This document shows positions 1-54,833 of a stretch of 54,833 bases of DNA, piece after piece. Under the pieces are notes generated by a model. It searched no databases. It was not told where the DNA came from and saw only the letters and a list, made by a program, of their open reading frames with translations. The DNA comes from Oscillospiraceae bacterium (lineage in GTDB: Bacteria > Bacillota > Clostridia > Oscillospirales > Acutalibacteraceae): assembly GCA_015065425.1 (NCBI GenBank), contig SVQH01000019.1, positions 1 to 54,833 on the forward strand, read 5' to 3'. Each line of letters begins with the position of its first letter. The first letter of the stretch is position 1. The translations under genes and the position numbers were made by a program.

Positions 1-62
1 CGTTGATAAGATTCTTTTCCATAAAAAAAAGGAAGAAAAATAAGATAAATCATATTATTTTA

Positions 63-94
63 GGGACTGTATCAAATGATACAGTCCCCTTTTT
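63..94 (+). terminator. Hairpin with T-tract, left edge
   Basis: A 12-bp perfect stem (63-74 with 77-88) is followed by five T on the plus strand. It would end a plus-strand transcript entering from outside the window; it also sits directly after the stop codon of the minus-strand phosphodiesterase, but its minus-side tail is only weakly T-rich. Bases 1-62 hold nothing I can recognise. Confidence 0.7.
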
Positions 95-926
95 ACGGTG
101 TGATTCTGTTAGTTGTGATATGTTTTATTCCGAACATATTGAGAAGGTCTGCATGAAGGGGAATATCTACTGTCCATGCGGCTGTTTCAAGTCCGCATTC
201 TTCTGCATAACTGAGAGCGTCTTTCATCTTGAAAATGTTTCCGCCGTTTATGTCAACTCCGATGTTTCCGTTTTCTTTGCAGATATCTACATCTTCTTTT
301 GTAAGATTGTTTGTAAGATACATAAGTTTAATATCTTTATTGAGTTCTCTTATTCCGAGAAGTGCTTCCATGTCAAAGGAAATAATTACTGCTGTATCGG
401 AATATTCGTATTCGTCAATAATTTCAAGAAGAGAAGCAAATGCTATCGGGTCATATCCTTTTATTTCAATAAAAGGAATAACATCACTGTTTTTAAGAAT
501 ATCAAGAGCATCGCTTAATTTCGGAAGCTTCATTTCAGGATAATTTTCAATTCCGTTTCCGTTATCTATCGTGAATTCCTGGAGTTCTTCAAAAGTGTAC
601 TCCTTTATATCACCGCTGCCATCGGTCATTTTATCAATGTTGCTGTCGTGGTTAAGTATCCATATCCCGTCTTTGGTTGTGTGAATATCAAATTCACAAC
701 CGTAAAAGCCTTCATTTACTGCACCTTCAATGGCAGGAAGGGTATTTTCAGGTAAAACAGAAGAGAAACCTCTGTGTGCAATGAATACCTGCGGTGCTTT
801 TGTGTGTGCCGTAATTGTAATTGAACTTCCTATAGGTGACTTACTCAGTTGAACAGCTGCAGTAATTCCCAGTGCGATTACAAGGACGAGAAATATGCAT
901 ATTGTCGCTTTTGTTTTCTTTTTCAT
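93..926 (-). CDS. Membrane-anchored glycerophosphodiester phosphodiesterase (GDPD)
   Basis: Predicted to hydrolyse glycerophosphodiesters to glycerol-3-phosphate and an alcohol, outside the membrane. The 277-residue protein opens with KKKTK and a hydrophobic stretch (about residues 7-26), a signal anchor or signal peptide. The GDPD TIM barrel follows: AHRGFSSVLPENT (catalytic HR and the E of PENT), CEFDIHTTKDG (metal-binding ExD) and NHD (second catalytic His). The longer reading frame begins upstream, but ATG at 926 has GGAGGT eight bases before it and follows a consensus promoter, so I start there. It is a single gene transcribed away from the SecB-like operon. A second, cytoplasmic GDPD lies at 42.9 kb. 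Substrate unknown; teichoic or lipoteichoic acid turnover products or deacylated phospholipids are possible. Confidence 0.9.
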   Translation of the reverse strand: MKKKTKATICIFLVLVIALGITAAVQLSKSPIGSSITITAHTKAPQVFIAHRGFSSVLPENTLPAIEGAVNEGFYGCEFDIHTTKDGIWILNHDSNIDKMTDGSGDIKEYTFEELQEFTIDNGNGIENYPEMKLPKLSDALDILKNSDVIPFIEIKGYDPIAFASLLEIIDEYEYSDTAVIISFDMEALLGIRELNKDIKLMYLTNNLTKEDVDICKENGNIGVDINGGNIFKMKDALSYAEECGLETAAWTVDIPLHADLLNMFGIKHITTNRITP

Positions 927-951
927 TGTGTACCTCCGGCGTTTTTTTAAT

Positions 952-980
952 ATTATATAATGAAATGTAATTTTAATCAA
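952..980 (-). promoter_or_regulatory. Sigma-A promoter of the 93-926 GDPD gene
   Basis: On the minus strand TTGATT (980-975), a 17-base spacer and TATAAT (957-952), about 26 bases before the start codon. Confidence 0.7.
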
Positions 981-1001
981 TATTATCGTAATTTTTAGCA
1001 G

Positions 1002-1030
1002 TTGTTTTTTCTTTATTGATGTGTTAAATT
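1002..1030 (+). promoter_or_regulatory. Probable promoter of the SecB-like operon
   Basis: TTGTTT (1002-1007), 17-base spacer, TAAATT (1025-1030), 29 bases before the ATG. A moderate match to consensus. Confidence 0.5.
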
Positions 1031-1059
1031 ATCTATGGTCATAAAAGGAGAGTCTTTAT

Positions 1060-1476
1060 ATGAAAGAATTTGAATTAAAAGCTACTAAGGTTGAGAATGT
1101 AGAATTTATCAATAAATTGCCTCCCAATACTAAAATTGAATTGAGCAATAAGTATTCATATAATGTAGGATATTCAAAACTTAATACATGTGCAGGAGAA
1201 TTCCGTGCTGAGATTTTTGATAAAAATTCTCCCGATACATTCAGATTGACCGTTATATATAAAGGGTTCTTTGCAACGGCACCTGATACAGAAAAAGAGA
1301 GACTTCATGTTGCTACCTACAATGCACTTTTCCCTTATGTAAGAGCATTTGTAAGTACACTTACGGTCAATTCAGGCATGCCTCCGATAAATATGCCGTT
1401 TATTGATATCTCTGAGCAGAGCATATACAGAGTTCAGATGCCCGATTTCAGGAAGGATAATGAGGAAAATTCATGA
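1060..1476 (+). CDS. SecB-like protein (preprotein chaperone fold)
   Basis: A 138-residue acidic protein. The C-terminal half carries the SecB signature region: ALFPYVRAFVSTLTVN followed by GMPPINMPFIDI, which parallels the LFPYARECITSM / FPQLNLAPVNF block of proteobacterial SecB. SecB binds unfolded polypeptides; here the client is unknown. Start: ATG with AAGGAG nine bases upstream. It is the first gene of a tight operon; its stop overlaps the next start by four bases (ATGA), so it is translationally coupled to a membrane protein of the VTT family. Firmicutes normally lack classical SecB, so this is better called SecB-like; it could be a chaperone for a toxin-antitoxin system or for exported proteins, but no toxin gene is next to it. 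Confidence 0.7.
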   Translation: MKEFELKATKVENVEFINKLPPNTKIELSNKYSYNVGYSKLNTCAGEFRAEIFDKNSPDTFRLTVIYKGFFATAPDTEKERLHVATYNALFPYVRAFVSTLTVNSGMPPINMPFIDISEQSIYRVQMPDFRKDNEENS

Positions 1477-2153
1477 AGAAAAAAGATATTGCACTTATAA
1501 TACTTCGCTGTGTGACAGCTCTCGTTCTTTTTGCTGTTGCAATCGTATATTATGAAGAACTTTCAACCATTGATGTAGGTTCCATAGTTTCTGTTACAGA
1601 CAGTCTCGGAATGATGATATGTATCATTCTTGCCATTTATCTTGTTAAAGCATTGGTATTTGTTGTACCTGCCTCTCTCGTTTATGTTGCTGTAGGAGCA
1701 ATAATGAGTCCGTTTGTTGCTGTTGCCGTAAATCTTACCGGTATTTTCATTGAAGTCAGCGTAACTTATTTTCTCGGAAGATTTCTTGGTAAAGATGCTG
1801 TTTATTCGCTTCTCTCCAAAAAGGAAATCGGCAGAAAAATACTCAGCAAGGATATCGGAAACAAGGCAAGTGTACTTGTTGGAATACGTGCAATACCTGC
1901 ATTCCCCATAGATTTTATAAGCCTGTTCTACGGTGCATCCGGATGTAAATATTTTAAGTATGCCTTGCTTTCCGTTGCCGGGATTTCATGGAGAGTTATA
2001 CTGTTTACAATACTCGGTGACGCAATATTCAAGTGGATACCCATGGATAAAATAATCCTTGTTGCAATTTGTCTTATTCCGGTTGGGGTTGTTTATTATC
2101 TTCTTAAGAAATTCCGTTTTGATGTAAAAAAACAGGAACGCAAAAAAGCCTGA
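1473..2153 (+). CDS. VTT/TVP38-TMEM64 family membrane protein
   Basis: A 226-residue polytopic membrane protein with about five or six hydrophobic segments (around residues 8-25, 45-65, 70-95, 140-160, 175-205). The central segment has the family pattern: PASLVYVAVGAIMSPFVAV, then the re-entrant GIFIEVSVTYFLGRFLGKD and later RAIPAFPIDFISLFYGAS, which fits the F/Y-hG-R and P-x-x-x-x-N/D-x-x-x-G-x-S/T elements of DedA/VTT proteins. DedA/VTT proteins are lipid scramblases or undecaprenyl-phosphate/phosphatidylethanolamine flippases; the role here is not shown. It overlaps the SecB-like gene by four bases and is followed 15 bases later by a GH4 gene. Confidence 0.85.
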   Translation: MKKKDIALIILRCVTALVLFAVAIVYYEELSTIDVGSIVSVTDSLGMMICIILAIYLVKALVFVVPASLVYVAVGAIMSPFVAVAVNLTGIFIEVSVTYFLGRFLGKDAVYSLLSKKEIGRKILSKDIGNKASVLVGIRAIPAFPIDFISLFYGASGCKYFKYALLSVAGISWRVILFTILGDAIFKWIPMDKIILVAICLIPVGVVYYLLKKFRFDVKKQERKKA

Positions 2154-2168
2154 TAAGGAGCATTTCTT

Positions 2169-3542
2169 ATGAAACTTACTGTTATTGGGGGCGGAGGAGT
2201 CCGTTCCATGTTCCTTGCAAAATCTATAGCTCAAAGTGCAGCAAAGCTCGGCATTGACGAGCTTTGTTTTATGGATAATGACAGTATAAAGCTGAATATT
2301 TTCGGAAAAATGGCAAAAAGAGTCGCTGGAATGATATGTCCGTCTTTAAGTTTTTCTTTGACAACTGACAGTGTTGAGGCTGTAACAGATGCCGATTATG
2401 TAATTACAACCATCCGTGTCGGAGGAGATATAATGCGTGTAAGAGATGAACGCATAGCTCTCAGTAAAGGAGTACTCGGACAGGAAACAACAGGTGCTGC
2501 AGGCTTCAGTTTTGCAATGAGAAGCATTCCGGTACTTATAAAATATTGTGAAGAAATCAAAAAATATGCAAAAAAGAATGTAAAGATGTTTAACTTTACA
2601 AATCCTGCAGGCTTGGTTTCTCAGGCACTTTCCGATAAAGGCTTTGACTTTACATACGGAATATGTGATGCACCCTCGGGAATGCTTAATTCTTTCGCTG
2701 TATTGCTGGGTGTTGAATCTCAGAGAGTATACGGAGATATCTACGGTTTGAACCATCTTTCATTTTTCAACAGAATTACTCTGGACGGGGAAGATGTCCT
2801 GAATCGTATAATCACAGATAACAGAGCTTATGAGGAGACAGATCTCAGATATTTTTCAAAGTCAATGCTTCTTGAAAAAGGATTTATTCCCAACGAATAT
2901 CTCTACTATTTTTTTTACAGAGAATCTGCTGTTGAAAATATACTTGCAGCCAAAAAGACAAGAGGCGAACAGATAGCTGAAATCAATGAAGCTATGATTA
3001 AGGAACTCTCTCTCATTGATATAGACAGAGATTTTGATACTGCTCTTGAAATTTTTGAGAAGTATTACGGTATGAGAGAAAATTCTTATATGGCGAGTGA
3101 AACCGGTGTCACTCGGAAAAACAAGTGGCGATTTGACCCGTTTTCGGAAGATGCAGGTGGGTATGCCGGAGTTGCTTTGAGGTTCATTGATATTATAGAA
3201 AACGGAAAATCGGGAGAAATGATATTCTGCACAAAGAATAACGGTGCTCTTTCATGGCTTTATGATGACGATATTGTGGAAATTACCTGTGAAATTTCAG
3301 AAAACTCAATCAAAGGAAAAAAGTTTGATGAGACAAATACCGATGCTTATGCAAGAGAGCTTATCAGACGCATGAAGGTATATGAGAGAGAGGCAGCTAC
3401 TGCCATACTTTCCTGTGACAGGCAGAAAGCTGTAGATGCCATAGCTTTGCACCCGCTTGTTGAATCATATAACATCGCAAACAAACTTGTAGATGAATAT
3501 ATCTGTCTTAATAAAGATTATATTTCCGGATGGGATAAATGA
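2169..3542 (+). CDS. Glycoside hydrolase family 4 enzyme (NAD- and metal-dependent)
   Basis: GH4 enzymes cleave glycosidic bonds by an NAD+- and Mn2+-dependent redox-elimination mechanism, usually on 6-phospho-glucosides or on galacturonides. The 457-residue protein starts with the Rossmann motif VIGGGGVRS, then IRVGGDIMRVRDERI, GQETTGAAGF, NFTNPAGLV, the metal-ligand Cys in ICDAPSG and the metal-ligand His in GLNHLSF, all in family order. Length is normal for the family. AAGGAG precedes the ATG. The INPAG/CDAPSG pattern resembles 6-phospho-beta-glucosidases, so that is my best guess, but no PTS gene accompanies it in the window, so the phosphorylated substrate would come from elsewhere. Confidence 0.88.
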   Translation: MKLTVIGGGGVRSMFLAKSIAQSAAKLGIDELCFMDNDSIKLNIFGKMAKRVAGMICPSLSFSLTTDSVEAVTDADYVITTIRVGGDIMRVRDERIALSKGVLGQETTGAAGFSFAMRSIPVLIKYCEEIKKYAKKNVKMFNFTNPAGLVSQALSDKGFDFTYGICDAPSGMLNSFAVLLGVESQRVYGDIYGLNHLSFFNRITLDGEDVLNRIITDNRAYEETDLRYFSKSMLLEKGFIPNEYLYYFFYRESAVENILAAKKTRGEQIAEINEAMIKELSLIDIDRDFDTALEIFEKYYGMRENSYMASETGVTRKNKWRFDPFSEDAGGYAGVALRFIDIIENGKSGEMIFCTKNNGALSWLYDDDIVEITCEISENSIKGKKFDETNTDAYARELIRRMKVYEREAATAILSCDRQKAVDAIALHPLVESYNIANKLVDEYICLNKDYISGWDK

Positions 3543-3570
3543 ATCCTGACAGTACTTTTGAGTTTGTTTT

Positions 3571-3614
3571 AATATAAATAAAACAGCCGTAAATTCAATT
3601 ACGAATTTACGGCT
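3571..3614 (-). terminator. Terminator of nagB
   Basis: An 11-bp perfect stem (3585-3595 with 3604-3614), eight-base loop. The minus-strand side runs into GTTTTATTTAT, so it ends the nagB transcript. Confidence 0.75.
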
Positions 3615-3619
3615 TAAGT

Positions 3620-4342
3620 TTATAAAAGCTTTGCAGCTTCTTTGTCTATAAGAAGTATTGCATCTGAATGGTTTTTAAGAACAGAAGCAGGACAGATAGG
3701 AGTAACTTCTCCGTCAACTGTAGCCTTAATTGCATCAGCCTTTGCTTCACCTGTTGCTATAAGAACAATTTTCTTTGCTTTCATAATTGAATTGATGCCC
3801 ATTGTGAGAGCGAATCTCGGCATAGAATCATTTTCAAAGTAAATGCTGTTTGATTTGATGGTGCTGTCGGTAAGTTTTACCTTGAATGTACCGTCAGAGA
3901 AAGAGTCGCTGGGTTCATTGAAGCCAATGTGACCGTTAGTTCCGATTCCGAGAAGCTGAATATCAATTCCGCCTGCCTCATCAATGGCTGCATCAAAATC
4001 TGCTGCTTCCTTATCCGCATCTGCTGCGTTGCCGTCAAGAATATGTACGTTTTCTTCTTTGATATCTACATAATTGAATAAATTTTCATGCATGAAAGTA
4101 TAATAGCTGTTTTTGTCATCTCTGGGAAGATCGCAATATTCATCAAGATTGAATGTTTTAACCTGTGAAAAACTGATTTCACCGTTTTTGCACTTTTTAA
4201 TAAGCTCATTATATGTTTTTACAGGTGATGCACCTGTTGCAAGACCGAGTACGCTGTCGGGCTTTTTTATAAGCTGTTCTGCAAATATTTCAGCACAGGC
4301 TGCAGCGATTTCTTCTGCTGTATTAAAAATTTTTACCTCCAT
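3620..4342 (-). CDS. nagB: Glucosamine-6-phosphate deaminase
   Basis: Converts glucosamine-6-phosphate to fructose-6-phosphate and ammonia, linking amino-sugar catabolism to glycolysis. The 240-residue protein has GLATGASPVKTY (phosphosugar binding), NLDEYCDLPRDDKNSYYTFM with the catalytic Asp, and LLGIGTNGHIGFNEP, all diagnostic for NagB. A longer frame exists, but ATG at 4342 has GGAGGT seven bases upstream and gives the canonical N-terminus. Monocistronic: no nagA or GntR regulator beside it. It has a perfect consensus promoter, suggesting constant high expression unless an unseen operator acts. Confidence 0.97.
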   Translation of the reverse strand: MEVKIFNTAEEIAAACAEIFAEQLIKKPDSVLGLATGASPVKTYNELIKKCKNGEISFSQVKTFNLDEYCDLPRDDKNSYYTFMHENLFNYVDIKEENVHILDGNAADADKEAADFDAAIDEAGGIDIQLLGIGTNGHIGFNEPSDSFSDGTFKVKLTDSTIKSNSIYFENDSMPRFALTMGINSIMKAKKIVLIATGEAKADAIKATVDGEVTPICPASVLKNHSDAILLIDKEAAKLL

Positions 4343-4373
4343 TAAGGCTACCTCCAAATATTTAATTATATTA

Positions 4374-4402
4374 ATTATAAACTTACTTATGTTTATTGTC
4401 AA
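4374..4402 (-). promoter_or_regulatory. Perfect consensus promoter of nagB
   Basis: TTGACA (4402-4397), exactly 17 bases, TATAAT (4379-4374) on the minus strand: a full 12/12 match to sigma-A consensus. Confidence 0.85.
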
Positions 4403-4437
4403 TATAAATAATACTAATCTAAATAATCGAAAAATGC

Positions 4438-4466
4438 TTGTAATTAATACTTTGTTATGATAAAAT
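4438..4466 (+). promoter_or_regulatory. Promoter of the DivIVA-like gene
   Basis: TTGTAA (4438-4443), 17-base spacer, TAAAAT (4461-4466), 31 bases before the start codon. It is back to back with the nagB promoter. Confidence 0.6.
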
Positions 4467-4497
4467 TAATTAAATATAAAAGTGGGGGCAAAATGAT

Positions 4498-5169
4498 ATG
4501 TCTGAAAATTATTCTTTCCGTTCTGCCATGGGCGGATTTAACAGAAATGATGTTATTTCATACATTGAAAAGATTTTAGCTGAAAAAAATTGTCTTGTTG
4601 CTAAATTGCAGGAGGCAGAAAAAGTTAATTCTCAGCTTAAAAATGAGGTACAATGTCTGAAAAAAGATAATGAATCTCTTAATACTGAGCTCAGTGAAGC
4701 AAAAGCAAAAATTGAAGACAGCAACAAGTGTGACGAATGTGATATCGCAAAAAAATATGAAGCTCATCTCGGTGCTGCCATGCTTGATGCTAAGAGATTT
4801 TCCGATACTCTTGTAAAAGAAGCAAATGAAAAGGCTTTCGGAATTTTTGATGAAGCTTACAAAAAAGCCGATGTTACCGCAGTGAATGCAGGTAAACTTT
4901 CAGCAGAAATTGTTGATCTCAATTCTCAGTTTAATCGTTATTTCAAAATGCTTCTTGACAATATCAAAGGACTTGAAAAGTCCCTTGACACATTCAAGGG
5001 GGATGTCAAATCTGCAAAGCTTCCTTTTGCCTGTAACGAAAAACTCGTCACAGAAACCATTGACAGTATAGCTGATAAAAGCCGCAGTGCAGAGCAGGAA
5101 ATTTTCCGTCCCCACCGTGATATAAATTTTGATGATGCTGATGAGTTTGATATAAGAGTTGATATCTGA
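4498..5169 (+). CDS. DivIVA-like coiled-coil protein
   Basis: A 223-residue charged protein with no membrane segment. The N-terminus (FRSAMGGFNRNDVISYIEKI) matches the DivIVA N-terminal lipid-binding motif, in which a G-Y/F-x-R/K-x-x-V turn is followed by the first coiled coil. Residues about 22-75 are heptad-rich coiled coil, and a second helical stretch covers about 85-165. DivIVA proteins sit at curved membranes at the pole or septum and recruit partners. The tail is acidic (NFDDADEFDIRVDI). The ATG at 4498 is in frame and GGGGG lies before it; an earlier ATG at 4493 is out of frame. Its stop overlaps the start of the fumarase-like gene by one base (TGATG). I do not know its specific partner. 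Confidence 0.7.
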   Translation: MSENYSFRSAMGGFNRNDVISYIEKILAEKNCLVAKLQEAEKVNSQLKNEVQCLKKDNESLNTELSEAKAKIEDSNKCDECDIAKKYEAHLGAAMLDAKRFSDTLVKEANEKAFGIFDEAYKKADVTAVNAGKLSAEIVDLNSQFNRYFKMLLDNIKGLEKSLDTFKGDVKSAKLPFACNEKLVTETIDSIADKSRSAEQEIFRPHRDINFDDADEFDIRVDI

Positions 5170-5699
5170 TGGCAAAGTATTATATTAATACATCTGAGCT
5201 CAGTGACTTTACTGCAAAATTAAAAACAGGGGACAGGGTGTATCTCAGCGGTACGGTTTATACTGCCCGTGATGCGGCACACAGTGCCGTATTCAGAATG
5301 CTTGATAACGGAGAAAAGCTTCCCTTTGATATAAAGGGTGCTGTGATTTATTATGCCGGTCCTACTCCTACAAACGACAGAGGCAGAATAGGCAGTTTCG
5401 GACCTACGACATCTTCAAGAATGGATGCATTTTCTCCCCGTCTTCTGGATCTCGGTCTTCTTGCCATGATAGGTAAAGGAAACAGAAGTGCTGAAGTTGT
5501 GAAAGCTATAAAACGCAATAATGCTGTTTATTTTTGTGCAGGCGGCGGTCTTGGTGCTCTTATCAGTAAAAGTATAATATCCTCTGAGGTTATTGCTTTT
5601 CCGGAACTTGGTTGTGAGAGTATAAAAAAGCTTGAAATTTCAGATATGCCCCTTATAACAGCCATTGACTGTTCGGGTAACAGCATTTTTGACAGATAA
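5169..5699 (+). CDS. Class I fumarate hydratase / tartrate dehydratase beta subunit, orphan
   Basis: A 176-residue stand-alone beta subunit (Fumerase_C) of iron-sulfur fumarase. Signatures: LSGTVYTARDAAHSAVF, then YYAGPTPT followed by GSFGPTTSSRMD, which shape the substrate site in FumA/FumB C-terminal domains. In the two-subunit enzymes the alpha subunit carries the [4Fe-4S] cluster and is usually encoded next door; here the upstream neighbour is a DivIVA-like gene and the downstream one is pcrA, so no alpha subunit is present in this window. It may pair with an alpha subunit encoded elsewhere, or act alone. Translationally coupled to the upstream gene (TGATG). Confidence 0.85.
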   Translation: MAKYYINTSELSDFTAKLKTGDRVYLSGTVYTARDAAHSAVFRMLDNGEKLPFDIKGAVIYYAGPTPTNDRGRIGSFGPTTSSRMDAFSPRLLDLGLLAMIGKGNRSAEVVKAIKRNNAVYFCAGGGLGALISKSIISSEVIAFPELGCESIKKLEISDMPLITAIDCSGNSIFDR

Positions 5700-5712
5700 A
5701 CAAGGTGAGAAC

Positions 5713-8139
5713 ATGTCCCATAAGATAATTGAAATCAGAAAAAAAATAATTGAAAAAGACTTTTCAAGAATGAACAGTATGCAGTTTTCGGCAGTGACCA
5801 CGGTTAAGGGGCCACTGCTTATTCTTGCAGGTGCCGGAAGCGGAAAAACCACCGTTATTGTTAACAGAATAATCAATCTGATAAAATACGGAAATGCATA
5901 TAATTCGGATAAGGCAACTGTCGGATTTGTTAAAGAAGCTGAGAGCAAGCTTATGCGATATCTTGAGGGGGACAGTTCTGTTTATGAGGAGATACGTCAT
6001 ATTCTCAGCGTTGATGCTCCTGAACCCTGGCAGATACTTGCAATTACATTTACCAATAAAGCCGCAGATGAACTTAAAGAGCGTCTTGTAAATTCACTTG
6101 GTGATGTAGGTAATGATATCTGGGCAAGTACCTTTCATTCAGCCTGTGTAAGAATACTAAGACGTTTCGGTGACAGGCTCGGGTATACATCTCATTTTAC
6201 CATATATGATACGGACGATTCAAAAAGAGTCATTAAAGAATGTCAGCGTCAGCTTAATATAGATGATAAATTCCTTCCGCATAAATCTGTTATGAACGAA
6301 ATAAGCAGAGCGAAGGATTCTCTTGTCGGTCCTGAAGAATATAAAAAAGAAGCCGCCGGTGATATTAGAAGAAATGATATTGCAAGGATATATACTTTGT
6401 ATCAGCAGCTTCTTAAAAATGCTGATGCCATGGATTTTGATGATATAATCGTTAATACCGTAAATCTTCTTAAATCAGACAGGGAAGTGCTTGATTATTA
6501 TCAGAATCGGTTCAGATATATAATGGTGGATGAGTACCAGGATACCAACCACGCACAGTATGTTCTTGTAAGCCTTCTTGCGGGCGGACACAATAATCTG
6601 TGTGTTGTGGGTGATGATGACCAGAGTATTTACAGCTTCCGCGGTGCTACCATAGAAAACATTCTCAGCTTTGAAGAGCAGTTTTCAGATGCTGTTGTTA
6701 TAAGGCTTGAAGAAAACTATCGTTCAACTCAGACAATTCTTGATGCTGCCAATGCCGTTATTGCAAATAATAACGGCAGAAAAGGTAAAAATCTGTGGAC
6801 TTCACAGGGAAAAGGCGACAAGATAACGCTGAAATTTTTGTATGATGATATTTCAGAAGGTAACTTTGTTGCAGATACCATTATGGATAATGCTTCGGAA
6901 AAGGTATCTTTTTCCGACCATGCAGTGCTGTACAGAATGAATTCACAGTCCAATATAATTGAACGTGCTCTGGTAAAATCAGGTATTCCTTACAGAATAA
7001 TCGGCGGTCACAGATTCTATGACAGAAAAGAAATAAAAGATGCTTTGTCTTATCTCGCAGTTGTTTCAAATCCCAATGATAACATACGTCTCAGACGTAT
7101 TATAAATGAACCCAAAAGAGGAATAGGTGAGACAACGGTTAATAATCTTTTTGAAATATCATATCGTCTCGGTGAGAGTGTTTTTGAAATAATGGATACC
7201 TCAGATGAATATTCAGCCTTGTCAAGAAGCTCATCAAAATTGAAACTTTTTGCACGGATGATAAGATATTTTTCTGACCTTAGGGAACAGAATTCTCTTG
7301 CTCAGCTTTTCAGAATAATCATGAATGAGTCAGGGTACATAGAAGCACTCGCTTCCGATGAAAAGAAGGATGAACGTCTTGAAAACCTTGATGAACTTTA
7401 TTCTACAATAGCAAGATATGAAGAAGAAAACGGGGACTATGCCACGCTTGAAGGGTTTCTTGAGGAAGTTGCCCTTCTTTCTGATATCGATAATTATAAT
7501 TCAGAGCTTGATACTGTTACTCTTATGACACTTCATTCTGCAAAAGGACTTGAATTTCCTCATGTTTTTATAGTCGGAATGGAAAACGGTATTTTCCCGT
7601 CCATGCAGTCTGTCAGTGAACCTTTCCAGCTTGAAGAGGAAAGAAGACTTGCTTATGTCGGTATTACGAGAGCTAAGGAAAAATTGTATCTTACCGGGGC
7701 AAAAAGCAGAATGCAGTTCGGAAAAACCTGTATGAATCCCCCGTCAAGATTTATCAGTGAAATTCCTCAGGAACTTATTGACGGTGCGGATGAACTTAAT
7801 TCTCCCGTAAGATCCCGTTTTGCAGACGAATACGGTTACGGTTATTCGGCATCTTACAGTAACGGTTTTTCTTATTCAAAAGAAAATTCGTTTAATAAGT
7901 CATCGGCTGATATAATAAAACCCGAAATCGATATACTTGATTCCGTAAAAGGAATAAGCAGGAATGCGGATAACGGTGTAGAACTCAAAAAAGGTGACAG
8001 TGTCATGCATAAAAAATTCGGCAGAGGACTCGTACTTGGTATGCAGCCTCTCGGTAATGATGTTTTGCTTGAAGTTGCTTTTGAAAGTGTCGGTACAAAA
8101 AAACTTATGAAGAAAATGGCACGACTTGAAAAAATTTAA
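5713..8139 (+). CDS. pcrA: ATP-dependent DNA helicase PcrA/UvrD, superfamily 1A
   Basis: A 3'-5' DNA helicase for repair and removal of blocked transcription and recombination complexes. 808 residues from ATG 5713 (AAGGTG upstream); the longer frame from 5665 lacks a ribosome site and overlaps the previous gene. Motifs in order: Q-motif region NSMQFSAV, Walker A GAGSGKTT (about residue 38), TFTNKAADEL, TFHSACVRILRR, DEYQDTNHAQ (motif II), GDDDQSIYSFRGA (III), ENYRSTQ (IV), TLHSAKGLEFPHVF (V) and EERRLAYVGITRAKEKL (VI). A Tudor-like C-terminal domain (VMHKKFGRGLVLG onward) is the RNA-polymerase-contacting module of PcrA. Odd: an insert of roughly 35 residues (NAYNSDKATVGF to SVDAPEP) between motifs I and Ia. 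Confidence 0.96.
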   Translation: MSHKIIEIRKKIIEKDFSRMNSMQFSAVTTVKGPLLILAGAGSGKTTVIVNRIINLIKYGNAYNSDKATVGFVKEAESKLMRYLEGDSSVYEEIRHILSVDAPEPWQILAITFTNKAADELKERLVNSLGDVGNDIWASTFHSACVRILRRFGDRLGYTSHFTIYDTDDSKRVIKECQRQLNIDDKFLPHKSVMNEISRAKDSLVGPEEYKKEAAGDIRRNDIARIYTLYQQLLKNADAMDFDDIIVNTVNLLKSDREVLDYYQNRFRYIMVDEYQDTNHAQYVLVSLLAGGHNNLCVVGDDDQSIYSFRGATIENILSFEEQFSDAVVIRLEENYRSTQTILDAANAVIANNNGRKGKNLWTSQGKGDKITLKFLYDDISEGNFVADTIMDNASEKVSFSDHAVLYRMNSQSNIIERALVKSGIPYRIIGGHRFYDRKEIKDALSYLAVVSNPNDNIRLRRIINEPKRGIGETTVNNLFEISYRLGESVFEIMDTSDEYSALSRSSSKLKLFARMIRYFSDLREQNSLAQLFRIIMNESGYIEALASDEKKDERLENLDELYSTIARYEEENGDYATLEGFLEEVALLSDIDNYNSELDTVTLMTLHSAKGLEFPHVFIVGMENGIFPSMQSVSEPFQLEEERRLAYVGITRAKEKLYLTGAKSRMQFGKTCMNPPSRFISEIPQELIDGADELNSPVRSRFADEYGYGYSASYSNGFSYSKENSFNKSSADIIKPEIDILDSVKGISRNADNGVELKKGDSVMHKKFGRGLVLGMQPLGNDVLLEVAFESVGTKKLMKKMARLEKI

Positions 8140-8163
8140 TGCCCTCAGTAATCCCGAGGGCAT
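8131..8163. terminator. Shared bidirectional terminator of pcrA and rodA
   Basis: An 8-bp stem (8139-8146 with 8156-8163) that overlaps the pcrA stop codon. On the minus strand it continues into TAAATTTTTTC, so it mainly ends the rodA message. Confidence 0.7.
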
Positions 8164-8174
8164 TTCAGTGAATG

Positions 8175-9350
8175 TTATGTAAACAGTGCTTTTCTGTTCA
8201 GAGTATAATCAGTCACTTCCTTTTCTTTATCAAAACGGTATATGCTCATAATAAGTCCTATTCCTATGTAAATACATAAGTTGGACGAGCCGCCTGCACT
8301 GAAGAAGGGAAGCGTAATTCCGATAACAGGGAAAATGACAAGGCACATTCCTATATTTATTATTACCTGTGCGGCAATCATTGCTGCCATTCCGTAGCAC
8401 ATAAAAGCGGTTGCTTCTGTTTTTGATTTCTTTCCCGTAAATACTATTTTTATCATAACTGCACCAAGTATTGCAAGTGCAAGTATGCAGCCGATAAGAC
8501 CAAGTTCTTCGCCGATACATGTAAATATCATGTCGTTTTCACTTTCGGGGACAATTTCATTCTGTGTATATGTACCGTTGAAAAGTCCCTGACCTGAAAA
8601 TCCTCCTGAGGCTATTGCTTCCATACCTCTTGTCTGCTGATACATAATGTCGGGATATCTGTCAGGATATATAAGTCCGAGGAAACGTTCTTTTTGTGTT
8701 TCACTGAAGAAAAAGTACCATACAGCAGGTGTTGCGGCACAAAGTCCTGCGATTCCTATTATGAAATATCTTAACTGAACTCCTGCACAGAATAACATGA
8801 TAACTGATATGACCATGAAGACAAGTGCACTTCCGAGGTCGCCCGATATAATGACAAGACCTGTCGGTATAAGTGCATGTAAGCAAAGCAGGAAAAGATG
8901 AAAGATGCTTTTCAGTTTATCTCTTACATATTCGATGTGCATACCGAAGGTGATAATAAAGCCGATTTTCACAAGCTCTGACGGTTGGAAATATAAGCCC
9001 GTAGAGCCCAGCACTATCCATGTTTTTGCATCAGGTCTTTCCTCGGGACCAACACCGATAAGAAGCGTAAGCAACATAAGTCCGATACATACGGCACCTA
9101 TAAGCGGAAACATTTTTGTTATAAAACGATAATCAATAAACGATATAAATATCGCCATTACCGCACCAAGGGCAACACCGAAAATCATCGTACGGGCATC
9201 TCTTGAAATGATATCGCCTTCAGCCATGGAGCCTCTTGTTGCACTGTGAACCATAATAATACCGAAGGCAGATGCCGCAAGGCACAGAAAAAGCAGAAAG
9301 AGGTCAGTTTCTCTTACTGTTGTTTTGAATAATTTTATTAGTTTAGACAT
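8175..9350 (-). CDS. rodA: RodA/FtsW-type SEDS peptidoglycan glycosyltransferase
   Basis: A lipid-II polymerase of the cell-wall elongation or division machinery. 391 residues with about ten membrane segments. SEDS motifs: AKTWIVLG, FQPSELVKIGFI, GDLGSALVFM, the extracellular-loop catalytic block VPESENDMIFTCIGEELGL (invariant Asp) and FPVIGITLPFFSAGGSS. The spacing and the PFFSAGGSS tail fit RodA better than FtsW, but SpoVE-like proteins cannot be ruled out by eye. AGGAG lies upstream of the ATG. It stands alone, without mreBCD or a class B PBP partner nearby. Confidence 0.92.
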   Translation of the reverse strand: MSKLIKLFKTTVRETDLFLLFLCLAASAFGIIMVHSATRGSMAEGDIISRDARTMIFGVALGAVMAIFISFIDYRFITKMFPLIGAVCIGLMLLTLLIGVGPEERPDAKTWIVLGSTGLYFQPSELVKIGFIITFGMHIEYVRDKLKSIFHLFLLCLHALIPTGLVIISGDLGSALVFMVISVIMLFCAGVQLRYFIIGIAGLCAATPAVWYFFFSETQKERFLGLIYPDRYPDIMYQQTRGMEAIASGGFSGQGLFNGTYTQNEIVPESENDMIFTCIGEELGLIGCILALAILGAVMIKIVFTGKKSKTEATAFMCYGMAAMIAAQVIINIGMCLVIFPVIGITLPFFSAGGSSNLCIYIGIGLIMSIYRFDKEKEVTDYTLNRKALFT

Positions 9351-9380
9351 TTTTCAGAACTCCTGAATTATTTCTACTAC

Positions 9381-9409
9381 AGTATACATTTATTTTTATA
9401 AATTTTCAA
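9381..9409 (-). promoter_or_regulatory. Promoter of rodA
   Basis: TTGAAA (9409-9404), 17-base spacer, TATACT (9386-9381) on the minus strand, about 31 bases before the start codon. No clear opposing promoter for tsaE was seen. Confidence 0.7.
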
Positions 9410-9438
9410 TAGTAACTTGATTTAAGGCAGGTGGAAAC

Positions 9439-9864
9439 ATGAAAGAATTTGTTTCATATTCCGAAGAAGATACCTATTGCATTGCGAAAGAGATATGTTC
9501 TTCTGTTGGCGGCGGCAGTGTCGTTGCTTTTTCAGGCGGTATGGGCATGGGAAAGACAGCATTTGTCAGAGGTGCACTTAAGGCTTACGGTAATGATTCC
9601 TTTGTAAGCTCTCCGACATTTTCTCTTGTTCATGATTACGGGGGCACCCCGCATATTTATCATTTTGATATGTATAGAGTAACTTCATTTGACGATCTTT
9701 ATTCTACAGGTTTTTTTGATTATCTTGATAATGACAGCATTCTTTTTATCGAATGGAGTGAAAACATCACTGATGCTTTACCTGAGAATACGGTGTATAT
9801 TTCACTTGAGAAAGGTGACAGTGAAGATATTCGGATAATTAAAGTCAGAGGAGGCGGTTTCTGA
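9439..9864 (+). CDS. tsaE: tRNA N6-threonylcarbamoyladenosine biosynthesis ATPase TsaE
   Basis: The ATPase that drives turnover of the TsaB-TsaD complex making t6A37 on ANN-decoding tRNAs. 141 residues, typical length. Walker A FSGGMGMGKTAFVRG (the family usually has GxLGAGKT; here Met replaces the Leu and Ala), then SSPTFSLVHDY, HFDMYR, FDYLDNDSILFIEWSE. GCAGGTGG precedes the ATG. Its stop overlaps the tsaB start by one base (TGATG). First gene of tsaE-tsaB-rpiB. Confidence 0.95.
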   Translation: MKEFVSYSEEDTYCIAKEICSSVGGGSVVAFSGGMGMGKTAFVRGALKAYGNDSFVSSPTFSLVHDYGGTPHIYHFDMYRVTSFDDLYSTGFFDYLDNDSILFIEWSENITDALPENTVYISLEKGDSEDIRIIKVRGGGF

Positions 9865-10568
9865 TGCTGATACTCGGAATTGATACTTCAGCAGTTTCTG
9901 CGGGGGCAGCTCTTGTTTCAGACGGAAAACTCATCAGTGAAACATATATAAATACGGGGCTTACACATTCGCAGACACTTATGTGTCTTGTGGATTCAGC
10001 TCTCAAGAACGCAGATAAATCCCTTGAGGATATAGATATCGTTGCCGTATCGTCGGGACCCGGTTCATTTACAGGGATACGCATTGGTGTGTCGGCTGTA
10101 AAAGGTCTGTGTTTTGCTGAAAATAAACCTTGTTACGGCATTTCTACTCTTGAAGCACTTGCAAACTGCGTAGATATTGAAGGCTATATTATCTGTCCCG
10201 TTATGGATGCAAGATGTATGCAGGTATATACTGCATTGTTCAAAAAAAGCGATGGTGACATAGTAAGGCTGATGCAGGACTCTCCAATGACACTTGAGCA
10301 GTTAAGTGATGAACTTATAAAAATAGGCAAAAAAGTCATGCTCATAGGTGACGGCAGTGATATTGCCTATAAGTTTTTATCGGAAAAACCTCTTGATGTA
10401 TCAGTTTTTTCTGAAATTTTTAAATTTCAGCATGCTTCGGGAGTTGCAATTACAGCATACAGAAATTATAATAGAGGTGTAAAGCCTGTCAGTGCAGACA
10501 CGCTTCAGCCGAATTATCTGCGTTTATCACAGGCAGAAAGAGAATTAAAAAACAGGAGTGAAAAATAA
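9864..10568 (+). CDS. tsaB: t6A-modification complex dimerisation subunit TsaB
   Basis: A 234-residue ASKHA-fold protein that pairs with TsaD for t6A37 formation. It has LGIDTSAVSAGAALV, the HSQTL motif, DIVAVSSGPGSFTGIRIG and KGLCFAENKP, all characteristic of TsaB. It overlaps tsaE by one base on the left and rpiB by one base on the right, so all three are co-translated. In most Firmicutes tsaB is directly followed by rimI and tsaD; here those two lie about 38 kb further on (49071-50563). Confidence 0.95.
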   Translation: MLILGIDTSAVSAGAALVSDGKLISETYINTGLTHSQTLMCLVDSALKNADKSLEDIDIVAVSSGPGSFTGIRIGVSAVKGLCFAENKPCYGISTLEALANCVDIEGYIICPVMDARCMQVYTALFKKSDGDIVRLMQDSPMTLEQLSDELIKIGKKVMLIGDGSDIAYKFLSEKPLDVSVFSEIFKFQHASGVAITAYRNYNRGVKPVSADTLQPNYLRLSQAERELKNRSEK

Positions 10569-11005
10569 TGATCGCATTAAGCAGTGACCATGCAGGCTAT
10601 CCTCTTAAGGAAGCCATCAAAGAGTATTTTGTAGAAAACGGAATTGAGTTTGAAGATTGCGGAGCTTTCAGTACAGACAGTGTTGACTATCCTTATCAGG
10701 CAAAAAAGGCATGTGATCTTGTTGTCTGCGGAAAATGCGATAAGGCTGTGCTTTGCTGCGGAACAGGTATAGGAATTTCTATGGCTGCAAATAAAGTTAA
10801 AGGAATCAGAGCTGCTTGTTGCTCCGATTATTTCAGTGCAAAGTATACCAGACTCCATAATGATGCAAATGCTCTTTGTCTCGGTGCAAGAGTCATTGGT
10901 GTCGGTGCGGCACTTGAACTTGTAGATGTGTTTATCAATACCGAATTTGAAGGCGGTCGCCATCAGAGAAGGGTAGATCAGATTACGGAAATTGAAAACA
11001 TGTAA
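10568..11005 (+). CDS. rpiB: Ribose-5-phosphate isomerase B
   Basis: Interconverts ribose-5-phosphate and ribulose-5-phosphate (pentose phosphate pathway). 145 residues with the RpiB/LacAB signatures: SSDHAGYPLKE, the catalytic-Cys block CCGTGIGISMAANKVKGIRAA, HNDANALCLGARVIG and GGRHQRRV at the C-terminus. The CGTGIG Cys and the HNDAN motif fit an RpiB rather than a LacA/LacB galactose-6-phosphate isomerase. Its start codon overlaps the tsaB stop by one base. Confidence 0.95.
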   Translation: MIALSSDHAGYPLKEAIKEYFVENGIEFEDCGAFSTDSVDYPYQAKKACDLVVCGKCDKAVLCCGTGIGISMAANKVKGIRAACCSDYFSAKYTRLHNDANALCLGARVIGVGAALELVDVFINTEFEGGRHQRRVDQITEIENM

Positions 11006-11081
11006 AATAAAAGAAACATATTCCACGGTTCCTGTGGTACAGGTGGCAGAGTTGTCAGTATAAAATTAATTTTTAAAATGT

Positions 11082-11114
11082 AAGATCCCACGGTGTATTC
11101 CGCGGGATCTTTTT
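11082..11114 (+). terminator. Terminator of tsaE-tsaB-rpiB
   Basis: Stem 11082-11089 with 11104-11111, extended by CGG/CCG after one mismatch, six-base loop, followed by TTTTT. The 76 bases between rpiB and the stem hold no recognised element. Confidence 0.85.
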
Positions 11115-11154
11115 CAGTTAATATTCTTTTTTGAATCAACGCAATCTGAATTGG

Positions 11155-13533
11155 TTAAATAAGTTTCATGAACATGGCGAGTATTCGTTTTACGCAAAGT
11201 TCAAGTTCAGCTCTCGTAAGCTCACCGTTCTTTACAGCTTCAAGAAGCTCTTCGGGATAGCCGCAGTGCATTTTCATGTCGTTACCTGCTTTTACTTCTG
11301 TAACAGGTCTGTTTTTTACGCCCCAGTCAGTTACGACCATTCCCTTAAAGCCCCATTCATCTCTGAGAATACAAGTGAGAAGTTCATAGCTTTCACTTGT
11401 GTGAAGTCCGTTGATAAGATTGTATGAGGACATTACAGTCCAGGGATCAGCTTCTTTAACGGCGATTTCAAAGCCTTTGAGATATATTTCTCTCAGTGCT
11501 CTTTCTGAAAGTCTGGAATCACACGCAAATCTGTTGGCTTCTTTATTATTACAGGCGAAATGCTTGAGTGAAACAGCGGTTTTCTGTGATTGTATACCTT
11601 TAATTGCGGCAGCGGCACACTTTCCTGCAAGAAGGGGATCTTCTGAGTAATATTCAAAGTTTCTGCCGCACAAAGGATCTCTGTGAATATTCATTGCAGG
11701 TGCAAGCCATACTCCGAGATTATTTTCTCTGAGTTCAGCTCCGCCGCCTGTACCTACTTTTTCAATAAGCTGTGTATTCCAAGTACAAGCAAGAAGTGTG
11801 GCACATGGCCATGCTGTTGTGGGAATTCCGGTTTCAGGGTCAAGTCTCAGTCCTGCAGGACCGTCTGCTGTCGGTACGGCAGGGATTCTGAGTCTGTTGA
11901 GCCCCCCGAAACAACCCGTATTTGCGACTCCCGTTGGCGGCTGACCTCCAACAAGAAATGCCAGTTCATCAAGTGTCAGCTGAGAAACAAATTCATCAAG
12001 ACTTATATCTTCATTTACTTTATCGAACGGGATTTCCTTTTCAGGTTTACTTGCTGTATTTTCTGTGACGGTGCCGTAATAGTATTCAGGCTCACCTGTG
12101 GGAAGTTTTTCAAAGCTTCCGTCGGAAAGCATTCTTTTTTCAAGTTTGAAAGGTCTTAAAAGTTTGTTGCATTTTTCTGTAACAGTGTCTTCGTTTACCC
12201 GATAGGCGAAATCAGCTTTTGTATTATCTCTGACGGATGTCCCGATATAGAAATTATATTCCCCTTTTTCGAGAACATAACAGGACTCTGATATTTTCCC
12301 GAGGTCGTCAAAGCTTGACATGGAATTTATCGGAAAAGACAAAAACAGAGTTTCTGTTTCACCGGGAGATAAAAGGGAAGTCTTTTTGAATGCGGATAAA
12401 ACCTTTGAGGGCTTTCCGAGTTTTCCCTGCGGGGCACTGTGATAAATCTGAATAACTTCTTTGCCGCTGACTTTACCAGTATTTGTTACATTTACGGTGG
12501 CATTTATCTTACCTGAATGTTCAAAGAACAGAATATCATCTATTCTGAATTTAGTATAAGAAAGACCGAAACCGAAGGGATATCTGACATGTCCGGAAGC
12601 TGCCGGAATTGTTTCAAAATAACGGTAACCTACATATATGTCATCGGAATAGTCGAGATGGTCGAAGCACTCCCAGAAATCATTTTTTGTGGGATAATAA
12701 TCATAGCTTTTTGCTATTGTGTCCGAAAGCTTGCCGGAAGGTGTCACATCGCCGCAAATAATATCTGCGAGAGCACTTCCGCCTTCCATACCGCCCTGCC
12801 ATGCAAAAAGAACTGCCTCAATTCTATTGTTGTCGGCAAAAAATTCGCAGTCAATGACGGCACCTGAATTGATTACAATGATAACTTTTTTGAAAAGCTC
12901 ACAGCATCTGTCAATAAGTTTCTTTTCAAGAGAGGAGAGATAGTAATCACCCTCAATGGGGCGTCTGTCAACACCTTCTGCGGAAAATCTGCTGAGAGTA
13001 ATAATAGCCGTATCTGCATTTTTTGCTGAGCTTTCAATAAGTTCATCAGGAACTTCAGCTTCTTTTACATGCATGGCAGCAAAAGTGTCGTAAGTCATAT
13101 CGTCACGCTCAGTACAGAATTCCATATTGTTTACAATATCCCAGCGTGCATTTATCTGTTCCTGAGTCAGAACGTTTACACTTTCTTTGCGTACATAATC
13201 TTTGTAGAATTCAACAAGAGGCTTGTATATAAAAACTTTTTCCTCATTTTCTTTCTGCGAAAAGCCTTCATATATGTTTCTTATGTAAGGGCAGTGAACA
13301 TCACCGCTTCCTCCGCCGCCTTTTATGTATTCAATGGTAGCTTTTCCGAATAAAGCGATGGTTTCTCCTTTTTTGAGGGGCAGGGCATTATTTTCATTTT
13401 TGAGAAGCACTATTCCTTCAGTTGCTGCCGTTCTTGAAAGGTTGATATGCTCGTCCGAAGCTGTGACACGCCTTCCGTCTTTGCCGAGAGGAAGACAGGG
13501 TTGATATCTGAATCTTGCATATTTATCAATCAT
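11155..13533 (-). CDS. Circularly permuted GH3 beta-glucosidase
   Basis: A cytoplasmic (no signal peptide) glycoside hydrolase of 792 residues whose domain order is reversed relative to most GH3 enzymes. The alpha/beta sandwich comes first (SRTAATEGIVLLKNENNALPL, IALFGK, KGGGGSGDV, about residues 30-330), then a fibronectin-III-like domain (about 340-440), and the catalytic TIM barrel is at the C-terminus (GLNRLRIPAVPTADGPAGLR, RNFEYYSEDPLLAGK, SLKHFACNNKE, and VVTDWG with the nucleophile Asp, about residue 745). Ruminococcus albus and Butyrivibrio beta-glucosidases with this order are known. AAGGATGG precedes the ATG. Likely trims beta-glucosides (cellodextrins) after import. Confidence 0.93.
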   Translation of the reverse strand: MIDKYARFRYQPCLPLGKDGRRVTASDEHINLSRTAATEGIVLLKNENNALPLKKGETIALFGKATIEYIKGGGGSGDVHCPYIRNIYEGFSQKENEEKVFIYKPLVEFYKDYVRKESVNVLTQEQINARWDIVNNMEFCTERDDMTYDTFAAMHVKEAEVPDELIESSAKNADTAIITLSRFSAEGVDRRPIEGDYYLSSLEKKLIDRCCELFKKVIIVINSGAVIDCEFFADNNRIEAVLFAWQGGMEGGSALADIICGDVTPSGKLSDTIAKSYDYYPTKNDFWECFDHLDYSDDIYVGYRYFETIPAASGHVRYPFGFGLSYTKFRIDDILFFEHSGKINATVNVTNTGKVSGKEVIQIYHSAPQGKLGKPSKVLSAFKKTSLLSPGETETLFLSFPINSMSSFDDLGKISESCYVLEKGEYNFYIGTSVRDNTKADFAYRVNEDTVTEKCNKLLRPFKLEKRMLSDGSFEKLPTGEPEYYYGTVTENTASKPEKEIPFDKVNEDISLDEFVSQLTLDELAFLVGGQPPTGVANTGCFGGLNRLRIPAVPTADGPAGLRLDPETGIPTTAWPCATLLACTWNTQLIEKVGTGGGAELRENNLGVWLAPAMNIHRDPLCGRNFEYYSEDPLLAGKCAAAAIKGIQSQKTAVSLKHFACNNKEANRFACDSRLSERALREIYLKGFEIAVKEADPWTVMSSYNLINGLHTSESYELLTCILRDEWGFKGMVVTDWGVKNRPVTEVKAGNDMKMHCGYPEELLEAVKNGELTRAELELCVKRILAMFMKLI

Positions 13534-13565
13534 ATTTTTGCCATCCTTATAATTTTGATAAATAT

Positions 13566-13594
13566 ATTTTAATATTAATAATATACTTCGTCAA
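13566..13594 (-). promoter_or_regulatory. Promoter of the GH3 gene
   Basis: TTGACG (13594-13589), 17-base spacer, TAAAAT (13571-13566) on the minus strand, about 33 bases before the start codon. Confidence 0.65.
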
Positions 13595-13669
13595 CATCTG
13601 TCGCTTAAATTGCTGATAAATTTTTCGGAATTTCTGAAACTGTTAAAATGCTGATGACATTAAAAATAA

Positions 13670-13704
13670 CAAAAAATAACGGGTACCGAAAATGAGTACC
13701 CGTT
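13670..13704 (-). terminator. Terminator of purC
   Basis: A 9-bp perfect stem (13678-13686 with 13696-13704), nine-base loop, and ATTTTTTG on the minus-strand exit side. Confidence 0.8.
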
Positions 13705-13711
13705 TAAGCAA

Positions 13712-14398
13712 TTATCTGATTTTTTCAAGAATGAGCTTTGCACAATCGATCTGATTGGGAATATTGCCGTCAGTATCTTTGACTCTCCAGATGTCAGGTG
13801 TGATTTCATCAGCAACAAAAATCTTGCCGCTTTCATCATAACCGACTTCAATTTTGAAGTCAATAAGAGTAAGATTCATTGTAGCAAGTTCGTTTTTAAG
13901 AACTTCGCCTACTTTGAGAACGACATTCTGAGCTTCTTCATACTGTCCTTCTTTAAGAATGCCCTTCATAAGGCAGATTCTTTCACTGATAAGAGGATCA
14001 CCCTGTTCATCATCTTTAAGGGTTACTTCTGCGTATGGAGGATTAAAGGGAATTCCTTCTTCAAGAGTGAATCTGCGGCACATGCTGCCTGCAGTGAAAT
14101 AACGGACGATGAATTCAAGTCTCGGAACAGTAAGATTGCGAACCTTCATAAGTCCTTTTTCGATATCTGCTCCGAGATAATGAGTGGGAATATCGTTCTT
14201 TTCCATAAGCTCAAAGAAGTATTTAGAAACTTCAAGTCCTACCTTGCCTTTACCTTCAACACTTCCGCCGACCGTGTTTGAACCGGGATCAAATACACCG
14301 TTTTCACCTGTTGCACTGTCTTTGAAGAAAAGATGAACTATACCTGTCTCTTCATCAAGCATTACGTTTTTTGTTTTTCCTTCATAAAGCTGTTTCAT
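13712..14398 (-). CDS. purC: Phosphoribosylaminoimidazole-succinocarboxamide synthase
   Basis: The SAICAR synthetase of de novo purine synthesis (CAIR plus aspartate plus ATP). 228 residues: QLYEGKTKNVM (ATP lid), GVFDPGSN, KNDIPTHYL, VRYFTAGSMCRRFTLEEGI, KDDEQGDPLISE and the metal-binding block ADEITPDIWRVKD. AGGAGTG lies before the ATG. It stands alone: no other pur gene is in the window, unlike the purEKBCSQLFMNHD cluster of Bacillus, so it is probably regulated separately. Confidence 0.95.
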   Translation of the reverse strand: MKQLYEGKTKNVMLDEETGIVHLFFKDSATGENGVFDPGSNTVGGSVEGKGKVGLEVSKYFFELMEKNDIPTHYLGADIEKGLMKVRNLTVPRLEFIVRYFTAGSMCRRFTLEEGIPFNPPYAEVTLKDDEQGDPLISERICLMKGILKEGQYEEAQNVVLKVGEVLKNELATMNLTLIDFKIEVGYDESGKIFVADEITPDIWRVKDTDGNIPNQIDCAKLILEKIR

Positions 14399-14460
14399 AT
14401 TTTGACACTCCTAACATGGGTCAATCTTTTTCCGGTAAAGGTTGACTTGTTTTTTTCTTG

Positions 14461-14490
14461 ATTATATCACAGGGCTATAATCTATTGCAA
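14461..14490 (-). promoter_or_regulatory. Extended -10 promoter of purC
   Basis: TTGCAA (14490-14485), 18-base spacer, TATAAT (14466-14461) with TG one base upstream of the -10 on the minus strand. The leader holds a short inverted repeat GTCAA...TTGAC (about 14420-14446), which could be an operator but is too weak to call. Confidence 0.65.
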
Positions 14491-14546
14491 TAAAAAAATT
14501 ATGTAGAATATTATAAGATTTTAATGTGTTTTATTATTTTTTTTAT

Positions 14547-15821
14547 TTAATCTATCTGTTCAAGTCCCGAAAGCATCTGTGCAAACAGAGAATTTGCCCA
14601 TGCAAACCATTCACGGGTAAAATCAGACGCATCATCTTTATTGAAGGATTCATGCATGAAGTTTGTTTCCGCATGGGTCTGTGACAGCATTCTGAGGCAT
14701 TCCGCAATCTCATTTTTGTCGGTTGAAGTCAGTATCTGCATGGTAAGGGCAATGTGCCATATTTTGTCTTTTCCTGTATGAGGACTTCCGATGCCTTTTG
14801 CGGCTTTTCCTTCAAAGTAGAACGGATTATTTTCAGAAAGTATAAATTTTCTTGTATTCTGATATATTTTATTGTTTACATCACAATATCCAAGATAAGG
14901 AGCTGAAAGAAGGCTCGGCGAATTGGCATCATCCATAAGAAGGAAGTTTCCGAGACCGTCAGTTTCATAGGCATATATTTTCCCGAAGTCAGGATGATCA
15001 TATACACCGTATTTTTCGATGCCGCTTTTTACTTCTTCCGAAAGTATCAGACATTTTTCGGCTGTCTCATTATCAGAATAACCAGTAATAAGAAGCTCTG
15101 CCGCTTTTTTCATTGCAACATGACACATCATGTTTGCAGGTATAAGATAATTATACTTACATCTGTCGTCTGAAGGTCTGAAGCCTGACCATGTCATACC
15201 CGTAATACCTACGGGATTTCCTTTTCCGTCGTTGGGCATGGTGTCGGTTTCGGGACAGTCGGTTCTTCTGAAATAATATGACGAATTTTTTGCATGATCC
15301 TGTTCTTTTACAAATGTATCGGCTATTGTAATGAACATCTTGTGTAATTCGGGAGTGAATATTGTTTTGTCGGAGGTTGCATCATAATAATCGGAAACAA
15401 GATAAACTGAAGCACAAAGAGAATCTACTTCATATTTTCTTTCCCATATATACGGTGAAGAAAAATCTGTGTCGTCTTCATGTGATTCATCATGCTTTAT
15501 TTCATTGAAGGCATTTGAATAGGGATCAAGATTGACATAAAAAGCATGTCTTCTTATAACACCTCTGAAAATTTCACAGAGCTCTTCGCTGTCTTTGCAG
15601 TGAACGGCATAAGGACGCAGCTGAGCGGAACTGTCTCTGAGCCATAATGCTGGAATATCACCTGTGATGACGAAATAATCACCGTTGTCACAGGGCTTTA
15701 CGGTAGTCTCAATGGTGTTGAGGTAGCACTGCTTTGCAAGAGCAGCCAAAGGCGGATATGTCTTTTTTGTTTTGTTTTCAAGATAATCTGCATAATCTGT
15801 AAGTACAGAAGGGATTTTCAT
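14547..15821 (-). CDS. GH125 exo-alpha-1,6-mannosidase
   Basis: A metal-independent exo-acting alpha-mannosidase (formerly DUF1237) that removes alpha-1,6-linked mannose from N-glycan cores or yeast mannan. 424 residues, full length, no signal peptide. Conserved blocks: GDIPALWLRDSSAQLRPY, WERKYEVDSL, TWSGFRPSDD, YLIPANMM, LLMDDANSPSLLSAPYLGY, KGIGSPHTG, FMHESF and FTREWFAWANSLFAQM. Its start overlaps the stop of the GNAT gene by four bases (ATGA), with AAAGGTG inside the GNAT end as ribosome site. Confidence 0.93.
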   Translation of the reverse strand: MKIPSVLTDYADYLENKTKKTYPPLAALAKQCYLNTIETTVKPCDNGDYFVITGDIPALWLRDSSAQLRPYAVHCKDSEELCEIFRGVIRRHAFYVNLDPYSNAFNEIKHDESHEDDTDFSSPYIWERKYEVDSLCASVYLVSDYYDATSDKTIFTPELHKMFITIADTFVKEQDHAKNSSYYFRRTDCPETDTMPNDGKGNPVGITGMTWSGFRPSDDRCKYNYLIPANMMCHVAMKKAAELLITGYSDNETAEKCLILSEEVKSGIEKYGVYDHPDFGKIYAYETDGLGNFLLMDDANSPSLLSAPYLGYCDVNNKIYQNTRKFILSENNPFYFEGKAAKGIGSPHTGKDKIWHIALTMQILTSTDKNEIAECLRMLSQTHAETNFMHESFNKDDASDFTREWFAWANSLFAQMLSGLEQID

Positions 15822-16318
15822 TCATAACACCTTTCTTTCTGATAAGCGAGCCTTTCATCGCCCGAGAGTAAATGTATAATTCCGCAATACTTAAATCCGT
15901 TTTTTTTCAATGAATTCTGCATGGGAATATTGTCTTTATGAGTATCAATTCTGATAACAGGTGATTTTTTCAGACATTCTTTATATACAAAAGAAGCGAC
16001 CCCTTTTCTGTGGACACTGACAGCTATCCTGTGAATAACATGATAGGGTCTGTCATTTGGCCATGCTCCGTCATAAATTTTTGCATAAGTTATGTCAGGG
16101 CCTTCAAGAAAAGCGAAAACACAGATGATTTCCTCAGATGCTTTATCAATAACAACATAAGAGACTCCGTTTTTTATGTCTTCTTCAATAAGACTTTGCG
16201 GCGGAAAGCCGCCTGCCCATTGTTCATGGTTTCCGTTGAGTCTCATGTATTTACGACCTTCATCATATATCTTCATCACCGTTGAGATATCTTCAGACGC
16301 GGTTTTTCTGATGTACAT
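15818..16318 (-). CDS. GNAT-family N-acetyltransferase
   Basis: A 166-residue GNAT protein. HVIHRIAVSVHRKGVASFVYKE contains the acetyl-CoA pyrophosphate loop (variant R-x-x-G-V/A), followed by RIDTHKDNIPMQNSLKKNGF, the usual C-terminal strand and helix. Substrate unknown. GGAGGA precedes the ATG. It forms a two-gene operon with the GH125 mannosidase; the pairing may reflect nothing more than shared transcription. Confidence 0.85.
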   Translation of the reverse strand: MYIRKTASEDISTVMKIYDEGRKYMRLNGNHEQWAGGFPPQSLIEEDIKNGVSYVVIDKASEEIICVFAFLEGPDITYAKIYDGAWPNDRPYHVIHRIAVSVHRKGVASFVYKECLKKSPVIRIDTHKDNIPMQNSLKKNGFKYCGIIHLLSGDERLAYQKERCYE

Positions 16319-16347
16319 ATTATCCTCCGCTTATTATAACTTGTTCA

Positions 16348-17013
16348 TTATTTTTTTTCTTGTATAAGAAATTTCCATGTAAATGCTGCAAGAACTGCAC
16401 CAATAAGGGGGGCGATGATGAATATCCAGACATCTGAAAGTGCAGTTATTCCCGCAAACAGTGCAGGGCCAAGGCTTCTGGCAGGATTTACGGATGTGCC
16501 TGTGAAATGAATACCGATAATATGAACCATTGTAAGAGCGGCACCTATTATAATACCTGAAATGCTTGAATTCTCTTTCTTTGATGTAGCACCGAAAATG
16601 GCAAGAATAAAGGTGAATGTAAGAATTATTTCTATTGCAAGTGCAACAATAATACCGACACCTGCAGATGAATTTGAACCGAGACCTTTTTCGGGCTTGA
16701 AGAATACACTGAGAAGACCTCCTGCAAGCACTGCACCTATGACCTGTGATACAGCATAAGAGAGAGCATCATAGCCCTTGATTTTTTTATTTATAAACAT
16801 TGCAAGAGTTACTGCAGGATTTACATGACAGCCGGATATGGGGCCTATGCAATAGCACATAACAGTAAGTATAAGACCGAACGTGAGTGCTGTCATAAAA
16901 TAGCCGCCCTTTACTTCGGTTCCTACCGTACAAGCAGCAGCACAGCCGAAAAACGTGAGCATGAAGGTGCCGAGAAACTCAGCGATACAGGCTCGGAAAT
17001 TGACTTTTTTCAT
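16348..17013 (-). CDS. Aquaporin (MIP family channel)
   Basis: A 221-residue major intrinsic protein with six membrane segments and two half-helices carrying the paired NPA motifs: ISGCHVNPAVT and FTGTSVNPARS. The Arg after the second NPA and the His upstream in GIHFTGT match the narrow selectivity filter of water-type aquaporins more than glycerol facilitators (which have Asp after the second NPA), so water (AqpZ-like) is favoured. Start: ATG 17013 with AAGGAAG ten bases upstream; the frame extends further but would begin before the promoter. Confidence 0.92.
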   Translation of the reverse strand: MKKVNFRACIAEFLGTFMLTFFGCAAACTVGTEVKGGYFMTALTFGLILTVMCYCIGPISGCHVNPAVTLAMFINKKIKGYDALSYAVSQVIGAVLAGGLLSVFFKPEKGLGSNSSAGVGIIVALAIEIILTFTFILAIFGATSKKENSSISGIIIGAALTMVHIIGIHFTGTSVNPARSLGPALFAGITALSDVWIFIIAPLIGAVLAAFTWKFLIQEKK

Positions 17014-17046
17014 TTTACACACTTCCTTAAAATTAATTGTGTAATA

Positions 17047-17076
17047 ATTATACAATACCATAAAACTTAAATGCAA
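17047..17076 (-). promoter_or_regulatory. Promoter of the aquaporin gene
   Basis: TTGCAT (17076-17071), 18-base spacer, TATAAT (17052-17047) on the minus strand. Confidence 0.6.
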
Positions 17077-17123
17077 TAGAGTAAGTAAAATATTAACAAA
17101 TTTATAAATTAAATATGTTATCA

Positions 17124-17152
17124 TTGAAAAATATTATAAAATATATTATAAT
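17124..17152 (+). promoter_or_regulatory. Promoter of the exonuclease-amidase operon
   Basis: TTGAAA (17124-17129), 17-base spacer, TATAAT (17147-17152), 40 bases before the start codon. Confidence 0.7.
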
Positions 17153-17192
17153 GTATAAAATCGAAAATTTTGCAGTTTTATAGGTGTTTTTA

Positions 17193-18053
17193 ATGTTTTA
17201 TGTAATAATGGATCTTGAATGGAATAATTCGTATAATAAAATAAAAAAATGCTTTGTTAATGAAGTCCTTGAAATAGGTGCCGTTATGGTTGATGAGGAG
17301 CTTGAGGTCATTGACACTTTTTCTGTTATTATACGTTCTCAGCTTATTAAAAAATTAAGCGGAAGAGTCAAAAATCTTACCCACATATCAAATGAGGATA
17401 TGAGTTCAGGCGTTTCTTTTCAGCGTGCTGTATCTGATTTTTCAAAATGGATAGGCGGCAGAAAATGCATTTTTATGTCATGGGGTAATTCCGATATAAG
17501 GGTTCTTGTTGACAATTTTTCAATGTTCTGCGGTATGAGTACCATTCCTTTTCTTACTCAATATGTTGATTTGCAGAAGTACTGTCAGGAATTTATTGTT
17601 GGTGTAGGAAATCAGCAGATAGGACTCGTAAATGCAGCTGTGCACATGGGGATAGATGTATCAAAATGCAGCTTTCACAGAGCTCTTGAGGACAGCCTTC
17701 TCGGTCTTCGTTGTCTGAAAAAGTGTTTTAACAGGGAGCATCTTCTCAATACTGCAGTTATATGTGACAGTGCATTTTATCAAAAACTTTTGTTTAAATC
17801 TGTTGTGATAACAAATATAAACAATCCTAAAGTAGATAAAAGCAAAATGAAATGTGATTGCTCAATCTGCAAAGTACCCATGAAGAGATTAAGCGACTGG
17901 AAGGTTGCAAATCAATCATTTTCTGCAATGTTTTACTGTAAAAACTGTGAGCGATTGATTAATTTTTCAATCAGATTCAAGGAATATTATGACAGAATAG
18001 ATGTCAGGACAAATATTGTTGAAATGAAAAAGAATGAAGAAAATGAATTTTAA
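17193..18053 (+). CDS. DEDDh-type 3'-5' exonuclease with C-terminal zinc ribbon
   Basis: A 286-residue DnaQ/KapD-like exonuclease. Exo I: IMDLEWNN (D and E ligands, about residue 6); Exo II: MSWGNSDIRVLVDNF; Exo III: CSFHRALEDSLLGLRCL (His and Asp). The following domain (about 215-260) has CDCSICKVPMKRL and MFYCKNCERLINF, two CxxC-type pairs 30 residues apart, i.e. a zinc ribbon. KapD-like proteins act on RNA or on DNA ends; which one here is unknown. I use ATG 17193 (AGGTG upstream) instead of the GTG three codons earlier. It is followed after 27 bases by the amidase gene. Confidence 0.8.
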   Translation: MFYVIMDLEWNNSYNKIKKCFVNEVLEIGAVMVDEELEVIDTFSVIIRSQLIKKLSGRVKNLTHISNEDMSSGVSFQRAVSDFSKWIGGRKCIFMSWGNSDIRVLVDNFSMFCGMSTIPFLTQYVDLQKYCQEFIVGVGNQQIGLVNAAVHMGIDVSKCSFHRALEDSLLGLRCLKKCFNREHLLNTAVICDSAFYQKLLFKSVVITNINNPKVDKSKMKCDCSICKVPMKRLSDWKVANQSFSAMFYCKNCERLINFSIRFKEYYDRIDVRTNIVEMKKNEENEF

Positions 18054-18080
18054 TAGATTTTTTGTAAAAGAGGTTGACGA

Positions 18081-20918
18081 ATGAGTAAATTCAAGAGGAG
18101 CATTCTCCCGATTGTTTTTATTGTTTTTGCATTAGCTGTAATATGTACAGGGCTTTATTTTCTGAATGTGTTTTCGGGAATAACGCTTCCGGTAGCAGGA
18201 AAACCTGATGACAGTACTGTTAAAAGTAATTCTGAAATTATAGATGAACTGCTTTTGTTGAATCTTGCGGACAGCACTGCTGCGTTATCTGATGACATGC
18301 GTGCTTTGTGGCTGAATGCAGGTGAAGATTTCGGTGTCGCACCCGAAGAGGGAACAGAGGCTGTTAAATATGCTGTTTATTCAGATATGAATTATTATAA
18401 AAACTTTCTTCCGGACACACTTTTTATTAAGCCCGATATAAAAGGTGTTTATTCTTCTCTTAAGGAAAATGACGGAACCGTTTTTGATATTCTTTCTTAT
18501 ATTTTTTATTATGCCGATCAGTTTTCTTTGGATAAGGTTCTGATAGCAGACGAAGACATTCTGTTTTCAGAGTCAGGAGAATTTACTACGGATAATATAG
18601 TTTCATATCTTTCTGCATATTCTTTTGACGGTGTGCTTTTCTCTGCTGAATCACTTTTCGGCACTTCCGATTTGTGTGAATATGTCGAAAAACTCAGTAA
18701 ATTTCTTTCTGATAATTATCCTGATATTATTTTCGGTACAGAGGTAAATACTGATACCGAAGCAATGTTTGCCGATGAGTTTGTTGTCTCTCTGTTTGAA
18801 AAGAAGATATGTGATTTCGGCTATGTTGACATAAGTTTCAGTACTGAAGACGAAAATTATCCTTTCAAGTCTGTTGCATTGTGGTGGAACTCTTTTGCGG
18901 ATTATTATGACATTCCTTTTTACTGTGAACACAGACTTGATAAAGTATTTGTAAATAATGGCGGTTGGTCTTACGGCAGTGAAATCAGCAGTCAGATGGA
19001 GGCATTGCATTTTTGTCCTGCTTTCGACGGAAGTGTGTTTTACGGAGTTTCTTCTGTTGAAGAAAAAAAGCCTCTGGCAATGGATCTTTCCATTTTTATC
19101 AATGACGTTGCAGGTACCATTCAGAAAAGCATGAATATTCAGAGTCTTGAAATAAACACTGATAATTCAGTTACATTTGCAGGTCTTGTAAATGTTGAAA
19201 ATGTCAATGTTTATTGTTCTGATGAAATTGTTGAAACACAAGACGGCGAATTTCGTGTTACATATCCTTTGCTGCCTTCAAGAAATGTTTTTGATTTCAG
19301 AAGTAACGGTGCAATATATAACTATAAAATAGATAATAATGTAAAACTTATACATGCCTATACGCCGACTGAGAATGTCTCAACTGAAGCGGATAAGATT
19401 GTCAGCTCTGTTGCGGTGTGTCCTTCGGGTGCAAAGGTATTTGCTGTTGTCGGTGGAAATTATTATGAGATGAACGAAAATACAGCGGTTTCTTCTGCCG
19501 ATATTCCTTCGGGATATTCGCTGTATTCATGTTCTGTTGATTTTTCGGATATTGCCGTAAAATCGGAATTGCTTTCTCTTCTTTGCTGTTACAAAGGAAA
19601 GCATGAACGTGTGGACTGTTGTTATATCGGAAATGATACGACTTCTCTTACTGAAGAAGGTGTTTACTCTGACGGTTTTTCGGCTGTTTTATCTCCCTAT
19701 TCTGATAACGGCTGCGGAACTTCTCTTATGTGTATAACCGATTGCGATAATACTGAGCAAATCAGTAAACCGGATGATTATGATACATATCACCCCGACA
19801 GATCTGCTCTTCTTAAGGGAACTATTGATTATATTGATAAGATAAGTGTTTCTCCCGAAGGGTATCTGATATACGAATTAAAAAGCGGAATAAATGTTTA
19901 CGGTGTTGACAGTGTACTTATCAATAACGGATATAATATGCCGCTAAATAATGTTGTTCTTACGGGATTTGATGATTCCTCCGATAAAGAAACAAAATTT
20001 ACTTTCAAAGTAGATTGGTTATCTCCCATTACCGTTTCTCCTCAACAGCTGGATTACAAGGTCGGACACATGGAGTTTGCCTATAACATTTCGGAATTCA
20101 ACGCACAGTATTTTGATTTGACTTTCCATTATACAGGTTCTTTAAGCGGAGACTCGCTTATTGCACTTACTTCGTCATCCGTATTTTCTTCTTATGAGAT
20201 ATATAAAACTGATAATGACGGCATGATTCTGCGTCTTTATCTTTCAAAGCCGGGAAAGTTTTACGGCTTTGATCTCAATGAAGTGTCCGACGGAGTTGTT
20301 GAAGTTACTTTTAAAAAGAGACTTGATGATTCCATAAGCGGTAAGGTCATTATGGTTGACCCGGGTCACGGCGGATTGTCGATGATCGGAACTGCTGTAA
20401 AGGATAACAGTGTGGGTGAGGCGGCTGTTACACTCAATATTGCAGGATATGTCAAGACATATCTTGAAAATAAGGGTGCTACTGTTATTATGACCAGAGT
20501 ATCTGATACAAGTATGCTTCTTTCAGAACGGACATATATGAGTGAGACCATAAATCCGGATATTTTTGTCAGTATTCACTGTGACGGTTCCGATTCTTTA
20601 TATGAAAGCGGTACGCATACCTTCTATTATACGCCATTCTCACAACCGCTTGCTTCGGCTATACATAATTCTCTTGTGAAAACATACACGGAAAATATCT
20701 ATTCGGAAGCTGATGAGAATTTTGGACGGATAGACAGAAAAATAAAGTATTATCCTTTCTATGTCACACGCATTGACAATTGCCCGTCTGTTCTCATTGA
20801 AACAGGCTTTATGACAAATTATGTGGAAGGAAATGTATTGATAAATCCTGTTAATCAGGATATTCTTGCAAAAGCCATTGCAGAAGGTATTGCTGATTAC
20901 TTTCGGGTAACTTATTGA
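18081..20918 (+). CDS. Large secreted or membrane-anchored N-acetylmuramoyl-L-alanine amidase (Amidase_3)
   Basis: A 945-residue cell-wall hydrolase. It begins with an N-terminal hydrophobic anchor (about residues 8-30), followed by a region (about 65-350) whose DDMRALWLNAGEDF opening and alternating helix/strand pattern vaguely resemble GHL10-type TIM barrels, then beta-rich segments. The C-terminal 190 residues are Amidase_3: VIMVDPGHGG (Zn His), VGEAAVTLNIA (Zn Glu), VSIHCDGSD (Zn His) and SVLIETGFMTN (catalytic Glu). Cuts the amide between MurNAc and L-Ala. Most of the central region I cannot assign. It shares an operon with the exonuclease. Unusually long for the family (usually 200-450 residues). 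Confidence 0.85.
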   Translation: MSKFKRSILPIVFIVFALAVICTGLYFLNVFSGITLPVAGKPDDSTVKSNSEIIDELLLLNLADSTAALSDDMRALWLNAGEDFGVAPEEGTEAVKYAVYSDMNYYKNFLPDTLFIKPDIKGVYSSLKENDGTVFDILSYIFYYADQFSLDKVLIADEDILFSESGEFTTDNIVSYLSAYSFDGVLFSAESLFGTSDLCEYVEKLSKFLSDNYPDIIFGTEVNTDTEAMFADEFVVSLFEKKICDFGYVDISFSTEDENYPFKSVALWWNSFADYYDIPFYCEHRLDKVFVNNGGWSYGSEISSQMEALHFCPAFDGSVFYGVSSVEEKKPLAMDLSIFINDVAGTIQKSMNIQSLEINTDNSVTFAGLVNVENVNVYCSDEIVETQDGEFRVTYPLLPSRNVFDFRSNGAIYNYKIDNNVKLIHAYTPTENVSTEADKIVSSVAVCPSGAKVFAVVGGNYYEMNENTAVSSADIPSGYSLYSCSVDFSDIAVKSELLSLLCCYKGKHERVDCCYIGNDTTSLTEEGVYSDGFSAVLSPYSDNGCGTSLMCITDCDNTEQISKPDDYDTYHPDRSALLKGTIDYIDKISVSPEGYLIYELKSGINVYGVDSVLINNGYNMPLNNVVLTGFDDSSDKETKFTFKVDWLSPITVSPQQLDYKVGHMEFAYNISEFNAQYFDLTFHYTGSLSGDSLIALTSSSVFSSYEIYKTDNDGMILRLYLSKPGKFYGFDLNEVSDGVVEVTFKKRLDDSISGKVIMVDPGHGGLSMIGTAVKDNSVGEAAVTLNIAGYVKTYLENKGATVIMTRVSDTSMLLSERTYMSETINPDIFVSIHCDGSDSLYESGTHTFYYTPFSQPLASAIHNSLVKTYTENIYSEADENFGRIDRKIKYYPFYVTRIDNCPSVLIETGFMTNYVEGNVLINPVNQDILAKAIAEGIADYFRVTY

Positions 20919-20977
20919 TTTCGGTTTTATTCAATAACTTGGAAACAGTAAGATTTTATTGATGGAGTGGTGGTTTT

Positions 20978-21736
20978 ATGGCTTCTTTTAATGTTGACAG
21001 AAAGAAAAATGGTTGGGGAAAGAGAAAAAAAGAACGCGAAGCTGAATTGCACAAGAATCACAGACAAAGAGTGAAAGAAAAGTTCAGGGAAACAGGTCTT
21101 CAGGGGTTTCATGCTCACAATGTACTTGAGATGCTTCTTTTTTACAGTGTTCCAAGAATTGATACCAATGAAACTGCTCATCGTCTTTTGAATGAATTCG
21201 GGGCATTTGATGCTGTTCTTGATGCACCGTTGGAAGCACTGATGAGAGTTGACGGTGTCGGTCTTGAATCTGCTACACTTCTCAAGTTTATTACCGAAGT
21301 CTGCAGTTATTATATTGCAAGTAAAGTACAGCATAAAACGCTTATTGATAATTCCGAGGCAGCTGCAGAATATCTTCGTTCTTATTTTATCAATGCTGTT
21401 TCCGAAAAGTTCGTTGTTATGTATCTTGACGGCAGAAGTAACATAATAAAATGTACCGAATTTTCACAGAATGAAAATAATATGGTTTATTCTGATTTCA
21501 GAACGATTACAAAAGAGGGGTACCTTCTTGATGCAGCAGGTGTGATTATCGCTCATAATCATCCCTGCGGTTTTGCAAATCCTTCAAATAATGATAAAAT
21601 ATTGACCGAGAATCTTTCTGCAACCCTCAATTCATTTGATATGCATCTTTGTGAACATATCATATTCAGCAATGATGATGTATGTTTCTGTTCAAGACTC
21701 AGTAAATTCAAGAAAAATATTTTCGCTTTCGGTTAA
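20978..21736 (+). CDS. RadC/JAB-domain protein (MPN+ metalloprotease fold)
   Basis: A 252-residue RadC-family protein. The basic N-terminus (KKNGWGKRKKEREAELHKNHRQRVKEKF) leads into a helix-hairpin-helix-like region (FGAFDAVLDAPLEALMRVDGVGLESA), then the JAB/MPN domain with the zinc motif IIAHNHPCGFANPSNNDK (HxHx8SxxD). Function is unsettled in all bacteria; the old DNA-repair assignment was retracted. The N-terminal basic arm is longer than in E. coli RadC. It follows the amidase gene by about 60 bases. Confidence 0.88.
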   Translation: MASFNVDRKKNGWGKRKKEREAELHKNHRQRVKEKFRETGLQGFHAHNVLEMLLFYSVPRIDTNETAHRLLNEFGAFDAVLDAPLEALMRVDGVGLESATLLKFITEVCSYYIASKVQHKTLIDNSEAAAEYLRSYFINAVSEKFVVMYLDGRSNIIKCTEFSQNENNMVYSDFRTITKEGYLLDAAGVIIAHNHPCGFANPSNNDKILTENLSATLNSFDMHLCEHIIFSNDDVCFCSRLSKFKKNIFAFG

Positions 21737-21748
21737 AATAAGTGAAAA

Positions 21749-21810
21749 AATTCCCGTAATATGACAGCTGACATTTAATGTGTTGCCGTCCTTATTACGG
21801 GAATTGTTTT
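21749..21810. terminator. Convergent hairpin between radC-like and nitroreductase genes
   Basis: A 13-bp perfect stem (21749-21761 with 21793-21805) closing a 31-base loop that contains its own ACATT/AATGT hairpin; followed by GTTTTAATT on plus and TTTTTT-rich DNA on the minus exit. Confidence 0.65.
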
Positions 21811-21846
21811 AATTATTTCTGTGCTTTTCTTTAATCAGAATAAATA

Positions 21847-22374
21847 TTACTTGAAAGATATCAATTCGTCCTCTGATTTCCTCTTTTTTGTGCGAAGCTT
21901 ATCGTTTTCAGCGGGGTAGCCGAGGGAAATTACAAGTCTGACAGGATTTTTTATTGAGCAGATTTTTCTGATTTTATCATCATCAAACCATCCGAGTATA
22001 CAAGTGCCAAGTCCCAGTGCTGTTGCCTGTGCAGTGAGATATGCACTTAAAATTCCGATATCTATCGAGCGGTAATCATTACCTTTAACTTTTGCACCGA
22101 ACGCGGCTGATGAGACATAGTTTTCTTCGGATATAACAATCATGACAGGAGCTTTTTCCGTGAATTTGTTCATTCCCATTCCCATTGTGGCTTTTGCTGT
22201 TTCCTTGGCGGTGGTACCTGTACATACAGTAATGTGATAAGGCTGTCCGTTACAGGCTGACGGCGAGAGTCTTCCTGCTTCAAGTATGAGCTCAAGCTTT
22301 TCTTTTTCAACAAGACGTTTTTCGTCATAATTTCTGCAGGATTGTCTTGTTTTTGCAATTTCGAGAAAATCCAT
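21847..22374 (-). CDS. Nitroreductase family flavoprotein
   Basis: A 175-residue FMN-dependent oxidoreductase of the minimal nitroreductase fold. TRQSCRNYDEKRL (FMN phosphate Arg), LSPSACNGQPYHITV (flavin-binding Ser/Asn), GILSAYLTAQATALGLGTCILGWF (core helix) and VISLGYPAE near the end. The physiological substrate cannot be predicted. ATG 22374 follows AAGGAGG closely, and the upstream GH78 gene ends only 11 bases earlier, so the two are one transcript. Confidence 0.9.
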   Translation of the reverse strand: MDFLEIAKTRQSCRNYDEKRLVEKEKLELILEAGRLSPSACNGQPYHITVCTGTTAKETAKATMGMGMNKFTEKAPVMIVISEENYVSSAAFGAKVKGNDYRSIDIGILSAYLTAQATALGLGTCILGWFDDDKIRKICSIKNPVRLVISLGYPAENDKLRTKKRKSEDELISFK

Positions 22375-22385
22375 TATTTTCCTCC

Positions 22386-24029
22386 TTAGCTTTCTGTTAT
22401 TATTTCTATGCAATCAGGGGCAGAATATTCAATTTCTGTAGCTGTACCGTTTTTTCTGCACTTTACTTTTATGATTCCGTGAGGCGTCGGATATGTCCCT
22501 TCTGCGAAAGAAAGATTTCCGAGACTGGGAGTAATTTTAATCTTTTTACACCCCTCTGACAGTATTTTTATTCCGAGTACTTCTTCTGCAAGAAATGCAG
22601 CGGGACCTGATGCCCAACCGTGACAAAGACTATGTCTGAGACCCTTGTAGCAAAATGCACCGTTGTCGGCATGAATGTCTGTTTTTCCTTTGACAGGTAT
22701 TTCATCAACGGGCGAGGCATTTTCTGTCCATCTGATATCAAAATCTTCCCAGAATGTGGTGGCTCCCATTTTAATCATACCGCCATAATATTCTTCAAGT
22801 GCTTCTAATGTTGCTTCCATATTTTTTTCTGATGCAGCCTTCAGCAAATAATAGCTCATGAAGGTTGACCAACCTTCGCAGCCGTTATGTAAAATAATTT
22901 CTGCTGCCTTATCTTTATCGGTGAAACCTGCGAGGGCAGACATTGCTGTTACCTGTTTTGCACCGTAAGATTCTATGACGGTGCCGAGGAGTATTTGTTT
23001 GCTTCTTAAACAGCTTGTTGCAATGTCCTTTTCATTATAATAAGTACAAAGATTTAAGGCAGCTTCAAGGGCAAGACACAGAAGAGCTCTTGAACCGCTC
23101 TCGGATTGCGGTTTGTTATTGCAGGGCCAATCAAGAAAATATGATGGAAGATTATCTGTTCCGTCATCATTAATAAGTTCAGATATAATTTTGCAAAGAG
23201 CAACTGCATATTCTCTGTTTTCTTCAAGAAAGTCCCTGTTTCCCGAGTAGAAGTACCAATCACGGAGAATGAGAAGCCACCAGAGGGAATATGTCGGCAT
23301 TCCGTTCATCCATGAAGGAAGGGGAGTCTGTTCACGCATAAATCTGAGGCTTGACGGGATGATATCGTGATTTCCGAATACGGTTCTCACGGTCAGCATT
23401 TCGGGATGCATATCACCGACCCATACGAGTCGGTCTCTTTTTATTCCGTCCCATATATAATTTTGCATTGTCAGATGACAGGTGTATGCAGATATATCAT
23501 ATATTTTGTTGAGTGTTTCGTTGTCACATCTGAAAGAACCGAGATAAGGAATGTCCCTGTATTTTGCGACTGCCGTTACAGCTTTGATTTTTACGCTTGT
23601 ATTTTTACTCAGAAGTGTGATTTTTGCAAATCTGAACCCACTTTCATTGAATGTCATATCGCTGTAATCGGGAAGATAATATATAAAATCTCTTATGGCA
23701 TGATCATTTGTTGAGTTTTTGTGTCCCACGGGGTGCATGGTCTCAGAAACTGATTCTCCGTAAGTTATGCTGACTTTTACGGGTGACACCCCGTCAGATG
23801 TATATGTAAGTACTCTGAGAGAGGCATTTATTTCTTTGCCGAAATCAAGTATGATTTCAGCATTTTTTCCGGTTTTTTTATTTTTAAGGCAGATACATTT
23901 GTTTTCATCTGTTGTTATTTGTAAATCTTGCTTTTTCAGTAATGCTTCACTGTCAGTAACAGTTCCTGACAGAGATACAATTCGCACGGGAAAGATGTTT
24001 TTTCTTATAAATTCTTTGCTGTCAATCAT
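22386..24029 (-). CDS. GH78-type alpha-L-rhamnosidase-like enzyme
   Basis: A 547-residue intracellular (no signal peptide) enzyme with an N-terminal jelly-roll (about 60-180) and an (alpha/alpha)6 barrel. Barrel motifs: YIWDGIKRDRLVWVGDMHPE (the GH78 RDR-W-GD block), PSYFLDWPC, TFWEDFDIRWTENASPVDEIP (general acid Glu) and LRHSLCHGWASGP. These match GH78 alpha-L-rhamnosidases, but many members have unknown specificity. I choose ATG 24029 (GAGGTGA upstream, consensus promoter) over the longer frame. Diverges from the glutaminase-A-like gene across a 125-base control region. Confidence 0.85.
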   Translation of the reverse strand: MIDSKEFIRKNIFPVRIVSLSGTVTDSEALLKKQDLQITTDENKCICLKNKKTGKNAEIILDFGKEINASLRVLTYTSDGVSPVKVSITYGESVSETMHPVGHKNSTNDHAIRDFIYYLPDYSDMTFNESGFRFAKITLLSKNTSVKIKAVTAVAKYRDIPYLGSFRCDNETLNKIYDISAYTCHLTMQNYIWDGIKRDRLVWVGDMHPEMLTVRTVFGNHDIIPSSLRFMREQTPLPSWMNGMPTYSLWWLLILRDWYFYSGNRDFLEENREYAVALCKIISELINDDGTDNLPSYFLDWPCNNKPQSESGSRALLCLALEAALNLCTYYNEKDIATSCLRSKQILLGTVIESYGAKQVTAMSALAGFTDKDKAAEIILHNGCEGWSTFMSYYLLKAASEKNMEATLEALEEYYGGMIKMGATTFWEDFDIRWTENASPVDEIPVKGKTDIHADNGAFCYKGLRHSLCHGWASGPAAFLAEEVLGIKILSEGCKKIKITPSLGNLSFAEGTYPTPHGIIKVKCRKNGTATEIEYSAPDCIEIITES

Positions 24030-24046
24030 GTTATCACCTCTTGAAC

Positions 24047-24075
24047 ATATTAACAGAAACTGTTGAAATTGGCAA
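24047..24075 (-). promoter_or_regulatory. Promoter and operator-like inverted repeat of the GH78 gene
   Basis: TTGCCA (24075-24070), 17-base spacer, TAATAT (24052-24047) on the minus strand. Inside the spacer lies TTAACAG-AAA-CTGTTGAA (24050-24067), a near-perfect inverted repeat placed where a repressor would block polymerase. Confidence 0.6.
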
Positions 24076-24094
24076 TGTATATTATAAATTTTTC

Positions 24095-24123
24095 TTGTAA
24101 AAAAGTCCGGAATCATGTATAGT
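24095..24123 (+). promoter_or_regulatory. Promoter of the glutaminase-A-like gene
   Basis: TTGTAA (24095-24100), 17-base spacer, TATAGT (24118-24123), 31 bases before the start codon. Confidence 0.6.
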
Positions 24124-24154
24124 GAATATATAAATATCAAAGGAGTGCTTCAAA

Positions 24155-26053
24155 ATGAAAATGCGTCCGCCTGCAATACCTCTTATTACTGTTGACCCAT
24201 ATTTTTCTGTATGGTCATGTTCCGATAAGCTCTATGATTCAGATACTGTTCATTGGACAGGTTCGCCTAATACAATAAAGGGTACTGTTATTGTTGGCGG
24301 TGAGGAATTCTCTTTTATGGGAAAGAGTGGTGTTCCTGTTCTTGAACAAATATCTTTTGACATGACTGCTCTTACAACTCATTATTCTTTTTATAATGAT
24401 AAGATAGCACTTAATATAGATTTTTTCTCTTCTTTATTTCCCGATGATGTATACAGGCTTTCACGTCCCGTATCATATATGAAGGCATCATATTCATCCG
24501 TTGACGGAAATCAGCATGATGTTAAACTTGTTATAAGTGTCTCAGAAGAGCTTTGTCTTGATAAAAAAGGTGACGATGATGTTGATACTTCCGTCTTTGT
24601 CAAAGACGGTCTTGTTACGGGCAGTATCGGAAGCAGAAAGCAGAAAATACTCAATCGTTCGGGTGATGACCTGAGAATTGATTGGGGCAGATTTTATATT
24701 TCCGTTGCACAAAAGGGAAGTGTAGAGGTCTCAGATATAGATTCAATGAAATGTCTGAAGGTTGTTCTTCCTGTTGATGAAAAGGAAGAAGCTTTTGTTT
24801 TGTTTTCTTATGATGATATAAAAGCACTGAATTATTTCGGTACGGAAGTTCCCGCTTTCTGGAAGACAAAAGGTATTTCAATAGAAGATGCCATAACCGA
24901 AGCTTATAATGAAGCAGATGAAATATATTCCCGTTGTGTTAAGCTTTCTCTTGATATGTTTTCTCGTGCAGAGTGTGCAGGAGGAGAAAAATATGCAGAG
25001 CTTCTGACCCTTGCTTTCAAGCAGGTCATAGCAGCACACAAGACAGCCGTAGATGAAAACGGAGACATAATTTTTATTTCAAAGGAATGCTTCAGTAACG
25101 GTTGTGCAGCGACCGTTGATGTAACATATCCGTCTTCTCCCTTTTTCCTCCTTTATAATACGGAGCTTCTGAAGGGAATGCTGCGTCCTGTTTTCAGATT
25201 TTCCGTATCAGATGAATGGAAGTTTGACTTTGCACCTCATGATGTGGGCCAGTATCCTCTTATTCTCGGACAGGTTTACGGCAAGAATCATGAAGCAGAA
25301 GGAAAGTATCTTGATTATCAGATGCCTGTTGAAGAATGCGGTAATATGCTCATTATGATGGCTAATATTGCACTTGTTGATAAGAATACGGATTTTGCCG
25401 ATATGCATGATGATATATTGAAAGATTGGGTAAAGTATCTTATCAGATACGGCATGGACCCTGAAAATCAGCTGTGCACAGACGATTTTGCAGGACATCT
25501 TGCTCATAACTGTAATTTATCACTTAAAGCTATTATGGGTATTGCAGGATATTCTATTATTCTCAGAATGAAAGGTGATACGGCAGAAGCGGATAAATAT
25601 TTCGATATTGCCAAGGAAATGGCAGATAACTGGGTAAAAACAGCAGCCAATTCTGACGGCAGTTTCAGGCTTACTTTCGATAAATGCGATACATTCAGCA
25701 TGAAATATAATATGATATGGGACAAAATCTGGCATACGGGACTTTTTGCACCGAGTGTATATTATTCTGAGTTTTCTTCAAACAAGAAGCATGTCAACGC
25801 TTACGGAATGCCTTTGGATAACAGGAAAACTTACACAAAATCCGACTGGCTTTTGTGGACGGCATGTCTTGCACCCTCAAAGAAAGAATTTGAAGAGTTT
25901 ATCTCACCTATGTGGAACTGCTTCAATGTAACACCTTCAAGAGTTCCGATGACAGATTGGTATGATACGATAACTTCTCTTGTTGTCGGCTTCCGTCACC
26001 GTTCGGTTCAGGGTGGACTTTTTGTGAAGCTTCTCGAAACAATGGTTTATTAA
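24155..26053 (+). CDS. Glutaminase-A-like six-hairpin protein (DUF4965/DUF1793)
   Basis: A 632-residue cytoplasmic protein. The start (PPAIPLITVDPYFSVWSCSDKLYD) is typical of the DUF4964/DUF4965 N-terminal part, and the C-terminal half has the six-hairpin toroid signatures DFAPHDVGQYPLI, DDFAGHLAHNCNLSLKAI and YGMPLDNRKTYTKSDWLLWTA of DUF1793. Fungal members are called glutaminase A, but the fold is that of glycosidases and the neighbours here are glycan enzymes, so a hydrolase for a sugar conjugate is plausible; that is inference. AAAGGAGTG precedes the ATG. coaX follows after 20 bases on the same strand. Confidence 0.78.
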   Translation: MKMRPPAIPLITVDPYFSVWSCSDKLYDSDTVHWTGSPNTIKGTVIVGGEEFSFMGKSGVPVLEQISFDMTALTTHYSFYNDKIALNIDFFSSLFPDDVYRLSRPVSYMKASYSSVDGNQHDVKLVISVSEELCLDKKGDDDVDTSVFVKDGLVTGSIGSRKQKILNRSGDDLRIDWGRFYISVAQKGSVEVSDIDSMKCLKVVLPVDEKEEAFVLFSYDDIKALNYFGTEVPAFWKTKGISIEDAITEAYNEADEIYSRCVKLSLDMFSRAECAGGEKYAELLTLAFKQVIAAHKTAVDENGDIIFISKECFSNGCAATVDVTYPSSPFFLLYNTELLKGMLRPVFRFSVSDEWKFDFAPHDVGQYPLILGQVYGKNHEAEGKYLDYQMPVEECGNMLIMMANIALVDKNTDFADMHDDILKDWVKYLIRYGMDPENQLCTDDFAGHLAHNCNLSLKAIMGIAGYSIILRMKGDTAEADKYFDIAKEMADNWVKTAANSDGSFRLTFDKCDTFSMKYNMIWDKIWHTGLFAPSVYYSEFSSNKKHVNAYGMPLDNRKTYTKSDWLLWTACLAPSKKEFEEFISPMWNCFNVTPSRVPMTDWYDTITSLVVGFRHRSVQGGLFVKLLETMVY

Positions 26054-26073
26054 TTGAATTCAGGAGTGATATT

Positions 26074-26847
26074 ATGCTTTTGGTTATTGATATCGGGAAT
26101 ACCAATCTTTCAATCGGTATTTTTAAAGATGATGAACTTATTTTTACTTCAAGACTTGCGACAGCTGCAAGGCGTACCGCTGATCAGTATGCACTTGAAC
26201 TTCATTATTCCACTCTTTTGAAAAGTATTAATATAAAAGAGGTTTCAGGGGCGATAATAAGTTCTGTTGTGCCTGAACTTACAAATACCGTGAAAGAAGC
26301 AATAAGACTTCTGACAGGTGTTGTTCCGTTGGTTCTCGGACCGGGTATCAAAAGCGGAATCAATATAAAAATTGATAATCCCGCTCAGCTCGGTGCTGAT
26401 TTTGTTGCCGGTGCTGTCGGTGCTGTTGAAATGTTTCCGCTGCCGTGTCTTCTGATGGACCTTGGAACTGCCACAAAAATAAGTGTCATTGATGAAGAGG
26501 GTTCCTTCAGGGGTTGTACAATTTCTCCAGGTGTCGGAATATCCGTAAGTGCTCTTTCTTCAAAAGCATCTCTGCTTCCCAGTCTTAATCTTTCAGTTGC
26601 GGAATGTCCTGCTTTCGGTACGAATACGGTTGCGAGTATGCAGGCGGGGATAATCAGAGGAACTGCAGCTATGCTTGACGGGTTGTGTGACGGAATTGAG
26701 GAAGCTTTGGGGCAGAAAATAAAGTGTTTTGCCGCAACAGGAGGCTTGGGAGAAAACATAGTAAAATATTGCAGACATGAGGTTATATACGAGCCGGACC
26801 TTCTGCTTTTCGGTCTTAAAAGCATTTACGAGAAAAATATTAAATAA
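26074..26847 (+). CDS. coaX: Type III pantothenate kinase
   Basis: Catalyses ATP-dependent pantothenate phosphorylation, the first step of CoA synthesis; type III enzymes are not feedback-inhibited by CoA. 257 residues: LLVIDIGNTNLSIGIF (phosphate-1), TADQYALELH, GADFVAGAVGAVE, LLMDLGTATKISVI (phosphate-2) and AATGGLGENIVKY. CAGGAGTG precedes the ATG, and it probably shares the upstream promoter. Confidence 0.96.
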   Translation: MLLVIDIGNTNLSIGIFKDDELIFTSRLATAARRTADQYALELHYSTLLKSINIKEVSGAIISSVVPELTNTVKEAIRLLTGVVPLVLGPGIKSGINIKIDNPAQLGADFVAGAVGAVEMFPLPCLLMDLGTATKISVIDEEGSFRGCTISPGVGISVSALSSKASLLPSLNLSVAECPAFGTNTVASMQAGIIRGTAAMLDGLCDGIEEALGQKIKCFAATGGLGENIVKYCRHEVIYEPDLLLFGLKSIYEKNIK

Positions 26848-26857
26848 ATTTTTTCTG

Positions 26858-26899
26858 AAAAAGGCGGAGAACTGTTCAGGACAGTTTTTTGCCTTTTTT
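26858..26899 (+). terminator. Terminator of coaX
   Basis: Two nested stems: AAAAAGGC (26858-26865) with GCCTTTTTT (26891-26899), and ACTGT (26871-26875) with ACAGT (26881-26885) followed by TTTTTT. Confidence 0.8.
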
Positions 26900-26933
26900 G
26901 AGTTACTCACTTTGGGAATAATTTGAATATAAC

Positions 26934-26969
26934 AAAAAAATCCCCTGTCCATGATTATTGGAAAAGGGG
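26934..26969 (-). terminator. Terminator of nrdR
   Basis: Stem 26942-26950 with 26960-26969, one mismatch, then seven T on the minus-strand exit side. Confidence 0.75.
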
Positions 26970-26990
26970 CTTGATAATTTACATCATTTA

Positions 26991-27446
26991 TTATTTTTCA
27001 TTAAGAAGAGTTTTTAATTCCGCCATAAAGGATTCGATATCCTTAAAGTCACGGTATACGGAAGCAAATCTGACATAAGCGATTTCATCTATGTTTTTAA
27101 GCTTTTCAAGTGCCATTTCTCCGATAGCAACAGAAGGAACCTCTCTTTCAAGAGAATTCTGAAGCTGACTTTCAATTTCATCAATGGCATTTTCAAGTGT
27201 ATCAAGCGAAACTGGTCTTTTTTCACAAGCTCGGAGCATTCCGCTTAAAAGTTTGTTTCTGTCGAACACCTGTCTGGATTTATCGCGTTTGATAATTATA
27301 ACAGGCTGACCTTCAATGGCTTCATAAGTTGTAAATCTTTTACAGCATTTTATGCACTCTCTTCTGCGTCTGATACGCTGTCCGTCGTCAGCAGGTCTTG
27401 AGTCAATAACTTTACTTTCAGGGTAGAGACAGTAAGGACATTTCAT
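26991..27446 (-). CDS. nrdR: Transcriptional repressor NrdR
   Basis: A 151-residue repressor of ribonucleotide reductase genes. N-terminal zinc ribbon [17 protein letters not shown] ... [12 protein letters not shown] (four Cys in two CxxC pairs), then the ATP-cone ([31 protein letters not shown]) that senses ATP/dATP, and [19 protein letters not shown] at the end. No clear Shine-Dalgarno sequence precedes the ATG (GGTTGGTTATTATTT). No nrd gene lies in the window. Confidence 0.96.
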
Positions 27447-27478
27447 AAATAATAACCAACCAATCGTTTAGTGAATAA

Positions 27479-27507
27479 ATAATAACACAGTTTTTATCAA
27501 TAATCAA
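27479..27507 (-). promoter_or_regulatory. Candidate promoter of nrdR
   Basis: TTGATT (27507-27502), 17-base spacer, TATTAT (27484-27479) on the minus strand; it overlaps the last codons of the upstream TIM-barrel gene. Confidence 0.5.
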
Positions 27508-28285
27508 CGAGTAATTTATTAATTTTACGCAGAGAATCGTATATCTGCTCGTCTTTTTCATAGGAAAAATCGTAAAGCTCGATTATAAATTTACCGTCAT
27601 AACCGAATTCTTTCAGTTTATCAAAAAACTCGGGAAAATTGAAATTGCCTTCAAGTGGGGGAATGCATACACAGTTTTCATCATAATCACTTATGTGAAT
27701 GTGTCTGATATGTTTTCCCGCCTTGTCAATGAAGTCATAAGGGGAAAAACTTGCTTTTCTTGCTTGCTTTATATCAAGAACCATAGAGAAGTCGTTACCT
27801 ATGCTGTTTTTCATCTGTTCGATAAAAAGGGGATTTTCTGATATAAATTTGACAACATTTTCCTGACATACTTTTATACCTTCTTTTTTGCCGATATCGG
27901 TAAGCATTGCAAAACGCTCAATATACAAATCCCCGTGAATCGTCCCCGGTAATTTCATTCCGTGAAAAATAAAATAGTCTGCTCCGAGTTTATTTGTGAT
28001 TTCAAAGAATCGTTTGTAGAAGTCAATGCTTTCATGAAAACGGCGTTCATAAGAACTGAAAAGAAAGTACGGCTCTGCAAATGACATGAATGGATGTACT
28101 GACGGGATACAGACATCATAATATTCCTTTATTGCAATAAGTTCATTAATAAAACTCTTTTCAAGCTCCGAAAATGCGTTAAAAAAGACTTCAATATTTT
28201 TAACACCTGCTTTGCATGCTTTTAAAAATGATTTTTCCGTTGTTTCCGGATAAAAACAAGCAGAAGATATTCCCGCTCTTTCCAT
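27497..28285 (-). CDS. Sugar phosphate isomerase/epimerase-like TIM barrel (AP-endonuclease 2 family)
   Basis: A 262-residue protein of the xylose-isomerase-like TIM-barrel superfamily. Metal-site features: VCQENVVKF (Glu), MVLDIKQARKA (Asp), IRHIHISDYD (His-x-His) and KFIIELYDFS (Glu). The group includes IolE/IolI, hydroxypyruvate isomerase and sugar epimerases, and specificity is not predictable. AAAGGAG precedes the ATG. A second member of the family is at 43612-44484. Confidence 0.8.
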   Translation of the reverse strand: MERAGISSACFYPETTEKSFLKACKAGVKNIEVFFNAFSELEKSFINELIAIKEYYDVCIPSVHPFMSFAEPYFLFSSYERRFHESIDFYKRFFEITNKLGADYFIFHGMKLPGTIHGDLYIERFAMLTDIGKKEGIKVCQENVVKFISENPLFIEQMKNSIGNDFSMVLDIKQARKASFSPYDFIDKAGKHIRHIHISDYDENCVCIPPLEGNFNFPEFFDKLKEFGYDGKFIIELYDFSYEKDEQIYDSLRKINKLLVDY

Positions 28286-28314
28286 GATGTACTCCTTTCG
28301 GGTAAATGTACCTG

Positions 28315-28343
28315 TTGATTGTCGGTGCTTCTTTATATATAAT
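28315..28343 (+). promoter_or_regulatory. Promoter deciding the start of the small membrane protein
   Basis: TTGATT (28315-28320), 17-base spacer, TATAAT (28338-28343). An earlier ATG at 28306 lies upstream of the -35 box, so translation must begin at 28360, giving a very short leader of about ten bases. Confidence 0.6.
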
Positions 28344-28359
28344 AAATACGGTGATAATT

Positions 28360-28632
28360 ATGAAGGTTTTAAATTATATTATGGAATCTGTCAACAGGAC
28401 AGACATAAGCATAAGAAGATTGTATCATTTATTATACATAGCAGTCACCGGACTTTATTCCTTATCTTTGATTTTTATTGCTTTAGGAGACAGACTTCTT
28501 CCTGATGTTGATACTGCTTATTATTGGTCGCATGAATTGTTTTTATCTGCTACGTATTCTATGAACATTGCACTTATGATTTTTATTTTTCTGAATCTGA
28601 CAGGAATAGGTCAGAGGAACAGTGAAAATTAA
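28360..28632 (+). CDS. Small membrane protein of unknown function
   Basis: A 90-residue protein with two clear hydrophobic segments (about residues 23-42 and 61-80) and a short polar tail. No family recognised. Start at 28360 is preferred: GGTGAT precedes it by five bases and a consensus promoter ends 17 bases before; the longer frame from 28306 would add a third hydrophobic stretch but starts before that promoter. A strong bidirectional terminator follows. It is probably real, as it has its own promoter and terminator. Confidence 0.55.
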   Translation: MKVLNYIMESVNRTDISIRRLYHLLYIAVTGLYSLSLIFIALGDRLLPDVDTAYYWSHELFLSATYSMNIALMIFIFLNLTGIGQRNSEN

Positions 28633-28634
28633 AA

Positions 28635-28672
28635 TAAAAAAGAAGCACTTCCTGAGAAGTGCTTCCTTTTTT
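28635..28672. terminator. Bidirectional terminator (small membrane gene / tRNA-Lys)
   Basis: A 10-bp perfect stem (28642-28651 with 28656-28665), loop CTGA, followed by CTTTTTT on plus and TTTTTTATTTT on minus. It abuts the CCA end of the tRNA. Confidence 0.85.
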
Positions 28673-28747
28673 GGTGATCCAGCGGAGATTCGAACTCCGG
28701 ACACCCTGCTTAAAAGGCAGGTGCTCTGCCGACTGAGCTACTGGATC
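28672..28747 (-). tRNA. tRNA-Lys(UUU)
   Basis: Full 76-nt cloverleaf on the minus strand: acceptor GATCCAG/CTGGATC, D stem GCTC/GAGC, anticodon stem CCTGC/GCAGG with loop CTTTTAA (anticodon UUU), T stem CGGAG/CTCCG, discriminator A and encoded CCA. Its first two bases are the last two bases of the secG stop codon, so both lie in one transcript. Confidence 0.97.
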
Positions 28748-29003
28748 ATCGGGATATCATAAATGCCAGGAAGAATGTACAGAAAAGAGCGACTACGAAG
28801 AAAACAACCCCCAGAATCTTTGTTAACTTTGCGAGTTTTGCCTCAAAAGAACGGGACTTGTTCTTTCCGAAGAAAGTATCAGCTCCACCGGCGATGGCAC
28901 CTGAAAGACCTGCTCTGCGGCTCTGCTGTAAAAGAACAAGAACAACAATAGCTATTGATATTACTATAAGTAAAACACCTATAAGAATTTCGTACCATGC
29001 CAT
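28746..29003 (-). CDS. secG: Preprotein translocase subunit SecG
   Basis: An 85-residue SecG: YEILIGVLLIVISIAIVVLVLLQQ (first membrane helix), then GLSGAIAGGADTFFGKNKSR (the conserved glycine-rich loop) and a second helix (KILGVVFFVVALFCTFFLA). It enhances SecYEG-mediated export. ATG 29003 with AAAGGTG upstream is used; a GTG four codons earlier is possible but has no ribosome site. Its TGA stop shares two bases with the tRNA-Lys start. Confidence 0.95.
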   Translation of the reverse strand: MAWYEILIGVLLIVISIAIVVLVLLQQSRRAGLSGAIAGGADTFFGKNKSRSFEAKLAKLTKILGVVFFVVALFCTFFLAFMISR

Positions 29004-29053
29004 AATGATAATCACCTTTCAATTAAACGTCGCATTTCCATTGGCGCTTAAGT

Positions 29054-29082
29054 ATATTAACACAACAAATATCAAAAATCAA
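29054..29082 (-). promoter_or_regulatory. Promoter of secG-tRNA-Lys
   Basis: TTGATT (29082-29077), 17-base spacer, TAATAT (29059-29054) on the minus strand. Confidence 0.6.
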
Positions 29083-29181
29083 GTCTTTTTTTGAAATTTT
29101 TTTCATTTTTATAAAATAATTCTTGTTACAACAGCAGATTTGGTTAATTTTTAATTATATTGAATAATTTTTAACAAACGG

Positions 29182-29210
29182 TTGATTATTTTTAGGTAAA
29201 GTTATATAAT
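29182..29210 (+). promoter_or_regulatory. Promoter of the FucO-like dehydrogenase
   Basis: TTGATT (29182-29187), 17-base spacer, TATAAT (29205-29210), 29 bases before the start codon. Confidence 0.65.
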
Positions 29211-29239
29211 TAAAGAAAAAAGAAAGAAGGAATATTATT

Positions 29240-30385
29240 ATGAACAAATTTACTCTTAACGAAACATCATATCACGGTGCAGGGGCAATAAGTGCTATTC
29301 CCGAAGAAATTAATGCACGCGGTTTCAAAAAAGCATTTGTTGTTACTGACCCTGATCTTATTAAATTCAATGTTACTTCAAAAGTTACCGATATTCTTGC
29401 AGCTGCAGGAATTGAATATGATGTTTATTCTGATATAAAAGCCAATCCTACAATAGAAAATGTCAAAAACGGTGTTGAAGCATTTAAGAAAGCTGCTGCT
29501 GATTGCATCGTTGCTGTAGGCGGCGGCTCAGCAATGGATACAGCAAAGGCTATCGGTATTATAATAACAAATCCCGAATATGCCGATGTGCGTTCACTTG
29601 AGGGCGTAGCACCCACAAAAAATAAGTGTGTGCCTACAATAGCTGTTCCCACTACTGCAGGTACAGCAGCCGAAGTTACCATAAACTATGTTATCACCGA
29701 TGTTGAAAAGAAGCGTAAATTTGTCTGTGTAGACGTAAACGATATTCCTGTTGTTGCCGTCGTTGATCCCGATATGATGTCATCAATGCCTGCTTCTCTT
29801 ACTGCTGCTACGGGCATGGATGCTCTTACGCATGCCATTGAAGGTTATATCACCAAGGGTGCATGGGAGCTTTCCGATATGTTCCATATCAAGGCCATTG
29901 AAGTTATCGGAAAATCTCTTCGTGCTGCTGTTAAAAATGAAAAAGAAGGCAGAGAAGGTATGGCTCTCGGTCAATACATTGCAGGCATGGGCTTTTCAAA
30001 TGTCGGTCTTGGTGTAGATCACTCAATGGCTCATACTTTATCGGCTTATTATGATATGCCTCACGGTAAGGCTTGTGCTGTGCTTCTTCCTGCCGTTATG
30101 GCTTATAATGCTGATTACACAGGAGAAAAATACCGTGATATAGCCCGTGCGATGGGTGTTGAAGGAGTAGATTCAATGTCTCAGGCTGAATACAGAAAAG
30201 CAGCTTGTGATGCAGTTGCAAAACTTGCTGAGGATGTCGGTATCGTATGCTCCCTTAAAGGTATCGTTAAAGAGGAAGATATAGAAGCACTTGCAAATGA
30301 TGCTTTTGCTGATGCTTGCCGTCCCGGTAATCCCAGAGAAACAAATGTGGAAGACATTATTGCTATTTACAGAAGTCTTATGTGA
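29240..30385 (+). CDS. fucO: Iron-dependent alcohol dehydrogenase, lactaldehyde reductase (FucO) type
   Basis: A group III Fe-dependent alcohol dehydrogenase of 381 residues. Sequence runs parallel to FucO throughout: NETSYHGAGAI at the N-terminus, the NAD(P) motif VGGGSAMDTAKAIGI, AVPTTAGTAAEVTI, the metal ligands in GMDALTHAIEGY (D and H) and VDHSMAHTLSAYYDMPHGKA (two His). FucO reduces L-lactaldehyde, formed from fucose and rhamnose breakdown, to propane-1,2-diol, which would fit the GH78 rhamnosidase-like gene 5 kb upstream, but 1,3-propanediol or butanol dehydrogenases are alternatives. Monocistronic. Confidence 0.85.
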   Translation: MNKFTLNETSYHGAGAISAIPEEINARGFKKAFVVTDPDLIKFNVTSKVTDILAAAGIEYDVYSDIKANPTIENVKNGVEAFKKAAADCIVAVGGGSAMDTAKAIGIIITNPEYADVRSLEGVAPTKNKCVPTIAVPTTAGTAAEVTINYVITDVEKKRKFVCVDVNDIPVVAVVDPDMMSSMPASLTAATGMDALTHAIEGYITKGAWELSDMFHIKAIEVIGKSLRAAVKNEKEGREGMALGQYIAGMGFSNVGLGVDHSMAHTLSAYYDMPHGKACAVLLPAVMAYNADYTGEKYRDIARAMGVEGVDSMSQAEYRKAACDAVAKLAEDVGIVCSLKGIVKEEDIEALANDAFADACRPGNPRETNVEDIIAIYRSLM

Positions 30386-30419
30386 TAAAAAATAACCGAA
30401 GACATTTTCAGTCTTCGGT
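30386..30419 (-). terminator. Terminator of the DUF6514-like gene
   Basis: A 9-bp perfect stem (30395-30403 with 30411-30419), followed by TTATTTTTT on the minus strand. Confidence 0.75.
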
Positions 30420-30430
30420 CGGATGTGTCA

Positions 30431-30670
30431 CTATGCAAGACCGTTGCTTATGAGCTTGTCATAAGCTTTTCCGATGATATAATCCCTTATTATATCGTTG
30501 TAATGTTCGGGTGATACATCGTTACTGATTCGTTTGAGCAGAGAAACGACTTCCTCTCTGTCTTCTGAAATATTCGGGAATCTGAATTTGCGATCCTTAT
30601 TCTCGATAAGTATTCCGTACAGAATTACGCCGTTTATCTGCTCTTCGATTATACTTGCTTCTTTTTGCAT
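30431..30670 (-). CDS. DUF6514-like small protein
   Basis: A 79-residue soluble protein with no recognised catalytic motif. The pattern, an N-terminal beta region (NGVILYGILI) followed by DREEVVSLLKRISNDVSPEHYNDIIRDYI, resembles clostridial DUF6514 proteins. ATG 30670 has AAGGTG before it and is used instead of the longer frame, which would start within the operator palindrome. Function unknown. Its promoter is overlain by a 35-base palindrome. Confidence 0.65.
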   Translation of the reverse strand: MQKEASIIEEQINGVILYGILIENKDRKFRFPNISEDREEVVSLLKRISNDVSPEHYNDIIRDYIIGKAYDKLISNGLA

Positions 30671-30684
30671 TATTTCACCTTCTT

Positions 30685-30719
30685 TCACTATTTTGTGATA
30701 TGATATCACAAAATAGTGA
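30685..30719. promoter_or_regulatory. 35-base perfect palindrome overlying the DUF6514-gene promoter
   Basis: Arms 30685-30701 and 30703-30719 are exact reverse complements around one central G. The palindrome covers the -10 box (TATCAT, 30705-30700) and most of the spacer of the minus-strand promoter whose -35 is TTGAAA (30728-30723, 17-base spacer). The core is TTGTGA-N7-TCACAA. This is the layout of a repressor operator. Confidence 0.7.
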
Positions 30720-30735
30720 AAATTTCAACAAGAAA

Positions 30736-30754
30736 TTGTGAATGCAGGTCACAA
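30736..30754. promoter_or_regulatory. Second TTGTGA-N7-TCACAA operator-like site
   Basis: TTGTGA (30736-30741), seven bases, TCACAA (30749-30754): same half-sites and spacing as the large palindrome, centre to centre 43 bases (about four helical turns). A further lone TTGTGA lies at 30771-30776. It lies just upstream of the GH5 gene. Confidence 0.6.
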
Positions 30755-30807
30755 ATTATTTTTACTATTTTTGTGAGTTATTTTCAAGTTTTTGCGAGGA
30801 AAAATTT

Positions 30808-32061
30808 ATGAAAACAAAACTTAAAAAACTTTTAGGTGTATTTTTGTCATTGCTGACTATATTTTCTTCTGTTAGTTTTACATTTTCTGCCGGTGCTGAA
30901 ACCGTCGGTTTTACCGATGAGGATTTTCTCATAACACGCGGCCAGGATATTGTCAATAGAAAAGGCGAAAAAATCATTCTTAAGGGCGTTAATCTCGGAG
31001 CATGGCTTATATGGGAAGACTGGTTATGTCCTTATGAAGAGGCAAGTGATCATGCTGAAGTTTTTGATGTACTTACAGAAAGATTTGGCATTGAGGGTGC
31101 TTATGAACTTATGGACACCTATATGGACAACTGGATCACTGAATATGACCTTGATGAAATAAAGGAAATGGGCTTTAATTGTGTCAGAGTTCCTTTCTGG
31201 TACAGAAATTTCTATTATGATGACAATGGTACAAAGATTCTTGATGAAAACGGTGAATGGGATTTTTCCCGTCTTGACTGGATAGTTAAAGAATGTGCCG
31301 AGCGAGAGATTTATGTTATTCTTGATATGCACGGTGCCGTCGGTTATCAGAGTGATGCTCCTCATAACGGAAAAGCGGATTCCTGCGGGCTTTATGATCA
31401 GACAGAACAGGGCGAAAGATACAGAGAGCTTACCGACGATCTCTGGACAGCCATTGCCGCAAGATTCAGAGGAAATCCTGCTGTTGCAATGTATGACCTT
31501 CTTAATGAACCCATGTGTGATGTTGATTGCGGTGAAATAACCAGAAGAATTAAAAATGAATATATTTATACAAGACTATATGATACTGTACGTGCTGCAG
31601 ATCCCGAGCATATCATAACACTTGAATGTATATGGACTCCTCTTGCACTTCCTCTGTCATATCTCAAGGGCTGGGAGAATGTCGTATATCAGGTTCATTT
31701 CTATAACAATTCCAATTTTATTTTCAATCTTTTTGTGCTTCTTACAAAAATAATACATTGGAATGTTCCTATGCTTATGGGCGAATTTTTTCCTCATCAG
31801 AGAACAACATGGGATAACTGCTTTACCTTTATGGAAAAGACTAATTTTAACTGGTGCTTATGGACATATAAAGCAACAGGTCATTTGATGTGGGAGTCCG
31901 ATTGGTGTCTCAGAGGCAGTAAGGACGGCTTCCACAGAGCAAAGGTATGTACGGATTCCTTTGAAGAAATAGCCCGTAAATGGGGTGAATGTGTTCGTAC
32001 TGATATCGGTTTTCAGGATACAGGGCATTACGAGACAAATGTAAAAGAGCATATAAAATAG
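30808..32061 (+). CDS. Secreted GH5 glycoside hydrolase
   Basis: A 417-residue endo- or exo-beta-glucanase-type enzyme. A signal peptide (KTKLKKLLGVFLSLLTIFSS, cleavage probably after SAGA) directs export. The catalytic domain has ILKGVNLGAWLIWEDWL, RVPFWYRN, VILDMHGAVGYQ, the acid/base Glu in YDLLNEPMCD (about residue 235) and the nucleophile Glu in MLMGEFFPHQR (about 330). The GVNLGAW / DMHGA pattern resembles exo-beta-1,3-glucanase-like GH5 members, so laminarin-type as well as cellulose-type substrates are possible. Start: ATG 30808, GAGGA upstream; the longer frame lacks the signal-peptide start. No dockerin or CBM is attached. Confidence 0.88.
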   Translation: MKTKLKKLLGVFLSLLTIFSSVSFTFSAGAETVGFTDEDFLITRGQDIVNRKGEKIILKGVNLGAWLIWEDWLCPYEEASDHAEVFDVLTERFGIEGAYELMDTYMDNWITEYDLDEIKEMGFNCVRVPFWYRNFYYDDNGTKILDENGEWDFSRLDWIVKECAEREIYVILDMHGAVGYQSDAPHNGKADSCGLYDQTEQGERYRELTDDLWTAIAARFRGNPAVAMYDLLNEPMCDVDCGEITRRIKNEYIYTRLYDTVRAADPEHIITLECIWTPLALPLSYLKGWENVVYQVHFYNNSNFIFNLFVLLTKIIHWNVPMLMGEFFPHQRTTWDNCFTFMEKTNFNWCLWTYKATGHLMWESDWCLRGSKDGFHRAKVCTDSFEEIARKWGECVRTDIGFQDTGHYETNVKEHIK

Positions 32062-32125
32062 TGTAAGGTTATGGATATTCTGCATTATTCATGGTCTGTA
32101 TTATGAGGATATCATCTATATAATG

Positions 32126-32164
32126 AAAAATAAGGAGTAGGGAAGACCCACTCCTTATTTTTAT
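32126..32164. terminator. Bidirectional terminator (GH5 / DUF4317)
   Basis: An 11-bp stem (32128-32138 with 32150-32160) extended by GG/CC, loop GAAGA; T-rich on both exits. It overlaps the stop codon of the DUF4317 gene. Confidence 0.8.
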
Positions 32165-33288
32165 GAAATATCAATATTGACTCCGTTTACTTCAACGCCG
32201 TCGTTGGCTCTTATAAGAATATATCTCGAGCCGTTAATAATCTGTGTTGAGACAAGATCGCTTCTTTCGGGATCCACTTTTATTGAGACATAAGGTGTTG
32301 CAATTTCAAATTTTTTAATGTCCATAATAGCAGTGGGTGCTACTTCTGCATTTTTTCCGAATTCTGCTTCAAACTTATTTTCAAATTCCTCTACTTTTTC
32401 ATCGGAAACACCGCAGGATTCAAGCACATTCTTAAAACTTGTTTTTGAAAGTGTCAGGGGCTCTTCCTGTTTTGTCATTTTGTACTCCTGTACAAGTTCA
32501 TTTACATGTTCGTGTACGGATTTTATTACATTGAGATTACAATCTTCTGAAAGAGTCTGAGTGAGGCACTCACCGAAGCATTCCTTCTGTTCTGCCGATG
32601 CTTTCGGAATTTCCGTATTGAAGACATTTTTTATAAAGTCAGGATGTGCATTTGCAATATCTTTTGAATAGAAAAGAGCTTTGTAAATGTTTGCTGCTCT
32701 GTCATCAAATGCCGGGAACATAAAGCCAATTTCAGGATTTGAGAGAAGTGCATGTTGGTCTGTCATCCTGAAGCTGTTGTCAAATCCGCTGTAATAAATT
32801 GCGGGTTTTGATTCCTTAATGGGACATATAACACATACTATGTAACTGAACACGGTAGTTGAGTCTTCTTCCCGTTCTCCCGATTCAGTATATGAAAAAA
32901 CATCATAATTATCACAGGCGAGAAGTATTGCATATTCACTTTCAAATATCACACTATCGATAATTTTAGAATATAAAACATTCAATGCATCTTCATTTCC
33001 GAGATTGGTGTTTTTGATTTCCATAAGAAGTTTGTGTTCATCGCTCTCCATAACCTGTGCAGCAGAGTATTCAAGCTCATATAGACTTGTTCCGACATTA
33101 CCTGAAAGAGTCTTTTTCATAACGCTTAAAAGCTTTTCACAGTCATCTGATATCGTGTTTATCATGGATTGATTTATGTAAGATTTTATCGTTTTATCTC
33201 TGTCAACAATACAGCCTCTTATGCTTAATATGTTGCTTTTATTGTGTCTGAATCTTCTTCTTATTTCTCTTAATTCCTTATCATTCAT
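32161..33288 (-). CDS. DUF4317 family protein
   Basis: A 375-residue soluble protein matching the clostridial DUF4317 family in layout: ELREIRRRFRHNKSNILSIRGCIVD at the start, KKTLSGNVGTSLYELEY, the VVCVICPIKESKP region and GFMFPAFDDRAANIYKALFYSKD, then a variable C-terminus ending with an Ile-rich strand. No catalytic motif is evident and function is unknown for the whole family. CAAGGAGC precedes the ATG. Monocistronic. Confidence 0.85.
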   Translation of the reverse strand: MNDKELREIRRRFRHNKSNILSIRGCIVDRDKTIKSYINQSMINTISDDCEKLLSVMKKTLSGNVGTSLYELEYSAAQVMESDEHKLLMEIKNTNLGNEDALNVLYSKIIDSVIFESEYAILLACDNYDVFSYTESGEREEDSTTVFSYIVCVICPIKESKPAIYYSGFDNSFRMTDQHALLSNPEIGFMFPAFDDRAANIYKALFYSKDIANAHPDFIKNVFNTEIPKASAEQKECFGECLTQTLSEDCNLNVIKSVHEHVNELVQEYKMTKQEEPLTLSKTSFKNVLESCGVSDEKVEEFENKFEAEFGKNAEVAPTAIMDIKKFEIATPYVSIKVDPERSDLVSTQIINGSRYILIRANDGVEVNGVNIDIS

Positions 33289-33318
33289 TATAATTGCTCC
33301 TTGAAATTTATAGTGATA

Positions 33319-33348
33319 ATTATATCATCAGGGGATTGTGAAAATCAA
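33319..33348 (-). promoter_or_regulatory. Promoter of the DUF4317 gene
   Basis: TTGATT (33348-33343), 18-base spacer, TATAAT (33324-33319) on the minus strand. Confidence 0.6.
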
Positions 33349-33360
33349 TCAGAAATTTTC

Positions 33361-33389
33361 TTGAAAATATTATTAATTACTATTATAAT
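33361..33389 (+). promoter_or_regulatory. Promoter of the ADP-ribosylglycohydrolase gene
   Basis: TTGAAA (33361-33366), 17-base spacer, TATAAT (33384-33389). Only 18 bases separate it from the start codon, so the message begins at or within the ribosome site. Confidence 0.6.
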
Positions 33390-33407
33390 TTAGAGGAGGT
33401 GTTTTTG

Positions 33408-34763
33408 ATGAAATATAATAAGATATCCCCGAATTATTCCGAGATGAACAGTGCAGAGATATATTCACATCAGCTTGATACTGAATATTTGCAATGCATA
33501 GAAGAAGGTCTTGATATCGCTGATTTTGAGGGGCTTTTTGCCGTTGTTGAAAAACTGCCCGACGGAAAAAACCGTGAACAAGTTGCAGATGTACTTTTTG
33601 ATTATATAAGCAATGCTGATATTAAAAGCGATTATCCTTATAATGAACCTTCCGTTTTTTCCGAAATAAAACAGCTTTGTGATTATACAGTGAAGGATGA
33701 AGTGAGAATTGCTGATAATATCGAAAGCAGAATTGCAGGTGCATGGTACGGTCGGATATGCGGATGCCTTCTCGGAAAAACTGTTGAGGGAATAAGAACC
33801 GATGAATTCTATCCGTTTCTTAAAGAAACAAACAACTATCCTCTCAGCAGATATATTCTGTCAACAGATATAAATGATGAAATCTGCAATAAATATAAAT
33901 TCGGATTCTGTCACAGATGTTATGCTGATAAAATCGATGGTATGCCGGTCGATGACGATACTAATTATACTGTTTTTTACCAGTATATAATTGATAAATA
34001 CGGCAGAGAGTTTACTTCCTCCGATATAGCAAATGAATGGCTGAAAAATCAAACCAAGGAAACATATTTTACTGCTGAAAGAGTTGCTTATTTCAATTTT
34101 ATCAAAGGATATCTTCCTCCTTTTTCTGCAATTTGTAAAAATCCATACCGAGAATGGATTGGAGCCCAGATAAGAGGAGATTATTTCGGTTATATAAATC
34201 CCGGGAAACCGGAAATTGCAGCGGAAATGGCTTACAGGGATGCATGCATTTCTCATGTTAAAAACGGAATTTACGGCGAAATGTTCGCTGCTGCAATTAT
34301 TGCTGAAGCAGCTGTGAATGACGATATGCTGTGTGTAATAAAAACAGGTCTTAATAACATTCCGTCAACTTCAAGGTTTTATCAAAAAATCAATTATATT
34401 ATTGAAATGTATAACAGTGGCTTGTCTTATGAAGAGTGCATTGCCTGTATACATAATGAATTCAATGAACATATTTCTCATCATTGGTGCCATACAATAC
34501 CGAATGCGATGATTGTGGTTGCCGCTTTGTTGTACGGCGAAGGGGACTATGGGAAAACAATCTGTTTTGCTGTTGAAGCTGGTTTTGATACCGATTGCAA
34601 CGGAGCTACAGTAGGTTCTGTTATCGGTATTATGAAAGGACGCGGTGCAATAGGTGTGGAATGGACATATCCTCTTAATGATAAGCTGCAGACTTATATG
34701 TATATCTGTCCTGAAGTGAGTATTAAAGAATGTATTGCCAAAACATTGAAGCATATTATATAA
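33408..34763 (+). CDS. ADP-ribosylglycohydrolase (ARH) family protein
   Basis: A 451-residue protein. After an N-terminal helical part (about 1-100) comes the ARH fold: NIESRIAGAWYGRICGCLLGKTVEG, the first metal-binding acids in GMPVDDDTNYTVFYQYI, and the second set in FAVEAGFDTDCNGATVGSVIGIMKGR. ARH enzymes remove ADP-ribose from proteins or small molecules using two Mg2+; ADP-ribosyl-dinitrogen-reductase hydrolase homologues are common and many are uncharacterised. ATG 33408 (AGGAGGT upstream) is used, not the GTG at 33399. Stand-alone gene, no ADP-ribosyltransferase next to it. Confidence 0.88.
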   Translation: MKYNKISPNYSEMNSAEIYSHQLDTEYLQCIEEGLDIADFEGLFAVVEKLPDGKNREQVADVLFDYISNADIKSDYPYNEPSVFSEIKQLCDYTVKDEVRIADNIESRIAGAWYGRICGCLLGKTVEGIRTDEFYPFLKETNNYPLSRYILSTDINDEICNKYKFGFCHRCYADKIDGMPVDDDTNYTVFYQYIIDKYGREFTSSDIANEWLKNQTKETYFTAERVAYFNFIKGYLPPFSAICKNPYREWIGAQIRGDYFGYINPGKPEIAAEMAYRDACISHVKNGIYGEMFAAAIIAEAAVNDDMLCVIKTGLNNIPSTSRFYQKINYIIEMYNSGLSYEECIACIHNEFNEHISHHWCHTIPNAMIVVAALLYGEGDYGKTICFAVEAGFDTDCNGATVGSVIGIMKGRGAIGVEWTYPLNDKLQTYMYICPEVSIKECIAKTLKHII

Positions 34764-34764
34764 G

Positions 34765-34798
34765 AATTCAGCCGCCGTTTTTCTACGGTGGCTGAATT
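34765..34798. terminator. Convergent hairpin (ARH / four-helix protein)
   Basis: A 9-bp stem (34765-34773 with 34790-34798) extended by CCGT/ACGG, loop TTTCT; no strong T-tract on either side, so efficiency is uncertain. Confidence 0.55.
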
Positions 34799-34815
34799 AT
34801 TGAGAAATATAACGA

Positions 34816-35250
34816 TTACAGATAATCTCTCATGTCTACCGTAAGTCGTTCTTCCAAATTGATAAGCTTCTTTGTAATGTCTTTTGAATACTCATCTGCT
34901 GCTTTGTATTCATTGAGATACGAATTGAGAGACTTTACGCCCATGTTGCACCCGTCTGTCAGAAGGTCTGCAATGGTTTTGTCTGAATTATCGATTCCTA
35001 TCATTACATTTGTCTTTATCCATGACATACCTTTTGCCATTGGATTGGGGTCTTTTCCGTTATCTTTGAATTCAATAAGTTTTTCCTGAATCTCTGATTC
35101 AAGTTTTTCATGTTCAAGTTTACACTTGTTGAGAATAATTTTCAAATCTTCACTGTGAACTCTGTCAATGACATCACTTATTGAAGTTATCCCCATCTTC
35201 ACACCTGCATCGCATTCTCTTAAAAGTTTGATTGTATCGTTTTCTATCAT
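34816..35250 (-). CDS. Ferritin-like four-helix-bundle protein (hypothetical)
   Basis: A 144-residue, almost entirely helical protein: four predicted amphipathic helices (about 2-30, 33-62, 72-105, 110-140), resembling bacterioferritin/DUF2383-type bundles. It has ECDAGV, SEDLKIILNKCKLEHEKLESEI and a glycine-rich turn before IGIDNSDKTIADLL. The E..H..E spacing (HEKLES) might suggest metal binding, but a full di-iron ligand set is not evident. AAAGGATG precedes the ATG. Upstream is a sigma-G-like promoter, so it could be made in the forespore. No firm family assignment. Confidence 0.55.
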   Translation of the reverse strand: MIENDTIKLLRECDAGVKMGITSISDVIDRVHSEDLKIILNKCKLEHEKLESEIQEKLIEFKDNGKDPNPMAKGMSWIKTNVMIGIDNSDKTIADLLTDGCNMGVKSLNSYLNEYKAADEYSKDITKKLINLEERLTVDMRDYL

Positions 35251-35272
35251 CGTTAATCATCCTTTCTTTGTT

Positions 35273-35302
35273 TAGTATGTACTGTAAAGAAGGAAATATT
35301 CT
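35273..35302 (-). promoter_or_regulatory. Sigma-G-like (forespore) promoter candidate
   Basis: On the minus strand AGAATA (35302-35297), 17-base spacer, CATACTA (35279-35273). Bacillus sigma-G promoters read TGMATA and CATAMTA with 17-18 bases between, so only one base is off. No good sigma-A alternative was seen. Confidence 0.45.
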
Positions 35303-35310
35303 GTAATTAT

Positions 35311-35357
35311 CATGTTTTTCATCTGTAAATCAAATGGATTTACAGACGAAAAACATG
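35311..35357. repeat. Long inverted repeat of unknown role
   Basis: Two 21-base arms (35311-35331 and 35337-35357) pair over 20 positions with one A/C mismatch around a five-base loop. It has no T-tract, so it is not a typical terminator, and it is upstream of the sigma-G-like promoter. The remainder of 35358-35549 shows nothing I can assign; a TTG-started reading frame there runs into the tRNA and is not believed. Confidence 0.7.
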
Positions 35358-35549
35358 TAAAGTAAAATTGTTTCTCGGTTGAAATATGCCTTATTTTCTC
35401 GCATATTGTTTGTTCTCTTACTGGTGCTTTTAACGATATATAATGATATAACATCTGTTTTTTTATATGAAAAAGGCATATATCATCAAACGAAGTGCGG
35501 ATATTATAACGAATTGTATATCATCCGTTCCGACAAGGTCGTGATAGCA

Positions 35550-35587
35550 TTGAAAAACGACAAGTTTCAGTTGAAACTTGTCGTTTT
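35550..35587 (-). terminator. Terminator of tRNA-Ser(CGA)
   Basis: A 16-bp perfect stem (35554-35569 with 35572-35587) directly after the tRNA CCA end; minus-strand exit TTTTTC. Confidence 0.85.
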
Positions 35588-35589
35588 CA

Positions 35590-35678
35590 TGGCGGAGACG
35601 GAGAGATTCGAACTCTCGAGCCCGAAAGGGCTAACGCATTTCGAGTGCGCCCCGTTATGACCACTTCGATACGTCTCC
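35590..35678 (-). tRNA. tRNA-Ser(CGA)
   Basis: An 89-nt minus-strand tRNA: acceptor GGAGACG/CGTCTCC, long variable arm AGCCCTTTCGGGCT, anticodon loop CTCGAAA (anticodon CGA, reads UCG), T arm GAGAGTTCGAATCTCTC and encoded GCCA end. Confidence 0.96.
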
Positions 35679-35693
35679 ATATTTTGCTTTGTT

Positions 35694-35722
35694 ATTTTAG
35701 CAAATGTTTGTTTGATTGTCAA
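35694..35722 (-). promoter_or_regulatory. Promoter of tRNA-Ser(CGA)
   Basis: TTGACA (35722-35717), 17-base spacer, TAAAAT (35699-35694) on the minus strand, 16 bases before the tRNA. Confidence 0.75.
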
Positions 35723-35750
35723 GGAATACAAAAAAATTTCTGTATTATTT

Positions 35751-35769
35751 AATTTATCAATGATAAATT
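35751..35769. promoter_or_regulatory. AT-rich 19-base perfect palindrome upstream of the DMT gene
   Basis: AATTTATCA-A-TGATAAATT (arms 35751-35759 and 35761-35769). It lies between the tRNA-Ser promoter and the DMT transporter, where TTGAT and TATAAT (35792-35797) form a probable promoter. It may be an operator. Confidence 0.4.
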
Positions 35770-35835
35770 ATTGATTTTTCAGATAAAAAGTTATAATATT
35801 GCAATTAATGTATGCAAATCTGAGGTATTTTATAA

Positions 35836-36729
35836 ATGAATAATTATGGTATTCTTGCCATTTCAATGGCTGCCAATCTTTCGGGCGGTATTATCAAAAA
35901 GCATATCAACGACAGGTTTGAGAATAACAAGTTTGCCTATCAGTTCTATAATTGCATTGTGTCTTTTGCTTCAGCTTTTACTTTGCTTATTATGTCGGAA
36001 TGTCTGAAAGTATCTTTTTTTACTGTTATTTTTGCTCTTGCTTTCGGTGTTGTAACTCTCATTCAGCAGATTACAAATCTTTATGCACTTGAAAAAGGTC
36101 CGTTTTCATACACCAGTGTCATAATCTCCCTGTCCACTCTCATCCCGACTCTTTCTGGAGCATTGTTCTGGAATGAAAAGATTTCAGTTGTACAGTTTGT
36201 CGGTATTTTTTTGCTGGTATTGTGTTTTGTATTGTCTGTTAATTTTAAGAATTCCGATAAAAAGGCATCTTTACAATGGTTTTTTTATTGCATTGCTGCA
36301 TTTATATGCACGGGGCTTATCGGAGTTATGCAAAAGGTGCATCAGAGTTCTGAGTATAAAAATGAATTGGACGGGTTACTTGTTATCGCGTTTACTTTTT
36401 CCTTCCTGTGTTCAGGTGTGCTGTCCTTATTTATGATGAAAAGCAGAACCGCTACCGTTAATTCCGATAAAAAGTCTGTTGTTTCCGTTATCCCTGCTAT
36501 TCTGATGCTTCTAAGCGGTGTTTTTGTTGCACTTAATAATAAATTCAATCTGTTTTTATCAGGTGTTATGGACAGTGCAGTGTTTTTTCCTGTGGTAAAC
36601 GGAGGAGGACTTGTTCTGACTGCGTTATCTGCCGTTGTTATATTCAGAGAAAAGCTTTCTCTGAAGAGGTGGATAGGTATCATAATCGGGATTCTGTCTG
36701 TTTTACTTTTATGTGATCCGTTATACTGA
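35836..36729 (+). CDS. EamA/DMT-family transporter
   Basis: A 297-residue membrane protein with ten hydrophobic segments in two five-helix halves, typical of drug/metabolite transporters. Halves share the EamA pattern: QQITNLYALEKGPFSYTSVIISLSTLIP in the first, NLFLSGVMDSAVFFPVVNGGGLVLTALSAVVIFREKLS in the second. Substrate unknown; amino-acid or metabolite export is common. TGAGGT precedes the ATG. Transcribed with the ABC exporter gene 37 bases downstream. Confidence 0.88.
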   Translation: MNNYGILAISMAANLSGGIIKKHINDRFENNKFAYQFYNCIVSFASAFTLLIMSECLKVSFFTVIFALAFGVVTLIQQITNLYALEKGPFSYTSVIISLSTLIPTLSGALFWNEKISVVQFVGIFLLVLCFVLSVNFKNSDKKASLQWFFYCIAAFICTGLIGVMQKVHQSSEYKNELDGLLVIAFTFSFLCSGVLSLFMMKSRTATVNSDKKSVVSVIPAILMLLSGVFVALNNKFNLFLSGVMDSAVFFPVVNGGGLVLTALSAVVIFREKLSLKRWIGIIIGILSVLLLCDPLY

Positions 36730-36766
36730 TTTAATATTACATTTTTATTTCGGAGGAAGAGAAAGA

Positions 36767-38500
36767 ATGTTAAGAAGATTTATTGTCTATTACAAGTCTC
36801 ATGGTAAAATGCTGTTTTTTGATATGGTTGCGGCTCTGCTTATATCTGTTATAGGTATGGTATATCCCATTGTAACCAATAAGATGCTGAATGAATACAT
36901 ACCGAATAAAATGTATTCTACAATAGTTGTTGCAGGTGTCATTGTACTTACTCTTTATTTTGTCAGAATGCTTCTGCGTTACTTTGTTGATTATTACGGT
37001 CATGTAATAGGTGTAAAAATGCAGTCTCAGATGAGACAGGACCTTTTCTCACACCTTCAGAAACTGCCTTTTAAGTTTTATGATAATAATGAAACCGGCA
37101 GAATAATGACAAGAATGACAAGTGATTTGTTTGAAGTATGTGAACTTGCACATCACGGCCCTGAAAATTTACTTATAAGTTCGGTAATGATAGTGCTTTC
37201 ATTTATTTATCTCCTTACAATAGATTGGATTCTGACACTTATCATTTTTGCCTGTGTTCCCATTCTTGTTGTTGTCACTGTTCACTACAGAAAGGCAATG
37301 CAGCAGGCTTTTGATGACAGAAGAACAAGCAATGCAACCATAAATGCTTCTGTTGAAAGCAGTGTCACGGGTATACGCGTTACAAAGGCATATACTAATT
37401 CCGAAAGAGAAGTTGAAAAATTCAGTAAAGGAGACAGGGCTTTTGTTGATGCTTCAAGAAGAGCATACTCTGCCATGGCAAAGTTTCATTCTTCAACTAC
37501 TTTTGTGACTGATGTTTTTAATGTTTTTATACTTATTGCAGGCGGTCTTTTTCTGTATTCCGGAAGAATTTCCTTCGGCGATTATTCTACCTTTATTGTT
37601 TCCGTAAATCTTTTTATCAGTCCCGTAAATACTCTTATAAGCTTCATGGAACAGTTTCAGAACGGTGTCAGCGGCTTTAAGAGATTTGTTGAAATTATGG
37701 ATGAAGAGCCTGAAAAGGACAGCGAAAATGCAAGAGAGCTTCGTGATGTAAAAGGTGAAATCGAATTCAGAAATGTTTCCTATTCTTATGAAGAAGAAAA
37801 AGAAGTTTTAAGGAACGTTGACTTAAGGCTTGATAAAGGCAGAAAGCTTGCACTTGTAGGTCCTTCGGGCGGTGGTAAAACAACCCTTTGTCATCTGCTT
37901 CCGAATTTTTATAAGCTTGAAGAAGACTGCGGTGCCATTCTCATTGACGGTACAGATATCAAAAAACTCACTCTTGAATCTGTTCGCCGTAATATCGGTA
38001 TTGTTCAGCAGGATGTTTTTCTTTTTGTCGGAACAATAAGGGATAATATTATGTACGGAAGACCCGATGCTTCTGAGGAAGATATGATAAAAGCAGCTCA
38101 GCGTGCCAATATTCATGATTACATAATGTCTCTTGAAAACGGTTATGATACAGAGATTGGTGAGAGGGGTGTCAAGCTTTCAGGTGGTCAGAAGCAAAGG
38201 CTCAGTATTGCAAGGGTTTTCCTTAAAGACCCTGCCATTCTTATTCTTGATGAAGCCACAAGTGCACTTGATAATACGACAGAAGTTCTGATACAGCAGG
38301 CACTTGATGAGCTTTGTAAGGGAAGAACCACACTTGTCGTTGCTCACAGACTTTCAACCATCAGAAATGCCGATGAAATTGCTGTTGTAATCGACGGCAG
38401 AATAAAAGAAAGAGGAACACACGAAGAACTTATACAGCTTGACGGAACTTACAAAAAGCTTTATTCTTTACAGTTCCGTGAGAATGATTTGTTTGAATAA
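36767..38500 (+). CDS. ABC exporter, fused membrane-ATPase half-transporter
   Basis: A 577-residue half-transporter that would act as a homodimer. Six membrane segments occupy about residues 15-320, with the cytoplasmic coupling sequence TNSEREVEKF. The nucleotide-binding domain has Walker A VGPSGGGKTTLCHLLP (about 365), Q-loop GIVQQDVFLF, signature LSGGQKQRLSIARVF, Walker B ILILDEATSALD and the switch His in VAHRLSTI. MsbA/lipid or drug exporter group, substrate unknown. ATG 36767 has GGAGGA upstream; the longer frame starts inside the DMT gene. The next gene starts 24 bases after the stop. Confidence 0.93.
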   Translation: MLRRFIVYYKSHGKMLFFDMVAALLISVIGMVYPIVTNKMLNEYIPNKMYSTIVVAGVIVLTLYFVRMLLRYFVDYYGHVIGVKMQSQMRQDLFSHLQKLPFKFYDNNETGRIMTRMTSDLFEVCELAHHGPENLLISSVMIVLSFIYLLTIDWILTLIIFACVPILVVVTVHYRKAMQQAFDDRRTSNATINASVESSVTGIRVTKAYTNSEREVEKFSKGDRAFVDASRRAYSAMAKFHSSTTFVTDVFNVFILIAGGLFLYSGRISFGDYSTFIVSVNLFISPVNTLISFMEQFQNGVSGFKRFVEIMDEEPEKDSENARELRDVKGEIEFRNVSYSYEEEKEVLRNVDLRLDKGRKLALVGPSGGGKTTLCHLLPNFYKLEEDCGAILIDGTDIKKLTLESVRRNIGIVQQDVFLFVGTIRDNIMYGRPDASEEDMIKAAQRANIHDYIMSLENGYDTEIGERGVKLSGGQKQRLSIARVFLKDPAILILDEATSALDNTTEVLIQQALDELCKGRTTLVVAHRLSTIRNADEIAVVIDGRIKERGTHEELIQLDGTYKKLYSLQFRENDLFE

Positions 38501-38524
38501 TTCTCATTATGGAAAGGACATGAT

Positions 38525-39166
38525 ATGGTCTTTTTATATGTTTCAGATGTAACTTCTTTGCCTGACCCTGCTGAATTTCCCGAAATTCTGAATGAACTTT
38601 CTTCTGAAAGATGTAAAAAAACTCTCGCCTTCAGACGGACTTCTGACAGAAAACTAAGTCTCGGGGCAGGTCTTCTTTTAAAAAAAGTTCTGAAAATTCA
38701 CGGTTTTTCAGATGCAGCAATAAGATATTCCGAAAACGGAAAACCCGAAACTGACGGTATTTATTTTAATCTTTCCCACTCGGGGGACTATGTAATATGT
38801 ACCGTAAGTGAATTCCCTGTTGGTTGTGATATTGAAAAGGAAAGGGAAGTCGGAGAAAAGCTTGCACAGAAATTTCTGTCCGAAAATGAAATGGCATATC
38901 TTTCGCAATTTGATTCTTATAAAAAACAAAAGGAATTTTTCAGGCTATGGACTATTAAAGAGAGTTATCTGAAAATGACGGGAGAGGGTATCAGTCACGG
39001 GCTTGAAAAGTTTGAAGTTCTGATGGGGGAAAGTGTTACAGTTTTACGCGAAAATAAAAAATGTTCATGCAGCATTAAAGAGTATTTACTGCCTTCATAC
39101 AGTATTGCTGTTTGCTCGGAAGACAGTGATTTTACCGAGGAACCTGAAATGATTTATTTCGATTGA
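38525..39166 (+). CDS. 4'-phosphopantetheinyl transferase (Sfp type)
   Basis: Transfers the phosphopantetheine arm of CoA to carrier proteins. 213 residues: GAGLLLKKVLK, YSENGKPETDGIYFNLSHSGDYVICTVS, VGCDIEKEREV (Mg2+ Asp and Glu) and FFRLWTIKESYLKMTGEGIS (catalytic Lys). This is the two-repeat Sfp type, normally used for NRPS/PKS carrier proteins or, in some Firmicutes, fatty-acid ACP. No NRPS, PKS or ACP gene is in the window. AAAGGAC precedes the ATG. Third gene of the DMT-ABC-Sfp operon. Confidence 0.9.
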   Translation: MVFLYVSDVTSLPDPAEFPEILNELSSERCKKTLAFRRTSDRKLSLGAGLLLKKVLKIHGFSDAAIRYSENGKPETDGIYFNLSHSGDYVICTVSEFPVGCDIEKEREVGEKLAQKFLSENEMAYLSQFDSYKKQKEFFRLWTIKESYLKMTGEGISHGLEKFEVLMGESVTVLRENKKCSCSIKEYLLPSYSIAVCSEDSDFTEEPEMIYFD

Positions 39167-39214
39167 ATCGTTTTAAGTTAATTTTATACAGAACCGGTTT
39201 TATTCATAATTAAA

Positions 39215-39231
39215 AGCATCATGCAGATGCT
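39215..39231 (+). promoter_or_regulatory. Small hairpin upstream of the spoVT leader
   Basis: AGCATC-ATGCA-GATGCT (39215-39231), a six-base stem immediately 5' of the large spoVT leader stem-loop. Its role is unknown. Confidence 0.4.
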
Positions 39232-39238
39232 GAGTATA

Positions 39239-39290
39239 AATCTCCTTGTTTTACAGATAATAGTATCACTATTACTAAAACAAGGAGATT
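39239..39290 (+). promoter_or_regulatory. Stem-loop sequestering the spoVT ribosome-binding site
   Basis: Fifteen perfect base pairs (39239-39253 with 39276-39290) plus a seven-pair apical helix (39258-39264 with 39268-39274), internal loop CAGA/C, apex ATC. The only ribosome site of spoVT, AAGGAG at 39282-39287, is paired inside the stem with CTCCTT (39242-39247). Confidence 0.75.
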
Positions 39291-39299
39291 GATTTATAT

Positions 39300-39842
39300 A
39301 TGAAAGCAACAGGTATAGTTAGACGTATAGACGATTTGGGGAGAGTTGTTATTCCCAAAGAAATAAGACGCACGATGAGAATAAGAGAAGGGGATCCGCT
39401 TGAGATTTACACGGATGCGGAAGGAGAAGTAATTTTTAAGAAGTATTCGCCTATGGGTGAACTTGCTGAATTTACTTCTCAGTATTGTGAAGTTTTGTTT
39501 AAGGCTATTTCCATGCCCGTTCTTATAACCGACAGAGATCATGTGGTATGCAGTATGGGTGTTACAAAAAAGGATGCTGTTGACAAGAGAATTACTTCAC
39601 AGCTTGAAAAAATAATGGAAAACAGGGCAAGTTATATTGCCACATCATTTGAAAATAATATACTCACACCTGTTGAGGGGCTTGATAAAAACGCCTGTAT
39701 TGCAGTTCCCATAATCGGAAACGGCGATGTGTCGGGATGTGTCGTTGTGTTGTTTAATGACAAGGGTGAATTACCCACGAATGCGGAAACAAAACTTGCT
39801 GAAGTTGCCGCTTCCTTCCTCGGAAAACAGACAGAGGAATAA
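39300..39842 (+). CDS. spoVT: Stage V sporulation protein T (AbrB-type regulator)
   Basis: A transcriptional regulator of late forespore genes. 180 residues: N-terminal AbrB swapped-hairpin DNA-binding domain (MKATGIVRRIDDLGRVVIPKEIRRTMRIREGD, residues 1-50) and a C-terminal GAF domain (about 60-178, ITDRDHVVCSMG to VAASFLGKQTEE). This is the standard SpoVT length and order; plain AbrB lacks the GAF part. Its presence argues that the host can sporulate. The ribosome site is 12 bases from the ATG and lies inside a long stem-loop, so translation may be controlled. It follows the Sfp-type transferase by 134 bases; a separate promoter was not found with confidence. Confidence 0.95.
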   Translation: MKATGIVRRIDDLGRVVIPKEIRRTMRIREGDPLEIYTDAEGEVIFKKYSPMGELAEFTSQYCEVLFKAISMPVLITDRDHVVCSMGVTKKDAVDKRITSQLEKIMENRASYIATSFENNILTPVEGLDKNACIAVPIIGNGDVSGCVVVLFNDKGELPTNAETKLAEVAASFLGKQTEE

Positions 39843-39866
39843 TTTTGCTGATTTGCTTAAAATTAC

Positions 39867-39895
39867 TTGACAAGATTTGCCTGTTTTGTTATTAT
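39867..39895 (+). promoter_or_regulatory. Consensus promoter of the Mn riboswitch transcript
   Basis: TTGACA (39867-39872), 17-base spacer, TATTAT (39890-39895). Confidence 0.75.
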
Positions 39896-39910
39896 TATTG
39901 TAAACAAAAT

Positions 39911-40031
39911 GAGCTTGAGGGAGTAGTTTGCGCTAACTTCAGCGTGGTATGTCAACATCATGGCTATTTAGTCTGGCATATCTTAAATGACGAGACTCAT
40001 GGACAGTATCTGCTGTACAGAGTCTTTTTTT
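39911..40031 (+). ncRNA. yybP-ykoY (manganese) riboswitch with terminator
   Basis: The leader carries the conserved pieces of the yybP-ykoY aptamer: GGGAGTAG (39919-39926), a CGCT...AGCG hairpin, GTCAACATCAT (39951-39961) and AATGACGAGAC (39986-39996). They are followed by a terminator stem AGACTC (39993-39998) with GAGTCT (40020-40025), an inner ACAG/CTGT helix, then seven T. Riboswitches of this class bind Mn2+ and switch on exporters by preventing termination. A second T5 tract at 40052-40056 follows GAGGTC and could be a further terminator. The promoter is 16 bases upstream. Confidence 0.87.
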
Positions 40032-40116
40032 GCGGACTTTGGTACAGGTGTTGTGCTGAGGTCTTTTTGTTAACAGTGAGTTTTCTCACAAAAATAATTG
40101 TAAAGGAGTCACCCCA

Positions 40117-42819
40117 ATGAAGTACTATCTTGAAAACGTTGAGAATGTATTTGAAGAAGTCAAATCAAATCCTCAGGGTTTAAGTTCTGCTGAAGCTGCA
40201 AAGCGTGCAGAGCAGTACGGCAAAAACAAGCTTGCAGAAGCTAAAAAGGATTCAATGCTCAAAAAGTTTTTCGATCAGATGAAAGATCCGATGATTATTA
40301 TTCTTATCATTGCTGCTGCCATTTCTGCCGTAACGGAGTACATTGAAGCAACTTCCGCAGGTCACAGCTTTTTTCCAACCGATACTTTCATTATTCTTGC
40401 AGTTGTAATTATTAATGCCGTGCTCGGTGTTATGCAGGAGAGTAAAGCTGAAAAGGCTGTTGAAGCACTTCAGAAAATGTCTGCTGCCACTACGAAAACT
40501 CTCCGTGACGGAAAAGTTGAAGTCATTAAGAGTGAAGACCTTGTAGTTGGTGATGTTATTCTTCTTGATGCCGGTGATGCAATTCCCGCCGACTGTCGTA
40601 TTTTTGAATGTGCAAGCATGAAAATTGAAGAAGCGGCTCTTACAGGTGAATCCGTTCCTGTTACCAAGCTTGTAAATGCTCTCATGGGCAAGAAGGAAAA
40701 TGACGAAGTACCTCTCGGTGACCGTAAAAACATGGCATACATGGGTTCAACTCTTGTATACGGCCGAGGTAAAGCTGTTGTTGTTGCAACAGGTATGAAT
40801 ACCGAAATGGGTAAAATTGCAAATGCAATTTCACTTGCTGAAGAAGGCAAAACTCCTCTTGAAATCAAGCTTGAACAGCTTTCAAAGATTCTTACAAAGC
40901 TCGTTCTCGGTGTTTGTGTTGTAATTTTCGGTTACAATATACTTATGCACTTTATTTCAGGCAGCGATGCAGAGTTCTATCATGTCGCTCTCGATTCATT
41001 CATAACTGCCATCGCACTTGCTGTTGCTGCAATCCCCGAAGGTCTTGTGGCGGTTATGACCATTGTTCTTTCCATTGGTGTTACCAATATGTCAAAGAAG
41101 AATGCAATCATACGAAAAATGAATGCTGTTGAAACCCTCGGATGCACTCAGATAATCTGTTCTGACAAGACAGGTACTCTTACTCAGAATGTCATGACTG
41201 TTGTTGACCATTATGCTGAGGATGAAAAAATTCTTGCTACAGCTATGGCTCTTTGTACCAATGCAGAGGTTGAAGAAGACGGTAAGAGCACAGGAGAACC
41301 CGATGAAGTTGCCCTTATAAATTATGCAAAGACCCTCGGACTTAAGAAGACTGACCTTGTTGCTGCTGCTCCCAGAGCCGGCGAAGTGCCCTTTGATTCC
41401 GGAAGAAAGATGATGAGTACCGTTCATTCCGTAAACGGAAAATTCGTACAGTACACAAAGGGTGCTCCCGATGAGATTCTTAAAAAGTGTAACCGTATTC
41501 TTACAGGTGGTAAAGTAATTGAAATTACAGATGCTCACCGTACAAAGATTGCAGAAGAAAATACAAGAATGGGTAATAAAGCTCTTCGTGTATTCGCCGT
41601 AGCTTTCAAGGAATATGGTGCAGCACCTACAGTTTATGAATCTGCAGAGCTTGAATATGATATGATATTCATAGGACTTACAGGTATGATTGACCCTGTC
41701 CGTCCTGAAGTTAAAGATGCAATTATTGAGTGCCGCGGTGCAGGTATCACGCCTATAATGATTACGGGTGACCACATCAACACTGCTAAGGCTATAGCAA
41801 GAGAACTGGGTATTCTTACAGATGACAGTCAGGCTATGATGGGTGCAGATATCGACAAGTATTCAGATGAAGAATTTGAAAAGTTAGTTGAAAATGTATT
41901 CGTATATGCCCGTGTTCAGCCCGAACATAAAACAAGAATCGTCAATGCATGGAAAAATAAAGGCTATGTTACCGCAATGACAGGTGACGGTGTTAATGAT
42001 GCTCCCTCAATCAAGAGTGCTGATATTGGTGTCGGAATGGGTATCACAGGTACAGATGTTACCAAGAATGTTGCAGATATGGTTCTTACTGATGACAACT
42101 TTGCAACAATAGTTGCTGCTGTCGGTGAAGGCAGAAGAATTTACGACAACATCCGTAAGGCAATTCAGTTCCTTCTCGGTTCAAACCTTTCAGAAGTTAT
42201 TTCTATTTTCTTTGCAACAATTATGGGCTTCACGATTCTTGAAGCACCCCATCTTCTCTTTATTAACCTTGTAACAGACAGTATTCCTGCACTTGCTCTC
42301 GGTCTTGAAAAGCCCGAGTCCAACATCATGAGAAGAAAGCCCAGAAGCAAGACTGACGGTATTTTTGCAGGCGGACTCGGATTTGACTGTGCTTATCAGG
42401 GAATTCTTGTAAGTATTCTTACTGTTGCTGCATTCTATATAGGTGAATTCCTTCAGTGTCAGGCAACAAATACACCTTTTGCATGGACTAACATTTCTGA
42501 CAGCAGTGAAGGTATGACAATGGCATTCTTCACAATGGCTATGTGTGAAATTTTCCATTCCTTCAACATGCGTTCCCAGAGAGGTTCTGCAATAGGTATG
42601 GTATTCAAGGGACATCACAATGTTGCTCTCTACGGTGCTATGATAGGTTCATTCCTTCTTACAACTGCTGTTGTTGAAGTTGACTTCCTTTCCAATCTCT
42701 TCGGATTTGCTCATCTTGATCTTAAAGCATATCTTATTTCTCTCGGTCTTTCAGTTCTCATTATTCCCATTGTTGAAATTGTTAAACTCATTCAGAGAGC
42801 TGTCGAAAAGAATAAATAA
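40117..42819 (+). CDS. P-type cation ATPase (P2 type), probable Mn2+/Ca2+ exporter
   Basis: A 900-residue P2-type ATPase: N-terminal cation ATPase domain (GLSSAEAAKRAEQYGKNKL), actuator TGES (about residue 173), transmembrane IPEGL, phosphorylation DKTGTLTQN (about 350), nucleotide-binding KGAPDEILKKC, hinge TGDGVNDAP (about 622) and about ten membrane segments. Homologues are annotated as calcium-translocating PMCA-type ATPases. The Mn2+ riboswitch in its leader argues that manganese (perhaps with calcium) is the physiological export substrate, as for the lactococcal yoaB gene. AAAGGAG precedes the ATG. Monocistronic, ending in a strong hairpin. Confidence 0.9.
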   Translation: MKYYLENVENVFEEVKSNPQGLSSAEAAKRAEQYGKNKLAEAKKDSMLKKFFDQMKDPMIIILIIAAAISAVTEYIEATSAGHSFFPTDTFIILAVVIINAVLGVMQESKAEKAVEALQKMSAATTKTLRDGKVEVIKSEDLVVGDVILLDAGDAIPADCRIFECASMKIEEAALTGESVPVTKLVNALMGKKENDEVPLGDRKNMAYMGSTLVYGRGKAVVVATGMNTEMGKIANAISLAEEGKTPLEIKLEQLSKILTKLVLGVCVVIFGYNILMHFISGSDAEFYHVALDSFITAIALAVAAIPEGLVAVMTIVLSIGVTNMSKKNAIIRKMNAVETLGCTQIICSDKTGTLTQNVMTVVDHYAEDEKILATAMALCTNAEVEEDGKSTGEPDEVALINYAKTLGLKKTDLVAAAPRAGEVPFDSGRKMMSTVHSVNGKFVQYTKGAPDEILKKCNRILTGGKVIEITDAHRTKIAEENTRMGNKALRVFAVAFKEYGAAPTVYESAELEYDMIFIGLTGMIDPVRPEVKDAIIECRGAGITPIMITGDHINTAKAIARELGILTDDSQAMMGADIDKYSDEEFEKLVENVFVYARVQPEHKTRIVNAWKNKGYVTAMTGDGVNDAPSIKSADIGVGMGITGTDVTKNVADMVLTDDNFATIVAAVGEGRRIYDNIRKAIQFLLGSNLSEVISIFFATIMGFTILEAPHLLFINLVTDSIPALALGLEKPESNIMRRKPRSKTDGIFAGGLGFDCAYQGILVSILTVAAFYIGEFLQCQATNTPFAWTNISDSSEGMTMAFFTMAMCEIFHSFNMRSQRGSAIGMVFKGHHNVALYGAMIGSFLLTTAVVEVDFLSNLFGFAHLDLKAYLISLGLSVLIIPIVEIVKLIQRAVEKNK

Positions 42820-42829
42820 AAATAAAATT

Positions 42830-42860
42830 ATCGGGGCTGTAAAAACAGTCCCGATTTTTG
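42830..42860. terminator. Terminator of the P-type ATPase, also facing the GDPD gene
   Basis: An 11-base stem (42830-42840 with 42845-42855, one G/T pair), AAAA loop, then TTTTT; the minus exit is also T-rich. Confidence 0.8.
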
Positions 42861-42895
42861 TGTAGCTGCGGTTTATTCTTAAGAGTCATTTTTAA

Positions 42896-43615
42896 TTATT
42901 CAAGAATATTAGAGGTTATATAATCTATCCCCCATGTGCTTAAATTTTCACCTGCGTCTTTATCGTCGCACGTCCAGCAGTTGACCTCAATTCCGTTAGC
43001 ATGAAGAAGTGCAATCTTTTCTTCGGTCAGAGCTTTATATTGTATATCAAGGTCAAATTTATGTTCCTTTAGCAAAGAGGGAAGTTCATCTGAATAATCA
43101 TCAACAAGATACTGAACCTTTTGAGATGGATAGATTTCACGGAGCTTCACCAGATTATTGAATGCAAATGAAATAAAAATTACATTTTCAAGGTAATTGA
43201 GTTCATTTATTTCATCGCAAATCTTTGCGATGTCATCTTTTTCAAATTCATTTTTGAGTTCAAGAACAGCAACTTTTTCATATCTTTTGCAAGTTGCAAT
43301 GTACTCTTTGAGAGTGGGGATTTTAAGGTCTTCTCTGCCTTTAACACCGTCGCGATCTGTAAGAAGCAGTTTTCTTAATGTGTCAAAGGTTGTTTCTTCA
43401 ATTACCATATTGTCAATAGCAACTCTGCCTGTTGTATCGTCATGGAAGCATACAAATTTCCCATCTAAAGTTTTGTGTACGTCGGTTTCAATTCCGAAAT
43501 AACTTCTGTTGCCTGCTGCAATAAAAGCAGCATTCGTGTTTTCCTTTTCAATTCCGCTGAGACCTCTGTGTGCTACTACCTTAGTGTTTTTTGAATCAAA
43601 TTTTACGGTATTCAT
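42896..43615 (-). CDS. Glycerophosphodiester phosphodiesterase, cytoplasmic
   Basis: A 239-residue soluble GDPD: VVAHRGLSGIEKENT (catalytic HR), GIETDVHKTLDGKFVCFHDD (metal ExD and catalytic HD), AVLELKNE and a final helix. No signal peptide, in contrast to the paralogue at 93-926. Its start overlaps the stop of the TIM-barrel isomerase gene by four bases (ATGA), so the two are co-translated. It would process imported glycerophosphodiesters to glycerol-3-phosphate; the coupling to a sugar isomerase-like protein hints at a glycerophospho-sugar or polyol substrate, which is inference. Confidence 0.9.
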   Translation of the reverse strand: MNTVKFDSKNTKVVAHRGLSGIEKENTNAAFIAAGNRSYFGIETDVHKTLDGKFVCFHDDTTGRVAIDNMVIEETTFDTLRKLLLTDRDGVKGREDLKIPTLKEYIATCKRYEKVAVLELKNEFEKDDIAKICDEINELNYLENVIFISFAFNNLVKLREIYPSQKVQYLVDDYSDELPSLLKEHKFDLDIQYKALTEEKIALLHANGIEVNCWTCDDKDAGENLSTWGIDYITSNILE

Positions 43616-44484
43616 TTTTTTTTGCTCCTTTTTATAGTTTTATTTCCGGCCATGAGACTTTTTACGGGAGATGAAATTACTGTTAATTCTTTACCCGAAA
43701 ATATCTCGTTTGCATTTTTTGAAAAATCGCCGCATGTAAGATCTCTCGGACGGATTATGGAGTTCGGACAAGAGAACCCTATTTCATAAAGCCACGGACC
43801 TGAATAACCTGTTTTCTGCAGTTCGTTATATAGTCTGTTCCATTCGACTTTTCCTTCTCCGGGAAGCCAATGACGTTCATTGAGAAAGTCATAATCGGAA
43901 ACATGTACCGATTCGATTTTATTTGCTGTTTTTTTGATGAATTCGCAGTAATCTTCACCGAGAAGGTGATTTGTGTCAAAAACGACTTTCAGCTTGTTAT
44001 TTACACTTATAAGTTCAAGTATTTCATCAGAATTTCGTCCGAGACAAGTTCTCGGTAAATTTTCGCAAAGAATAACTGAACCGTAAGAAGCCGCAATTTC
44101 AGCGAGTTCATTGAGGCTTTCTTTTGCATAAGCCATTCTTTTTTTCCTGAATCGGTCAAGAATCGGCTCACCGCTCGGGTGCACAACAAACTTTGTTATG
44201 CCGATATCGGAAGCTTTCTTTATAAGCTCGGTATAATATCCGACAGTTTTCTTCTTTAGAAGCTTCTTTGATATATCAATTTCGGAAAAAGGGGAGAAAG
44301 GCAGATGAAATGACCATAAAACTATTCCGTATTTTTCGGAAAGCCGTCTTATTGTATTATAATCAAGATTTTTGTATTCATTTGCCGGTGCGGATATTTC
44401 TATATGTGAAATATTATTTTTTTTGTAATCCCTGAACAGTTTTTCATCTATTGCTTTTGAACAGGTTGATAAACCAATATTCAT
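43612..44484 (-). CDS. Sugar phosphate isomerase/epimerase-like TIM barrel (second copy)
   Basis: A 290-residue xylose-isomerase-like TIM barrel. Family elements: WSFHLPFSPF, KFVVHPSGEP, VILCENLPRT (Glu ligand), VVFDTNHLLGED (Asp ligand), ESVHVSDYD (His-x-Asp) and WLYEIGF (Glu). Residues after about 260 are lysine-rich and not conserved. Its GAGGTGA ribosome site and a TTGAAG/TAGATT promoter (about 44524-44547) precede the ATG. It is the first gene of a two-gene operon with a GDPD. Distinct from the copy at 27497-28285: length and motif wording differ. Confidence 0.8.
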   Translation of the reverse strand: MNIGLSTCSKAIDEKLFRDYKKNNISHIEISAPANEYKNLDYNTIRRLSEKYGIVLWSFHLPFSPFSEIDISKKLLKKKTVGYYTELIKKASDIGITKFVVHPSGEPILDRFRKKRMAYAKESLNELAEIAASYGSVILCENLPRTCLGRNSDEILELISVNNKLKVVFDTNHLLGEDYCEFIKKTANKIESVHVSDYDFLNERHWLPGEGKVEWNRLYNELQKTGYSGPWLYEIGFSCPNSIIRPRDLTCGDFSKNANEIFSGKELTVISSPVKSLMAGNKTIKRSKKK

Positions 44485-44562
44485 TGAATCACCTCTGAAA
44501 TTAATCTATCACAAAAGAAACTGCACTTCAAGATAAAAATGAATTAAATTACTGCTTAATCA

Positions 44563-44598
44563 GTGAAAAATTAAAACACCTGCAGTTGCAAGTGTTTT
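44563..44598 (-). terminator. Terminator of the SF0329-like gene
   Basis: Stem 44573-44583 with 44588-44598 (one mismatch), loop AGTT; the minus-strand exit is AATTTTT. Confidence 0.7.
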
Positions 44599-44610
44599 GA
44601 CTGATGCATA

Positions 44611-45126
44611 TTAAATCTGTTCAGCTTCAAATCTGAGTTTATACAGATTTTTAAGCCATTCGGGGAGATAATCAGTTTCATCTTTTAATTTTGTAAGTGT
44701 CCGTTTTCCGAGACGCCCGTCAAGAATTGCAAACATTCTTACAAGTGGGTCAGATGATTTTATACTTGTGCGAATATCCTGTGTGCGATATTTTTCAAGT
44801 GCTTTACAAAATTCATCATCAGTATATTCTGTCCTGTCATTTATGGAGTATTTCTCCTTAAGTTCAGAAAAGCCGTCCCAATATTCCCGTATACCTCTTG
44901 GATCTTTAATTTTTGTATAGCCGTTTTCAATGAAATATGTCATTATGGTTTCCCATGAAAAGCGTTTGATTTGTTTACCGTCAACGCGAATCTCAAATAT
45001 GTAACATCCGTCCATTCCCACATAGGTTGTGCAAGAGTATCTGATTCTGCCTTTAAGAGAATCTGCTATCATATCCTGTTCCAGATATCTTCTCATAGCA
45101 CTCCAGAAACCAAGAATTTTACTCAT
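44611..45126 (-). CDS. SF0329-like conserved protein
   Basis: A 171-residue soluble protein resembling the SF0329 group of hypothetical proteins: short N-terminus with ADSLKGRIRYSCTTYVGMDG, then EIRVDGKQIKRFSWETIM, and a helical C-terminal part (SSDPLVRMFAILDGRLGKRTLTKL). Function unknown; members are often found near toxin or immunity genes but none is here. AGAGGTC precedes the ATG. The match is by recollection of the family pattern, so treat it as tentative. Confidence 0.55.
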   Translation of the reverse strand: MSKILGFWSAMRRYLEQDMIADSLKGRIRYSCTTYVGMDGCYIFEIRVDGKQIKRFSWETIMTYFIENGYTKIKDPRGIREYWDGFSELKEKYSINDRTEYTDDEFCKALEKYRTQDIRTSIKSSDPLVRMFAILDGRLGKRTLTKLKDETDYLPEWLKNLYKLRFEAEQI

Positions 45127-45181
45127 ATTATGACCTCTAACATATATTAATCTATTACTTTATGGAAAGGAATTTTCTGTA

Positions 45182-45220
45182 AATCAAAAACAATCCTTGC
45201 CGAAAGACAAGGATTGTTTT
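45182..45220. terminator. Bidirectional terminator of tRNA-Ser(GGA)
   Basis: A 14-bp stem (45185-45198 with 45207-45220), eight-base loop, T-rich on both exits; the minus exit ends the tRNA transcript. Confidence 0.85.
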
Positions 45221-45221
45221 T

Positions 45222-45314
45222 TTGGCGGAGAGTAAGGGATTCGAACCCTTGATACGCTTATGACGTATACACGATTTCCAATCGTGCTCCTTCGACCAAC
45301 TCGGACAACTCTCC
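45222..45314 (-). tRNA. tRNA-Ser(GGA)
   Basis: A 93-nt minus-strand tRNA: acceptor GGAGAGT/ACTCTCC, anticodon stem CACGA/TCGTG with loop TTGGAAA (anticodon GGA, reads UCC/UCU), long variable arm ATACGTCATAAGCGTAT, T arm AAGGGTTCGAATCCCTT and encoded GCCA end. Confidence 0.96.
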
Positions 45315-45328
45315 AAAGGACGAATGTT

Positions 45329-45357
45329 ATTATAAACGATGAAAACCGAAAAATCAA
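45329..45357 (-). promoter_or_regulatory. Promoter of tRNA-Ser(GGA)
   Basis: TTGATT (45357-45352), 17-base spacer, TATAAT (45334-45329) on the minus strand, 15 bases before the tRNA. Confidence 0.7.
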
Positions 45358-45388
45358 GTACTTTTTTAATTTTTTTTATTTGAATTCT

Positions 45389-46354
45389 TTACTCTTTGAT
45401 TTTTGTCACTTTTTCAGCAAGAGCTTTCAATTCATCTAAGGTTTTTACTGTGCTGAATTCATTTCTTAATCTTGCTGAACCTCTTATACCTTTTGTATAC
45501 CACAATGCATGTTTTCTTATTTCACACATACCGTGTTCCATGCCTTTGATTTTACATATTTCATCAGCATGTTTGAGCATTACTTTCATTTTTTCTTCGG
45601 GGGATGGGTCAGGGGAATAACTGCCGCGGGAAAGATATTCATTTATCTGTGAAAAAATCCATGGACGACCAAGGCAGCCTCTTCCAATCATAACAAGGTC
45701 GCAACCTGTGATATCGTACATCTGTTTTGCATCTTCAGGTGTAAAAATGTCACCGTTTCCGATTACGGGTATTCTTACTGCGTTTTTTACCGCAGTTATC
45801 GAATCGATATCTACGGGAGGAGCATACATCTGTTCTTTTGTTCTTCCGTGCAACGTAATGGCAGCAGCACCGTTTTCTTCTGTTATTTTTGCAAATTCGA
45901 CACAGTTTTTGCTGTTTTCATCCCAACCCGTTCTGAATTTAACGGTAACGGGAATATCAACGGCATCGACCACTGCTTTTGTGATTTTGCCCGCAAGTAC
46001 GGGATTTTTCATAAGTACACTGCCTGATTTGTTTTTTATGATTTTTGGTGCCGGACATCCCATATTTATATCTATGATGTCAGGAGAGAAGGAAAGAGCA
46101 TATTTTGCAGCCTCAGCCATAATTTCGGGTTCATTTCCGAAAATCTGAATTGCACAGGGATGCTCACAGGCATCAGTTTTCATAAGTTCCTGTGATTTTC
46201 TGTCATTCATGCTGACACCTTTAGCACTTACCATTTCGCCTACAGTATAAGCTGCACCGTACTTTTTACAAAGTATTCTGAAAGGTATATCTGTTACCCC
46301 AGCCATGGGGGCAAGAGCACAAAATCCTTCTATTTTTACATTCCCGATTTTCAT
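45389..46354 (-). CDS. dusB: tRNA-dihydrouridine synthase
   Basis: An FMN-dependent enzyme reducing uridines in the tRNA D-loop. 321 residues: LAPMAGVTDIPFRILCKKYGA (FMN), DINMGCPAPKIIKNKSGS with the catalytic Cys, KFRTGWD, ITLHGRTKEQMY, VIGNGDIFTPEDA and MIGRGCLGRPWIF. Layout fits DusB/Dus1 of Firmicutes. Divergent from polA. A short ATG-proximal GGTGAT acts as ribosome site. Confidence 0.95.
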   Translation of the reverse strand: MKIGNVKIEGFCALAPMAGVTDIPFRILCKKYGAAYTVGEMVSAKGVSMNDRKSQELMKTDACEHPCAIQIFGNEPEIMAEAAKYALSFSPDIIDINMGCPAPKIIKNKSGSVLMKNPVLAGKITKAVVDAVDIPVTVKFRTGWDENSKNCVEFAKITEENGAAAITLHGRTKEQMYAPPVDIDSITAVKNAVRIPVIGNGDIFTPEDAKQMYDITGCDLVMIGRGCLGRPWIFSQINEYLSRGSYSPDPSPEEKMKVMLKHADEICKIKGMEHGMCEIRKHALWYTKGIRGSARLRNEFSTVKTLDELKALAEKVTKIKE

Positions 46355-46399
46355 ATAATCACCGCTGATATATTATCACAAAAAAATCAAAAAATAAAG

Positions 46400-46428
46400 T
46401 AGATAATTAATATTTATTGTGTTATAAT
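46400..46428 (+). promoter_or_regulatory. Extended -10 promoter of polA
   Basis: A weak -35 TAGATA (46400-46405), 17-base spacer, TATAAT (46423-46428) preceded by TGT, i.e. an extended -10. Confidence 0.5.
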
Positions 46429-46459
46429 AAATTAACTATGGGTAAGGAGATATGTTTAT

Positions 46460-49087
46460 ATGAAATATCTTGTTATAGACGGTAACAGCATTATAAACCG
46501 TGCGTTTTACGGTATTAAACTTCTTAATGCAAAAGACGGGCATTTTACCAATGCCATATACGGCTTTATGAATATACTTCTGGGGCTTGATGAAAAATAC
46601 GCTCCCGATGCTGTAATTGCAGCTTTTGATGTTCATCAGCCTACTTTCAGGCATGAAATGTATTCTGAGTATAAAGCAGGAAGAAAGAGTCCTCCGCCCG
46701 AACTTCTTGAACAGTTTGAACCGCTGAAAACTCTTCTCAGAGCTTACGGATGTACAATAATTGAATGTCCGGGCTTTGAGGCTGACGACATTCTCGGTAC
46801 GCTTTCTGTGTCAATCTCTGAGGACGATCACTGTTATATTGTAACAGGTGACCGTGACTCCTTACAGCTTGTCAGAGATAATGTTTCGGTTCTTCTGACA
46901 ACAACAAAAATGGGAAAAACACAGACCGTTGAATATGATAAAAAGCAGTTGTTTGAGGAATACGGTGTTTCTCCTTCAGGTATGATAGAACTCAAGGCTT
47001 TACAGGGGGACAGCTCCGACAATATCCCGGGTGTTGCAGGTATCGGTCCTAAAACTGCAGGAGAGCTTATAAAAAAATACGGCAGTATTGACAGAATTTA
47101 TGAAGATATCGATTCTGTAGAAGCAACAGCCGCTATAAAAGCAAAGCTTATTTCAGGGAAAGACAGTGCATTCTTTTCAAGAAAACTGGGTACAATTTCA
47201 CTTGAAGCTCCCATTAATACAGATATGAGTGAATATCTTAAAGATACAAAAGATAATGCCTCTCTTTTGTCAGAACTTTCAAGACATGAAATGTTCAAAA
47301 TGATTGCAAGACTGAAGCTTGACAATGAAAGATCGGATGCTCTTAAAGAAAGCAAAGAAACTCAAATACAGGGCAGTTCTGCAGTTTTCAGTGTGGTTGA
47401 TATAAATAAAGCAAGTGCAATACTTTCTGAAAAGACAAAAGTCTGTGTTTCTTTCAGATTTGAAAATAATTATCCTGTCGCTGCAGCTTTTTCATCTGAT
47501 AATGAAATTTTTGTTGTGGAAAATAATGAACTTGGTTTTATTCAGTTTATCGGTGATTTTCTCTGCAGCAGCACACAAAAAGTTACGCTTGATTGCAAAG
47601 AATTGTTTGCTTTCTGTGTGGAAAATTCCATCGAACCTGAAAATGTTGTTTTTGATATTAAACTTGCCGCATATATTCTTGATGTAAATTCCTCTGATTA
47701 CTCTGTTTTGTCACTTTCTCTATCATATAATGTAAAGGCAGTTCCGCCTGAATTTTCTGACAGTGTTTCTCAGGAGTATTTTGAGGAAAACAAGGAATTC
47801 TGCGAATCGGCACTTCTTATGAGAGTTTTATCGGACAGGCTTTGTGCAATAATTACGGAGCGGGAAGAAAACAGTCTGCTGACCGATATTGAAATTCCTC
47901 TTGCTTATGTGCTCTCTTCCATGGAAAAAGTCGGCATGAAAGTCGACGTAAACGGAATTAAAGAATTTTCAGAAGTTCTCAGTGCAAGAATAGAAAATAT
48001 TGAGAACTCTGTTTATGAACTTGCAGGAGAAGAATTCAATATCAATTCTCCGAAGCAGCTCGGCGTAATTCTTTTTGAAAAACTCGGGCTTCCTGCAAAG
48101 AAAAAGACAAAAACAGGATATTCAACAAATGCTGAGGTGCTTGAAAGTCTCGCGGAAGACTATCCGATAGTTTCGCTTATTCTTGAATACAGAACTTATT
48201 CAAAGCTGAAATCAACCTACTGCGATGGACTGCTGAAGGCAGTAAGTCATGACAGCAGAGTAAGATGTACATTTAATCAGACAGAAACGAGAACGGGAAG
48301 ACTTTCTTCTACCGAACCTAATCTTCAGAATATCCCTGTAAGAACTCCCATTGGCAGAGAAATGCGTAAATTTTTTGTTGCAGAGGACGGCTACAGAATT
48401 ATCGATGCCGACTATTCACAGATCGAATTGAGAGTTCTCGCTGCCTTATCTGATGATAAAAACATGATTGATGCATTTAATTCTGATACAGATATTCATT
48501 CTGTCACTGCTTCAAAAGTGTTTGACGTTCCGTTGAATGAGGTTACGGGAGAATTGAGAAGCAAGGCAAAAGCCGTTAATTTCGGTATAGTCTACGGTAT
48601 CGGTGCTTTCTCGCTTTCAAAAGATATTAAAACCACAAGAGCTGAAGCAGACAGGTTTATTAAGTCTTATCTTTCACTTTATTCGTCTGTAAGTTCTTAT
48701 ATGGACAAATGTATTGCCGATGCTAAAGAAAAGGGATACAGTGAAACTCTGTTCAAGAGAAGAAGATATCTTCCCGAGCTTACATCATCAAACGGAATGC
48801 TTCGTGCATTTGGTGAAAGAGTTGCAAGAAATATGCCCATTCAGGGTACTGCCGCAGATATAATAAAAATTGCAATGATAAGAGTATTTTCACGGCTGAA
48901 AAAGGAATGTCCCGATGCAAGACTTATCATGCAGGTTCACGATGAACTCATGGCAGAAGCTCCTGAAAAGGATGCTTCAGCTGTTGCCGCAATTATTAAA
49001 GAAGAAATGGAAAATGCCGTAAAGCTGTCAGTTAACTTTGATGCTGATACGGCTGTCGGAAAATCCTGGTATGAAGCAAAAGATTGA
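46460..49087 (+). CDS. polA: DNA polymerase I
   Basis: An 875-residue repair and Okazaki-fragment polymerase. The N-terminal 5' nuclease is complete (LVIDGNSIINRAFYG, AFDVHQPTFRH, GFEADDILGTL, VTGDRDSLQLV, GDSSDNIPGVAGIGPKTA). The middle 3'-5' exonuclease region is degenerate: no DxE in the expected ExoI segment (KVCVSFRFENN) and no canonical ExoII/III acids, as in Bacillus stearothermophilus Pol I, so proofreading is probably absent. The polymerase domain has TGRLSSTEPNLQNIPVR, DADYSQIELRVLA (motif A), RSKAKAVNFGIVYG (motif B) and MQVHDELMAEAPE (motif C). AAGGAG precedes the ATG. The rimI start lies inside its last codons. Confidence 0.96.
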   Translation: MKYLVIDGNSIINRAFYGIKLLNAKDGHFTNAIYGFMNILLGLDEKYAPDAVIAAFDVHQPTFRHEMYSEYKAGRKSPPPELLEQFEPLKTLLRAYGCTIIECPGFEADDILGTLSVSISEDDHCYIVTGDRDSLQLVRDNVSVLLTTTKMGKTQTVEYDKKQLFEEYGVSPSGMIELKALQGDSSDNIPGVAGIGPKTAGELIKKYGSIDRIYEDIDSVEATAAIKAKLISGKDSAFFSRKLGTISLEAPINTDMSEYLKDTKDNASLLSELSRHEMFKMIARLKLDNERSDALKESKETQIQGSSAVFSVVDINKASAILSEKTKVCVSFRFENNYPVAAAFSSDNEIFVVENNELGFIQFIGDFLCSSTQKVTLDCKELFAFCVENSIEPENVVFDIKLAAYILDVNSSDYSVLSLSLSYNVKAVPPEFSDSVSQEYFEENKEFCESALLMRVLSDRLCAIITEREENSLLTDIEIPLAYVLSSMEKVGMKVDVNGIKEFSEVLSARIENIENSVYELAGEEFNINSPKQLGVILFEKLGLPAKKKTKTGYSTNAEVLESLAEDYPIVSLILEYRTYSKLKSTYCDGLLKAVSHDSRVRCTFNQTETRTGRLSSTEPNLQNIPVRTPIGREMRKFFVAEDGYRIIDADYSQIELRVLAALSDDKNMIDAFNSDTDIHSVTASKVFDVPLNEVTGELRSKAKAVNFGIVYGIGAFSLSKDIKTTRAEADRFIKSYLSLYSSVSSYMDKCIADAKEKGYSETLFKRRRYLPELTSSNGMLRAFGERVARNMPIQGTAADIIKIAMIRVFSRLKKECPDARLIMQVHDELMAEAPEKDASAVAAIIKEEMENAVKLSVNFDADTAVGKSWYEAKD

Positions 49088-49547
49088 TTTTATAATAGAC
49101 CGTGCCTGTATATCTGATGCAGCAGCTGTTTTTTACATTGAAAAGGAGTGCTTTTCCTTACCGTGGAGTGAAACGCAGGTAGAGGAAGAGATAAAAAAGG
49201 AGAATGTCATTTTCCTTGTCGCAAAAGGAGATGACTGCATTCTCGGATATGTCAGCGGACAGATGATACTTGACGAATTTTATATATCAAATATTGCTGT
49301 TACCGAAAAATACAGAGGTTTTGGTATAGCATCGGCTTTGCTTGAAAAACTTATAATTGAAATAGAAAAACAACCTTGTGCTTTTGCAACTCTTGAGGTC
49401 AGATATTCCAATGATACCGCAAGAAAATTATACGAAAAATTTGGTTTTATCAATCTCGGAACAAGAAAGGATTTTTATTCACATCCGAAAGAAGATGCCT
49501 GTATTTATACTTTGTATATCAGTGAAAATGAGGTGAATCACTTATGA
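49071..49547 (+). CDS. rimI: Ribosomal-protein-alanine N-acetyltransferase RimI-like
   Basis: A 158-residue GNAT protein: CFSLPWSETQVEEEI and YVSGQMILDEFYISNIAVTEKYRGFGIASALL, in which RGFGIA is the acetyl-CoA loop, then LEVRYSNDTARKLYEKFGFINLGTRKDFYSHPKEDACIY, where the YSN and FYSHP patterns are typical of RimI. ATG 49071, seventeen bases inside polA, gives the usual N-terminus; longer forms lack a start signal. It overlaps tsaD by four bases (ATGA). Located beside tsaD, as in the standard tsaE-tsaB-rimI-tsaD operon, but here without tsaE and tsaB. Confidence 0.9.
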   Translation: MKQKIDFIIDRACISDAAAVFYIEKECFSLPWSETQVEEEIKKENVIFLVAKGDDCILGYVSGQMILDEFYISNIAVTEKYRGFGIASALLEKLIIEIEKQPCAFATLEVRYSNDTARKLYEKFGFINLGTRKDFYSHPKEDACIYTLYISENEVNHL

Positions 49548-50563
49548 AAATATTAGCTATAGAGTCGTCCTGTGACGATACCGCTGCCGCTGTCGTGGAA
49601 GACGGAAGGGAAGTACTGTCGAGCGTTGTTGCTTCTCAGGTGCCCGAGCATATTCTTTATGGCGGTGTCGTGCCTGAAATTGCATCAAGAAGACATTGTG
49701 AATCAATTTCATCTGTTGTAAAAAAAGCCATTGAAGATGCAAGGCTTTCTCTTGAAGACATAGATGCCGTTGCATGTACCTATGCCCCGGGACTTATCGG
49801 AGCTTTGTTGGTGGGGGTGAATTTTGCAAAAGGACTTTCTTACAGAACAGGGAAGCCTCTTGTTCCCGTTCATCATCTGAGAAGTCACATTGCATCAAAT
49901 TATATTACCGATAAGAATCTTAAGCCTCCTTTTCTTGCACTTGTCGTCTCGGGAGGGCATACTCATCTTATAAATGTGAAATCTTATACAGACTATGAAG
50001 TTATCGGAAGAACGAGAGACGATGCAGCAGGGGAAGCCATGGACAAGGCTGCAAGAACAATGGGACTTGCGTACCCCGGAGGGCTGAACATGGATAAAGT
50101 CGCTTTTGACGGGGACCCCTTCTCGTATAAATTCCCGTCTCCGAAGGTTCAGGATGCTGAGCTTGATTTCAGTTTTTCGGGACTTAAAACTGCTGTTATC
50201 AATCTTATACATAATCTCAACCAGAAAGGCGAGGAGATTGATGTAAAAAATATCGGTGCTTCATATATGCACTGTGTAGTCAGTTGCCTTTGTGACAGAA
50301 CCGAAAGGGCAATAAATATGCTGAAACCCGATTCTCTCGTACTTGCAGGCGGTGTTTCCGCAAACTCTGTTCTTCGTAGGGAGATGAAGATTCTTGCTGA
50401 TAAGCATGAAATTAATCTTTATATGCCTGAACTCAGATTCTGCGGCGATAATGCGGCAATGGTAGGTGCACAGGCATATTATGAATATCTTGACGGCAAT
50501 ATTGCTTCACTTAAACTTAATGCAACTGCTGCTTTGGATATTGACAAAAAAAGCAATATATAG
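49544..50563 (+). CDS. tsaD: tRNA N6-adenosine threonylcarbamoyltransferase TsaD
   Basis: The catalytic subunit that transfers threonylcarbamoyl to A37 of ANN-reading tRNAs. 339 residues: LAIESSCDDTAAAVV, GGVVPEIASRRHCE, TYAPGLIGALLVG, the metal-binding VPVHHLRSHIASN (HxxxH), LVVSGGHTHLI, AAGEAMDKAARTMGL, FSFSGLKTAV, VLAGGVSANSVLR and FCGDNAAMVG. Completes the t6A set with tsaE and tsaB at 9.4-10.6 kb. Confidence 0.97.
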   Translation: MKILAIESSCDDTAAAVVEDGREVLSSVVASQVPEHILYGGVVPEIASRRHCESISSVVKKAIEDARLSLEDIDAVACTYAPGLIGALLVGVNFAKGLSYRTGKPLVPVHHLRSHIASNYITDKNLKPPFLALVVSGGHTHLINVKSYTDYEVIGRTRDDAAGEAMDKAARTMGLAYPGGLNMDKVAFDGDPFSYKFPSPKVQDAELDFSFSGLKTAVINLIHNLNQKGEEIDVKNIGASYMHCVVSCLCDRTERAINMLKPDSLVLAGGVSANSVLRREMKILADKHEINLYMPELRFCGDNAAMVGAQAYYEYLDGNIASLKLNATAALDIDKKSNI

Positions 50564-50612
50564 TAATATAGTACTGATTTTGAAATTTTTTTCTATATAA
50601 GGAGAGAACCAA

Positions 50613-52391
50613 ATGTCACTTACAACAAATAAGTCAATTCTCAGCTGGATAGAAGAGAAGGTTGAACTTGTAAAGCCCGACAAAATCGTCTGGATTGACG
50701 GTTCAAAAGAACAGATCGAAGCTCTCAGAGCAGAGGCTTGTTCTACCGGTGAAATGATAAAGCTCAACGAAGAACTTCTTCCCGACTGCTATCTTCACAG
50801 AACTCATCCCACTGATGTTGCCCGTGTTGAAGACAGAACTCTTATCTGCACTCCTACACAGGAAGAAGCAGGTCCCACAAATCATTGGATGGAGCCCGGC
50901 GAATGCTATAAAATGCTCTATAACATTGCCCGTGATTCTTATAAGGGAAGAACTATGTATGTAATTCCTTATTCAATGGGTCCCGTAGGTTCAAAGTTCT
51001 CAAAGGCCGGTATCGAACTTACTGACTCCATCTATGTTGTACTCAACATGGCTATCATGACAAGAGTCGGCAAATCTGTTCTTGACGTGCTCGGTGATTC
51101 AAATGACTGGGTAAGAGGTCTTCACTGTAAATGTGATATCGATCCCGAAAAGCGTTGGATTTGTCAGTTCCCTCAGGACAATACCATCATCTCCGTGAAC
51201 TCAGGTTACGGCGGAAATGTTCTTCTTGGTAAGAAGTGCTTTGCTCTTCGTATCGCTTCCTATCAGGGCTGGAAAGAAGGCTGGCAGGCTGAGCACATGC
51301 TTATCCTCGGTGTTGAAAATCCCCAGGGTGAAACAAAGTATATCTGTGCTGCTTTCCCCTCTGCTTGCGGTAAGACCAACCTTGCTATGCTTATTCCTCC
51401 CGAAGGATATCAGAAGGCAGGTTATAAGGTATGGTGCGTAGGCGATGATATTTCTTGGATCCGTAAGGGTGAAGACGGAAGACTTTATGCTATCAACCCC
51501 GAAAACGGTTTCTTCGGTGTTGCTCCCGGCACAAATATGAAGTCCAATCCCAATGCACTTCTTTCAACCAAGAAGGGCACAATCTTTACAAATGTTGCTC
51601 ACAACCTTGATAACAATACAGTATGGTGGGAAGGACTTGACAAGAATCCTCCCGCAAATGCAAATGACTGGATAGGTGAGCCTTGGAACGGAACAACTTC
51701 CGAAGTCAAGGGTGCTCATCCCAACTCAAGATTTACAGCTCCCGCTGTAAACTGTCCTTGCCTCAGCTCAGAATTTGAGAATCCTCAGGGTGTTCCGATT
51801 TCTGCTTTTGTTTTCGGCGGCAGACGTGCTAAGCTTGCTCCTCTTGTATATCAGTCTAAGGACTGGAACAACGGCGTATTCGTAGGTTCTATCATGGCTT
51901 CCGAAACCACAGCAGCTGCTGCAGGTGCAGTAGGCGTTGTCCGTCGTGACCCCATGGCAATGCTTCCTTTCTGCGGATACAACATGGGTGACTATTGGCA
52001 GCACTGGATTGAAATCGGTAAGACTCTTGATCCCGAAAAGGCTCCCAAGATATTCAATGTTAACTGGTTCAGAAAAGATGACGAAGGTAACTTCCTCTGG
52101 CCCGGATTCGGTGATAACCTCAGAGTTCTCAACTGGATACTTGACCGTTGCGATGGTAAGGTTGACGCAAGAGAAACTGCAATCGGTTATGTTCCCTTTG
52201 CTGATGACATTGACCTTGCAGGTATTGAAGATGAAGTTTCCAAGGAAACCCTTGAATCAATTCTTGTTGTTGATAACGACCTCTGGAAGGGTGAAATCCC
52301 CGGAATCGAAGAGTTCTATGCTAAGTTCGGCGATAAACTTCCCGAAACTCTCAAAAACGAACTCGAAAATCTCAGAGCAAGTCTCAACTGA
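50613..52391 (+). CDS. pckG: Phosphoenolpyruvate carboxykinase, GTP type
   Basis: Interconverts oxaloacetate plus GTP and PEP plus CO2 plus GDP. 592 residues: LHRTHPTDVARVEDRT near the N-terminus, YVIPYSMGPVGS, the kinase P-loop FPSACGKTNLAML (about 255), VGDDISWIRKG (metal), PNSRFTAPAVNCP and RDPMAMLPFCGYNMGDYW, all of the GTP-dependent (vertebrate/Clostridia) class and not the ATP type. In anaerobes it often runs toward oxaloacetate as part of fermentative C4 metabolism; the orphan fumarase subunit at 5.2 kb would belong to the same pathway. AAGGAGAG precedes the ATG. High-codon-bias text suggests strong expression. Confidence 0.96.
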   Translation: MSLTTNKSILSWIEEKVELVKPDKIVWIDGSKEQIEALRAEACSTGEMIKLNEELLPDCYLHRTHPTDVARVEDRTLICTPTQEEAGPTNHWMEPGECYKMLYNIARDSYKGRTMYVIPYSMGPVGSKFSKAGIELTDSIYVVLNMAIMTRVGKSVLDVLGDSNDWVRGLHCKCDIDPEKRWICQFPQDNTIISVNSGYGGNVLLGKKCFALRIASYQGWKEGWQAEHMLILGVENPQGETKYICAAFPSACGKTNLAMLIPPEGYQKAGYKVWCVGDDISWIRKGEDGRLYAINPENGFFGVAPGTNMKSNPNALLSTKKGTIFTNVAHNLDNNTVWWEGLDKNPPANANDWIGEPWNGTTSEVKGAHPNSRFTAPAVNCPCLSSEFENPQGVPISAFVFGGRRAKLAPLVYQSKDWNNGVFVGSIMASETTAAAAGAVGVVRRDPMAMLPFCGYNMGDYWQHWIEIGKTLDPEKAPKIFNVNWFRKDDEGNFLWPGFGDNLRVLNWILDRCDGKVDARETAIGYVPFADDIDLAGIEDEVSKETLESILVVDNDLWKGEIPGIEEFYAKFGDKLPETLKNELENLRASLN

Positions 52392-52404
52392 TAAATATAT
52401 TTTT

Positions 52405-52437
52405 GGTACCGTCTGTTTTTTTGGCGGTACTTTTTTT
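52405..52437 (+). terminator. Terminator of pckG
   Basis: GTACCG (52406-52411) with CGGTAC (52425-52430), plus seven T. Confidence 0.75.
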
Positions 52438-52475
52438 ATTATATAGCAAATTACTCGCATCGTGAGTAATTTGCT
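52436..52475. repeat. Palindromic repeat, copy 1
   Basis: TTATTATATAGCAAATTACT begins the element (52436-52455), then an inverted copy GAGTAATTTGCT (52464-52475) closes a 12-bp stem around GCATCGT. A second copy with 21 of 22 identical leading bases is at 54578. Downstream, GATAAATCGTAA (52559-52570) is also shared with copy 2. Confidence 0.75.
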
Positions 52476-52533
52476 TATAATTCGCTTTCAGCTCATTGAA
52501 TGACGCAAGCTTATTGAACAAGAAACACCGATT

Positions 52534-52556
52534 CCCCCAAGACCCGGGGCAGGGGG
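52534..52556. repeat. GC-rich hairpin in AT-rich spacer
   Basis: CCCCC (52534-52538) and GGGGG (52552-52556) flank an inner CCCGGGG; the 23 bases are almost all G or C (about 83%) within a spacer that is otherwise AT-rich. Function unknown; it may be part of the repeat family seen on either side of the sigma-factor cassette. The rest of 52476-52590 holds nothing else recognisable. Confidence 0.5.
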
Positions 52557-52590
52557 TTGATAAATCGTAAGATTTTTTCTTATATTTATG

Positions 52591-52620
52591 TTGACATAAT
52601 ATTACAATTTATATTAAAAT
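52591..52620 (+). promoter_or_regulatory. Sigma-A promoter of the ECF sigma gene
   Basis: TTGACA (52591-52596), 18-base spacer, TAAAAT (52615-52620), 31 bases before the start codon. Confidence 0.55.
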
Positions 52621-52651
52621 AAATATAAAATAAATTTAATGGTGGAAAATT

Positions 52652-53215
52652 TTGGAATTTGATGATAACAGTCTCAGAAATTGTGAAAAGCTGATTGAGC
52701 AATATTCTGATAACTTAAAAAGATTATGTCAAATAAAATTAAATTACAATGTAAGTGAAATTGATGATGTTATAGCAGAAACCAATTTCGCTTTTATGGT
52801 CATGTTTTCAAACGGTAAACTGCCTGATAATCCAAAGGCTTGGCTTTACGGTACTGCAAATAACATAATAAAGAAAAAATATTCTGAAATTGATAATGAT
52901 AAAAAACATAAGGTGAGTTTGGATTCGGACTTTTATGACTTATCTTTTCTGTATGCTACTCCTGATTTTGCAGAAGATATGATATCTGACGAGCATATAG
53001 AACGCTTGGCTCAGGAAATCGAAAGAGAACTTGACAAAGAAGAAAATATTATACTTGAACTTTTTCACCATGAACATAAGTCATTACGTGAAATAGCAGA
53101 TGTTCTTGGTAAAAGCGAAGCTGCAGTTAAACAAAAACATTACCGCCTTTGTAGGAAAATTAAGAAGCGAGTAAAAGAAATTTTAGAAAATTCTGAATAT
53201 TTTTTAAAAAAATAG
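52652..53215 (+). CDS. ECF-type RNA polymerase sigma factor
   Basis: A 187-residue sigma-70 family protein containing only regions 2 and 4. Region 2 lies at about 8-75 (YSDNLKRLCQIKLN, IDDVIAETNFAFMVMFSNG, NPKAWLYGTANNIIKKKY) and region 4 at about 115-175 (KEENIILELFHHEHKSLREIADVLGKSEAAVKQKHYRLCRKIKKRV, with the helix-turn-helix around SLREIADVLGKSEAAVKQ). Start is TTG 52652 with GGTGG six bases upstream; no in-frame ATG gives a full protein. Followed by a membrane protein that is likely its anti-sigma factor, 49 bases later. The codon usage is noticeably more AT-rich than in the housekeeping genes. Confidence 0.88.
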   Translation: MEFDDNSLRNCEKLIEQYSDNLKRLCQIKLNYNVSEIDDVIAETNFAFMVMFSNGKLPDNPKAWLYGTANNIIKKKYSEIDNDKKHKVSLDSDFYDLSFLYATPDFAEDMISDEHIERLAQEIERELDKEENIILELFHHEHKSLREIADVLGKSEAAVKQKHYRLCRKIKKRVKEILENSEYFLKK

Positions 53216-53246
53216 TGTTACTTTTTTTGAAAATTTGCACTATATA
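53215..53246 (+). promoter_or_regulatory. Predicted ECF promoter in front of the anti-sigma-like gene
   Basis: GTGTTACTTTTTT (53215-53227), then TTTGCAC (53234-53240) and TATATA. The same two blocks with the same distance occur at 54742-54773. Proposed as the target of the neighbouring ECF sigma factor; the GTTAC -35 is separated from CAC by 16 bases. Confidence 0.5.
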
Positions 53247-53264
53247 TATGAAGGTGGTGTTATA

Positions 53265-54011
53265 TTGGACAAAAATATATTAAAAAGTATATTAGAAACT
53301 GATTCTTTGCAATTTTCTCGCGAAGAAATCCAAAGTCTCTTGGATGAGGAATTGGAAAAAGAAGCTGAGTTTATGGACACAGAGCTTATTGATATGTGTA
53401 TTGATGTTCTGGAGTCAAAAAAGACATTCGAAAACAAAACAACTTTTTCAAAAAAGAAGATAATAAGAAGTTCATTTGTTATAGCTGCTGTCGTAGGTAT
53501 TTTGGCTTGTATGATAATTGCAGGTACTGCAAAATCATCAAGATTTGACATACCGTCTGAATACATAACCAAAGAAGGTGAATTTTATCGGTTGAACATA
53601 CCTTGGCGAACCGAAACTTTTATAAAAATTCCCGCAAATTATGAAAATTATGTTTTACCGACTTTTTTTGTAAGCGATAAGTGTGTATTATCACAGCCGT
53701 CTCAGGAAGAACAGGATACAATAATACCTTTTACTGTTATTGATTCCGATATCTGCGGAACTGTCTTCATTTATGATAATACTCTGTATTTTGACAGCAG
53801 TTCAGAAAGATTTGTAACACAATGCGTAACAACCAAAACTGAGGGCATCGGACTTCTTACAAACAACGGCTTTAATGTACTGGTAATTTCCACGGGTGAT
53901 GGTTATACTTCCATTTCATATTCTCTTTACGGTATGAATTATACTGTAAGATTAGAAAACTGTGATTATCCTGAAGCTATGGAAATTGCAAAAAATTTCA
54001 AAGGAGAATGA
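53265..54011 (+). CDS. Membrane-anchored anti-sigma-like protein
   Basis: A 248-residue type II membrane protein: cytoplasmic N-terminal part (1-69, acidic, helical, FSREEIQSLLDEELEKEAEF), one membrane segment (70-88, SFVIAAVVGILACMIIAGT) and an extracytoplasmic domain of about 160 residues, mostly beta, with two Cys. No catalytic motif and no classical zinc-binding anti-sigma HxxxCxxC. Position directly after an ECF sigma gene, one membrane segment and an N-in topology support an anti-sigma role; that is inference. Start is TTG 53265 (AAGGTGG upstream); no ATG is in frame nearby. Its stop overlaps the start region of the next gene. Confidence 0.65.
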   Translation: MDKNILKSILETDSLQFSREEIQSLLDEELEKEAEFMDTELIDMCIDVLESKKTFENKTTFSKKKIIRSSFVIAAVVGILACMIIAGTAKSSRFDIPSEYITKEGEFYRLNIPWRTETFIKIPANYENYVLPTFFVSDKCVLSQPSQEEQDTIIPFTVIDSDICGTVFIYDNTLYFDSSSERFVTQCVTTKTEGIGLLTNNGFNVLVISTGDGYTSISYSLYGMNYTVRLENCDYPEAMEIAKNFKGE

Positions 54012-54013
54012 AA

Positions 54014-54514
54014 ATGAAAAAAATTTTTAAAACTTGTATTATTTTTCTTCTTGTCGCAATAAGCATAACACCTGTTCAGGCTTTTGCTTATAATTCACAG
54101 ATGCTCGAATTACAGGAGGTTTTTCTGTCTGAAGAAGAATTTTCCGCAATACTTGAAAACGGTGTAACCGTATATCCTGAAAACCGTGCAACCGGTCTTA
54201 TTGTTGCTCCAACAGTTTCCGTGCAAAAGTATAATGGAGAACTTTTAATCGCAACAAGACTTGAATGTATTTCTACCGTAAAAAAATGCGGTTGCAAACT
54301 TATTGATGTATACAGACGCAAGACTTCTTCTGATTCGTGGTTCCATTACGGTTATTATGAAGATCTTTATTCGGATAGTAATATATCTGAAATTTCAAGA
54401 TTACTTGATGTTCACAGCGGATATTATTACTATGTAAAAGTTACTTTCTATGCAAAGAAAAACATTTTTTCAACTGAAACTTTGGAAGTAACATCACCGA
54501 CTATTTATATCTGA
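54014..54514 (+). CDS. Secreted protein of unknown function
   Basis: A 166-residue exported protein. The signal peptide is KKIFKTCIIFLLVAISITPV with a likely cut after QAFA. The mature part is beta-rich with CGCKLIDVYRRKTSS and SGYYYYVKVTFYAKK; two close Cys could form a disulfide. No family recognised. Both ATGs (54008 and 54014) are in frame; AAGGAG at 54001-54006 has correct spacing only for 54014. It ends the sigma/anti-sigma operon. It may be the sensor, effector or target of the system. Confidence 0.6.
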   Translation: MKKIFKTCIIFLLVAISITPVQAFAYNSQMLELQEVFLSEEEFSAILENGVTVYPENRATGLIVAPTVSVQKYNGELLIATRLECISTVKKCGCKLIDVYRRKTSSDSWFHYGYYEDLYSDSNISEISRLLDVHSGYYYYVKVTFYAKKNIFSTETLEVTSPTIYI

Positions 54515-54534
54515 TTTTTTTTCGCACCACCTTC

Positions 54535-54558
54535 AACCTGCTTCGGCAGGTTTTTTTC
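54535..54558 (+). terminator. Terminator of the sigma-factor operon
   Basis: ACCTGC-TTCG-GCAGGT stem (54536-54541 with 54546-54551), extended by A/T, followed by seven T. The stable TTCG tetraloop makes this a strong signal. Confidence 0.85.
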
Positions 54559-54577
54559 TTTTAAAAAATTTAATATT

Positions 54578-54616
54578 TTATTATATAGGAAATTACTCGT
54601 TTCGCAAGTAATTTGC
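54578..54616. repeat. Palindromic repeat, copy 2
   Basis: TTATTATATAGGAAATTACT (54578-54597) followed by CG, a TTTCGC loop and AAGTAATTTGC (54606-54616). Compare copy 1 at 52436. GATAAATCGTAA recurs at 54634-54645. The rest of 54646-54741 shows only an AT-rich hairpin TATTCT...AGAATA. Confidence 0.75.
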
Positions 54617-54741
54617 ATAGATCACAGTGTGGGGATAAATCGTAAAAGTTATTCTTTTTAAGAGAATATGTACAAATGAACAGCAATTTTCTTGTGTAAT
54701 GTAACAAATATTAAAAAATTGTAAAATAATTTGAATTTTGT

Positions 54742-54773
54742 GTGTTACTTTTTTCATTTTTTTGCACGTATAT
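54742..54773 (+). promoter_or_regulatory. Second predicted ECF promoter
   Basis: GTGTTACTTTTTT (54742-54754; 13 of 13 bases equal to the copy at 53215), six unlike bases, TTTGCAC (54761-54767), then GTATATA. It drives the gene beginning at 54819. Confidence 0.5.
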
Positions 54774-54818
54774 AACAGCAGGAGAAAATCTTGCTTAAAG
54801 GTGAAAGGAGTGAATTGC

Positions 54819-54833
54819 ATGAAAACATTAATG
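54819..54833 (+). CDS. Start of a gene cut by the window edge
   Basis: ATG 54819 with AAAGGAG upstream (54804-54810) begins MKTLM and runs off the window. It lies behind the second ECF-like promoter, so it is probably a member of the same regulon; the product cannot be named. Confidence 0.45.

Follow-up and report, generated by a model that had tools for sequence, protein, structure and literature searches.

Which genes are controlled by a three-gene unit of an extracytoplasmic function (ECF) sigma factor, a membrane anti-sigma factor and a secreted protein (P3) in a gut Oscillospiraceae bacterium, and what is the gene that begins to its right, just before the contig ends? The window, that is, the whole stretch of 54,833 nucleotides analyzed here, belongs to contig C16 (SVQH01000019.1) of a 2.79 Mb genome assembled in 59 contigs. 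The unit lies close to its right end (Table 1), and two similar promoter-like sites, one in front of the anti-sigma gene and the other in front of the cut gene, suggest an answer: the unit probably controls giant repeat-containing surface proteins of the RHS kind, which bacteria use against their neighbors.

Table 1. Features of the three-gene unit and its surroundings (window coordinates)
Feature	Position	Strand	Remark
Left copy of dispersed palindromic repeat flanking the unit	52434..52477	.	86% to right copy
Putative sigma-A-like promoter of sigma gene, TTGACA-18-TAAAAT	52591..52620	+	11/12 consensus bases
ECF sigma factor gene, 187 aa, TTG start	52652..53215	+	TIGR02937 match
Predicted ECF-type promoter of anti-sigma/P3 operon, G-TGTTAC-N16-CACTATATA	53215..53246	+	score 23.6
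Putative membrane anti-sigma factor gene, 248 aa, TTG start	53265..54011	+	helix with signal-peptidase-like site
Secreted protein P3, third gene of unit	54008..54514	+	signal-peptide-like start, predicted 7-strand beta-sandwich
Intrinsic-terminator-like site 3' of unit	54535..54562	+	1 found vs 0.8 expected in shuffles
Right copy of flanking palindromic repeat	54576..54619	.	86% to left copy
Predicted ECF-type promoter of RHS/YD-repeat gene, G-TGTTAC-N16-CACGTATAT	54742..54773	+	score 13.8
Gene start, five codons, cut by contig end	54819..54833	+	likeness to C53 copy

The sigma factor is of the ECF type: the protein of 187 residues contains sigma-70 regions 2 and 4 only, matches TIGR02937 (6.8e-18; 64.8 bits, cut-off 42.9), and is encoded next to the putative anti-sigma factor. 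In the Pfam comparison, region 4 exceeds its cut-off, whereas region 2 falls short (19.4 of 24). The first-pass annotation assigned a sigma-A type promoter to this gene. No ECF-type site was detected upstream of it (score 4.3 vs 23.4 before the anti-sigma gene), in agreement with this assignment, but the sigma-A-like site itself carries modest weight because loose sites like it abound there (18 in the region vs 11.8 +/- 3.8 in shuffles). The same genome encodes a second unit, on contig C58, with a sigma factor that is the sister of the one on C16, and, besides this subfamily, ten further ECF-like genes (matches at E 1e-6).

The HxxxCxxC zinc motif (ZAS) is absent from the sequence of the anti-sigma factor, as the first-pass annotation had noted, and the protein shows no match to Pfam DUF4179, DUF4367 or any NCBIfam model. 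Eight of the 21 aligned relatives match DUF4367 in the outer part (E 0.01), and four match DUF4179 (E 0.01, best 0.0011), two sets that may overlap. Behind the membrane helix, small residues occupy positions -3 and -1 in all 21 aligned rows, including that of the window's protein, although the column was picked for a near-invariant residue, so that the -1 position is partly built in. These features point to processing that resembles the proteolysis of RsiV, with a signal-peptidase-like site behind the helix. The matches among the relatives, together with the RsiV-like site residues, weaken the initial suggestion that the sensing mechanism may be new. P3, initially described as a secreted protein of no known family, was assigned by family searches to a secreted family without a name.

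The two promoter-like sites were originally recognized as matching blocks with the same spacing, GTGTTACTTTTTT-N6-TTTGCAC at 53215-53240 and 54742-54767, and both are indeed present, with a variable stretch of 6 bases in each. The pattern GTGTTACT-N{10,13}-TTTGCAC averaged 0.01 occurrences over 100 dinucleotide-shuffled versions of the window, none of which contained it twice. The first promoter starts at the final base of the sigma stop codon, which corrects the earlier description. Comparison across the family, in which the sigma/membrane anti-sigma/secreted-protein arrangement was found repeatedly, indicates that the elements are better written as TGTTAC-N16-CACTATATA (53216-53246) and TGTTAC-N16-CACGTATAT (54743-54773), and that the unit promoter is of the ECF type, TGTNAC-N16-NACTATATA. 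The promoter model was built from 30 sites aligned by hand, from units of 27 genomes, with spacers of 16 (24 sites), 17 (five sites) and 18 bases (one site). At a threshold of 9.5, which was chosen after the scores had been seen, and with a unit's own genome excluded from the model, the site is found before the anti-sigma gene in 23 of the 31 units and before the sigma gene in none of the 31; feedback should therefore act on the inhibitor only. The C58 unit, with a promoter nearly identical to that of C16, and the G076 unit have the same site in the same place. When scored with a model trained on 22 sites from outside the genus, the anti-sigma promoters reach 23.6 (C16, a score matched by none of the 647 background regions) and 21.3 (C58), and a response regulator gene on contig C40 reaches 18.4.

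The window ends where contig C16 ends, so that the right-hand gene is unreadable there. Its start and upstream region are 91.8% identical to a copy on contig C53 over 171 columns and share an exact overlap of 77 bases with the end of contig C38. Thus, judging by this similarity, the cut gene is very probably a copy of the secreted RHS/YD-repeat (WapA-like) gene seen on C53. RHS repeats were detected by HMM search in the C53 copy (7.6e-42) and in a further gene on contig C26 (9.7e-29), the window copy being limited to five codons, and altogether in the genes of at least C53, C26, G261, G305, G316, G230 and UBA3323. Polymorphic toxins end in a toxin domain, such as a nuclease; the C26 protein combines Rhs_assc_core with a C-terminal AHH nuclease domain (25.7 bits, cut-off 22.3). 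A C-terminal domain is readable on this copy, whereas the C16, C38 and C53 genes end outside the assembly. The RHS promoters of C16, C38 and C53 are copies of each other and carry CACGTA, not CACTATA. The C26 promoter is a separate case because the C26 RHS protein has diverged from that of C53 (approximately 27% identity in the matched part).

The association between the site and RHS genes extends beyond this genome. The motif (score of at least 9.5) precedes seven of the ten distinct RHS-type genes, a sample that the C16 gene entered because of its motif, compared to 23 of the 555 control regions (Fisher 6e-8), and six of the ten when the G261 operon is left out (binomial 9e-7). The out-of-genus model scores the RHS sites at 21.4 (G305), 18.8 (C26), 18.0 (G316), 13.8 (C16) and 11.8 (C53), and the G261 LytTR-RHS operon at 15.7; in this operon, the region directly upstream of the RHS gene has no site (-0.6), the site being that of the preceding LytTR gene. 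When the model leaves out just the genome being scored, the RHS genes of G230 and UBA3323 score 12.3 and 10.2. Against shuffles of their own upstream regions, the sites of C16, C26 and G305 (P 0.0005 each), C53 (0.004) and G316 (0.017) stand out, whereas those of UBA3323 (P 0.19) and G230 (P 0.11) are not significant, a negative that stands because the one-base-off probe spacers had one base of slack. No site precedes the RHS-type genes of G319, G313 and G304 (4.3, -2.7 and -4.7); the 600-650 residues analyzed of each protein do not extend as far as RHS repeats, and these genes are RHS-type by the N-terminal part only.

A general envelope-stress response, in which RHS genes are a few of many secreted targets and the link is local to a few genomes, is a serious possibility, albeit short of an even chance. 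Near units of other genera, genes for different secreted or membrane proteins likewise have the site in front of them (L187, L188 twice, L185, L195, L208 and L217), and a YD-repeat gene was found in one of the 20 P3 neighborhoods (L178), several contigs ending shortly after P3. However, the motif-bearing RHS-type genes come from several genera, and an RHS gene lies beside the unit or at most 1.3 kb away in four genomes, namely, the window's (as judged from the gene start), G261, G230 and UBA3323.

This proximity also bears on another, rather unlikely explanation, that a different sigma factor, the C58 sister or one of the ten other ECF-like proteins, reads the RHS promoters, with the window sigma reading only the anti-sigma promoter. 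Apart from the near identity of the C58 and C16 unit promoters and the different -10 block of the C16, C38 and C53 RHS sites, such an explanation would account for the sister species G305 and G316, where the motif precedes RHS genes and a sigma factor of the subfamily was not detected (best 50 and 54 bits vs at least 189 for members); the anti-sigma factor was searched for in both and not found. Against this, the unit is missing from the syntenic place in G316, where a single copy of the flanking repeat of the window's unit is left, which fits loss of the unit; and, judging by the flanks, no TGTTACTTTTTT sites other than those on C16 and C58, out of 12 exact ones in the window's genome, belong to an ECF operon. 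We consider the two sites ECF-type promoters linked to this subfamily of sigma factors, and the anti-sigma operon and the gene to its right its likely targets. The first-pass annotation had gone further, assigning the motifs to the window's own sigma factor as a positive regulator: the comparison ties them to the subfamily, with positive control as a prediction and either the C16 or the C58 sigma factor as the possible reader of a given site, and has to accommodate G305 and G316.

That the T-rich likeness is a chance or low-complexity artefact is very improbable: by itself, the 12-mer TGTTACTTTTTT shows no enrichment in the genome (12 sites vs 13 for its reverse) and a loose pattern across 26 genomes of the genus totals less than its reversed control (15 vs 22), but the full motif GTGTTACTTTTTT-N{4,8}-TTTGCAC occurs at four sites genome-wide vs none for the reversed pattern and is thus not random, TGTTACNTTTTT-N{5,11}-CACKWW occurs at seven vs none, in nine of the 12 TGTTACTTTTTT sites TGTTAC is followed at 16 or 17 bases by a -10-like block, the model trained on other genera still scores this genome's sites, and the site is confined to one side of the sigma gene in the units. 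Among the 26 genomes, the loose pattern exceeds its control only in the window's genome (9 vs 3) and in G305 (4 vs 0).

Under the preferred reading, in which the unit controls RHS surface proteins, the sigma factor would be made from a housekeeping promoter and kept at the membrane by the anti-sigma factor until a signal in the envelope reaches the latter's outer domain. By analogy with RsiV, signal peptidase might then cut behind the helix, and intramembrane proteolysis would release the sigma factor, which would read TGTTAC-N16-NACTATATA-type promoters. Because the promoter lies between the sigma and anti-sigma genes, its activation would yield more inhibitor and more P3 but no extra sigma factor, and this negative feedback would limit the response. 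Further predicted targets are the RHS/YD-repeat genes, including the nuclease-ending one on C26, and the LytTR-type regulator gene.

Among known systems, sigma-V/RsiV of Bacillus subtilis (ECF30, DUF4179) shares the ECF sigma factor and the one-pass membrane anti-sigma factor without a zinc motif and, according to PMC6066255, the signal-peptidase-like site just behind the helix. The window's unit differs in the lack of DUF4179 or NCBIfam matches, with DUF4367 in some relatives, in the third gene, in the feedback promoter on the anti-sigma gene only, and in the predicted RHS targets. In Bacillus thuringiensis, sigma-P/RsiP likewise has an anti-sigma factor without DUF4179, which is cut by signal peptidase, and responds to beta-lactams through PbpP; the excerpted text mentions neither P3 nor RHS targets for sigma-P (excerpts of PMC8844934). 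The C26 copy resembles WapA/WapI of B. subtilis, a secreted RHS giant that ends in a nuclease and is followed immediately by another gene; wapA expression is up in a degU mutant, and the term sigma factor does not appear in the text of that paper (PMC8321402). In a literature search that covered few subscription papers, none combined ECF sigma, Rhs and WapA, none joined extracytoplasmic function sigma, DUF4367 and anti-sigma, and none joined DUF4367 with sigma factor. By title or the start of the abstract, no paper among those listed ties ECF sigma factors to RHS genes; PMC7712824 contains both terms at least once. Control of RHS surface proteins by an ECF sigma factor was thus not found in the literature searched, nor was an account of how gut Clostridia activate RHS/WapA-type toxins. 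Should the link be confirmed, the surface toxins that one cell deploys jointly could be predicted from a short promoter motif, and the outer sensor domain of the anti-sigma factor would offer a way to trace the signal. This circuit would also be a natural example, in several genera, of feedback on the inhibitor alone.

A broader scenario, which we offer tentatively, is that this unit, widespread in gut Clostridia, with its inhibitor-only feedback and secreted beta-sandwich P3, responds to neighbors or to damage of the envelope by adjusting how much contact-dependent RHS toxin is made. As a partner of the anti-sigma outer domain, either diffusible or at the surface, P3 could let the cell meter its own response. 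Of the nine TGTTACTTTTTT sites with promoter-like spacing, eight have a gene downstream and the ninth lies antisense to agrB; a promoter reading antisense through agrB toward an agrA/agrC-like pair would connect quorum sensing with the toxin response.

An ECF sigma factor encoded at the right end of the window, which is the entire contig C16 (54833 bases) of this draft genome (2.79 Mb, 59 contigs, ~95% complete), probably controls, through ECF-type promoters, both the operon of its own membrane anti-sigma factor and genes for giant secreted RHS/YD-repeat proteins, as judged from the form and placement of these promoters. After the third gene of the unit, which encodes the secreted protein P3, come a terminator-like site and the five initial codons of another gene. 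Both copies of the promoter motif that the first-pass annotation had reported in the window are exact, and the whole-genome scan that it proposed yielded four full-motif sites, with none for the reversed control; besides the two window sites, contig C38 has one at its end and C53 another. The 12-mer TGTTACTTTTTT occurs at 12 genome sites vs 13 for its control; at nine of the 12, a -10-like block lies 16 or 17 bases behind TGTTAC.

Genes of the unit in the window, and sites in the same genome with a -10-like block
Feature	Coordinates	Setting
ECF sigma gene	52652-53215	right end of window, after PEPCK gene
Membrane anti-sigma gene	53265-54011	after ECF sigma gene
P3 secreted-protein gene	54008-54514	third gene of unit
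Site with -10-like block		before anti-sigma gene of window
Site with -10-like block		before anti-sigma gene of second unit, C58
Sites with -10-like block		before RHS genes on C16, C26, C38, C53
Site with -10-like block		C40, before LytTR response regulator, then zinc-phospholipase-C-like secreted protein
Site with -10-like block		C52, before gene amid mobile-element genes (our reading of the setting)
Site with -10-like block		C40, antisense to agrB

In 30 sites between sigma and anti-sigma genes, aligned by hand, the G, the following T, and the A of the TGTNAC element are invariant, and the spacer is 16 bases in 24. With a model built without the window's own genome, a score of at least 9.5 is reached before the anti-sigma gene in 23 of 31 units and before the sigma gene in none (best score, 9.1). 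ECF sigma and anti-sigma genes usually stand jointly behind an autoregulated promoter; unlike this design, activation of the unit should, given the placement of its promoter, raise only the inhibitor and P3. The rule has exceptions beyond the set of 31, namely, upstream sites at the G302 unit's sigma gene (score 19.6) and at a further ECF-like gene in stretch L186 (12.0). Some unit subgroups have promoter dialects, TGTAAG-N16-GACTATATA in L187, L188, L189 and L196, and TGTTACGTTTTCG with GATATA in L179, L182 and L215, so that sigma specificity may be readable from sequence. The second unit of the genome, on C58 (L034:5916-6857), has a promoter nearly identical to that of the window unit; its anti-sigma gene contains a run of unread bases with a copy of the same segment on either side.

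Of 10 distinct RHS-type genes whose start could be read (the C16, C38 and C53 copies counted as one, and the G318 homologue excluded, as no start was located in it), seven score at least 9.5: the C16 type, C26, G305, G316, G261, G230 and UBA3323. In controls, 23 of 555 upstream regions do so, after removal of 63 regions from motif-selected loci, 19 with a training site and 10 RHS entries; some true unit genes remain among them, so this rate is, if anything, an overestimate. The 9.5 threshold was chosen post hoc, with scores already known; raising it to 13.5 leaves 5 of 10 vs 14 of 555. An HMM confirms RHS repeats in all seven genes (for the C16 type, via the C53 copy). The G261 site precedes a LytTR gene located before the RHS gene, whose own upstream region scores -0.6. 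The upstream regions of G319, G313 and G304 fall below 9.5; the sequence pieces compared end before any RHS repeat in these three. An RHS gene lies near the unit in the window, G261, G230 and UBA3323. Shuffle tests were concordant for the C16, C26, C53, G305 and G316 sites and did not reach significance for those of G230 and UBA3323, which slightly lowers confidence in the overall reading.

The gene to the right of the window, proposed earlier as a target, cannot be read there. Its start and upstream region are 91.8% identical to those on C53 over 171 columns, and the C16 and C38 contig ends share an exact 77-base overlap, as expected where an assembler halts at a repeat; the truncated gene therefore very probably belongs to the C53-type RHS family. 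The C53 site precedes a secreted-protein gene matching DNRLRE, RHS/YD-repeat and CBM_4_9, which runs off the contig and has a frameshift close to its start (L007:6061-6142) that may equally reflect assembly error, decay or phase variation. The C26 RHS gene (L067:7078-11917) is not a recent copy, given its ~27% identity to the C53 gene in the matched part. It carries a C-terminal AHH nuclease domain and is directly followed by an unnamed 259-codon gene, at the place expected for an immunity gene; the two likely form a toxin/immunity pair.

Against a link between the sigma factor and the RHS genes, G305 (96% complete) and G316 (86%) carry the site with no detectable sigma or anti-sigma factor of the unit's kind. 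The G316 contig runs unbroken from a PEPCK-like gene into the RHS gene. At this position, which corresponds to that of the unit in the window, it contains one copy of the unit-flanking repeat (L095:7350-7374) and no unit. In the window, this palindromic repeat is present in two direct copies, on both sides of the unit (52434-52477 and 54576-54619). The G316 arrangement would be explained if the unit had been lost or gained between the repeats, and also if some other sigma factor recognised the motif there. A genus-wide scan gave 15 matches in total vs 22 for the control, with only the window's own genome and G305 above their controls.

How the sigma factor would be released is suggested by the anti-sigma factor, in which, as the first-pass annotation stated, no zinc motif is present. 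DUF4367 is matched by 8 of 21 aligned members and DUF4179 by 4, the window protein matching neither. In all 21, small residues occupy positions -3 and -1 just past the helix. As described in PMC6066255, signal peptidase cuts RsiV at such a place, which is shielded by amphipathic helices; the window protein has its small residues at a comparable place, and RsiV-like proteolysis is, by analogy, the likeliest switch.

P3 has matches in 28 genomes among 300 of the family (23 firm); its relatives stem mostly from records whose titles give uncultured Clostridia and goat, sheep, water deer or 'Lapin' samples. By script, frames of sigma and anti-sigma size and place lie directly upstream in 18 of 20 neighbourhoods; L195, one of the other two, has a sigma-like frame. 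At E 0.1, no Pfam family matched more than one of 21 members, the best value being 0.0033; the only NCBIfam match was weak and confined to a single member. In the AlphaFold model, a helical start, the signal peptide, precedes a seven-strand sandwich, a common arrangement. The parts of the unit are individually of known kinds; what is new is the combination of P3, predicted feedback on the inhibitor only, and probable RHS-type targets.

The antisense promoter on C40 (L094:5259-6981; C40:18980, minus strand) lies ~100 bases past the agrB stop and faces through agrB and an agrD-like frame, without a Pfam match, to a LytTR regulator/GHKL kinase pair; the sister species G305 has an antisense agrB promoter of the same geometry (L098:18876). 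Unnamed genes with mobile-element-like neighbours on C52 (L066:3963-4532) and G305 C45 (L098:4746-6845) bear ECF-type promoters scoring 22.3, 20.5 and 20.2; the two tested had no Pfam match above the cut-off and no PADLOC match. In other genera, unit-near genes with an ECF-type site (L196:10613, L187:10533, L188:10565, L185:7423, L195:9014 and L208:2575) may be further targets; several have signal-peptide-like starts, and one is radical-SAM-like by sequence.
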